This document shows, one piece after another, positions 1 to 37,219 of a stretch of 37,219 nucleotides of DNA. Positions within the stretch are counted from its first letter, which is position 1; the number at the start of each line of letters is the position of its first letter. The stretch comes from Bacteroidota bacterium (GTDB taxonomy: Bacteria > Bacteroidota > Bacteroidia > 2-12-FULL-35-15). Made by a program: the position numbers and the translations under genes. Under the pieces are notes generated by a model. It worked only from the letters and a program-made list of their open reading frames with translations. It did no database searches and was not told where the DNA came from. The stretch lies in the NCBI GenBank assembly GCA_025363555.1, contig JANYDQ010000245.1, forward strand, positions 1 to 37,219, read 5' to 3'.

Positions 1-288
1 TCATTACTAACAAGTGAGGCAAATGAAAAATTAGAACAAGAAAAATCTAAAACAAGAAAATATGAATATAAAGTGAATGCCAATCTTTCCATTGGATTTA
101 TTAAAACCAAGTTGATTGAATTATTTTTAGAAGAAAATGAACCCGAAAAAACACTGATAGAACTGGAAAAACTGTTTATAAAAAATGTAATCCCAATTAG
201 ACCAAACAGGAGTTTTGAAAGAAACACATTGAAGTATAGAAAACGGAAGAAACCTCCTATAACAAAGAACTTTAAGCATGCTTTCTAA
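1..288 (+). CDS. Transposase, C-terminal fragment (5' end outside window)
   Basis: The frame is open from base 1 to a TAA at 286-288, giving the last 95 residues of a longer protein. The fragment is charged and ends in a basic tail with the pattern IxPIRPNRSFxRN followed by KYRKRKKPP. Tails of the form 'RPNRSFxR' plus basic residues are familiar from the C-termini of DDE transposases of the IS4 type, and that is the basis of the call. No catalytic residue is in view because the DDE core would lie upstream. A GTG at 73 could be mistaken for a start, but the frame continues upstream without a break. The family assignment is tentative; that it is a truncated coding end is firm. Confidence 0.5.
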   Translation, partial: SLLTSEANEKLEQEKSKTRKYEYKVNANLSIGFIKTKLIELFLEENEPEKTLIELEKLFIKNVIPIRPNRSFERNTLKYRKRKKPPITKNFKHAF

Positions 289-310
289 TTCCTTAACTTA
301 ATGACATTGG

Positions 311-360
311 ACGCGAGCTTATTTAGCTCGTGACTATTATTCGGTGGCGTCCCGCCACCC
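311..360. repeat. Two adjacent small palindromes (REP-like)
   Basis: CGAGCT (314-319) pairs with AGCTCG (325-330), and the stem extends by one G-U and one C-G pair in RNA. Twelve bases on, GGTGGCG (343-349) pairs perfectly with CGCCACC (353-359) around a 3-base loop. Neither is followed by a T run, so they are not convincing terminators. They lie between the transposase remnant and the first lipoprotein gene. The G+C-rich second hairpin stands out from the A+T-rich surroundings, as repetitive extragenic palindromes usually do. Copy number in the genome is not visible here. Confidence 0.55.
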
Positions 361-490
361 TTTCTCTATACTATTCCTCACTTTGCCATAACGGGATTCA
401 TTACTTCGTTCGGAATGACAGTAGGGGCGATGCCTTTCACCAAAACAATCCGCGCTCTTATTTTTCTTCCGGGTGATAATTAAAAAAATG

Positions 491-498
491 TAAATTTG
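491..498 (+). promoter_or_regulatory. Bacteroidota -7 box TAAATTTG
   Basis: TAAATTTG matches TAnnTTTG exactly and lies 25 bases before the ATG at 524. Transcription would begin near 503-505, giving a leader of about 20 bases. No clear -33 TTTG is seen at the expected distance. It would drive the lipoprotein gene and, by read-through, the M49 peptidase gene. Confidence 0.55.
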
Positions 499-523
499 CC
501 GAAACAACAAAAACTAAATTATC

Positions 524-1018
524 ATGAAAAAAATAACTTTACTAGTTGTGTGCGCAACCATGATTGCCTGCAACAAAAATGCAAACACCACAGCGGAAAC
601 AAAAAATACTTCTGTTCTGTGGGCATCTAATGTGGAAACCATGCTGCCTATGATACAGGATACCATGTGGAGCAAAGAAAACTGGGACGAAGTGTATAAG
701 TACGACAAGAAAACCATTTTTGAAACGATGAAAAACGCAGTAGTATCGGGCAAGTTAAAAGCATATACTGCTTATCCTGCCGGTGAAATGTCGGTAGAAG
801 AATTTAAAACCCGGATGGCAGATATAACGGCAGATAAAATAGCTCAAATGCGTTTTGATGAAAGCATGGAACTGGATACTGCCAACTATACTATTAATAA
901 AAAAGTAGCGTTTGTAACGTTTACCATTAATAAGTTGGCTGACGATGGACAGATAATGGGCATGGCAAAATTATGTGATATAAAGATGAACACTGCCCTT
1001 GTTGCAAAAAAGGAATAA
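524..1018 (+). CDS. Hypothetical lipoprotein, 164 aa
   Basis: The N-terminus MKKITLLVVCATMIAC is a short lipoprotein signal peptide, with the lipobox MIAC placing the lipidated cysteine at residue 16. It is followed by an Asn/Thr-rich linker. The mature part is a small acidic domain with alternating helix-like and strand-like stretches. I do not recognise a family. One segment (W..N.DEVY.YDKK, then GKLKAY) faintly recalls the N-terminal part of GldN-type proteins, but that is too weak to name it. The start is supported by the -7 box 25 bases upstream and by the signal peptide. The M49 peptidase lipoprotein gene begins 50 bases downstream with no terminator between, so the two are probably co-transcribed. 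Confidence 0.75.
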   Translation: MKKITLLVVCATMIACNKNANTTAETKNTSVLWASNVETMLPMIQDTMWSKENWDEVYKYDKKTIFETMKNAVVSGKLKAYTAYPAGEMSVEEFKTRMADITADKIAQMRFDESMELDTANYTINKKVAFVTFTINKLADDGQIMGMAKLCDIKMNTALVAKKE

Positions 1019-1068
1019 AAATAAAAACCTGAATACATTAATTAACAAACAAAATATAAAAAATAGAA

Positions 1069-3144
1069 ATGAAAAAAATTCAATTATCTGTAACCGCTGT
1101 ATTGCTTACTGCTTTATTTACGGGCTGTGCTAACTCGGGAACAAAAAAAGAAACAACAGAACAAAAAGACTCGGCAAAAGCACCGGGCATTGAAATAATG
1201 GCAGACCGCTTTGCCGATATACAGGTATTGAGGTACGATGTTCCCGGCTTTTCCGATTTGTCGTTACAGCAAAAACAACTGGCGTATTACCTGTACGAAG
1301 CAGGATTGAGTGGCAGGGATATTTTCTGGGACCAGAAATATAAATACAGTTTGTGCATTCGCAAAACATTGGAAAATATTCTTACCACCTACTCGGGAGA
1401 TAAAAATACAGATGATTACAAAAAGTTTCTGGAATACAGCAAGCGTGTGTTTTTTGCAAACGGAATTCATCACCATTACAGCAATGCAAAGATGTTACCT
1501 GATTTTTCGTTCGATTATTTTAAAGAACTAATCAGCAAAAGCGATAATGCTAAATTTCCGCTGGAAGGAATGAGCACCGAAGATTTTATGAAAATGCTGA
1601 AACCTGTAATGTGGGACCCGGCAATGGATGCCAAAGCAGTAGATTTGAGTGCCAATGTGGATATTGTAAAAGCATCGGCAGGTAATTTTTATGAAGGGGT
1701 TACACAAAAACAAATAGAAGAATTTTATGCCGCTATGACTAAGAAAGATGCCAAAGAACAACCCTCGTGGGGCTTGAATTCGAAAGTAACAATGGAAAAT
1801 GGAAAGGTAGTGGAAAAGGTATGGAAAAGCGGGGGAATGTATGGTGCTGCTATTGATAAAATAATATACTGGCTGGAAAAAGCAAGTACAGTGGCTGAAA
1901 ATGATGTGCAGAAAACTACTTTACTGGCATTAATTAAATTTTATAAAACTGGCGATTTAAAAGACTTCGACAGTTATTCTATTTCATGGGTAGGCGACAC
2001 AGCCTCGCGTGTGGATGTGGTAAATGGTTTTATAGAAGTATATCACGATGCAATGCAGAAAAAAGGAGGATACGAATCGGTGGTATCTATGAAAGACATG
2101 GAAGCCACCAAACGCATAGCTGCCATAGCCAAAGAAGCACAATGGTTTGAAGACCATTCGCCCATATCAGATAAACATAAAAAGAAAACAGTAAAAGGTA
2201 TTTCTGCCAAAGTAATAACGGTAATAAGCGAATGCGGAGACAATTCGCCTTCTACACCAATAGGCATCAACCTTCCCAACTCGGAGTGGATAAGAGAAGA
2301 ACACGGTTCCAAATCTGTTTCGTTAAGCAATATTGTTTATTCCTATAATTTTGCACGTGCCAAAAGCCCTACCATTGGAGAGTTTGGAGCCAGCCAGGAA
2401 ATAAAAGACAGGGTAGCGAAGTATGGTCCGTTGAGTGGCGATTTGGAAACAGATATGCACGAAGTAATAGGTCATGCTTCCGGACAAATAAACGAAGGGG
2501 TGAGCACCCCTGATGTAACGCTGAAAAACTATGCAGGCACACTGGAAGAAGCCCGTGCAGATTTAGTAGGTTTATATTATATCATGGACAAGAAGCTCGT
2601 GGATATTGGGGTGAGCCCTTCCATTGAAGTAGGTAAAGCGCAATACGATTATTACATCATGAATGGAATGATGACGCAGTTGGTGCGGATTAAAGAAGGC
2701 GATAACCTGGAAGAAGCCCACATGCGAAACCGCCAGATGAATGCTTCCTGGGTGTTTGAAAAAGGAAAGAAAGACAATGTAATTGAAAGGACGAGCAAAG
2801 ATGGTAAAACCTATTTTAAGATAAATGATTACAACAAACTTCGTGATTTATTCGGACAATTGTTGAAAGAAATACAGCGCATCAAATCGGAAGGCGATTT
2901 TAAAGCCGGTAAAGATTTGGTGGAGAATTACGGAGTAAAAGCAGACCAGGCTTTGCTTAAAGAAGTTCATCAGCGAATGGAGAAATTAAACATTGCGCCT
3001 TATATGGGTTTCATACAGCCTAAATTAGTTGCTGTGATGGATGGCGATAAAATAACAGATGTGAAGATTGAAAATAACGAAAGCTTTTTGGACCAGATGC
3101 TTCGTTATGGCAAAGATTATGGATATTTGCCGGTGAAAAACTAG
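1069..3144 (+). CDS. Dipeptidyl-peptidase III (M49 family) lipoprotein
   Basis: A 691-residue zinc peptidase expected to remove dipeptides from peptide N-termini. The M49 signature HExxGH is present as HEVIGH (residues 464-469). The second zinc motif follows as EEARAD (493-498), 24 residues later, as in the family. The length fits bacterial members. The N-terminus MKKIQLSVTAVLLTALFTGC ends in a lipobox (LFTGC), so the enzyme is probably tethered to a membrane on the periplasmic or outer side. A Lys/Thr/Glu-rich linker separates the anchor from the catalytic part. Some M49 proteins of Bacteroidota are mislabelled 'dihydrofolate reductase' in databases; nothing here supports that. It follows the small lipoprotein gene and is closed by a strong terminator at 3226-3262. 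Confidence 0.9.
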   Translation: MKKIQLSVTAVLLTALFTGCANSGTKKETTEQKDSAKAPGIEIMADRFADIQVLRYDVPGFSDLSLQQKQLAYYLYEAGLSGRDIFWDQKYKYSLCIRKTLENILTTYSGDKNTDDYKKFLEYSKRVFFANGIHHHYSNAKMLPDFSFDYFKELISKSDNAKFPLEGMSTEDFMKMLKPVMWDPAMDAKAVDLSANVDIVKASAGNFYEGVTQKQIEEFYAAMTKKDAKEQPSWGLNSKVTMENGKVVEKVWKSGGMYGAAIDKIIYWLEKASTVAENDVQKTTLLALIKFYKTGDLKDFDSYSISWVGDTASRVDVVNGFIEVYHDAMQKKGGYESVVSMKDMEATKRIAAIAKEAQWFEDHSPISDKHKKKTVKGISAKVITVISECGDNSPSTPIGINLPNSEWIREEHGSKSVSLSNIVYSYNFARAKSPTIGEFGASQEIKDRVAKYGPLSGDLETDMHEVIGHASGQINEGVSTPDVTLKNYAGTLEEARADLVGLYYIMDKKLVDIGVSPSIEVGKAQYDYYIMNGMMTQLVRIKEGDNLEEAHMRNRQMNASWVFEKGKKDNVIERTSKDGKTYFKINDYNKLRDLFGQLLKEIQRIKSEGDFKAGKDLVENYGVKADQALLKEVHQRMEKLNIAPYMGFIQPKLVAVMDGDKITDVKIENNESFLDQMLRYGKDYGYLPVKN

Positions 3145-3158
3145 AAAGTCAAGGACAT

Positions 3159-3209
3159 TTCGACAAGCTCAATGTGACAGCACGCGTTGGTCATCCTGAG
3201 CTTGTCGAA
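3159..3209. repeat. Inverted repeat TTCGACAAGCTCA ... TGAGCTTGTCGAA
   Basis: A perfect 13-base inverted repeat: 3159-3171 and 3197-3209, separated by 25 bases. It lies just after the M49 gene stop. Sequences of the type TTCGACAAGCTCA are common interspersed repeats in bacterial genomes, including Bacteroidota, so this is probably one member of a dispersed family rather than a site specific to this gene. It has no T run, and the terminator next to it is separate. Confidence 0.65.
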
Positions 3210-3225
3210 GGATAAATTCTAAAAT

Positions 3226-3262
3226 AAAAAACCATGCTTCTTTAAGAAGCATGGTTTTTTTA
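3226..3262. terminator. Bidirectional rho-independent terminator
   Basis: A 10-bp stem, ACCATGCTTC (3231-3240) with GAAGCATGGT (3246-3255), and a 5-base loop. It is flanked by an A run on the left and a T run on the right, so it can act on both strands. It ends the M49 gene (+) and the alpha/beta hydrolase gene (-), whose stop codon lies in the tail. Confidence 0.9.
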
Positions 3263-3943
3263 TTTAAAGAACCTTATTATTTCTTCCGATAATCTATCAA
3301 CAGAAATCTTTTCAATTGGATGAGGTGTGTTTGGGAAAACAATAAAAAGTGCATTAGGTAATTGGCGATATACCTCTATACTTTCTTCTAAAGTTACTGT
3401 TGTGTCTTTATCTCCTGTACCTATCAATACAGGCTGCTGAATGGTTTTGAAATCAGTGCTGTTTAAAGGGGTGGCATTGCCCACCCGGATAAGCATTTCT
3501 GAAATCCTTTTTAAAACCATTTTCCAGTCGTTCGGATAATGGCGCTGTTCCAGTGTTTTGGCGAATGCCGGAATCTTCTCTTCTATTTTATTTGCGTTCA
3601 TCATTTTAGTTTCCTTCAATGAAATTTCAGGAGTCCAGTGAAACTTAGCGGCAAACGAAAAAACTTTAATTACCTTTTCCGGGTAATGTTTTGCCAGGTA
3701 AAGGCTAACATATCCGCCCATACTGTAACCGAAAAGATGAATTGATTCTATTTTATTCTGCACTAAATAATCCAGCACATGTTGAGCAAACAATTCAATG
3801 CTGAATGTCTCGGGCATAGGTTCACCACCATGTCCGTTAAAGCTGATGGTATGCACATCAAATTTGTTTTTCAGTTTCTCTGCCAAAGGTTGCAACTGGT
3901 CTTTTGCGCCAATGGCACCATGTAATAATAAAATAGGTTCCAT
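3260..3943 (-). CDS. Alpha/beta hydrolase
   Basis: A 227-residue protein with the alpha/beta hydrolase fold. It opens with the strand-loop MEPILLLHGA (oxyanion HG motif at residues 8-9). The nucleophile elbow is GYSMG (72-76, Ser74). An acid in GDKD (Asp178 or Asp180) and His208 in TPHPIE complete the triad. There is no signal peptide, so it should be cytoplasmic. It resembles the small hydrolases annotated as MenH-like or general esterases. The substrate cannot be read from the sequence, and no menaquinone genes lie nearby. It is a single-gene unit, convergent with the M49 gene and divergent from the LOG-family gene. Confidence 0.82.
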   Translation of the reverse strand: MEPILLLHGAIGAKDQLQPLAEKLKNKFDVHTISFNGHGGEPMPETFSIELFAQHVLDYLVQNKIESIHLFGYSMGGYVSLYLAKHYPEKVIKVFSFAAKFHWTPEISLKETKMMNANKIEEKIPAFAKTLEQRHYPNDWKMVLKRISEMLIRVGNATPLNSTDFKTIQQPVLIGTGDKDTTVTLEESIEVYRQLPNALFIVFPNTPHPIEKISVDRLSEEIIRFFK

Positions 3944-3998
3944 AATTTTTTTTGTAAAAATATAAAAATAGACATCACCGGTGAAAAGTATTAATATG

Positions 3999-4006
3999 TA
4001 ATTTTG
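3999..4006 (+). promoter_or_regulatory. -7 box TAATTTTG, very short leader
   Basis: TAATTTTG matches TAnnTTTG. Only 8 bases separate it from the ATG at 4015, so the transcript would start within a few bases of the start codon. The gene would be leaderless or nearly so. Confidence 0.5.
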
Positions 4007-4014
4007 TAGGCAAT

Positions 4015-4776
4015 ATGGAAACCGTTCAACAACCCGAAGAAACTAAGCCCCACCAACCGAGCAAAGAAGAGAAATCTTTCTTAGAAGGTCCGCAATCCCG
4101 AACCATGGATTTCATTTTTTTAGTAAAAGTGATGTTCGAATTCATTAAAGGATTTCGGAAACTGCACTTTGTAGGACCATGCGCAACGGTGTTTGGTTCC
4201 GCCCGGTTTAAGGAAGGTCATTTAAGCTATGAGCTTGCCCGCAAGATGGGCGCTGGCTTGGTAAATATTGGATTTACGGTAATGACAGGAGGAGGTCCCG
4301 GCATTATGGAAGCTGCCAACCGGGGCGCAAAAGAAGCGGGTGGAAAATCTGTTGGGTGCAATATTGTATTACCACAGGAACAACGCCCCAATCAATATCT
4401 CGATAAATGGGTGAACATTCGGTACTTTTTTGTTCGAAAAGTGTTGTTGTCTAAATATTCTTACGCCTTTGTGGTGATGCCTGGCGGTTTCGGAACCATG
4501 GACGAACTATTTGAAGCTCTCACTTTAATTCAGACCAATTTTATAAAGCGATTTCCGGTAGTGTTGATGGACAAAAATTTTCATAAACAATTATGCGAAC
4601 ATTTTGATGTGATGATTGCTTCGGGTACCATACTGGAAGAAGATATGAAACTATTGCTGTTTACCGATTCGGTGGAAGAAGCGCTGGCACATATTGAAAA
4701 GAATGCAGTGCAGCAATTTCATTTGCATAAGAAAAAACCAATGAGAATGTTTTCCTGGTTAGGTGAAAGGAAATAA
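4015..4776 (+). CDS. LOG-family protein (TIGR00730 Rossmann fold)
   Basis: A 253-residue protein of the lysine-decarboxylase-like LOG family, whose studied members split cytokinin-type nucleoside monophosphates or other nucleotides into base and ribose phosphate. The signature PGGFGTMDE lies at residues 156-164, with the conserved glutamate at 164. The upstream glycine-rich stretch GGGPGIMEAANRGA starts at residue 92. About 50 N-terminal residues precede the core, as in the longer subgroup. No signal peptide is seen. The -7 box 8 bases before the ATG supports this start. The physiological substrate in this organism is unknown. It ends 5 bases before the stop of the convergent M23 gene. Confidence 0.87.
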   Translation: METVQQPEETKPHQPSKEEKSFLEGPQSRTMDFIFLVKVMFEFIKGFRKLHFVGPCATVFGSARFKEGHLSYELARKMGAGLVNIGFTVMTGGGPGIMEAANRGAKEAGGKSVGCNIVLPQEQRPNQYLDKWVNIRYFFVRKVLLSKYSYAFVVMPGGFGTMDELFEALTLIQTNFIKRFPVVLMDKNFHKQLCEHFDVMIASGTILEEDMKLLLFTDSVEEALAHIEKNAVQQFHLHKKKPMRMFSWLGERK

Positions 4777-4781
4777 AAAAT

Positions 4782-6509
4782 TTACCTTTTAAATTTGAAA
4801 CTATAAGTGGCAGTATTGTTTTTATCATCACTCACCTCTATTTTAAACACGTGCGCTCCAGGTTTAATGTTGTCATCAAACGAATAAAACAACAGTTCCT
4901 TTTTTAATTCGTATTCGCACAGCACCCATTTATCATCCATCGTTGCCCGGTATTTTTTTATTCCCGACAAATCATCTGTTACTTTTATTCCAATTGTTTT
5001 GGCTTTACTCAAATCAATATTATTTTTGTCAGGTATTTTAAAGTCAGGAGTTAGCTTGGGGGGAGTATTATCAATTCCAATGGTAAAGTTTCCAAAGTTT
5101 TTTGTTTGTGCGGTTACCCAACCGTCTTTATAACTGCCACCTTCGTATGTTTCTTTTCTTTTATCATTTATAGAAATAATGCAGGCTTTGTTTTGCAACG
5201 AATCAGGAAGTTTAACTGCTTTGATACTTATGGAATATGATTTTTGAAGTGTTATTTCGTCCGTCATTATTTTAAATAACGGGGCGTAAGGTGCTTTCAA
5301 ATCAAGTACCCTGGAATAAGAAAAACGAATATCGTCATACAATGCAAGGGGTGGAATTGTCATTTTTAACTCGTAATTATCAACAATATTTTCTTTGAGG
5401 CAATCGAAGAAAAGAGTGGGGGCAGTATAATCTGTTGCAACCACTTTTGGCTTGGAAACACTTTTTACTTTCAGCGAAAATTCTGTGGTGTTGCCCGCAT
5501 AATCTCTTACTATATATTTTACCAGCCGGGTCGAATCGTCTGTAAACTTAATTATTCCATTATTAATGCAGTTTTTGTAAATTTCCAACTTATTGTTTTT
5601 TGAAACAAAACATTTTTGAATTACTTCATTGTGCTTTTGTTTTTCAGCATAACAAATGTGCGCATTTACATACCTTGAGTTCTCAAACGAAAAGGTTTCC
5701 AGTTGATGAAAATACACACGTCTGCCTGCTACCTGCAATTCTATTGAATATACTCCGTTGTGATTGTTGGAGCCACTTTCGGTGTCATAACATTCAATGC
5801 CAAAACCAATTTCTCCGTTTACTGTTATCGTATCAGTGGCAGCAATCGTATATTTATTATTGCTGAAAGTTGGGCGTATTTTTTTGACTGCCTGTTTACC
5901 GTTTATCATTGCCGTTTTACTCACAGGAAACACTGCCAACTGGAGTATTCGCGGTGGTGTATTGTCCGCTATTTTATAACCAAAAAGATAAGGATTAACA
6001 GGCATTTCGGTTTTGGTATTTCGTATTTCGAAATGCAAATGCGGACCGGATGAACTGCCCGAATTACCCGAAAGCGCCACTTGTTGTCCTTTTTTAACCG
6101 ACAATACAGCAGCACCTAACACTGTATCTATTTCAAACTCCAGTTTTGAATATTGTATTTTTTTGGCATAAGCAGCTATTTCTGGTGTGTAGCTTTGCAA
6201 ATGAGCATACACACTGGTGTAGCCATTGGGATGAGTAATATATAATGCCTTACCATATCCTGTAGCACTTATTTTTATCCGCGATACAAAACCATCGGCA
6301 ATAGCATTCACAGCCATGCCTTCCTGTCCGCCCGTGCGAATATCAAACCCTGCATGAAAATGGTTGGGACGTATTTCGCCAAAGTTACCTACCAAAGACA
6401 AGCTGCCACTTACAGGCGATTGAAAGTAATCTGCCGGGTAATTGGTTTGTGAAAAAAGTGGAAGATAAACTACCAAAGCCAATAGAAGCGGATGAACTCT
6501 TTTTTGCAT
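4782..6509 (-). CDS. Secreted M23 (LytM-type) metallopeptidase
   Basis: A 575-residue protein with a signal peptide (MQKRVHPLLLALVVYLPLFS, cleavage near FSQ). The M23 zinc endopeptidase domain sits right at the mature N-terminus. HAGFD (His52, Asp56) gives the HxxxD ligands, YAHL carries His103, and GPHLHFEIR gives the HxH motif (His157, His159). All expected active-site residues are present, so it is likely to cut peptidoglycan cross-links. The remaining 400 residues are beta-rich, with repeated Ig- or sugar-binding-like segments, which is unusual in being C-terminal to the peptidase and much longer than it. The start is supported by a -7 box 4 bases upstream. Confidence 0.88.
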   Translation of the reverse strand: MQKRVHPLLLALVVYLPLFSQTNYPADYFQSPVSGSLSLVGNFGEIRPNHFHAGFDIRTGGQEGMAVNAIADGFVSRIKISATGYGKALYITHPNGYTSVYAHLQSYTPEIAAYAKKIQYSKLEFEIDTVLGAAVLSVKKGQQVALSGNSGSSSGPHLHFEIRNTKTEMPVNPYLFGYKIADNTPPRILQLAVFPVSKTAMINGKQAVKKIRPTFSNNKYTIAATDTITVNGEIGFGIECYDTESGSNNHNGVYSIELQVAGRRVYFHQLETFSFENSRYVNAHICYAEKQKHNEVIQKCFVSKNNKLEIYKNCINNGIIKFTDDSTRLVKYIVRDYAGNTTEFSLKVKSVSKPKVVATDYTAPTLFFDCLKENIVDNYELKMTIPPLALYDDIRFSYSRVLDLKAPYAPLFKIMTDEITLQKSYSISIKAVKLPDSLQNKACIISINDKRKETYEGGSYKDGWVTAQTKNFGNFTIGIDNTPPKLTPDFKIPDKNNIDLSKAKTIGIKVTDDLSGIKKYRATMDDKWVLCEYELKKELLFYSFDDNIKPGAHVFKIEVSDDKNNTATYSFKFKR

Positions 6510-6513
6510 ATTG

Positions 6514-6521
6514 CAAAGATA
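6514..6521 (-). promoter_or_regulatory. -7 box TATCTTTG, apparently leaderless
   Basis: On the minus strand TATCTTTG runs from 6521 to 6514, followed by four bases and then the M23 start codon at 6509. Transcription would begin on or within a base or two of the ATG. Confidence 0.5.
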
Positions 6522-6627
6522 TACATTTGGAATTTATGGATGTTTTATCCGAACCATCTCTTTAAAAACGAAGCGATTTTAAAAACTGTCAGTTTGCTGA
6601 TGTGGGAACAAGATGGTGTATCGCTTT

Positions 6628-6648
6628 TTTGGGAAAAAAGTTCCCAAA
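6628..6648. promoter_or_regulatory. Inverted repeat upstream of the transglutaminase promoter
   Basis: TTTGGGAA (6628-6635) and TTCCCAAA (6641-6648) form an 8-bp dyad with a 5-base centre, about 41 bases before the -7 box at 6689. It lacks a proper T tail after the stem on either strand. It could be an operator in the divergent region between the M23 and transglutaminase genes. Confidence 0.3.
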
Positions 6649-6688
6649 CGTATTGGCAATTATTCGTATTAAACTATTCACTAATTAT

Positions 6689-6696
6689 TATATTTG
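6689..6696 (+). promoter_or_regulatory. -7 box TATATTTG of the transglutaminase operon
   Basis: TATATTTG matches TAnnTTTG and lies 18 bases before the ATG at 6715. A TTG in the same frame at 6694 falls inside this box, so it cannot be a start codon if the promoter is real. Confidence 0.55.
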
Positions 6697-6714
6697 CACT
6701 CCTCAAAAAACAAA

Positions 6715-9381
6715 ATGAAAATAGGAAGAGTTTATAGCTGGAAAAAAGTGGTTGCGCAACTTTTATTGTTGGTGGTGCCTGCTGTTGTTTTTTTCTTTTA
6801 TCTGCTGTGGGATGTAAACCGTTTTTATACCATTTTGCAAAACGATTGGGTAAAACAAGGTTGTTATTTTACAACCGGGATAGTGGTTGCCAATGTGTTT
6901 TATTCGTGGCGGTTTCGTTTTGTGAGCACTGCAGGCGTTTTGTTTTTATTTTATTATGCCATATATAAATACATAGGAAGCATTTCTGTGGGCGAGTTCG
7001 ATTCGTTTTATTTATCTGTTCAGTTTATTGTTTTTACATTTCTTTTTTCGTTGGGTTGGCTTGCTGGCTTTGGTTTTAGCCGAAGCCGGTATTTTACAAT
7101 ATTCTGGAGTGTATTGTTGCTGGTCATAGAGATAGTGGTGGTGAGTAAAACTGCCGATGTAAAAATAAATGTATTGATATCTGCCTTTGCTCCTGTGCTT
7201 GCGTATTCGTTTTATACTATTTATACGGCAGAGTTAATAAGGAACATGAACGAGGAAGAAACGAGGTTTGGCTGGTTTATTACCAAACGAATAACTGGTT
7301 TTTTACTGGTGTTGCTGGTTATGTTTTTAGTGGTATTTACTGTTTTTAAAAATGATTTTAAAGCAATAGAAAAGGAATGGGGAAACGCACAAGCCAATTA
7401 TAACAAGGGAGATGGGAAGAGTGAGAACATGAACCAGCAGGATAAAGATGGTGGCATTAGCAATAAAGACCAAACTAAATTGTCAGGCTCTTTGAGTAAA
7501 GACAAGCAACTGGTGTTTGTAGCAAAGCTCGATAATTATTTTGATGATGGCAAAACTCCCAACCCGTTATACTTTACTTCCTGCTATTACACCAAGTTTG
7601 ATACCCTTACACAAACTTTTGAGCGCGACAGCGTGATGCCTTATAACGATTTGTTTGAACCCGACCCATCGCGAATACCTTTGTATTTTTCCAAATGGGA
7701 TTCTACTGTTATTAAAAATACGTTTGCAACCAAAAACAGGAAAGTAGTAACTGCAGATATATACAAAGTATTGCTTTCTGCCAATAGGTATTTAGCGCCT
7801 TCCACAGCATTTTTCTGCCAGCCTATGAGTGTTCCGAAAGAATACAAGGAGCAATACAAAAGCACTTACCGCGCAAAGATGTGGGTAAGCGACCTGAACA
7901 GTGCTTACTTTATTTATAACCCTGCGGGAAATAAGATGCTGGAACAATTTCAAAATGTTCGTTTTAATAAATTGAGAGAGGTAAAAAAGATAACAGGTCC
8001 TGACAAACAATTTATGGATTACTATACTTACATGCCTCTCAATGATGAGTATAAAAAGATAACAGCCCTGGCAAAACAAATTACAAAAGATGCTGCTACA
8101 CCTATTGACAAGATGATTGCAATAAGGGATTATTTTTTGAGCAAAGATGAGTTTAAACAACCGCTGTTTAAATATTCTGACAACCCCGGAATACCCGGTA
8201 TGCCAAGCGCAAACAAACTAACGTATTTTTTATTTGAAAATAAAAAAGGCTATTGTGCCTATTATGCAGGTGCTACTTTGTTTATGCTTCGTTCGCTGGG
8301 CATACCAAGTAGGGTGGCAGCAGGATATTTAACTGTGGACAGGAGCAGTAAAAACCCGGGATGGTATTGGTTTTATGCCAACCAGGCACATGCCTGGACC
8401 CAGGTATATTTCCAGGGCTATGGCTGGATAGATTTTGATACCACAGTGCCAGATATGAATACCCACCAGGCATCGCAGCCCGATGGTACTCCGCCAACCA
8501 ATATGCCGCAAACTTATTTGGTGGCAGATGGAGAGGTAACAGAACTGGATACTGTTAAGAAACAAATTAAAATGATGGTAGAAAAATTATTGTATCATGA
8601 TAAAGATTATGATACTAAAATGGTAAAAGAAATGACAATAGATGTTTCAATGGCAACTATAACAGCCGATACAGGGGCAGTGAAATTAAGTGCAATACAA
8701 AAAGGAAATCACATTACTGCTGTTTCGTATGCCGAAGCATTGAAAAATAATGTTGCAACAGCAAAAGATAGCCTGGGTTCAATTATCACTAAACTTCCGC
8801 TTCCTGTTCCAATAGATGAAATAAAAGTGATGTCGAAAGAAGAATTAAAAAAACTAAAAAAGAAAACAAAAGAACAGGCAAGTGAGCCAGTTGACTGGAT
8901 AAAAATAGGATGGATTATTTTATTGATTATTTCTGCATGTGTCATTTTGCTGTTTTTATCTCCATGGATTACCTGGCAATACTTAAACGCAAAGGCAAAA
9001 CGAATGAACGAACAGAAAGCATATAATAGTTATCGCGCTTCGTTGTATTATCTTAACCAGTTAGGATATTCAAGGGATAGTAAAGGTCCGCAGGAATATT
9101 CATATTTAATAGATGCGAAGTTTAATACCCCTGTCAGGGTTTTAAGCTCTGACAAGGGTAATGATAAAAACTTGCATTACGTTAGTTTTTATTCATTCAG
9201 TAATTTATACCAGAAAGTAAAATACGGCTCACTTCCTTTAACAGAAACCGAACAAAAAATGGTAAATGAATTTTATAAACCTTTTATTAAACAAGTAAGA
9301 AGTAAAACAAAATTGAAAACACGGTTCAGCAAATTTTTAAACATTTATAATACTATTCATTATTTTACACAACCTAAATAA
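6715..9381 (+). CDS. TgpA-like membrane transglutaminase-domain protein
   Basis: An 888-residue membrane protein. About seven hydrophobic segments lie in residues 14-213. A soluble region follows, then a transglutaminase-like core: Cys514 in GYCAYYAG, His559 in QAHAWTQ, and the acid in WIDFDTT (Asp575). A last membrane segment is near 729-750, followed by a basic cytoplasmic tail of about 140 residues. This layout matches the TgpA/DUF3488 type, often found beside MoxR ATPases. The active site could act as a cysteine peptidase or a cross-linking enzyme on periplasmic or surface targets. ATG 6715 is chosen because a -7 box ends 18 bases upstream. Residues 805-815 are encoded by a palindromic insertion (9127-9159). 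The MoxR gene follows after 8 bases. Confidence 0.85.
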   Translation: MKIGRVYSWKKVVAQLLLLVVPAVVFFFYLLWDVNRFYTILQNDWVKQGCYFTTGIVVANVFYSWRFRFVSTAGVLFLFYYAIYKYIGSISVGEFDSFYLSVQFIVFTFLFSLGWLAGFGFSRSRYFTIFWSVLLLVIEIVVVSKTADVKINVLISAFAPVLAYSFYTIYTAELIRNMNEEETRFGWFITKRITGFLLVLLVMFLVVFTVFKNDFKAIEKEWGNAQANYNKGDGKSENMNQQDKDGGISNKDQTKLSGSLSKDKQLVFVAKLDNYFDDGKTPNPLYFTSCYYTKFDTLTQTFERDSVMPYNDLFEPDPSRIPLYFSKWDSTVIKNTFATKNRKVVTADIYKVLLSANRYLAPSTAFFCQPMSVPKEYKEQYKSTYRAKMWVSDLNSAYFIYNPAGNKMLEQFQNVRFNKLREVKKITGPDKQFMDYYTYMPLNDEYKKITALAKQITKDAATPIDKMIAIRDYFLSKDEFKQPLFKYSDNPGIPGMPSANKLTYFLFENKKGYCAYYAGATLFMLRSLGIPSRVAAGYLTVDRSSKNPGWYWFYANQAHAWTQVYFQGYGWIDFDTTVPDMNTHQASQPDGTPPTNMPQTYLVADGEVTELDTVKKQIKMMVEKLLYHDKDYDTKMVKEMTIDVSMATITADTGAVKLSAIQKGNHITAVSYAEALKNNVATAKDSLGSIITKLPLPVPIDEIKVMSKEELKKLKKKTKEQASEPVDWIKIGWIILLIISACVILLFLSPWITWQYLNAKAKRMNEQKAYNSYRASLYYLNQLGYSRDSKGPQEYSYLIDAKFNTPVRVLSSDKGNDKNLHYVSFYSFSNLYQKVKYGSLPLTETEQKMVNEFYKPFIKQVRSKTKLKTRFSKFLNIYNTIHYFTQPK
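9127..9159. repeat. Palindromic element inside the transglutaminase gene
   Basis: ACCCCTGTCAG (9127-9137) pairs with CTGACAAGGGT (9149-9159) with one mismatch. The stem continues inward through G-U and G-C pairs to a 3-base loop, giving about 15 pairs in RNA. The CTGTCAGGGTT-type core resembles palindromic repeats dispersed in Bacteroidota genomes. Here it is read in frame as TPVRVLSSDKG (residues 805-815), between SYLIDAKFN and NLHYVSFYSF, which would join naturally without it. Confidence 0.55.
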
Positions 9382-9389
9382 AATTAATT

Positions 9390-10403
9390 ATGGAAGAACA
9401 AAATGTACAACTGGAACAAACATTAGGCAACATACAAAAACTCGTTGATAATGTAGAAACCGTTATTCGCGGCAAAAGAATGCAGATACAATATGTGTTA
9501 ACTGCTCTTTTAGCAAAAGGACATATCCTGATGGAAGACAATCCTGGAACGGGTAAAACAGTGATGGCAAAAACACTTGCAAAAAGTATAGCAGGCGAAA
9601 AAGGTGGAGAAGCAAGTTTTAAACGCATCCAGTTTACTCCCGATTTATTGCCCATGGATTTAATCGGTTCGCATATTTTTGATGATGTGAAAAAAGAATT
9701 TGTTTTTAAAAAAGGACCCCTGTTTTGTAACTTATTATTGGCAGACGAAATTAACCGCGCTTCGCCAAAGGTGCAGTCAGCATTGCTGGAATGTATGGCA
9801 GAACAACAGATAACAATGGGCGAAACAACGTATCCATTGGAGAAATTGTTCTTTACCATTGCTACTCAAAACCCTGTGGAGATGGAAGGAACTTATCCCC
9901 TGCCCGCAGCGCAACTGGATAGATTTTTTATTAAGATTTATTTTGGTTATGTGGATGAGGAAACGGAATTGAACATCTATAAAGATTACTTAGGTATTCA
10001 AAATAACCTTGATACGATTAAACAAGTATTGAGTATGAAAGAAATTTTATTTTTACAGGAGCAAACTGAAAAAGTTTTTATTCATGATGAAATAATAACC
10101 GGGGTTAGAAATATAGTGAGAGATACCCGGAAACATCCCGATATTGTGTTAGGCGCATCCACCCGAAGCGGTATTACTTTCCTGAAATGTTTAAAAGCAT
10201 TTGCCCTGGTAAATGGAAGAACATTTGTTACGGAAGATGATTTGAATCAATTAACCTCTGCTGTGCTCGACCATAGAATGATATTCAGAAATAAAGAAGC
10301 TAAACAAAAGGCATTGTCGTCCATTCTTTCGAAAGAACTGGATAGGTTGAGCAAATTAAAAATTACTACCAATGCAAATACCTATAATCAAGGTCTGTTG
10401 TAA
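9390..10403 (+). CDS. MoxR-family AAA+ ATPase
   Basis: A 337-residue AAA+ ATPase of the MoxR family, chaperone-like ATPases that help activate or assemble partner proteins. Walker A is NPGTGKT (residues 51-57), Walker B is LLLADEINRA (Asp119, Glu120), and the family motif TQNPVEMEGTYPLPAAQLDRF follows, together with the C-terminal lid. It starts 8 bases after the transglutaminase stop, and the TPR gene begins 3 bases after its own stop, so these are one operon. The usual DUF58 partner gene is not present; the neighbours are TgpA-like, TPR and hydrolase genes. The client protein is therefore unclear. Confidence 0.93.
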   Translation: MEEQNVQLEQTLGNIQKLVDNVETVIRGKRMQIQYVLTALLAKGHILMEDNPGTGKTVMAKTLAKSIAGEKGGEASFKRIQFTPDLLPMDLIGSHIFDDVKKEFVFKKGPLFCNLLLADEINRASPKVQSALLECMAEQQITMGETTYPLEKLFFTIATQNPVEMEGTYPLPAAQLDRFFIKIYFGYVDEETELNIYKDYLGIQNNLDTIKQVLSMKEILFLQEQTEKVFIHDEIITGVRNIVRDTRKHPDIVLGASTRSGITFLKCLKAFALVNGRTFVTEDDLNQLTSAVLDHRMIFRNKEAKQKALSSILSKELDRLSKLKITTNANTYNQGLL

Positions 10404-10406
10404 ATA

Positions 10407-12440
10407 ATGAAAAGATTATTCATTTTTATTCTCTTACTTTCAATTTGTTTTGCAAGTGCGTATGCGCAAAAGAATTTTGCACAACGATATGAAATAGATG
10501 CAAAACGAATTGGAGTTGCGCCATTTGATAAAGATGCCTTGCCCAGGAGTCGCGAATTCATTCGCCTGGACAGCACTTATTATGTAGGGTGGATGTATGA
10601 AGGCATTTATAAATATGAAAGAAGTTCGGATTATTTAGGATATAAAAGTGCAATAGCTCCGTTGCAAAAAGCATTTAATTTGCTGAATAAAGATTTTGGA
10701 AAAAACTTTAAAAAACTATTTTCTTCTCCTCAGGTATATATGGATAACCAAAGCAGGTTAAGTGATTTATTTGAAATAGAAAACTCCTTACAACTGTGTT
10801 ATAATAACATCGAAATGCCCGATTCCACTATGTCCTTGCTGGATAAAATAGATAATTATCATTTGCAGAAAGACTTCTTTGGAACCTGTACCGAAAGGGC
10901 ATGGCTGTTTCACCGGAATAGGTTTTTTATTTCAGACAAATATGATTTTCTTAAAAACTCCATAGATGAAAATGAAAAAATGGCTATCCACTGGTGTTAC
11001 AACGGATTTGAAAAGATTCAAAAAAACCAGGCGATAAATGATTTTTGGTTTGGACCACGTCAAAGCGAAGATGACCGGATGATGATCTACCACAATCTTG
11101 CTATCTTACATGCCTATAAACAAAACTACGACAGCGCAGAATTTTATTATAAAAAACTAGAAGCCGGAAATAGAATTTCATGGGGAAACTATGCCGAGTT
11201 GCAAATGGAAATAGGGAATTTTGATAAAGGTATGCAGTATTTCAACAAAAGACAATTGTACAGAGAACATGGCTTGGATGAGAAATATTATTATGTTCCC
11301 ATTTTATTTGTTTTTAGTGGTAAAACTAAAGAAGCTATCAGGATGGAGAATAAGAAAATTGCAGAAAGCGGTTCCACTCCCGGCTTTGGTTGGTATTCCA
11401 TTGCTTTAGCAAGAAGTTATTTGTATGACGGGCAACTGGACAGTTGTGAATTTTATTTAACTAAAGCAGCTAATTTTAAAGAACTTCATATTGGTACCAC
11501 ACTTACCCAATCGCAATATGAATTTACCATCAACCTTCTCAAAGTACAACTGGTGGATAAAAAAGCCGAACAGGTTAAGTTTCTGAATAGAGGCTGGTGG
11601 TATTCGTTTACTGATTTATATAACTTCATTGCTTTGAAAATAGAAAAATATCTCAATGTATATGTTGTGGTGAATGAAATGGCTAATAACCCGGAGCGTA
11701 AAAGAATTGTGTATGATTTATTCTGTAACGAATCTACTGTTTCGTTTGATGAAAGTATGTTTTTATTAAAAGATTTCAGCAATTCTTTTTTTCAAAACAA
11801 ATATGAAGAATATCAACAGAAAGATAAACGAAAAAAAATTCAACGCTATTTCAAATTGTTTTGTGCCAAATTGAAATATGAAAACGGTGATAAGAAAGAA
11901 GCAGCCGTTATGGGTGAGAATCTATTGAAACCACCTGTTTCTTTATCAACAACTAATAGCGAGGATTTAACTAACGAAAACATGGCTGATACTGCCACTG
12001 AAAAATTGTTCTATGCTCGGGTTTATGAAATGCTTGCCAAAAGTTATGACAAAGAAGACAATCAAAAATGTATTTTAGCGCGAAATAATTATTTCGATAC
12101 ATACCCTCAATTAGTTCCTTTTAGCGGTGTTACAATGCAAATGAATCTTTCTGTTTCCGGAGAAAGTGATGACATTATTACTAATGTGATTAAGGATTTA
12201 AAAAGCAGCAATATTGAATGGACGAAAGAAACGGACCCCAATTCCCCTTTTGTAAAAATTACTTTTAGTAAAAAAGGAAAATTGTATGAAGCAATAATTT
12301 ATGTAAAAAGTGCAAGCGGTAAAACTATTGTTAATAATGAACAACTGATATTTAAAAATGCCTTTGGCACAGGTAAGGAAATTGCATTACGATTATTTGG
12401 CAAAGGAGGTGTGGTGGAATATGATGGAGTAAAGAATTAA
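10407..12440 (+). CDS. Secreted TPR-like protein of unknown function
   Basis: A 677-residue protein with a clear signal peptide (cleavage near AYA-QKNF). The mature part is mostly helical, with repeated pairs of helices of the TPR type, clearest at about residues 225-345 (for example LAILHAYKQNYDSAEFYYKKL and IALARSYLYDGQLDSCEFYL). Aromatic residues are frequent. A separate C-terminal domain of about 110 residues is predicted beta/alpha (from about SGESDDIITNVI to the end). No enzyme motif is visible. It lies 3 bases after moxR, so it is translated from the same mRNA and may be a periplasmic partner of the transglutaminase/MoxR pair. That link is inference from position. Confidence 0.75.
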   Translation: MKRLFIFILLLSICFASAYAQKNFAQRYEIDAKRIGVAPFDKDALPRSREFIRLDSTYYVGWMYEGIYKYERSSDYLGYKSAIAPLQKAFNLLNKDFGKNFKKLFSSPQVYMDNQSRLSDLFEIENSLQLCYNNIEMPDSTMSLLDKIDNYHLQKDFFGTCTERAWLFHRNRFFISDKYDFLKNSIDENEKMAIHWCYNGFEKIQKNQAINDFWFGPRQSEDDRMMIYHNLAILHAYKQNYDSAEFYYKKLEAGNRISWGNYAELQMEIGNFDKGMQYFNKRQLYREHGLDEKYYYVPILFVFSGKTKEAIRMENKKIAESGSTPGFGWYSIALARSYLYDGQLDSCEFYLTKAANFKELHIGTTLTQSQYEFTINLLKVQLVDKKAEQVKFLNRGWWYSFTDLYNFIALKIEKYLNVYVVVNEMANNPERKRIVYDLFCNESTVSFDESMFLLKDFSNSFFQNKYEEYQQKDKRKKIQRYFKLFCAKLKYENGDKKEAAVMGENLLKPPVSLSTTNSEDLTNENMADTATEKLFYARVYEMLAKSYDKEDNQKCILARNNYFDTYPQLVPFSGVTMQMNLSVSGESDDIITNVIKDLKSSNIEWTKETDPNSPFVKITFSKKGKLYEAIIYVKSASGKTIVNNEQLIFKNAFGTGKEIALRLFGKGGVVEYDGVKN

Positions 12441-12458
12441 GTAAAAAAAAAATATATT

Positions 12459-14351
12459 ATGAAAAAATTTATAACGATATTATTAGCTACACTTTTAACC
12501 GATTATCTCTTTGCCCAGGTAAATACAGGTTCAGCATCAACTGATGTAAATCAGGATTCTGTTTGGATAGTAAATAACTACTTTAAAATGGAGCGAATGG
12601 TGGAGATGCGGGATGGAATAAAACTTTTTACTTCAATTTATATACCCAGGGATTCATCAGTAAAGCATCCCGTTATGCTTACCAGAACTCCATACTCATG
12701 CGCCCCTTATGGAGAAGATAAGTTCAGGAATGTATGGAGCAGAAATACTAAAATTTATTTCAAAGAAAAATACATTGTTGTTACACAAGATGTTCGGGGG
12801 CGATATATGAGTGAAGGAGTGTATGAAGATATTCGACCTTACATAGATAATAAAAAAACTAAAAATGATGTAGATGAAGCCAGTGATACCTATGACGCGA
12901 TTGACTGGATGGTAAAACATATTCCAACAAATAATGGAAATGTAGGTGTTAGTGGAATTTCTTACCCTGGCTTTTATTCAACTATGGCAGCTTTATGCGG
13001 GCATCCAGCGTTGAAAGCAGTAAGTCCGCAGGCACCAGTTACAGATTGGTTTATTGGTGATGATGTGCATCATAAGGGTGCTTTTTTTATGATGGACGAT
13101 TTCGGATTTGATTATGTATTTGGCAAACCACGGTCTAAACCTACAACTGATTATGGAAAAGGAGTTGACTTTAAATCTGATGATAATTATGATTTTTTCC
13201 TTCGCCAGGGAACGCTTAAAAACCTCACCAAACATTATATGGGAGATTCGATTAAATTCTGGAACGAGGAAATGAATCATCCGAACTATGATGAATTTTG
13301 GAAAGCACACACAATAACCTCTCATTTATTTAATGTTAAACCTGCCATACTTATTACCGGGGGATTATTTGATGCAGAAGATGTTTGGGGTACATGGAAC
13401 ACTTATAAAACAATAGAAAAACAAAGTCCGGCTACAAATAATAAAATATGTGTAGGTCCCTGGTATCATGGCGGATGGGCAAAATCTGACGGAAGTCATT
13501 TGGGAAATGTACAATTTGGAAAAGGTAATTCGGATTATTATTATAAGAATGTGGAGATGCCATTTTTTAATTATTATTTAAAGGGCGAAGAAGATTTAAA
13601 AAATTTAACAGAAGCAACTGTGTTTATTTCTGGAGAAAATAAATGGCATCAGTTTGAAGAATGGCCCCCGAAGAATGTTGAATCAAAACCTATTTATTTG
13701 AATGATAACGGGGGATTGACTTTTTCAAAACCAACTTCAACAAAAAGTTTTTCAGAATATGTAAGCGACCCTTCCAAACCTGTTCCATATACAGAAGAAG
13801 TTCACCTTAATCGCACCAGGGAATACATGACAGATGACCAACGATTTGCTTCAAGGAGACCTGATGTAATAGAGTTCAAAACGGATACATTAACAAATGA
13901 GATAACACTGACAGGACCTGTAATTGCTGATTTGATGGTTAGTATTTCTACAACCGATGCTGATTTTGTGGTGAAACTCATAGATGTTTTTCCGGATAAT
14001 TTCAAATATGGCAAAGATGATTTGTATCCTATGGGTGGTTATGAAATGCTGGTTCGTGGAGAAATAATGAGAGGAAAGTTCAGAAACAGTTTTGAAAAAC
14101 CCGAAGCATTTACACCTGGTAAAGTAACGGAGGTTAAATTTGAATTGCCCGATGTGGCTCACACTTTCAAAAAAGGACATCGTATAATGATTGAGATTCA
14201 AAGCAGTTGGTTTCCTTTGGTGGACAGAAATCCGCAACAATTTTTAGACATCTACCATTGTGATGAAAAGGATTTTATTACATCAGCTATTCATATTTAT
14301 CACGATTCGCAAAATACTTCTTCTGTTTTATTACCGATATTAAATAAGTGA
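12459..14351 (+). CDS. Secreted CocE/NonD (X-Pro dipeptidyl-peptidase S15-like) hydrolase
   Basis: A 630-residue serine hydrolase with a signal peptide (MKKFITILLATLLTDYLFAQ). The nucleophile lies in GISYPG (Ser168). The acid is in GGLFDAED (Asp305 or Asp308) and the histidine in GPWYHGGW (His337), in the spacing of the CocE/S15 family. The C-terminal 200 residues form the jelly-roll domain of the family (HRIMIEIQSSWFPLVDRNPQ near its end). Members cleave X-Pro dipeptides, acylated antibiotics or esters; the substrate here is not determined. It begins 18 bases after the TPR gene and is probably the last gene of the operon. Confidence 0.87.
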   Translation: MKKFITILLATLLTDYLFAQVNTGSASTDVNQDSVWIVNNYFKMERMVEMRDGIKLFTSIYIPRDSSVKHPVMLTRTPYSCAPYGEDKFRNVWSRNTKIYFKEKYIVVTQDVRGRYMSEGVYEDIRPYIDNKKTKNDVDEASDTYDAIDWMVKHIPTNNGNVGVSGISYPGFYSTMAALCGHPALKAVSPQAPVTDWFIGDDVHHKGAFFMMDDFGFDYVFGKPRSKPTTDYGKGVDFKSDDNYDFFLRQGTLKNLTKHYMGDSIKFWNEEMNHPNYDEFWKAHTITSHLFNVKPAILITGGLFDAEDVWGTWNTYKTIEKQSPATNNKICVGPWYHGGWAKSDGSHLGNVQFGKGNSDYYYKNVEMPFFNYYLKGEEDLKNLTEATVFISGENKWHQFEEWPPKNVESKPIYLNDNGGLTFSKPTSTKSFSEYVSDPSKPVPYTEEVHLNRTREYMTDDQRFASRRPDVIEFKTDTLTNEITLTGPVIADLMVSISTTDADFVVKLIDVFPDNFKYGKDDLYPMGGYEMLVRGEIMRGKFRNSFEKPEAFTPGKVTEVKFELPDVAHTFKKGHRIMIEIQSSWFPLVDRNPQQFLDIYHCDEKDFITSAIHIYHDSQNTSSVLLPILNK

Positions 14352-14473
14352 AGTTGATTTAATCGCATGATTTTATACTTCTAACTCAATTGTTGATTTG
14401 TATGTCCTAAACATTTGTTTTTGTGTGTATAAATTTATTCTTTTGCAGAGATTTTAAAACAAAAAAGTAATTT

Positions 14474-14584
14474 ATGAATAGCTACGAAGAAAGGAACGCC
14501 AAAGGAAGAAAATTTATGTACATACTAACTATCATGTTTATGTTGTGTTTCTTTTTATTTCTAATGTTTAACCTCGTGAAATAA
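14474..14584 (+). CDS. Candidate 36-residue membrane microprotein
   Basis: A short frame, ATG 14474 to TAA 14584, coding for a protein with a charged head (MNSYEERNAKGRKF) and a single hydrophobic helix (MYILTIMFMLCFFLFLMFNL, then VK). A clean charged-head-plus-one-helix design in this gap of 323 bases is more than expected by chance. Upstream, TATTCTTTTG with a TTTG about 20 bases before it looks like a slightly imperfect promoter. I know no family for it. It may be an independent small membrane protein; conservation is the test. The rest of the gap shows only a small dyad, TATCAAA/TTTGATA at 14629-14649. Confidence 0.45.
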   Translation: MNSYEERNAKGRKFMYILTIMFMLCFFLFLMFNLVK

Positions 14585-14674
14585 AACTTCCATACAAAAG
14601 GTTGGCATTTTAAAAAAAGTATTACTTTTATCAAAGATTTATTTTGATAGAAACAATTCTTAATCCACAAAAAA

Positions 14675-15094
14675 ATGAGCCAATCAAATTTCAATAAACA
14701 TTTTGGAATTATAATTATTATGATTCTTATTTTCAGTAGTAATACTAAACTATCCTTTGGTCAAACAAAGCAGGAGCGTCAATTTTCTTTTTGCTATCAA
14801 ACAAGTGATACTATCCAGGTGACCGATTTGGAAAGCTGTGTGGAACTTGTTCCTTCTGACAAAAATTTAAAAGTGAAGTCGTATGTAGTGATGATTCGCC
14901 TGGGCGATGTATTCCAGGAATTTGACCCCAACAAGGGTGCTTACCTTGTACCCGGGATAACGGATGAGATTGTGAAACAAAAAAAGAAAGTGAAATATAT
15001 TCAGATTAGAGATATTATTTGCACCGAAGGAAAAAGTAAGGAAGAAAAGAAATTCAGAGAATTCAGAATATATGTAAAACAACCCGTACAGTAA
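14675..15094 (+). CDS. Small secreted protein, GldM C-terminal-like
   Basis: A 139-residue protein with an N-terminal hydrophobic signal (residues 10-29, cleavage near SFG-QTKQ). The mature part has a short Cys-containing segment, then a domain with the pattern LKVKSYVVMIRLGD, KGAYLVPGITDEIVKQKKKVKY, IQIRDIICTEG and FREFRIYVK. This order of strand, helix and strand resembles the C-terminal domain of the gliding/secretion protein GldM (PorM), where 'VxSFxV', 'lixxlkxGxKvyfedIka' and 'Ixfkv' occur. I judge it a likely stand-alone relative, not GldM itself, since the membrane helix and other domains are missing. The next gene starts 18 bases on. Confidence 0.6.
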   Translation: MSQSNFNKHFGIIIIMILIFSSNTKLSFGQTKQERQFSFCYQTSDTIQVTDLESCVELVPSDKNLKVKSYVVMIRLGDVFQEFDPNKGAYLVPGITDEIVKQKKKVKYIQIRDIICTEGKSKEEKKFREFRIYVKQPVQ

Positions 15095-15111
15095 TTCGGA
15101 ATTGAATTACT
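15090..15111 (+). promoter_or_regulatory. Intercistronic hairpin
   Basis: AGTAATTC (15090-15097) and GAATTACT (15104-15111) form a perfect 8-bp stem with a 6-base loop. It covers the stop codon of the preceding gene and ends one base before the ATG at 15113. In mRNA it would hide the start region of the next gene until ribosomes reading the first gene open it, which suggests translational coupling. Confidence 0.35.
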
Positions 15112-15112
15112 A

Positions 15113-15463
15113 ATGAAAAAAATACGTCATTTCGAAAATCTTCACATCCCCTTATGGCTGATGAAAGATACCTGCTGGATGTTTCAATGGAAACTTTTAG
15201 GAATTACTATGATAGTCCCCACAATAACTGTTGCAATTATTATTGCTGTTCAATCATGGAAAGAAAGAGACGATGAGTTTTGGATTAACCTTGCCATTTG
15301 CTTTTGGATAGCAGCTAACTCTTATTGGATGATTACTGAATTCTTTCATCACGAAGAAATAAAAAATTATGCAGGAATACCTTTTGTAGCGGGAATGTTG
15401 TGCGTTGCTTGTTTTTATGTCAAGCGATTATTCGGGAAGTCGGACAAGAATATTCTTGATTAA
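15113..15463 (+). CDS. Small membrane protein of unknown function, 116 aa
   Basis: A 116-residue protein with three hydrophobic segments, at about residues 28-46, 56-73 and 86-104, and an N-terminal soluble stretch with His and Trp residues. Tryptophans cluster around the second segment, including WINLAICFWIAANSYWMITEFF. No named family is recognised. It follows the GldM-like gene by 18 bases and is probably in the same operon. Its stop codon overlaps the stop of ribH on the other strand by 4 bases. Confidence 0.7.
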   Translation: MKKIRHFENLHIPLWLMKDTCWMFQWKLLGITMIVPTITVAIIIAVQSWKERDDEFWINLAICFWIAANSYWMITEFFHHEEIKNYAGIPFVAGMLCVACFYVKRLFGKSDKNILD

Positions 15464-15948
15464 AGACTAAGTTTCAAAGCCAGCATTTTTAAAGCGGTAA
15501 TTGCGGCTTCTGTTCCTTTGTTTCCATGTTTTCCCCCTGCTCTGTCCTGTGCTTGTTCCAATGTGTCAGTTGTTAATACACCAAAAATAACGGGCTTGTT
15601 ATATTTCAAACTTACATTGGTAATACCATTGGCAACTGCTTCGCAAATAAAATCGAAGTGGCGGGTTTCGCCCTGGATTACGCAACCCAAGCAAATTACA
15701 GCATCAATGGTTTTATCTTCACAAAGAAATTGCGCACCTAAAGGTAATTCGAAACTGCCCGGAACACTTTTAACTTTAATGTCAGCATTAAAAACACCAT
15801 TTTTAAATAATGTTTTAAATGCTCCTTCTTTTAAAGCATTTGTTATTTCACTGTTCCATTCAGAAACTACCAGCGCTACCACCATACCGGCTCCATTGGG
15901 AATGCTGCTTCCTTCCGGTTTAGATAAGTTTTTAGTTGCAGTTGACAT
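15460..15948 (-). CDS. ribH: 6,7-dimethyl-8-ribityllumazine synthase
   Basis: The 162-residue lumazine synthase joins 5-amino-6-ribitylaminouracil with dihydroxybutanone phosphate, the next-to-last step of riboflavin synthesis. Family motifs are all present: VSEWNSEI near residue 28, PGSFELP (63-69), GCVIQGETRHFDFI with the catalytic His97, FGVLT and EQAQDRAGGKHGNKGTEAA at the end. The first 20 residues form a loose N-terminal extension. Cytoplasmic, probably assembling as pentamers or a capsid as in the family. It lies downstream of the TPR membrane protein on the same strand, separated by a terminator-like hairpin, so it may have its own promoter. Confidence 0.96.
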   Translation of the reverse strand: MSTATKNLSKPEGSSIPNGAGMVVALVVSEWNSEITNALKEGAFKTLFKNGVFNADIKVKSVPGSFELPLGAQFLCEDKTIDAVICLGCVIQGETRHFDFICEAVANGITNVSLKYNKPVIFGVLTTDTLEQAQDRAGGKHGNKGTEAAITALKMLALKLSL

Positions 15949-15978
15949 GGTTATAAATTAAAAATAGTAGTTAAAATA

Positions 15979-16010
15979 ACAAAGGTGACTTTTTTCAAAA
16001 TCACCTTTGT
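15979..16010 (-). terminator. Terminator-like hairpin between TPR gene and ribH
   Basis: ACAAAGGTGA (15979-15988) and TCACCTTTGT (16001-16010) form a perfect 10-bp stem with a 12-base loop. Read on the minus strand, the stem is followed by TATTTT, a weak T tract, so it can end the TPR gene transcript before ribH. On the plus strand it is followed by A residues. Confidence 0.6.
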
Positions 16011-16031
16011 AAAAAATTCAAATCAGTTGTT

Positions 16032-16715
16032 TTATAAATTACCTAATGTTTTTGCACGGGCAATAAATTTATCCATGTCTTTCCCATCGGCAGTTTCAGA
16101 ATATTCGTTTTTGATGCGTTCGTATAATTTCACTGCATCGGCATAATTCCCTTTTTCTTCATTTGCCAATGCGGCTTTTTTCAAACAAAGGGGAGTATCA
16201 AAATTATTGCTGTGTTGCTCTGCTGCTTTTAAATAATAGGTGATAGCATCATCCGTTTTTCCAAGTTCCATATTTGCATCGCCAATAGCAGCAGTTGCTA
16301 ACGGACCAACAATAACGTCTTTGTTGTCGAATTTTTTTAAATGCTCTATTGCATCTTCAAATTTTCCTGTTTTTAAATAACAGATGCCTAAATAGTACTC
16401 TGCCAGGTTTCCGGAAGGAGACACTCCATAGTCGTCCGCAATTTGCAGAAAGCCATCGTCTGTGCCATCTCCGTTGATTGCTTTATTAATCGAATCTTTT
16501 TCGAAATATTGTTCTGCTTTAAACATTTTGGTGCGTGCTTCGGTTTCCTGTCCTGCCACATACCAATATTTATAAGCAAAGTAACCACCCACAATAAGGA
16601 TGATGACACCTAAAATAGTAAGCAAATTCTTTTTGTTTTGCTCAATAAAAAGTTCGGTTTTGGTAAATGCTTGTCCTACATCAACTATAGGTTCGTCTGT
16701 TATTTGTTTTGCCAT
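16032..16715 (-). CDS. TPR membrane protein, YfgM-like
   Basis: A 227-residue protein with a short cytoplasmic N-terminus, one membrane helix at about residues 33-52 (NLLTILGVIILIVGGYFAYK) and a periplasmic part of several TPR units, for example LAEYYLGICYLKTGKFEDAIEHL and KKAALANEEKGNYADAVKLYERI. This design is like YfgM, an ancillary protein of the Sec translocon, and is common in Bacteroidota. The exact role is not shown by the sequence. A -7 box 29 bases upstream supports the start. Confidence 0.85.
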   Translation of the reverse strand: MAKQITDEPIVDVGQAFTKTELFIEQNKKNLLTILGVIILIVGGYFAYKYWYVAGQETEARTKMFKAEQYFEKDSINKAINGDGTDDGFLQIADDYGVSPSGNLAEYYLGICYLKTGKFEDAIEHLKKFDNKDVIVGPLATAAIGDANMELGKTDDAITYYLKAAEQHSNNFDTPLCLKKAALANEEKGNYADAVKLYERIKNEYSETADGKDMDKFIARAKTLGNL

Positions 16716-16744
16716 TTTTAGTTTTATTCTGATTTAACGGAGTG

Positions 16745-16752
16745 CAAAAATA
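16745..16752 (-). promoter_or_regulatory. -7 box TATTTTTG for the TPR gene
   Basis: On the minus strand TATTTTTG runs from 16752 to 16745, matching TAnnTTTG. The ATG at 16715 lies 29 bases beyond. It sits in the divergent region shared with recF. Confidence 0.5.
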
Positions 16753-16907
16753 GTTTTTTTTTGCTTATACCATAATTTAATTAATAAATATGCGTTTCCA
16801 TAACGTTTTTTAGGTATTTTTACTCTCCCGAAAAAAAGAAATAAATATTGGCTAAAGCCTTTATTAACAGGTGTTACAAAACGAACAGGAGGGAGAAAGC
16901 CCAAAAA

Positions 16908-18038
16908 ATGTATCTAAAAAAATTATCTTTAATTAACTTTAAAAATTATCCGGAAGCCGAATTAACCTTCAGCAGCCATGTAAATTGCCTGACCGGGAAC
17001 AATGGTGAAGGAAAAACCAATATATTGGATGCTATTCACTATTTATCGTTCTGCAAAAGTTTCTTTAACCCGATAGATAGTCAGAATATTTTGCACGATG
17101 CTCTTTTCTTTCTTATTCAAGGGATTTTTGATAATAATAACGAAGAGGAAGAGGTGTATTGCGGGTTGAAACGCAACCAGAAAAAACATTTTAAAAGAAA
17201 CAAAAAAGAGTATAACCGCCTGGCTGAACATATCGGATTGTACCCTTTGGTAATGGTTTCTCCCGCAGATTCGGAATTGATAACCGAAGGAAGTGAAAGC
17301 CGCAGGAAGTTTATTGACAGTGTGATTGCACAGTTTGACCGGGAATACCTGGAGAATTTAATTGCTTACAATAAGGTATTGTCTCACCGGAATGCGGTAT
17401 TGAAACAAATAGCTGACAGTGGCAGGTTTGACAAAGATGTCCTTGAAATATGGGATGTGCAGTTGATTGATTACGGTAAAAAGATTTATGAAAAAAGAAA
17501 TAACTTTATAAAAAGTTTCATCCCCATTTTTCAAAAGTATTATGAATTAATTTCAGGGCGAAGAGAAAAGGTAGGCATGGAATACACTTCTCATTTGCAT
17601 GATACTAATTTTGCTGATGTATTAACCAATGCCCTAAACCGCGACAGGGCAATGCAATACACCACAGTGGGTATTCACAAAGATGATTTGGAATTTACCA
17701 TCGATACTCATTCTTTAAAAAAATATGCTTCGCAGGGACAACAAAAGTCTTTTCTCATTGCATTGAAATTAGCACAATTCGATTTTATAAAAAACATAAA
17801 AAAGGTAACTCCTGTTTTATTGTTAGATGATATATACGATAAGCTGGACGATTTGCGGGTAAAGCAATTGATGGACCTGGTGAGCAGCGATAACTTCGGG
17901 CAATTATTTATTACTGATACACATCCTACGCGTTTGTCTGATTTGTTTAAAGCAGGTAATGCAGATTATAAAGTATTTAAAATTGTTAATGGTAATGCTA
18001 TTTCAACATCAGCAACCAATGAACCACTGAACCAATGA
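16908..18038 (+). CDS. recF: DNA replication and repair protein RecF
   Basis: A 376-residue SMC-like ATPase that loads RecA at gapped DNA through RecFOR. Walker A is GNNGEGKTN (residues 30-38, Lys36), the ABC signature region is SQGQQKS (275-281), and Walker B is VLLLDDIYDKLD (Asp307, Asp308). The N-terminal MYLKKLSLINFKNY is the typical RecF opening, so ATG 16908 is preferred to the in-frame TTG at 16848, which would add 20 basic residues with no homology. An AGGAGG at 16887 is 15 bases from the ATG and too distant to act as a normal ribosome site. The DUF721 gene follows after 9 bases, a pairing seen in other Bacteroidota. Confidence 0.95.
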   Translation: MYLKKLSLINFKNYPEAELTFSSHVNCLTGNNGEGKTNILDAIHYLSFCKSFFNPIDSQNILHDALFFLIQGIFDNNNEEEEVYCGLKRNQKKHFKRNKKEYNRLAEHIGLYPLVMVSPADSELITEGSESRRKFIDSVIAQFDREYLENLIAYNKVLSHRNAVLKQIADSGRFDKDVLEIWDVQLIDYGKKIYEKRNNFIKSFIPIFQKYYELISGRREKVGMEYTSHLHDTNFADVLTNALNRDRAMQYTTVGIHKDDLEFTIDTHSLKKYASQGQQKSFLIALKLAQFDFIKNIKKVTPVLLLDDIYDKLDDLRVKQLMDLVSSDNFGQLFITDTHPTRLSDLFKAGNADYKVFKIVNGNAISTSATNEPLNQ

Positions 18039-18047
18039 ACTAAAGAT

Positions 18048-18338
18048 ATGAGCAAACACAACGAATATACTATTAAGGAAGCCATCGAAAATCTTTTGAA
18101 AGCCTTCAAACTGAATGATAAACTGGATGAAAAAAAATTAATTGCTTCGTGGGAAGAGGTAATGGGTAAGATGATTGCAAACCATACCACCGATATTATC
18201 ATCAGGAATAAACAATTGATTGTTACGCTAGATTCTTCTGCTTTGCGGAACGAACTGGCACTTGCCAAAACAAAAATTATTAAAATACTTAACGAAAAAG
18301 CCGGGAAAGAGGTGATAACGGAGGTGGTACTTCGTTAG
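18048..18338 (+). CDS. DUF721 protein (DciA-related)
   Basis: A 96-residue protein of the DUF721 family: EAIENLLKAFKLNDKL, then ASWEEVMGKMIANHT, IIRNKQLIVTLDSSALRNELALAK and a C-terminal VITEVVLR. Some relatives (DciA) help load the replicative helicase, and others are uncharacterised RNA/DNA-binding proteins. Its position 9 bases after recF agrees with a role in replication or repair, but function in this organism is inferred. No membrane or signal segment. Confidence 0.88.
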   Translation: MSKHNEYTIKEAIENLLKAFKLNDKLDEKKLIASWEEVMGKMIANHTTDIIIRNKQLIVTLDSSALRNELALAKTKIIKILNEKAGKEVITEVVLR

Positions 18339-18378
18339 AATGAGGAATGAAGAATAAAAAAAAATTAATAAAAGATAT

Positions 18379-19758
18379 ATGAACAAAATAAAAACATCTC
18401 TAATGGCTTTGGTTATGGGGCTTTCAACAACTGTTGTAAGTGCTCAACCAGATTCTGCATTCATCAAAAAAATATATAATGAAGCATTGAGCAATGGCAA
18501 AAGTTATGCTAACCTTGATTATTTATGTAATAAAATAGGTGGCCGGCTAAGCGGTTCCCCACAGGCGCAACAGGCTGTTGAATGGGCTTTTAAGGCAATG
18601 AAAGAATCAGGTGCAGACACTGTTTATTTGCAAGAATGTATGGTGCCTCACGGGGTACGGGGTGCAAAGGAAGTGGGGAAAGTAATATGTGCTGACCCGA
18701 AAGATAACAGAGAATTGCCGATTGCTGCATTGGGCGGTTCCATTGCTACTCCGGCTGAAGGCATAACGGCAAACGTTATTGAAGTGATAGGTTTAAAAGG
18801 ATTGGAAACATTGGGCAAGGAGAAGATAAAAGGTAAAATAGTTTTCTTTAACGAACCGATGGACCCTACCTTTATTGAAACATTTAATGCCTACGGAAAA
18901 GCAGTGGAGCAGCGCTGGGCTGGTCCTTCCGAAGCGGTTAAGTATGGTGCTATAGGCGTGGTTACCCGTTCGTGTACATTAACGCAGGATGATTATCCGC
19001 ACACGGGTTCGATGAGTTATAAAGACAGTTTAAATAGAATTCCTGCCTGCTGTGTCAGTACCAATGGGGCTAACTGGCTAAGTGCTGAATTGAAAAAGGA
19101 TAAAGACCTGAAATTCTTTTTGAAGATGAATTGTGCTAAATTGCCGGATGAAAAGTCGTATAACGTTGTGGGTGAAATTCGCGGTAGCGAAAAAAAGAAT
19201 GAATTTATTGTAGTGGGCGGTCATCTTGATTCGTGGGATACGGGCAAAGGTGCCAATGACGATGGGGCAGGAGTGGTGCAGAGTATAGAGGTTATCAGGA
19301 TATTTAAAGCATTGGGCATTCAACCAAAATGTACCATTCGTGCGGTAGCGTTTATGAATGAAGAAAATGGCGGACGTGGTGGAAAAAAGTATGCTGAACT
19401 TGCCAAAAAGAATAATGAAAAACACATTGCCGCCATTGAGTCGGATGCGGGAGGATTCACTCCCCGCGGGTTTAGCAGCGATGTTACTCCTGCCGTGAAA
19501 GCCAAACTAAAAAGCTGGAGACCGCTGTTTGAACCGTATGGTGTGTATGATTTTGACAGGGACGGAAGCGGCTCTGATATTAGTCCTTTGAAAGAACAGC
19601 AGGTACCTTGTATGGAATTGCGACCCGATTCTCAACGGTATTTTGTTTACCATCATACTGCCATTGATGTGTTCGAAAATGTAAATAAAAGAGAACTGGA
19701 ACTGGGCGATGCAGCCATGGCTTCGCTTATCTGGATGATTGCGAAGTACGGCTTATAA
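18379..19758 (+). CDS. Secreted M28 metallopeptidase (carboxypeptidase Q-like)
   Basis: A 459-residue di-zinc exopeptidase with a signal peptide (cleavage near VSA-QPDS). A protease-associated-type domain fills roughly residues 125-225, inserted before the catalytic core. Active-site pattern: HLDSWDTGKGANDDGAG (His282, Asp284, Asp294), NEENGG (Glu328, Glu329), ESDAGG (Asp356) and YHHTAIDVF (His425 or His426). This is the full M28 set. The layout is that of plasma glutamate carboxypeptidase/carboxypeptidase Q. It likely trims dipeptides or peptides in the periplasm or outside the cell. It stands alone on this strand, 40 bases after the DUF721 gene. Confidence 0.9.
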   Translation: MNKIKTSLMALVMGLSTTVVSAQPDSAFIKKIYNEALSNGKSYANLDYLCNKIGGRLSGSPQAQQAVEWAFKAMKESGADTVYLQECMVPHGVRGAKEVGKVICADPKDNRELPIAALGGSIATPAEGITANVIEVIGLKGLETLGKEKIKGKIVFFNEPMDPTFIETFNAYGKAVEQRWAGPSEAVKYGAIGVVTRSCTLTQDDYPHTGSMSYKDSLNRIPACCVSTNGANWLSAELKKDKDLKFFLKMNCAKLPDEKSYNVVGEIRGSEKKNEFIVVGGHLDSWDTGKGANDDGAGVVQSIEVIRIFKALGIQPKCTIRAVAFMNEENGGRGGKKYAELAKKNNEKHIAAIESDAGGFTPRGFSSDVTPAVKAKLKSWRPLFEPYGVYDFDRDGSGSDISPLKEQQVPCMELRPDSQRYFVYHHTAIDVFENVNKRELELGDAAMASLIWMIAKYGL

Positions 19759-19759
19759 G

Positions 19760-20701
19760 TTATTGTTTTACTTTTTTCTTCAAAACATAACGAACACCAA
19801 GCATAAAATTAATACTGCTGTAAGGAATATTGCTTCTTAACCCCTGCCCGGTGGGCACAACAGGAGATGTGGTAGCAGTGTTTCCATAAGTAGTATTGAC
19901 AGTGGAAGAAGGCAAACTGGATAATAAATCCACACCATTAAAAGTGTAACTGGTAATGGTACTTTGCTTTGGTGCCCATGACATGCCTATATAAGCTGCT
20001 TCCGCAAAAACAACAAACTTTTCTGCCACCCTCCAGTCAAGCCCTATTCCGGCAACACATCCTACAGATAGCCCTTTTGAATATTGTTTAGTAATCGTAT
20101 TTGTGGTGCTATAGGCAGAATCGCCATTGATGGAAATCTGGTTGATGGTTGCCAGGTTACTGATGTCTTCCGTCATTTTATTACCAAGCCCAAACACTAC
20201 TCCTGCTTTAAAATAAGGTTTAAACTTCTTTTTGCCTCCCGAATATTTTATAATACCATTTAGTTGATATTGCGATATGTTTTTAAATTCATGCTTTTCA
20301 TTTGTTTCGGTTACATCAATGCTGTTTGTTCCGTTTACAGAGGTAATAATCTGGTCGCTGGCGGTGGAATACGATGGTCCGATGTGGTAGCCAAGGTTTA
20401 CATCAAAAGAAATATTGTTTTTCATACAATATTCAATACATAGATAAGGCGTGCTGCCTTTGCCATACGAACCTTTTACAAGACTGGCAGTTCCGCCCGA
20501 ATAAACACCTGCACTGGAACTGGTATTGGTTTGCCCTATAATTTGCGATGGGTCGGCTATGGCATAATCATACATTAAACCAATAGTAAAGTACCGGGTT
20601 TTGGCGGCTGTGGCTGCATCCTGGTTTTTATCGAAATAGGTTTCCTGTCCAAAGGAGGAAACCGAAACCAAAAGAAAAAGAAAGAAGGATAGTTTTTTCA
20701 T
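19760..20701 (-). CDS. Outer-membrane beta-barrel protein
   Basis: A 313-residue protein with a signal peptide (MKKLSFFLFLLVSVSSFGQ). The mature part is Ser/Thr/Tyr/Gly-rich, with alternating hydrophobic residues typical of barrel strands, for example SFDVNLGYHIG, KPYFKAGVVFGLG, KFVVFAEAAYIGMSW and SINFMLGVRYVL at the C-terminus. This fits an outer-membrane beta-barrel of the OmpW/PorT-like type. The exact family and function are not evident. Its stop is one base beyond the stop of the convergent M28 gene. A -7 box 36 bases upstream supports this start. Confidence 0.8.
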   Translation of the reverse strand: MKKLSFFLFLLVSVSSFGQETYFDKNQDAATAAKTRYFTIGLMYDYAIADPSQIIGQTNTSSSAGVYSGGTASLVKGSYGKGSTPYLCIEYCMKNNISFDVNLGYHIGPSYSTASDQIITSVNGTNSIDVTETNEKHEFKNISQYQLNGIIKYSGGKKKFKPYFKAGVVFGLGNKMTEDISNLATINQISINGDSAYSTTNTITKQYSKGLSVGCVAGIGLDWRVAEKFVVFAEAAYIGMSWAPKQSTITSYTFNGVDLLSSLPSSTVNTTYGNTATTSPVVPTGQGLRSNIPYSSINFMLGVRYVLKKKVKQ

Positions 20702-20737
20702 ATTAATAGATTGCTCTTATGTATTAATTGCACACGA

Positions 20738-20745
20738 CAAAACTA
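20738..20745 (-). promoter_or_regulatory. -7 box TAGTTTTG for the beta-barrel gene
   Basis: On the minus strand TAGTTTTG runs from 20745 to 20738, matching TAnnTTTG, with the ATG 36 bases on. It lies in the gap after the type IX secreted protein gene, so the two minus-strand genes need not share a transcript. Confidence 0.45.
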
Positions 20746-20773
20746 CAAAACAATTTTTAATCAATATAATTAT

Positions 20774-21544
20774 TTACCTGCTCACCACTATTTTCTTCCT
20801 CACTATCCCACTATCTGTTACAGCAGAAATAAAATAAATACCATCATTCATCAAAGTAAAATCTATAGATGTTTCTGTTTCTACTATTTTATTTTCTACC
20901 ATCTCACCTAATGTACTTACTATTTTAATTTGAGTAGTACCCGTTGGCAATTTTGCTGTAAAGTTTCCTGTGCTTGGGTTGGGGAAGAGGGTTAAATCAG
21001 GTTGCGCGGGTATAACAGGAGAAGAAAGAATATATTCAATTGATGATTTTGAGCATTCATTTGTACTTGTTATAACCTTGTAGGTTCCATATTTTGAGGC
21101 GCAGAAATAAAATAATGTTGCCCCATTAATTATTGCATCATTATAATACCATTGATATTGCCTGGAATCTGAGCTGATTAAACAATTTCCATGAGTCGTA
21201 ATAGTTGGGATTTGAATATATGATATTTTAAACGAATGGCTTATATAAGGACCATTATAATCGAAATAATTGCAATCGAATACAGAATAATAAGTACCAG
21301 TGTCAGTAGCAATATATGATGGGTTGGTACTTACTAATATGCCATTTTTATACCATCGGTGATTAGTACTTACAATATCACCACCGTCTTCTACATAAAA
21401 AAATAAATTGACAGATATAGGTTGGTTCTCACAACAAAGTAAATCACTTGCAGAATAATTACTTTGGTGCGTTACTCCTACCTTTGAATAACAATCAGTA
21501 GTAATAAATAGTAAAATAATCGGAAATAAAACTTTCGCTTTCAT
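20774..21544 (-). CDS. Type IX secreted protein with sorting domain, 256 aa
   Basis: A 256-residue protein with a signal peptide (MKAKVLFPIILLFITTDCYS). A Cys-containing beta-rich middle follows, with WYKNGILVSTNPSYIATDTG and QWYYNDAIINGAT, which look like two degenerate Ig-like units seen in many secreted Bacteroidota proteins. The last 75 residues are a type A sorting domain: LTLFPNPSTGNFTAKL, IVSTLGEMV, DGIYFISAVTDSG and a basic end RKKIVVSR. It should cross the outer membrane by the type IX machinery and stay on the surface or be released. No catalytic motif is seen; an adhesin-like role is inference. Confidence 0.88.
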   Translation of the reverse strand: MKAKVLFPIILLFITTDCYSKVGVTHQSNYSASDLLCCENQPISVNLFFYVEDGGDIVSTNHRWYKNGILVSTNPSYIATDTGTYYSVFDCNYFDYNGPYISHSFKISYIQIPTITTHGNCLISSDSRQYQWYYNDAIINGATLFYFCASKYGTYKVITSTNECSKSSIEYILSSPVIPAQPDLTLFPNPSTGNFTAKLPTGTTQIKIVSTLGEMVENKIVETETSIDFTLMNDGIYFISAVTDSGIVRKKIVVSR

Positions 21545-21872
21545 TTTTTTTAATGCTTTAAAGGTTAATAAATAAAAAACTTAATAAATTAAAAAATTTG
21601 TTGGTCGTAAAGTTTCTTCTATAGGCGGTATGTTTTTTTTTGTAAAAGTAAAGTTATTTTTTTAAATAAAAAGTTTTTTAAATAAAAAAGTACCATTTCC
21701 TTCACATAAAAATTCCATCATTTCACATAAATATTTCGTCCCTTTAAATAGACAAGTTTTTTTTTCCCTGTTTACCTCTTATATTCCATCCCTTCTAAAA
21801 AAATAGTTCAGTGAGTTTTATGTCACTAAAGTTTATTGGAGATAGTTGTGTATTATATTCCGTAAAAAAAAA
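21545..21872. other. A+T-rich gap without a recognisable gene
   Basis: The 328 bases between the type IX secreted protein and the winged-helix protein are very rich in A and T, with long T and A runs (for example 21632-21667). I see no convincing start-to-stop frame, tRNA or strong hairpin. It must hold the promoter of the type IX gene (minus strand) and the transcript end of the winged-helix gene (minus strand), but neither can be placed with confidence. Confidence 0.6.
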
Positions 21873-22271
21873 TTAAGGTTTCTTTGCCTTTGCTGCCTTA
21901 ATCTTTGCATGTATTGATATAAGTAATGGTTCGTTTGCATCCGCAAATACTTTTGTATTAATAAAGGGAGGAGAAATGGATATTCCATCGGCAGTTAAAA
22001 AGTAGAAAAACTTTGATGGTATTGCAACATCAATTAATACCTTTCCAACAATCTGATTTTCTATCATTCTTTTCAGCTGCCTTTTTAACTCCTGTACTGA
22101 AAGTCCTGTACTTTTTGCTAACTGACTCATTTTTTGTTTTTCGTTTATTAGTCCGTTAATAATTTTTACCTGCGAATTATTTTCTACAATTTCTCCTAAA
22201 TTGGCCAATTGACGGCTATGTTTAGTTACCAGGTTGGTGGTATCTATTTTACCGTTTTTATTTCTTTTCAT
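21873..22271 (-). CDS. Small winged-helix DNA-binding protein (putative regulator)
   Basis: A 132-residue basic protein. Residues 35-44 (VKIINGLINE) form helix 1. KMSQLAKSTGLSVQELKRQLKRMIENQIV (47-75) reads as helix-turn-helix, with GLS at the turn. GKVLIDVAIPSKFFYFLT (76-93) looks like the wing. This resembles ArsR/MarR-type winged helices, but I cannot assign a named family. The N-terminus is polar and the tail is Ala/Lys-rich, possibly for DNA contact. The gene is divergent from a 42-bp repeat array and the 317-residue unknown protein. A 25-bp dyad lies 52-76 bases before its start codon, suggesting autoregulation and control of the divergent gene. Confidence 0.65.
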   Translation of the reverse strand: MKRNKNGKIDTTNLVTKHSRQLANLGEIVENNSQVKIINGLINEKQKMSQLAKSTGLSVQELKRQLKRMIENQIVGKVLIDVAIPSKFFYFLTADGISISPPFINTKVFADANEPLLISIHAKIKAAKAKKP

Positions 22272-22322
22272 TTATTTATATGTATTAGGCGGGCAAATTA
22301 GATAAGATAAGTAGGTGATGTT

Positions 22323-22347
22323 AAATGGTTACATTTTGTAACCATTT
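22323..22347. promoter_or_regulatory. Operator-like dyad, 10-bp arms
   Basis: AAATGGTTAC (22323-22332) and GTAACCATTT (22338-22347) are perfect inverted arms around ATTTT. The dyad lies in the divergent region, just upstream of the winged-helix gene, and no T run follows on either strand, so a regulator site is more likely than a terminator. The obvious candidate ligand is the adjacent winged-helix protein. Confidence 0.5.
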
Positions 22348-22452
22348 GATTTGGTATAAAAATATTACCGTACTTCACGCAGCGTAAAAAACCAGTACCT
22401 TGTTCTTTGAATTTTTTTTGAACGATTTTTCTTTGAAAGAAAGAAGAAAAAA

Positions 22453-22690
22453 AGTTTTTATACTATATCACACGCGTGGAGGTATATCAAAGAAAGTTTT
22501 TATATATGTTCACACGTGTGGAGGTATGTCAAAGAAAGTTTTTATATATGTTCACACGTGTGGAGGTAAGTCAAAGAAAGTTTTTATATATGTTCACACG
22601 TGTGGAGGTAAGTCAAAGAAAGTTTTTATATATGTTCACACATGTGGAGGTAAGTCAAAGAAAGTTTTTATATATGTTCACACGTGTGGA
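22453..22690. repeat. Tandem 42-bp repeat array with a palindrome in each unit
   Basis: Units begin at 22453, 22495, 22537, 22579, 22621 and 22663: five full copies and a partial sixth of 28 bases. The unit starts AGTTTTTATATATG, continues with TTCACACGTGTGGAGGTAAG and ends TCAAAGAA. Each carries a 10-base palindrome: CACACGTGTG at 22511, 22553, 22595 and 22679, CACACATGTG at 22637, and CACACGCGTG at 22469. Differences between copies are few (TATATC, TATGTC, TAAGTC), so the array grew recently or is kept uniform. Forty-two bases equals four 10.5-bp helical turns and also 14 codons. Two plus-strand frames stay open through it for this trivial reason. It ends 41 bases before the ATG of the unknown protein. 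Confidence 0.9.
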
Positions 22691-22731
22691 ACTATATTAT
22701 TGAAATAATTATACCAACTAAACATAAAAAA

Positions 22732-23685
22732 ATGTCAAATCCTAATTCATGGCAACCAGCCGAAAATTTTGTTCGCAATGGAGTTCGCGGAAACTACACC
22801 GTAGCTTTAAAAGTAAGCACCTTTCATTTCAATGCGCTAACAGCACAAAGCTCAAATGTTGCAATAGCAGCACTGCTTGTGCTTTATACCCCTTATCATA
22901 ACGGGTTGGTGAGCGCATCCACTGCTAAGCTAAGTGCCTTGGGCGATAGAATAGGGGATACTCAAACCAAGAGTGAATTATTCCTTGAGCTGACACAGGT
23001 AAGGCTTCCTATATGGCAGCAAATGATTGGTAATGTGTATGCACGTGGCACAGCTGCTTTCAAAACGTTGTTTCCTTTCGGGCTCGATGTTTTTCACAAC
23101 GGCACCATCGAAAATAAATTAATCAACCTTCGCACACTGCGCGACAAATGCACTGCCGATGCCTCCCTGGCTGCTGTTGCATCCCTTATTACTTCATTTT
23201 ATTCTGCTATCAATAATGCAAGAAACACACAGGAAGGTGAAAAAACAATTGTAGGGGTAGGAATCAATAATCAGCAGGATGCCATAGAAGCTATGTGTAT
23301 TCAAATGTTTGCCGACTATGGTACAATAGTCAGTCTTTTTCCCAACGGTCCCACCAGGATAAAAAGCTTTATTGATGTGGTTACACTCCAGGACCATGTT
23401 CACAGCCCACTTTACACAGGAGTAGTAAATACAAATAAAATAAGAAAAGTAGCAACCAAAACCGTTACCTCACTAAGCAAAATAAAAGTGAGCTGCGATG
23501 TAGATTTAATGATTTGGGTAAACGATTCAGCAAAAAACCCCATACACCCTGCCGGTGTTTTTATTCCCGCAAACACTCCTACCATTGCCGAATTCCCCGG
23601 TTTAGGAAACCCAGACAACCGTGTGTTCCAGATTCATAATTTAAGTCTAACCACCAAGGGGCATTACACCGTAGAGTTTTTGTAA
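22732..23685 (+). CDS. Protein of unknown function, 317 aa
   Basis: A 317-residue protein I do not recognise. It has no signal peptide or membrane helix. Residues about 1-200 look helical (for example NVAIAALLVLYTPYHNGLVSAS, LELTQVRLPIWQQMIGNVYARG, TLRDKCTADASLAAVASLITSFYSAI). A middle part QDAIEAMCIQMFADYGTIVSLF follows. The end is beta-rich: LSKIKVSCDVDLMIWVND, PAGVFIPANTPTIAEFPGLGNPDNRVFQI and KGHYTVEFL. ATG 22732 is chosen because the preceding in-frame codons run into the repeat array. The gene looks somewhat richer in C and G than its neighbours. It is preceded by the palindrome array and a divergent winged-helix gene, and closed by its own terminator, so it is a single-gene unit. Confidence 0.8.
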   Translation: MSNPNSWQPAENFVRNGVRGNYTVALKVSTFHFNALTAQSSNVAIAALLVLYTPYHNGLVSASTAKLSALGDRIGDTQTKSELFLELTQVRLPIWQQMIGNVYARGTAAFKTLFPFGLDVFHNGTIENKLINLRTLRDKCTADASLAAVASLITSFYSAINNARNTQEGEKTIVGVGINNQQDAIEAMCIQMFADYGTIVSLFPNGPTRIKSFIDVVTLQDHVHSPLYTGVVNTNKIRKVATKTVTSLSKIKVSCDVDLMIWVNDSAKNPIHPAGVFIPANTPTIAEFPGLGNPDNRVFQIHNLSLTTKGHYTVEFL

Positions 23686-23689
23686 AAAC

Positions 23690-23745
23690 AAAGTAGTAAG
23701 TATAATGTATAAAGTAGTAAGTACAAAGTACAAAGTACAAAGTTG
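23690..23745. repeat. Short AAGTAGTAAGTA / ACAAAGT tandem repeats
   Basis: AAGTAGTAAGTA is followed by TAATGTATAA, then AAGTAGTAAGTA again, then ACAAAGT three times. This kind of low-complexity stretch between stop codon and terminator is common in this phylum. It has no coding sense. Confidence 0.6.
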
Positions 23746-23749
23746 TAAG

Positions 23750-23780
23750 AAAGCTTCCCAGAAAGGGGAGGCTTTTTTTT
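23750..23780 (+). terminator. Rho-independent terminator of the unknown protein gene
   Basis: AAAGCTTCCC (23750-23759) pairs with GGGAGGCTTT (23766-23775), with one G-U pair and a 6-base loop. It is followed by a T run to 23780. Confidence 0.85.
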
Positions 23781-23840
23781 CAGGCAACGCTCCCCACGCC
23801 ATCCTGGCTTGTCGAAAGATTCAAGGACACGGGCACGGGG

Positions 23841-23972
23841 TGAGGTCTTGAATTTGTGAAGTCTTGAATTTGGGCGTGCCCCTGCGGGTCGGGCTTTCCG
23901 CTTCAATCTTTTTTGCCCCCCCTTTATCCAACGCAACAAAAAAGGATTTCCGCTGCAATCCCTCACGCTGCG
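23841..23972. repeat. G+C-rich interspersed repeat block
   Basis: Two tandem 16-base units differ in one base (TGAGGTCTTGAATTTG at 23841 and TGAAGTCTTGAATTTG at 23857). A block starting GGGCGTGCCCCTGCGGGTCGG (from 23873) follows, containing TTTCCGCTTCAATC (23895) and TTTCCGCTGCAATC (23947) as spaced direct repeats. Its composition is strikingly different from the A+T-rich surroundings. Blocks of the 'GGGCGTGCCCCTGCGGGTCGGGC...TTTCCGCTGCAATC' type occur as dispersed non-coding repeats in Bacteroidota. The rest of 23781-24015 holds no gene; a minus-strand open frame across it (23664-23987) is an accident of composition. Confidence 0.6.
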
Positions 23973-24015
23973 CTTCCTGACAACCATTATGAAAAAAATA
24001 TACTTATTCTAAAAC

Positions 24016-24048
24016 AAAAAAACTCCCTTCGCTAAAAGGGAGTTTTTT
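24016..24048 (-). terminator. Terminator of the tRNA-His transcript
   Basis: ACTCCCTT (24022-24029) and AAGGGAGT (24036-24043) form an 8-bp stem with A and T runs on the flanks. On the minus strand it lies 9 bases beyond the tRNA 3' end and ends in a T run. It could also act on the plus strand. Confidence 0.8.
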
Positions 24049-24057
24049 ATTATCCTG

Positions 24058-24133
24058 GGTGGCTGATGGGACTCGAACCCACGACACTCGGTACCACAAA
24101 CCGATGCTCTAACCAAACTGAACTACAGCCACC
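24058..24133 (-). tRNA. tRNA-His, anticodon GTG
   Basis: On the minus strand the sequence folds into a standard cloverleaf. The acceptor strand GGTGGCTG pairs over eight positions with CAGCCACC, giving the extra G-1:C73 pair that marks tRNA-His. The D-arm is GTTC...GAGC. The anticodon stem TCGGT/ACCGA has the loop TTGTGGT, so the anticodon is GTG. The T-arm is GTGGG TTCGAGT CCCAT. The 3' CCA is not encoded. A -7 box lies 17 bases upstream and a terminator downstream, so it is a single-gene transcript. Confidence 0.96.
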
Positions 24134-24150
24134 ATAAAATTTTAAGGGTG

Positions 24151-24158
24151 CAAAGATA
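24151..24158 (-). promoter_or_regulatory. -7 box TATCTTTG for tRNA-His
   Basis: On the minus strand TATCTTTG runs from 24158 to 24151, 17 bases before the tRNA 5' end, a suitable distance for a short pre-tRNA leader. Confidence 0.55.
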
Positions 24159-24190
24159 TGTTTTTTTTATAAAATGGAGAAGAAAATTAA

Positions 24191-24327
24191 TTAGCTAATT
24201 GACGATGCAACTTAAGAGCTTACTGAACAATTAGCTAATTACCTCATCAGCTAATTAGCTAATTACCCTCATCAGCTAATTAGCTAATTATCCAATTAGC
24301 TAATCAACACATCAGCTAATTAATTAA
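24191..24327. repeat. AGCTAATT palindrome repeats upstream of the P-type ATPase
   Basis: Copies of TTAGCTAATT or AGCTAATTAGCTAATTA occur at about 24191, 24231, 24249, 24274, 24295 and 24313. Two copies of a unit starting CATCAGCTAATT are exactly 25 bases apart (24245 and 24270). AATTAGCTAATT is itself a palindrome. The last copy merges into the -7 box of the ATPase gene. Such runs are common dispersed repeats in this phylum; binding-site function is possible but unsupported. Confidence 0.75.
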
Positions 24328-24332
24328 CTTTG
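24325..24332 (+). promoter_or_regulatory. -7 box TAACTTTG of the P-type ATPase gene, short leader
   Basis: TAACTTTG matches TAnnTTTG, with 10 bases to the ATG at 24343, so the leader would be only a few bases long. Confidence 0.55.
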
Positions 24333-24342
24333 CACCCTAACA

Positions 24343-26514
24343 ATGGACACATCTACCACCAACACCACCCTTCATGTAGAAGGCATGGACTGCGCTTCGT
24401 GCGCCCTGGGCATCACCAAAAACCTTGAGAAAAAAGGAGCCGAAAATGTGTTTGTGGATTATGCCACCGGTGAAGCTACTTTTTTATTAAAAGACAAAAA
24501 CAAACTGCCTTTATTAATCCAAAGTATTCACAGCATTGGTTACACCGTGGTGGATAGTAAATTTCGCGAAGCGCAGGAAGGCAAACTGTCGCCTGTTGAA
24601 AAACGTTTTTATTTCACTCTTCCTTTCACCATCATTTTATTTTTCGGGCACATGCTGCTTTCCCACAGCTTTATTTTAAACCAGCCATTAGCTCAATTAT
24701 TCCTTTGTTTACCTGTCTTTATAATCGGCATCATGCAGTTTGGCAAGTCGGCATGGGGCAGTGTAAAAACAGGAGTACCCAACATGGATGTTCTCATTTT
24801 TATTGGTTCATCGTCCGCCTTTATTTACAGCATCATCGGCATGATAATGTATTTCGGAACTCACCAGGTGCATAACTATTTGTTTTTTGAAACCACCGCC
24901 ACCATTATTACATTAGTATTATTAGGCAATGTGTTCGAACATCGTTCGGTAAAGCAAACCACCACCGCCATTCGCGAGTTGAGCGCCATACAGGTAACCA
25001 CCGCCAATATAGTGGGATTGCAAATGGGCAAAGAAGTGATTTCGGAAATAGAATACAAAGATATTATGGTGGGCGCCATATTGCAGGTAAATACAGGAGA
25101 TAAAATAGCAGTGGACGGAGAAATAATTTCGGGAGATGCAACCATAGACGAATCCATGATAACCGGAGAAAGCATACCGGTAGAGAAAACAATTACTCAT
25201 AAAGTAATAGGTGGAACCATTGTAGTTAATGGCAATGTAAGGATGCGAGCCGAAAAGGTGGGCAACGAAACCGTGCTGGCAAAGATTATAGAACTGGTGA
25301 AAAAAGCACAACAAAACAAACCCGATATTCAAAAGCTGGGCGATAGAATATCTGCCATATTTGTGCCTGTAGTATTAGGTATTTCTATTCTTACCTTTAT
25401 TACTAACTACTTTTTTGTTCATTTCGAATCAGGTTATCCCTTAAGAGAATCCATAATGAGGGCAATTGCGGTAATGGTTATTTCGTGCCCGTGTGCCATG
25501 GGATTAGCCACTCCCACAGCGGTAATGGTGGGCATTGGTCGGGCTGCCCGAAAAGGAATATTAATAAAAGGAGGAAACACGCTGGAGCAATTTGCCAATA
25601 TTAAAAACATTGTTTTTGATAAAACAGGAACATTGACCACAGGTAATTTCAAGATAAAAAACATTACTACCTATGATGGTAAAACACAAGAAGAGGTGAT
25701 AGAAATATTGTTTCAGCTGGAACAACATTCTTCTCATCCTATTGCAAAATCAATAGTAGCAAGCCTTGCACTATCACCACATGAAAATGGCGGAAGTAAT
25801 CCGCTTCTTTTGAAGGAAATTAAAGAAGAAAAAGGATTGGGAGTTTCGGGAACGGATAAGGATGATAATGAATATAAAATTGGTTCGTATAAAATAGCTA
25901 CACATCTTACCAAAAGCAACATGCACTCGGTGTATATGGTTAGAAATAACGTATTGATAGCAACCGTGGATTTGGAAGATGAAATAAAAACAAATGCAAA
26001 ACAACTTATCGGTAACCTTCATAAAAGTGGTGTTACCACGTTTATGCTTAGCGGGGACAATAAAATAAAATGCGAAGCATTGGCAGAAAAGCTGGGCATT
26101 GACGCAGTATATAGCGAGCAGCTGCCGGCTCAAAAACTGGCGCTGATTGATAAACTGGTAAAAGAAAATTCAACCGCTATGGTGGGCGATGGCGTAAACG
26201 ATGCACCAGCACTGGCAAGAGCTACAGTAGGTATTTCATTAAGCAATGCCACACAGGTGGCTATTCAATCGGCACAAATTATTTTATTAAAGAGCAATGA
26301 TTTGAATATTCTCACCGATGCCCATTTGATTAGTAAACATACGTTGATAACGATCAAACAAAATTTATTCTGGGCTTTCTTTTATAATGTGGTTGCCATA
26401 CCTGTTGCAGCCATGGGTTTCCTTAGTCCTGCGCTTGGCGCTTTGGCAATGGCTGCTTCCGATGTAATTGTGATAGGAAATTCCATTCGGTTAAAAACAA
26501 AAAGACTACGTTAA
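24343..26514 (+). CDS. copA: Copper-type P1B ATPase
   Basis: A 723-residue heavy-metal pump. One N-terminal metal-binding domain carries GMDCASC (Cys17, Cys20). Eight membrane segments are expected. Other landmarks are the TGES loop (TGESIPVEK), the membrane metal site CPC (Cys382, Cys384), the phosphorylation site DKTGTLT (Asp426), HSSHPIAKS in the nucleotide domain and GDGVNDAPA (615-623). CPC together with FYNVVAIP in segment 7 points to Cu(I) export. The segment 8 motif is MAASD where classic CopA has MxxSS, so silver or another soft metal cannot be excluded. No copper chaperone or regulator gene is adjacent. The -7 box 10 bases upstream supports the ATG. The next gene begins 6 bases on. 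Confidence 0.9.
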   Translation: MDTSTTNTTLHVEGMDCASCALGITKNLEKKGAENVFVDYATGEATFLLKDKNKLPLLIQSIHSIGYTVVDSKFREAQEGKLSPVEKRFYFTLPFTIILFFGHMLLSHSFILNQPLAQLFLCLPVFIIGIMQFGKSAWGSVKTGVPNMDVLIFIGSSSAFIYSIIGMIMYFGTHQVHNYLFFETTATIITLVLLGNVFEHRSVKQTTTAIRELSAIQVTTANIVGLQMGKEVISEIEYKDIMVGAILQVNTGDKIAVDGEIISGDATIDESMITGESIPVEKTITHKVIGGTIVVNGNVRMRAEKVGNETVLAKIIELVKKAQQNKPDIQKLGDRISAIFVPVVLGISILTFITNYFFVHFESGYPLRESIMRAIAVMVISCPCAMGLATPTAVMVGIGRAARKGILIKGGNTLEQFANIKNIVFDKTGTLTTGNFKIKNITTYDGKTQEEVIEILFQLEQHSSHPIAKSIVASLALSPHENGGSNPLLLKEIKEEKGLGVSGTDKDDNEYKIGSYKIATHLTKSNMHSVYMVRNNVLIATVDLEDEIKTNAKQLIGNLHKSGVTTFMLSGDNKIKCEALAEKLGIDAVYSEQLPAQKLALIDKLVKENSTAMVGDGVNDAPALARATVGISLSNATQVAIQSAQIILLKSNDLNILTDAHLISKHTLITIKQNLFWAFFYNVVAIPVAAMGFLSPALGALAMAASDVIVIGNSIRLKTKRLR

Positions 26515-26520
26515 CCAGTT

Positions 26521-27717
26521 GTGAACGACAAAAAATTAAACATACTTTTTCTTTCCAGCTGGTACCCCAATAGGGTGTTGCCTTCTTTAGGAAATTTTGT
26601 TCAGAAACATGCCGAGTGCGTGGCACTGAAATCAAACGTTGCTGCTCTTTTTATTTTCTCCGACCCCGATTGTAAACATAAGTATGAAATCATTGAAACT
26701 ACTTTAAACAATGTTTATACAGTAAATGTATATTACAAAAGAGCCAATCATAACATTCCCGGAGTATTTCAGTTGCAAAGAGCATTTCGTTATTTCAAAG
26801 CACATAAAATGGGTTTGAAAGTAATTGATGAAAAGTTTGGTAAGTTCGATTTGGTTCATCACAATATTTTATACCGTGCCGGAATTATAGCCTGGTGGTT
26901 AAAGAAAACCAAAGGCATTCCTTATATCATTACCGAAAACTGGACCGGGTATTTATCTTCCAAGAAAATAAAACTGGGATTAGTAACCAAAATGCTTTCC
27001 CGCATGATTGCCCGAAATGCAAGTTACATTACGCCTGTATCAAAAGATTTAAAAGATTCGATGCTCAAACTTGGTTTTACTACCCATTATGAAATAATAT
27101 ATAATGTAGTAAACACAAAATTATTTTATCCGGTAATGAATAAACCCAATGGGAGAAAAATAAAACTACTGCATGTATCTACCCTGGATGATGCGCATAA
27201 AAACATATCCGGTATGTTGCGGGTTATAGCTGAACTTGCCAAACAGCGAAATGATTTTGAAATATTATTTGTTGGAGAAGGAGATAAAATACAACATATT
27301 AAAACAGCAAAAGATTTAGGAATCTATCAATCAGTTGTTTCATTTGACGGAGTGAAGCCTACCGCGGAAGTGGCAGAAATTATGCGTAATGCCGATTGTT
27401 TTGTGATGTTCAGTAATTATGAAAATCTTCCCTGTGTTATCATTGAAGCCCTGGCAAGCGGCTTGCCTGTGGTATCTTCCACCGCAGGCGGAATACCCGA
27501 ACACATTACCGATAACCTTGGAATACTGGTGAAGCCAATGGATGAAAAAGCATTATTAAATGCTATTAATACAGCCATCAATAATATTCAATCGGGAAAA
27601 TATGATGCAAATCAGTTATCCGATTATTCAAATAATAATTTCAGTTATGAAAAAGTAAGCCACAAGTTTCACCAGCTTTATCATCGCATATTAAAAGATA
27701 AAAACATACATGAGTAA
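26521..27717 (+). CDS. Glycosyltransferase, GT4 family
   Basis: A 398-residue GT-B glycosyltransferase. The N-terminal domain opens with ILFLSSWYPNRVLPSLGNFVQKH, a typical acceptor-domain start. The C-terminal nucleotide-sugar domain has LLHVSTLDDAHKNISG, FEILFVGEGD and the EX7E motif (Glu301, Glu309) in ENLPCVIIEALASGLPVV. It probably adds a sugar to a cell-surface glycan or lipid. The start is GTG at 26521, 6 bases after the copper pump gene; no better ATG exists in frame near it. Its 3' end overlaps the methyltransferase start by 8 bases, so the two are translated together. Confidence 0.88.
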   Translation: MNDKKLNILFLSSWYPNRVLPSLGNFVQKHAECVALKSNVAALFIFSDPDCKHKYEIIETTLNNVYTVNVYYKRANHNIPGVFQLQRAFRYFKAHKMGLKVIDEKFGKFDLVHHNILYRAGIIAWWLKKTKGIPYIITENWTGYLSSKKIKLGLVTKMLSRMIARNASYITPVSKDLKDSMLKLGFTTHYEIIYNVVNTKLFYPVMNKPNGRKIKLLHVSTLDDAHKNISGMLRVIAELAKQRNDFEILFVGEGDKIQHIKTAKDLGIYQSVVSFDGVKPTAEVAEIMRNADCFVMFSNYENLPCVIIEALASGLPVVSSTAGGIPEHITDNLGILVKPMDEKALLNAINTAINNIQSGKYDANQLSDYSNNNFSYEKVSHKFHQLYHRILKDKNIHE

Positions 27718-28516
27718 GATTTTCAAACTGTTTAAAGCACTATCATTAATCATCAAACAACCCGCTTTGCTCAATAAAGTATTAGATGATGCTGATGTAA
27801 ACAAACAGCAGGTAATTGCACAATACAACTTACCTTTTGGATTAAAAACAATTGATATACTCGATTTAATACCCGAATTTAACGAAACCGTAAAACCTTA
27901 CTGCGCAATGGATGGGGGCTCAACACCATTAGATTTGGCATTATTAAAAGCATTGGCAAGAAACAAAACAAATTGTACTTATTTTGAAATAGGAACCTGG
28001 CGGGGAGAAAGTGTGGCGAATGTGGCAAGTGTTACAAAACAATGTATAACCCTCAATTTGCCGGATGAAGAAATGCTGCAAATGGGATTGGATAAAGGGT
28101 ATGTAGGGTTGCATCGTTTTTTTTCAAAGGATTTAAAAAACGTAATTCATCTCCAGGGAAACTCACAAACCTTTGATTTTACCCCTTACCACAACCAATT
28201 TGATTTAGTATTTATAGATGGTAATCATCATTACGAAAGTGTGAAACAGGATACTCAAAATGCTTTCAAATTATTAAAAGATGAGAATTCTATTATAGTC
28301 TGGCATGATTACGGAAACACACCTAATGATATTCGCTGGGATGTTTTCAGAGGAATAATGGATGGTACGCCACCCGGAAAACAAAATCATTTATTCAGAG
28401 TATCCAACACCTTATGCGCTATATACACCGCACAACTTGTTAAATCTGGTATAATGAAGCCGTTTCAAGCCCCCAACAAGAGTTTTTCTTTTTCTATTCA
28501 GTCAAAAAGAATTTAA
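27710..28516 (+). CDS. Class I SAM-dependent methyltransferase
   Basis: A 268-residue protein with a methyltransferase fold. Motif I is YFEIGTWRGES near residues 90-100, and the acidic post-II part is FDLVFIDGNHHYESVKQD (about 164-181), a pattern of the Methyltransf_24 type often seen in sugar- or glycan-modifying clusters. The N-terminal 60 residues are a helical extension. Overlap of 8 bases with the glycosyltransferase gene means strict coupling, and suggests that both act on the same surface glycan. The methyl acceptor is not known. Confidence 0.8.
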   Translation: MSKIFKLFKALSLIIKQPALLNKVLDDADVNKQQVIAQYNLPFGLKTIDILDLIPEFNETVKPYCAMDGGSTPLDLALLKALARNKTNCTYFEIGTWRGESVANVASVTKQCITLNLPDEEMLQMGLDKGYVGLHRFFSKDLKNVIHLQGNSQTFDFTPYHNQFDLVFIDGNHHYESVKQDTQNAFKLLKDENSIIVWHDYGNTPNDIRWDVFRGIMDGTPPGKQNHLFRVSNTLCAIYTAQLVKSGIMKPFQAPNKSFSFSIQSKRI

Positions 28517-28551
28517 AGTCACCTTCTGTTTGTGTATCAATGAAAACTTTA

Positions 28552-28583
28552 TTTGTTTCATATGTTGGTTTTATATACATTTG
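28552..28583 (+). promoter_or_regulatory. Full Bacteroidota promoter: TTTG-N20-TACATTTG
   Basis: TTTG at 28552-28555, a 20-base spacer and TACATTTG at 28576-28583 give both the -33 and -7 boxes at consensus spacing. Transcription should start near 28588-28590, leaving a leader of about 38 bases before the ATG at 28627. This is the most complete promoter in the window. Confidence 0.75.
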
Positions 28584-28626
28584 TGCAACAAAAATAATGC
28601 TAACTTAACATATAATTTATTCTACT

Positions 28627-30642
28627 ATGAAAAAACATTTACTATTAGGAGTATCCATCGGCATGGGTGTTTTAGCTTTCGGGCAAAACGTAACAACATT
28701 GCCAAATGGTTTAATTATTCCCAAAATTAACAACGCATCTGCTAAAATGGCAATGCCTTATCAAAAGAATCAGCAATTAGGAGGAAATCCTTTCGAAGCA
28801 ATTGTATCTGGTTTACAAACCAACCCTTCACAAGCTGTTGGACGTTCTAACACTGGTGTTCAAATAGGTACAACCGGTTATCAATTACAAACCAATGCTT
28901 CTATTTGTAATAGAATTGTAAACAATTCTGATGGAACTATTTCTGCTACCTGGACAATGGCTCAAGAGATTGTAACTCCCTGGAGTGACAGAGGAACCGG
29001 TTATAACTATTTTAACGGTACTAGTTGGGGAACAGCTCCAACAGTTAGATTGGAAAGTGTGAGAACGGGTTTCACTAATATTGGTGTTACTTCTTCAGGT
29101 GCTGAAGTAATTGTTTCTCACCAAACTGCTACACCGGCTATTCGTATGGACAGCAGACCGGTAAAAGGAACAGGACCCTGGACAGAAGCAGATATTCCTA
29201 ATCTTCCTGATACATGGGCACGTTTAGCGGTAGGTGGTGCTAACGGGCACACTTTACATGTTATTTCAAGTTCCGGTTTAGGAGGTGGCACCACCATGCA
29301 AACCTACATGGGGCAAACAGGCTCTATAAATTATTCACGTTCTTTGGATGGGGGTATTACCTGGGATATTGTAAGATATATTATTCCTCAAATTGATTTA
29401 AATAATTACTTAGGTTTTGGAGGAGATTCTTATTCCATAGATGCTAAAGGCGACACTATAGCAATTGTTGCAGGTGGTTTTGATGTGGATGTGGTATTGT
29501 TAAAATCTTTGGATAACGGTACTACCTGGACCAAAACAATTGTAAAAAGATTCCCGATACCTATGTTTGACGGTGCTACTATGTACACGGATACAATTTC
29601 CTCAACTCATACCGTAGGTGCAAATGCAGTTAAACTTGAAACAAATGATGCTTCTGTAGAGGTTTTATTAGACAATCAGGGGATGGCACATGTATGGTAT
29701 GGAAAGATGGTAGTATTCGATACAGTACCAGCTGCTGGAAGCACCCAGGGATTAAGTTATTATCCAACTACTCAAGGGTTAATGTATTGGAATGAAAGCA
29801 TGGGTACCACACCTCCTGTTATGATAGCTTCCGTTATTGACCTTAATTATCCCGGTCATCTTGCTGATACTATTTTGAACATTGATTATTATAACGGAAC
29901 TGGTAGTCCTCTGTGGGGTTTTGGTTCATATCAAACATCATTAACTTCTTATCCAAGTGCAGGTATTGATGCTTCAGGAAAAATATTTCTTTCTTATGCA
30001 GGATTATACGAAGGTTTGAATTCATTAAGTGAACCGGTACCGGGTGCGGGTAGTTTAACTCCCGGAAAAAGTTACAGACATACCTATTTAATGCGTTCTG
30101 ATGATAATGGTCATACATGGTGTACCCCTTATGATATTAACGACCCTGTTCCGGGAAATCCAAGTGATGATAATATTGAAGGTGTGTACGGTGCTATGGC
30201 TAAAAATGTGGATGGATATGTTCACCTGATTGATCAGGAAGATTTTTCTCCCGGACAAGGACTCACTAATGTTGCCGGAGGCACCACACCTATTGATGAT
30301 CAAAATGGGGGAAGTGCAACTATTTTCTATTACAAAATTCCGGTTGGTAGCTTAGCTTGTGGGGTTGGTGTTAACGATAAACCAGGTGCTTTTAGTGCTA
30401 TTAATATATATCCTAATCCTGCTTCTAATTCTGTTAGCGTGAAATTTAATGTAAACAAAACTTCAAAAGCAATTGTTAAAATTTACAATGTAATGGGACA
30501 AGAAGTAGCTGCTTTCGATAATCAGACTATTGCAAACGGAACCATTTTAACTATCAATCTTGCTAATTACAAATCCGGAATTTATTTTGTAAATACTGTT
30601 GTGGAAGGTAAGCCCTACTCCCAGAAATTAATAGTTGAATAA
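28627..30642 (+). CDS. Type IX secreted Asp-box (sialidase/BNR-like) protein
   Basis: A 671-residue protein with a signal peptide (cleavage near AFG-QNV). Three Asp-box motifs, SxDxGxTW, are present: SLDGGITW (239-246), SLDNGTTW (294-301) and SDDNGHTW (491-498). This implies a beta-propeller of the sialidase/BNR type. Catalytic residues of true sialidases cannot be confirmed by eye. The C-terminal 80 residues are a type A sorting domain (INIYPNPASNSVSVKF, KIYNVMGQEV, SGIYFVNTVVEG, KLIVE). It is expected on the cell surface or in the medium. It has its own promoter and terminator, and its strong signals suggest abundant expression. Confidence 0.87.
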   Translation: MKKHLLLGVSIGMGVLAFGQNVTTLPNGLIIPKINNASAKMAMPYQKNQQLGGNPFEAIVSGLQTNPSQAVGRSNTGVQIGTTGYQLQTNASICNRIVNNSDGTISATWTMAQEIVTPWSDRGTGYNYFNGTSWGTAPTVRLESVRTGFTNIGVTSSGAEVIVSHQTATPAIRMDSRPVKGTGPWTEADIPNLPDTWARLAVGGANGHTLHVISSSGLGGGTTMQTYMGQTGSINYSRSLDGGITWDIVRYIIPQIDLNNYLGFGGDSYSIDAKGDTIAIVAGGFDVDVVLLKSLDNGTTWTKTIVKRFPIPMFDGATMYTDTISSTHTVGANAVKLETNDASVEVLLDNQGMAHVWYGKMVVFDTVPAAGSTQGLSYYPTTQGLMYWNESMGTTPPVMIASVIDLNYPGHLADTILNIDYYNGTGSPLWGFGSYQTSLTSYPSAGIDASGKIFLSYAGLYEGLNSLSEPVPGAGSLTPGKSYRHTYLMRSDDNGHTWCTPYDINDPVPGNPSDDNIEGVYGAMAKNVDGYVHLIDQEDFSPGQGLTNVAGGTTPIDDQNGGSATIFYYKIPVGSLACGVGVNDKPGAFSAINIYPNPASNSVSVKFNVNKTSKAIVKIYNVMGQEVAAFDNQTIANGTILTINLANYKSGIYFVNTVVEGKPYSQKLIVE

Positions 30643-30660
30643 TTAGATGAATAATTAAAA

Positions 30661-30689
30661 ACTCCGGTAACAATTACCGGAGTTTTTTT
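30661..30689 (+). terminator. Terminator of the Asp-box protein gene
   Basis: ACTCCGGTAA (30661-30670) and TTACCGGAGT (30674-30683) form a perfect 10-bp stem with a 3-base loop, followed by a T run. Confidence 0.92.
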
Positions 30690-30718
30690 ATTCCTTACCT
30701 GTTTAAAAATTAAAATAC

Positions 30719-31132
30719 ATGCTGCGTAATGTTTTATCGGTTATTGCCGGTTTAGTTGTTAGTTTTATTATAATTATATTGGGAGAAGGTATTACACATC
30801 ACATTTTCCCATTGCCTGCAACGGTTAATATTAATGACCCTGAAACTGTAAAAACATATATTTCTACAGCACCTGCTTCTTTTCATCTTACTATTTTGTT
30901 TATTTATGCTATTGCCAGTTTGGTTGGAAGTTTTGTTTCGTCCATCATTACTATTGACAAAAAAATGTCGAAAGCAATGACAGTAGGCGGCATTTTAATG
31001 GGGCTTGGTATATTTAATTTAGTCACCCTTTCACATCCTCTATGGGCAATCATTATGGGTTTGATTGCGTTTCTTCCTTTTGCTTTTGCAGGAGGATTGG
31101 TTGGAATCACACTATCTAATCCAAAGGAATAA
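30719..31132 (+). CDS. Four-helix membrane protein of unknown function, 137 aa
   Basis: A 137-residue protein with four hydrophobic segments: about residues 5-22, 55-77, 87-103 and 108-130. Glycines are frequent in the helices (GLVVSFIIIILGEG, GGILMGLGIF, FAGGLVGI). Small proteins of this shape occur widely in Bacteroidota as uncharacterised integral membrane proteins. No catalytic or transport motif is visible. It is flanked by terminators on both sides, so it is a single-gene transcript; its promoter is not obvious. Confidence 0.7.
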   Translation: MLRNVLSVIAGLVVSFIIIILGEGITHHIFPLPATVNINDPETVKTYISTAPASFHLTILFIYAIASLVGSFVSSIITIDKKMSKAMTVGGILMGLGIFNLVTLSHPLWAIIMGLIAFLPFAFAGGLVGITLSNPKE

Positions 31133-31144
31133 ATATTAACCAAT

Positions 31145-31183
31145 AAAAAAACCGCACAGAATAATATACTGTGCGGTTTTTTT
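31145..31183. terminator. Bidirectional terminator
   Basis: ACCGCACAG (31151-31159) and CTGTGCGGT (31169-31177) form a 9-bp stem with a 9-base loop, with A and T runs outside. It serves the four-helix protein (+) and the lolA gene (-). Confidence 0.9.
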
Positions 31184-31194
31184 GTGGATTGAAT

Positions 31195-31830
31195 TTATCT
31201 TAAATCTTCTACCGAAATTCCGGGATGTGATTTTGAATTGAATGTAAAGTCTGTATCGGGAATAGCTGCATTACCTTCAAAGGTTTTAATGGTATAGGTT
31301 TGAGTAGTGCCATCTTTCATCATCATTTTTACACTCGAAATTTGTTTCTTCGTTTTGTCTATATATAACTTTGATGTATGAAACTTTTTCTTATCAGGGT
31401 TTTCAGGAAACAAACTAATTGTTTGGGTGGTTGCATCCTCTCCTTCAAATTTGTATTTATATCCTTTTTCATAGATGGTAAAAATGGAAGATGGATTAAC
31501 TGCATCATCTCCTCCCGTTTCCATATCTTTTATCTGCACTTCATTAGCATCTTTAATATAATCCCAAACCGTTTTTCCATCACAGTAAATTTCATGCCCG
31601 GGTATTTCTAATTTGTATTTAGTTCCTTTGGTTTGAATTTTTCCATTTTGAGTATCCTTTGTTTTGTCTTTCTTTTCATTGACAAACGAAAACTCCGCTT
31701 TAATGGTGGTGAAAGCTTTTGTTTTAGCACTCAAATCATCCAGTATTTTCTTAGCCTGCGGGTCGTTCTGGGCATGTATAATTAAAGTTCCAAGAGTTGA
31801 AAACAAGAGCAAGGTTAATTTTTTTTTCAT
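31195..31830 (-). CDS. LolA-like outer-membrane lipoprotein carrier
   Basis: A 211-residue periplasmic protein of the LolA/LolB fold, which carries lipoproteins from inner to outer membrane. After a signal peptide (MKKKLTLLLFSTLGTLIIHA) come AKKILDDLSAKTKAFTTIKAEFSF, the usual opening of the family, and a run of paired strands ending in FTFNSKSHPGISVEDLR. ATG at 31830 is chosen because it begins the signal peptide; an in-frame ATG at 31869 would put 13 charged residues before it. The gene lies 48 bases after ftsK on the same strand, an arrangement seen elsewhere in this phylum, and is closed by the terminator at 31145-31183. Confidence 0.85.
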   Translation of the reverse strand: MKKKLTLLLFSTLGTLIIHAQNDPQAKKILDDLSAKTKAFTTIKAEFSFVNEKKDKTKDTQNGKIQTKGTKYKLEIPGHEIYCDGKTVWDYIKDANEVQIKDMETGGDDAVNPSSIFTIYEKGYKYKFEGEDATTQTISLFPENPDKKKFHTSKLYIDKTKKQISSVKMMMKDGTTQTYTIKTFEGNAAIPDTDFTFNSKSHPGISVEDLR

Positions 31831-31878
31831 AAACATTTTATTTGTTTTTAATTTCATTTTTTCTGTCACTCTTTTGAC

Positions 31879-34377
31879 TTACTTGTCATCTTTCAAAAAC
31901 TGTTCCAAAGATAGCATATCCTTAATCAATACTTCCCTTGCCTTCGAACCTTCGAATGGTCCTATGATTCCGGCTGACTCTAATTGGTCCACTATTCTGC
32001 CAGCACGGTTATATCCAAGCTTTAATCTTCTTTGCAAAAGTGATGCAGATCCTTGCTGTGTTTGAACTACTATCTCTGCTGCCTGCTTAAAGAAACTATC
32101 TCTTTGACTTGGGTCGTCTTCCTTGCTTGTACCTTCTCCGTTTTCATCAATATATTCAGGCAACATAAAAGCTGTTGGGTAACTTCTCTGACTTCCAATA
32201 AAATCACAAATTTTATCTACTTCAGGTGTATCAACAAAAGCACATTGCAAACGAATTAAATCATTGCCGGTGGAAAGCAACATGTCTCCTCTTCCTATCA
32301 ATTGGTCTGCTCCGCCTGAATCGAGAATGGTTCTCGAATCTATTTTGGAAGTTACCCTGAAAGCAATACGGGCAGGGAAGTTGGCTTTTATAGTTCCGGT
32401 AATAATATTTACAGATGGTCGTTGTGTGGCAATAATTAAATGGATTCCAATTGCTCTTGCCAACTGTGCCAACCTGGCAATAGGAGTTTCCACTTCTTTT
32501 CCCGCTGTCATAATTAAATCTGCAAACTCATCAACCACTAATACTATATAAGGTAAAAACTTATGCCCGTTATTTGGATTGAGTTTCCGGGCAATAAACT
32601 TTGCATTGTATTCTTTTATATTTCTTACTTCCGCATCTTTCAATAAATCATATCGCTGATCCATTTCGATACATAATGAATTCAAGGTATGAACCACTTT
32701 CTTTGTATCGGTAATAATAGCATCCGAATCATCAGGAAGTTTAGCAAGAAAATGCCGTTCTATTTTATTAAACAATGTTAATTCCACTTTCTTTGGGTCA
32801 ACCAAAACGAACTTTATTTGTGAAGGATGTTTTTTATAAAGCAATGAAACCAATACTGCGTTTAAACCAACCGATTTCCCCTGCCCTGTAGCACCAGCCA
32901 TCAGCAAGTGAGGCATCTTTGTTAAATCGGTAATAAATGTTTCGTTGCTAATTGTTTTTCCTAACGCTATGGGTAGCTCCATAGTTGTGTTCTGAAACTT
33001 TTCAGAAGCCAATAATGTTCGCATCGGAACCATTTCGGGATTCAGGTTCGGAACTTCAATACCTATTGTTCCTTTGCCCGGAATAGGAGCAATGATGCGA
33101 ATTCCGAGAGCTGATAAACTCAAAGCAATATCATCTTCCAGGTTTTTTATTTTTGAAATACGAACTCCTGCGGCAGGAATAATTTCATATAAAGTAACAG
33201 TTGGTCCTACGGTTGCCAATATCTTGGTTATTTCTATCCCGTAATCGCCAAGTGTTTTTAGAATTCGGTCTTTATTGGCTGTCAGTTCCTCTTTATTAAC
33301 AGTTATATCTTTTGAGCCTCCGTAATCTTCCAATAAATCTATAGTAGGAAACTGGTAAGTAGATAAATCCAAAGTCGGGTCGTACTCTCCTATCTGGGCT
33401 TTCAGGGCTTCTGCAATTTCTTCGGTAGAAAGCTCGGGCTCTTTGTTTTCAATGATAGAAGCATTTTCCAGTGTAAACGGAACAGCATCTTCTTCGCCAG
33501 ATAAAACCAGTGGCACGTTATCCATTGGTTTTTCTATCTCTTCCACAATGTCATGCTTGGTGTCGTTTGTTATTTCAAAACTGTTTGCTGCTTCTTCATT
33601 TATGTTTTCATCATCTGTTGCTTTAAAAACATTTTTAGGAATTTCTTTTTCCTCCACTTTTGCAAAGGGTTCAGGGGTTATATCTTCCGCTACTTTTTCT
33701 TTTTTACTTAAATCAATAGAAAACTTAAAGGCTGCAACCATGAATACAAGAAACGAAAACCCTAACAAAACTGCTGTTCCTATTGAACCCAGGTAAGACT
33801 TCAATAAATTACTAATTGTAAAACCAAATGCTCCCCCGAGATAAAATAAATCGTCATGAAAAATATATCCCAATGTAATGGAAGTAAATATTAAGAAGAA
33901 AAACGAATAGGAATAGGCTTTCCGGAGGTTTAATAATTCGAGGTTGAAAAACATTCTGAATCCTGTTAAGAAAGCAAGGAATGCAAAAATATAAGATGCA
34001 GCCCCGAACCACTTATGAATAAAGATATGCGAAAGCAATGCTCCGAATTTACCCAGCCAGTTATCGACAGTTACAGTTGGAGAAAATAAATTTCCAAGCA
34101 CTTTGCTTTGGTCCTGTTGCCAGGTGAAAGCAAAGGAAGTGAAGGCAATAGCGAGGTAGGCGGAGAACAATAAAAGCGTTAAACCAAAGATGCGTTGAAA
34201 CTGCGGATTGGTTAAAAAAGCAAAAAGATTATTTATTTTCTTCCTGAAGCCACTTGCTTCTTCAGTAGTTTCTTGTTTTGCGTTCTCTTTCTTCACCTTT
34301 GTTTCCGAAGGTTTCGCTTCTTCCTTCTTAGATTCTTTTAAAGTGTTTTTTAAAGTATTTTTTTTTGGCTCAGCCAT
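31879..34377 (-). CDS. ftsK: DNA translocase FtsK
   Basis: An 832-residue septal DNA pump that moves chromosome ends during division. The N-terminal 50 residues are Lys/Glu-rich, followed by four or more membrane helices at about 63-220 and an acidic linker to about 325. The RecA-like motor has Walker A GATGQGKS (Lys501) and Walker B IVLVVDEFADL. The C-terminal gamma winged helix is present: LLQRRLKLGYNRAGRIVDQLE, then AGIIGPFEGSKAREVLI. All expected domains are intact. ATG 34377 is the first in frame, and no clear promoter was found in the 279 bases shared with the divergent thioredoxin gene. Confidence 0.96.
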   Translation of the reverse strand: MAEPKKNTLKNTLKESKKEEAKPSETKVKKENAKQETTEEASGFRKKINNLFAFLTNPQFQRIFGLTLLLFSAYLAIAFTSFAFTWQQDQSKVLGNLFSPTVTVDNWLGKFGALLSHIFIHKWFGAASYIFAFLAFLTGFRMFFNLELLNLRKAYSYSFFFLIFTSITLGYIFHDDLFYLGGAFGFTISNLLKSYLGSIGTAVLLGFSFLVFMVAAFKFSIDLSKKEKVAEDITPEPFAKVEEKEIPKNVFKATDDENINEEAANSFEITNDTKHDIVEEIEKPMDNVPLVLSGEEDAVPFTLENASIIENKEPELSTEEIAEALKAQIGEYDPTLDLSTYQFPTIDLLEDYGGSKDITVNKEELTANKDRILKTLGDYGIEITKILATVGPTVTLYEIIPAAGVRISKIKNLEDDIALSLSALGIRIIAPIPGKGTIGIEVPNLNPEMVPMRTLLASEKFQNTTMELPIALGKTISNETFITDLTKMPHLLMAGATGQGKSVGLNAVLVSLLYKKHPSQIKFVLVDPKKVELTLFNKIERHFLAKLPDDSDAIITDTKKVVHTLNSLCIEMDQRYDLLKDAEVRNIKEYNAKFIARKLNPNNGHKFLPYIVLVVDEFADLIMTAGKEVETPIARLAQLARAIGIHLIIATQRPSVNIITGTIKANFPARIAFRVTSKIDSRTILDSGGADQLIGRGDMLLSTGNDLIRLQCAFVDTPEVDKICDFIGSQRSYPTAFMLPEYIDENGEGTSKEDDPSQRDSFFKQAAEIVVQTQQGSASLLQRRLKLGYNRAGRIVDQLESAGIIGPFEGSKAREVLIKDMLSLEQFLKDDK

Positions 34378-34632
34378 TTAATTAAGTTTCAGGTTGAAAG
34401 TTTCAAGTTACTATGAATTTTAAAAATCGAAATTAGTAATTAAACAAGGGTGTAAGTGGGGAGGAGAAATAATATTATAAACTTTGAATTGTGAATAAAG
34501 AAAGATCTTGCTTGGAAACAAAATTGTAGGGTAACCCTTTTTTTATATCAGTATAGCATACTGAATTTTAATTTTACTACTGCCACATAGGATTCATTTT
34601 TTTGTTTCTGGTTTCCCGCTTTATTATTTAAT

Positions 34633-34640
34633 TAAATTTG
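34633..34640 (+). promoter_or_regulatory. -7 box TAAATTTG upstream of the TlpA-like gene
   Basis: TAAATTTG matches TAnnTTTG exactly. The signal-peptide start lies 196 bases on, but an in-frame ATG occurs already at 34657. So either the mRNA has a leader of about 190 bases or a longer protein is made. Confidence 0.5.
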
Positions 34641-34836
34641 TACGGAATAAAAAAACATGATGCCATACACTGCACTATTCAAAGATTTAAAAAACATAGT
34701 AATTGCCTTTCTCATTGTTCCCAAAGCAATTAAATTTACGAAAGAAAATAATTGCGAAAGTGTGTCTGCCCGCTTGCCCGTTTGTTCCCAACTGTCAGTT
34801 ATCCCTTTATTATTTAAATCACATATACCCGAAACA

Positions 34837-36297
34837 ATGAAAAAGTTATTCCTGGTTCTTTTAGCAACAACCACACATTTTATTAACGCACAAAATGTAA
34901 ACATTGCCTGTCATTTTTCTATGGCAAGCGAAGACTCCTGTGGCATCCGGTTAGATAAATATTATATCAGGGAATATGAGCCGTTTTTTAAAACAGTGTT
35001 GAAAAACAATGAATGTACGTTTAAATTTACCATTGATAAACCAACAATGGCAGAGTTTAGTTATAACAAACAATCGGTAAACATCTGGTTGGAGCCTAAT
35101 GATTATTTAAAATTAAATATAGAGTACGATTCTTTATATAAGGCAATTTCTATGGAGGGGACTGGAATATCCGCAAATGAATTTTTGAAATCATTTTATA
35201 AAACATTTAAGAATGATTATGATAAAGACGCCATAAAACAAAGGATGCTGAACACAGGCATTGATATATTTGAAAATAATTTATTTAAAGAACGCAAAAA
35301 ACAAACGGAGTTTTTAAAAAACTATAAGAACAAAGAAAAATTCTCCTCCTCATTTACCGCTTACATTACCAATTTGGTAAAGTACAATTACTTTTATCAG
35401 TTGCAGGCGTTTCCTATTGTTAACGCAAACGAGAGTAAAGCGATACTTGCTGTAACCCCTGTTCCTGCATTACTCCTGGAAGAAGTAACGCCCGAACTGG
35501 CAAACAATGACGAAGCATTAAACTGTGATGCCTATCGCCAGTTCTTATATTATTATATTATTTACAATACTTCCAGGCTTAATAACTTTAATAAATTTAC
35601 TGATAATTCTATTTCGATGGAAAAGAAGATGGGGGTCACGAATCAAACCATCTTGGGAAAGTCAAATATTTATTTCATTGCTTCATTTTTGAATGAAAAT
35701 GTCGGTAGTGTTTCCCCTTTTACTACCAAACACATTTTTGAACTGTTGAGTTATAACGAAAAGAATGGAGAATACACAAAGCTCGTAAAAGCCAAATGCG
35801 AGCAAAGAATAAAAACAAAAGTAGTGGAAGATAAAACGGTTGCTTCTGCAAGTTCAGGTAAAGGCGAAGCTACTTCAGGAGTCAAAATTCTGGGAACGGA
35901 TGGAAAGTATTTTACATTTGATGATTTGAAAGGCAAAGTGGTCTATGTTGATTTTTGGGCAAGCTGGTGCGGACCATGTCGGGGACAGTTTCCCTTCTCT
36001 AAAGAATTGCATAAAAAATTTACCTCTAAACAATTAAAAAATGTCGTTTTTCTATACATCTCTATTGACAAAACAGAAGATATGTGGAAAAAGGCAATAG
36101 AACAAAACGGGATAGGAGATTTTAAAAACGGTTTGGTTCCAGGTGATTGGAGCAGTGAAATTGCGAAGTATTTTCAAATATCTTCCATTCCCCGCTATAT
36201 GCTCATTGATAAAAAAGGAAACTTTGTCGACTTAAATGCGAAACGGCCAAGTGAGGAGACTATATATGATGATATTGTTAATTTGATTGAAAAGTAA
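34837..36297 (+). CDS. TlpA-like thioredoxin-fold protein with DUF4369-like N-domain
   Basis: A 486-residue exported protein. The signal peptide is MKKLFLVLLATTTHFINA. Residues about 20-130 look like the beta-sandwich DUF4369 domain (ECTFKFTIDKPTMAEFSY, SVNIWLEPNDYLKLNIEYD). A helical middle part is followed by a thioredoxin-like domain at about 350-486 with VVYVDFWASWCGPCRGQF (Cys378, Cys381) and the cis-proline segment SSIPRYMLID. Such proteins reduce or shuffle disulfides in the periplasm. ATG 34837 is chosen because it begins the signal peptide. The frame stays open for 60 codons upstream to 34657, next to a -7 box, so a longer form is possible. It is divergent from ftsK. Confidence 0.85.
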   Translation: MKKLFLVLLATTTHFINAQNVNIACHFSMASEDSCGIRLDKYYIREYEPFFKTVLKNNECTFKFTIDKPTMAEFSYNKQSVNIWLEPNDYLKLNIEYDSLYKAISMEGTGISANEFLKSFYKTFKNDYDKDAIKQRMLNTGIDIFENNLFKERKKQTEFLKNYKNKEKFSSSFTAYITNLVKYNYFYQLQAFPIVNANESKAILAVTPVPALLLEEVTPELANNDEALNCDAYRQFLYYYIIYNTSRLNNFNKFTDNSISMEKKMGVTNQTILGKSNIYFIASFLNENVGSVSPFTTKHIFELLSYNEKNGEYTKLVKAKCEQRIKTKVVEDKTVASASSGKGEATSGVKILGTDGKYFTFDDLKGKVVYVDFWASWCGPCRGQFPFSKELHKKFTSKQLKNVVFLYISIDKTEDMWKKAIEQNGIGDFKNGLVPGDWSSEIAKYFQISSIPRYMLIDKKGNFVDLNAKRPSEETIYDDIVNLIEK

Positions 36298-36424
36298 AAT
36301 ACCAATAGGGATAAAATAAAAAATGAAGTAGGATTAAAGCTAAAAATGTTAGAACGGTTACATTTGATAGGAATAATATATTCCAATCCTTATAAACCGC
36401 GCTATATGAAAGAGAAAAAAACTA

Positions 36425-37075
36425 TTAACTTAATTTAATGACTACAGCAGTTCCGTTTCCAACTTTTAAATCCGGATCTTCAAACTCTACTACGTTATAG
36501 TTCATATAGTTCATTAGTTCCATAAAGTTGGATAGAACCCACACCGAATGATGCTCATCAACACTACCATTATTGATAATTCTACCCTCATGGCGATCGA
36601 GTAATTCCTTTACCGGAGTTAGTTGTCTTTATCGAAAGTCCGTTCTTTATTAGGAAAAATAATAAAGATATATTTTGTTGCCACTCGCTCCCATTCTTTG
36701 AGAGTTTTTATCGGATCAAAAAAATGTTCAATTACATGAGAAGACAATACAAAATCAACAGATTTGTCCGGAAGTGGTAACGCATCGCCTGGCGCAACAA
36801 TATCAACAGGAAGCGCTTCTCCGCAAATTTTAACTTCTTCCAATTTGTATATGGTGTCCAACTGGTCTGTATAATCTACATTTAGAGTGTTTAATCCAAA
36901 GCGATTATGAGCACTACCTCCAATCTCAATTCCTTTGAGACCATCAAGGTACTTGTGGGCAAGTTTTGATTCTCGTAATTTTGTATGAATTCTGATTCCT
37001 TTAAGCCTATAGTATATTACTTTTACAGGCGAATAAAAGACCTTCCGTTCGTAATAATAAAAATATATTTTTCAT
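36425..37075 (-). pseudogene. Frameshifted SAM-dependent methyltransferase
   Basis: The minus strand codes for two adjoining parts of one methyltransferase. The first frame (37071 down to a TAA at 36621-36619) gives LDGLKGIEIGGSAHNRFGLN (motif I), PVDIVAPGDALPLPDKSVDF, VLSSHVIEHFFDP and FPNKERTFDKDN. The second frame, shifted relative to the first, continues from CTA at 36622 with LTPVKELLDRHEGRIINNG to a TAA at 36427-36425. The join suggests a small deletion just after ERTFDKD. The first frame also lacks a start codon: a TGA precedes it at 37074-37072, and the ATG at 37075 is in another frame. So at least two lesions are present. It sits next to an IS5-type transposase gene. Sequencing error is an alternative for one lesion. 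Confidence 0.75.
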
Positions 37076-37106
37076 AATTTATCACTATTAACCGACTAAA
37101 AAATAA

Positions 37107-37219
37107 TTGAAGAGAAAACATCCTGGTAACATCAACAAAATAGTTGACTGGAACAAATTAGAAGTAATAGTAAAAAAGTACTATAACAAAGGGATGAGTG
37201 CAGATGGACGCCCCGCCTA
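37107..37219 (+). CDS. IS5-family transposase, N-terminal fragment (runs off window)
   Basis: From TTG 37107, directly after an in-frame TAA, the frame reads KRKHPGNINKIVDWNKLEVI, then VKKYYNKGMSADGRPAY at the window edge. The sequence IVDWNKLExIxxKYYxKGxSADGRPAY is the well-known start of IS5-family transposases, ahead of the DUF772 domain. The catalytic DDE residues lie beyond the window. The element's terminal inverted repeat should fall between about 37076 and 37106, but it cannot be fixed with one end only. A contig edge inside an insertion sequence is a usual assembly effect. Confidence 0.75.
   Translation, partial: MKRKHPGNINKIVDWNKLEVIVKKYYNKGMSADGRPA

Follow-up and report, generated by a model that had tools for sequence, protein, structure and literature searches.

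Helically phased tandem repeat arrays beside genes of a jelly-roll protein family in Bacteroidota

Plasmid iterons are Rep-binding direct repeats spaced about two helical turns apart, and the type III toxin-antitoxin loci include cptIN and tenpIN in addition to toxIN. In the toxIN locus, short tandem repeats accompany a protein gene (PMC8860590). The sopC site of the F plasmid is made up of twelve 43-bp units and contains ten 16-bp inverted repeats to which ParB binds (PMC6238139). REP and BIME elements (e.g. PMC3733652) are intergenic palindromic repeats that, like the arrays described here, are dispersed in the genome.

We analyzed a window of 37,219 nt (the whole stretch of DNA under study, contig JANYDQ010000245.1) from a 4.3-Mb draft genome of 400 contigs, the close relatives of which are Bacteroidetes metagenome-assembled genomes that, going by their isolate names, probably come from freshwater. 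It contains a tandem array for which sopC (parS) is the nearest precedent in layout, as both consist of tandem repeats of nearly equal length, about four helical turns, with inverted symmetry. Unlike sopC, the arrays seen here are chromosomal, occur many times per genome and have a sequence specific to each array. Although its repeats agree with those of sopC, the window array is not a sopC site because the adjacent sopA/sopB (parA/parB) operon is absent. Specifically, the linked gene has no ParB match, and the scanned flanking genes match a regulator of the HxlR type and a metal P-type ATPase, with no ParA/ParB among them. Absence of the partner gene likewise separates these arrays from iterons, as a search for a Rep match in both of the protein families linked to arrays found none. 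The window array and the other arrays of its family are not direct repeats, whereas the arrays linked to a second family, characterized by an fn3 domain, are direct 21-bp repeats that share with iterons both the spacing and a locus-specific sequence; these arrays differ from iterons in reaching up to ~20 copies and in being scattered over the chromosome. A REP/BIME assignment was rejected, given that REPs share one genome-wide sequence whereas the arrays here share only their period and have units that differ from array to array. A CRISPR array was also rejected, as the units directly adjoin each other with no unique spacers between them and the repeat extends over the full unit. Finally, a search that covered open-access PMC papers turned up no description of such arrays. 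Given this limited search and the failure of these assignments, the arrays apparently constitute a large undescribed class that is variable in sequence and has a spacing near multiples of 21 bp.

The array in the window and its neighbors

The features of the locus are listed in Table 1. TRF gives the window array a score of 423 with 95% matches between copies, and autocorrelation gives a self-identity of 0.99 at lag 42 relative to values of 0.51 or less in shuffles. The original prediction of six 42-bp units with palindrome centers 42 bp apart is borne out by the TRF result and by the positions of the six 10-bp cores, which are spaced by exactly 42 bp. The array also ends 41 nt before the start codon of the linked gene, as had been stated. 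What has to be corrected is the description of units 1 and 5 as re-centered palindromes, as each carries a single substitution that breaks the dyad. When the unit is considered as a whole, the symmetry of the window array reaches only z=1.7. A search of Rfam gave no reliable match to the array. A coding repeat was rejected, as 41-bp periods shift the reading frame and some units (e.g. those of L104) have stops in all three frames.

Table 1. Coordinates of the array, its cores and the neighboring features in the window
Feature	Position	Strand	Remarks
Secretion-tail gene	20774-21544	-	AT-rich DNA upstream
Weak 21-bp period	21632-21765		TRF score 75; in the AT-rich DNA upstream of the secretion-tail gene
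HxlR-like winged-helix gene	21873-22271	-	Divergent, on far side of array; Pfam HxlR E 3.6e-5
Tandem array	22447-22690		Period 42 bp, 5.8 copies, consensus AAAGAAAGTTTTTATATATGTTCACACGTGTGGAGGTAAGTC; TRF and autocorrelation
Unit 1 core CACACGCGTG	22469-22478		One dyad pair broken; sequence reading
Unit 2 core CACACGTGTG	22511-22520		Perfect dyad; sequence reading
Unit 3 core CACACGTGTG	22553-22562		Perfect dyad; sequence reading
Unit 4 core CACACGTGTG	22595-22604		Perfect dyad; sequence reading
Unit 5 core CACACATGTG	22637-22646		Central pair broken; sequence reading
Unit 6 core CACACGTGTG	22679-22688		Perfect dyad; sequence reading
Gene of 317-aa uncharacterized protein	22732-23685	+	Unannotated; ORF, homologues, AF2 model
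Flavo-1 RNA (RF01705)	23883-23973	-	58.5 bits, above gathering score; downstream of linked gene
tRNA gene (RF00005)	24058-24132	-	60 bits
Imperfect AATTAGCT tandem repeats	24229-24322		TRF periods 8 and 25; upstream of ATPase gene
Heavy-metal P-type ATPase gene	24343-26514

The divergent gene on the far side of the array codes for an HxlR-like winged-helix protein, and regulators of the HxlR type bind dyad sites. The array could thus be an operator for this regulator, the protein with which a binding check was suggested along with the original prediction, and an HxlR-like gene is indeed found across the array at L098, L100 and L101 as well as in the window, with a weak relative at L062. These loci all belong to the window clade, and beside the other arrays no relative of the HxlR-like gene was found. 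We therefore rejected an HxlR-type operator as an account of all homologous loci; it is unlikely that the arrays in general are bound by a neighboring winged-helix protein, and we regard the operator reading as very improbable.

The linked gene on the other side codes for a 317-aa protein, and its AlphaFold2 model is confident, with a mean pLDDT of 90. The model predicts a helical hairpin formed by two helices of ~60 residues each (43-102 and 144-202), followed by a C-terminal jelly-roll, or beta-sandwich, at residues ~227-317. There is no usable match to this protein in Pfam, NCBIfam, PADLOC, PHROGs or PDB sequences, and structure searches returned only a generic jelly-roll and long helices, with no nuclease among the top matches listed. 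A kinship to insecticidal toxins was rejected, as the structure matches cover only long helices or the common jelly-roll with middling Z. The linked proteins are near neutral in charge, and we found in them no recognizable DNA-binding motif and no known DNA-binding fold. The jelly-roll family is multi-copy and is present in 9 of 36 genomes of the window's genus, but it is rare across the phylum (3 of 395 genomes); in one GC-rich genus a shorter protein of the family occurs in 13 of 61 genomes. A search of plasmids and viral contigs for the linked protein found none. As a separate observation, L136 (G000:C174) is a frame of 2,458 residues, part of which shows weak similarity to the linked protein (E ~1e-4), and a 21-bp array lies ~285 nt upstream of the frame.

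Period and symmetry at homologous loci

Arrays are near-obligately linked to the jelly-roll gene family. When lags of 20-69 were scanned upstream of the same-genus homologues that have at least 280 nt of upstream sequence, the top period was 42 (34 loci) or 41 (4 loci) at all 38 of them, although about six are weak, with values barely above those of shuffles (e.g. 0.54 vs 0.50 at L112 and 0.56 vs 0.52 at L129). No such period was seen in the limited upstream sequence of three homologues on short contig ends and of the second own-genome copy, on C251 (~300 nt). The units of the same-genus upstream arrays are mostly unrelated in sequence. This is also the outcome of the check proposed along with the original prediction, a search for the 42-bp unit in its own and related genomes, where relatives share the period and differ in the palindrome. 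For example, contig C138 of the window's genome ends in a second array that has the linker GGTATATCAAAGAAAGTTTTTA and a period of 42 bp but another palindrome. Exact matches to the linker core in the window's genome are confined to these two arrays, and the exact core was found in none of the other genomes and viral contigs. Further related arrays with the same period and different palindromes occur in same-genus genomes, and in G032 one of them precedes a homologue of the linked gene in the same orientation. In genome G034 an orthologous module has a diverged array, and the gene order of the window is kept on one side of the module. A conserved third gene was sought near the arrays, and only clade-specific or common secreted proteins were found. 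At L060 (3035-3349) the first and last palindromes are perfect and unlike each other, and the middle units combine the left arm of one end palindrome with the right arm of the other.

Beyond the window's genus the position of the array changes. In the window's genus the arrays of this family lie mostly 31-270 nt upstream of the ATG. Homologues in the GC-rich genus also have 41- or 42-bp arrays, but these mostly start no more than ~200 nt 3' of the stop codon, with only a minority 5' of the gene. Direct 21-bp repeats accompany a homologue (G215) from yet another family of the phylum. These positions bear on the idea of a promoter spacer, one of the options in the original prediction. Such a spacer could tune expression, as changes of copy number in whole turns would alter distance and keep promoter phasing. 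Copy number does vary among loci, steps of 21n would keep the helical phase, and the location upstream of the ATG in the window's genus would suit such a role. The 3' location in most members of the GC-rich genus weakens this idea, and we consider it improbable. It was also observed that in five loci of the GC-rich genus (L154, L147, L159, L165 and L167) the first unit past the stop codon has the form of a near-perfect hairpin, similar to a bidirectional terminator (AAAAGCCCG...CGGGCTTTT).

The geometry of the units was determined from 59 clear arrays. The period is 42 in 49 of these and 41 in 10, and the mean of 41.83 corresponds to 10.46 bp per turn over four turns. The best dyad match of whole units is 0.62 relative to 0.49 when shuffled, with z>2 in 39 of the 59 arrays and weak symmetry in the units of the remaining ~20, and the palindrome centers are even in 54. 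There is no direct similarity between the 21-bp halves of a unit (0.31 vs 0.31). Because the units are symmetric as a whole and their halves lack direct similarity, the unit of this family typically comprises two inverted 21-bp halves, with dyad axes every 21 bp. The arrays thus combine helical phasing and inverted half-units with a fast turnover of sequence under a conserved period, and it is the period and the symmetry class, not the palindrome, that define them. We saw no one-turn sub-repeats and no 10-11-bp A/T rhythm that would hint at DNA bending.

We also addressed whether the arrays have properties of RNA. Mispairs in the units are G-T in 120 cases and A-C in 123, and the folding energies of the sense and antisense strands of upstream arrays are equal (P=0.6), whereas for 3' arrays the sense strand has a somewhat more favorable energy (P=0.004). 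This lack of a G-T excess, together with the equal strand energies of the upstream arrays, points to an array that acts as double-stranded DNA and not as RNA hairpins, with less certainty for the 3' arrays. These results are of importance for another explanation, a type III toxin-antitoxin-like pair in which transcription of the array would yield tandem RNA units and these would bind the protein. The resemblance is that a few-copy tandem array (~5-6 repeats) adjoins a protein gene in a toxIN-like layout (PMC8860590), with a repeat sequence specific to its partner, and that units fold more stably than their column-shuffled versions (mean z of -3.3 in 5' arrays and -6.3 in 3' arrays). However, there is overall neither a G-U preference nor a strand bias, and the array, upstream in the window's genus, mostly lies on the downstream side in the GC-rich genus. 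The direct 21-bp arrays linked to the fn3 family also have little self-complementarity. On the protein side, the alignment of 36 sequences of the jelly-roll family has no invariant residue, no nuclease is among the top structure matches, there is no match in Pfam, NCBIfam or PADLOC that would point to an endoribonuclease of the ToxN, CptN or TenpN kind, and the fold search was unspecific. We consider a toxin-antitoxin-like pair improbable.

A second protein family and the genome-wide survey

The second family linked to arrays consists of ~200-residue proteins with a helical domain and an fn3 domain (Pfam fn3 E 1.2e-7; model pLDDT 90). Genomes encode many of these proteins (L228-L257 and L282-L303), and most have a 21n array upstream that consists of direct repeats of 21 bp or its multiples (21, 42, 63, 84 and 105 bp). 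The best lag is within 1 bp of 21n at 31 of the 35 fn3 loci with a significant period, and fn3 loci with such arrays extend to homologues from several further bacterial families of the phylum. The direct class accounts for 18 of 22 fn3-linked arrays relative to 4 of 59 arrays of the jelly-roll family (Fisher P=9e-11, a nominal value that treats related loci as independent). Thus, the type of array tracks the protein family (nominal P about 1e-10), with inverted 42-bp arrays beside the jelly-roll family and direct 21-bp arrays beside the fn3 family.

The wider occurrence of arrays was surveyed in sampled 20-kb stretches, picked regardless of content and amounting to 400 kb per group of genomes. 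In the 400 kb from family-positive genomes there are 22 intergenic arrays, 16 of which are within 1 bp of 21n where uniform periods would give ~3; the 400 kb sampled from family-negative members of the genus contain three intergenic arrays in all. Of 25 arrays with a 21n period in the surveyed stretches, 18 have no detectable member of either family within 900 bp, indicating that 21n arrays are not exclusive to the two linked families.

Such arrays are part of the case for the main rival explanation, that the arrays are functionless satellite-like repeats. In this explanation genome-wide slippage, recombination or a nucleoid protein would favor double-turn units, and some intergenic regions would tolerate them. 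Similar arrays are dispersed beside many ordinary genes, and the fast sequence turnover, the variable copy number and the presence of orphans are all as would be expected. It is opposed by the near-obligate linkage to two protein families, by a symmetry class that tracks the protein family and by the location of arrays on either side of the gene. The simple tandem expansion offered in the original prediction does not, by itself, explain the conserved period. We consider functionless repeats unlikely.

The arrays as a proposed platform for protein assembly

With a probability of about one half, we favor the reading that the array acts as double-stranded DNA and that its helical phasing makes it a platform on which proteins assemble cooperatively. 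Two-turn half-units of 21 bp that alternate in orientation would place a dyad axis every 21 bp and give the period of 42 bp, so that each copy in the array would present the same helix face. Protein copies would then assemble side by side and cooperatively on this platform, with autoregulation and local silencing as a first guess for the output. The original prediction of four-turn phasing with all sites on one face is supported as to the phasing, both by unrelated arrays that keep 41 or 42 bp and by fn3-linked arrays that keep 21n, and its cooperative platform is the leading idea. That the period is held near whole double turns while the sequence is free is a strong sign that helical spacing is measured.

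The assembling protein would most likely be the product of the linked gene or a coevolving partner, and we tentatively name the linked protein as the first candidate binder. A broader possibility, which we also advance only tentatively, is a widespread two-part system of Bacteroidota in which small cytosolic proteins with helical and beta-sandwich parts are each encoded next to their own 21-bp-locked array, the protein family setting the symmetry and the protein assembling on its own and on matching orphan arrays. If the linked proteins do read the arrays, the pairing of protein and DNA would be of a new type and a common one in certain Bacteroidota genomes. It would also give a first handle on two uncharacterized protein families and provide many natural cases of changing DNA specificity.

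Orphan arrays would be possible extra sites for such assembly. Those that resemble the window array were found only in genomes G000, G024 and G032, each of which has a close homologue of the window protein. Two of the four orphan units match best the linked array of the genome they come from (34 and 33 of 42 positions), and the remaining two resemble several linked arrays to about the same degree. Judged by sequence similarity, this pattern would fit recognition in trans or simple duplication. Finally, at L025 (2173-2862) a small protein without a Pfam match is encoded 16 bp after a 42/21-bp array of the window's own genome, and it possibly represents a further linked family.
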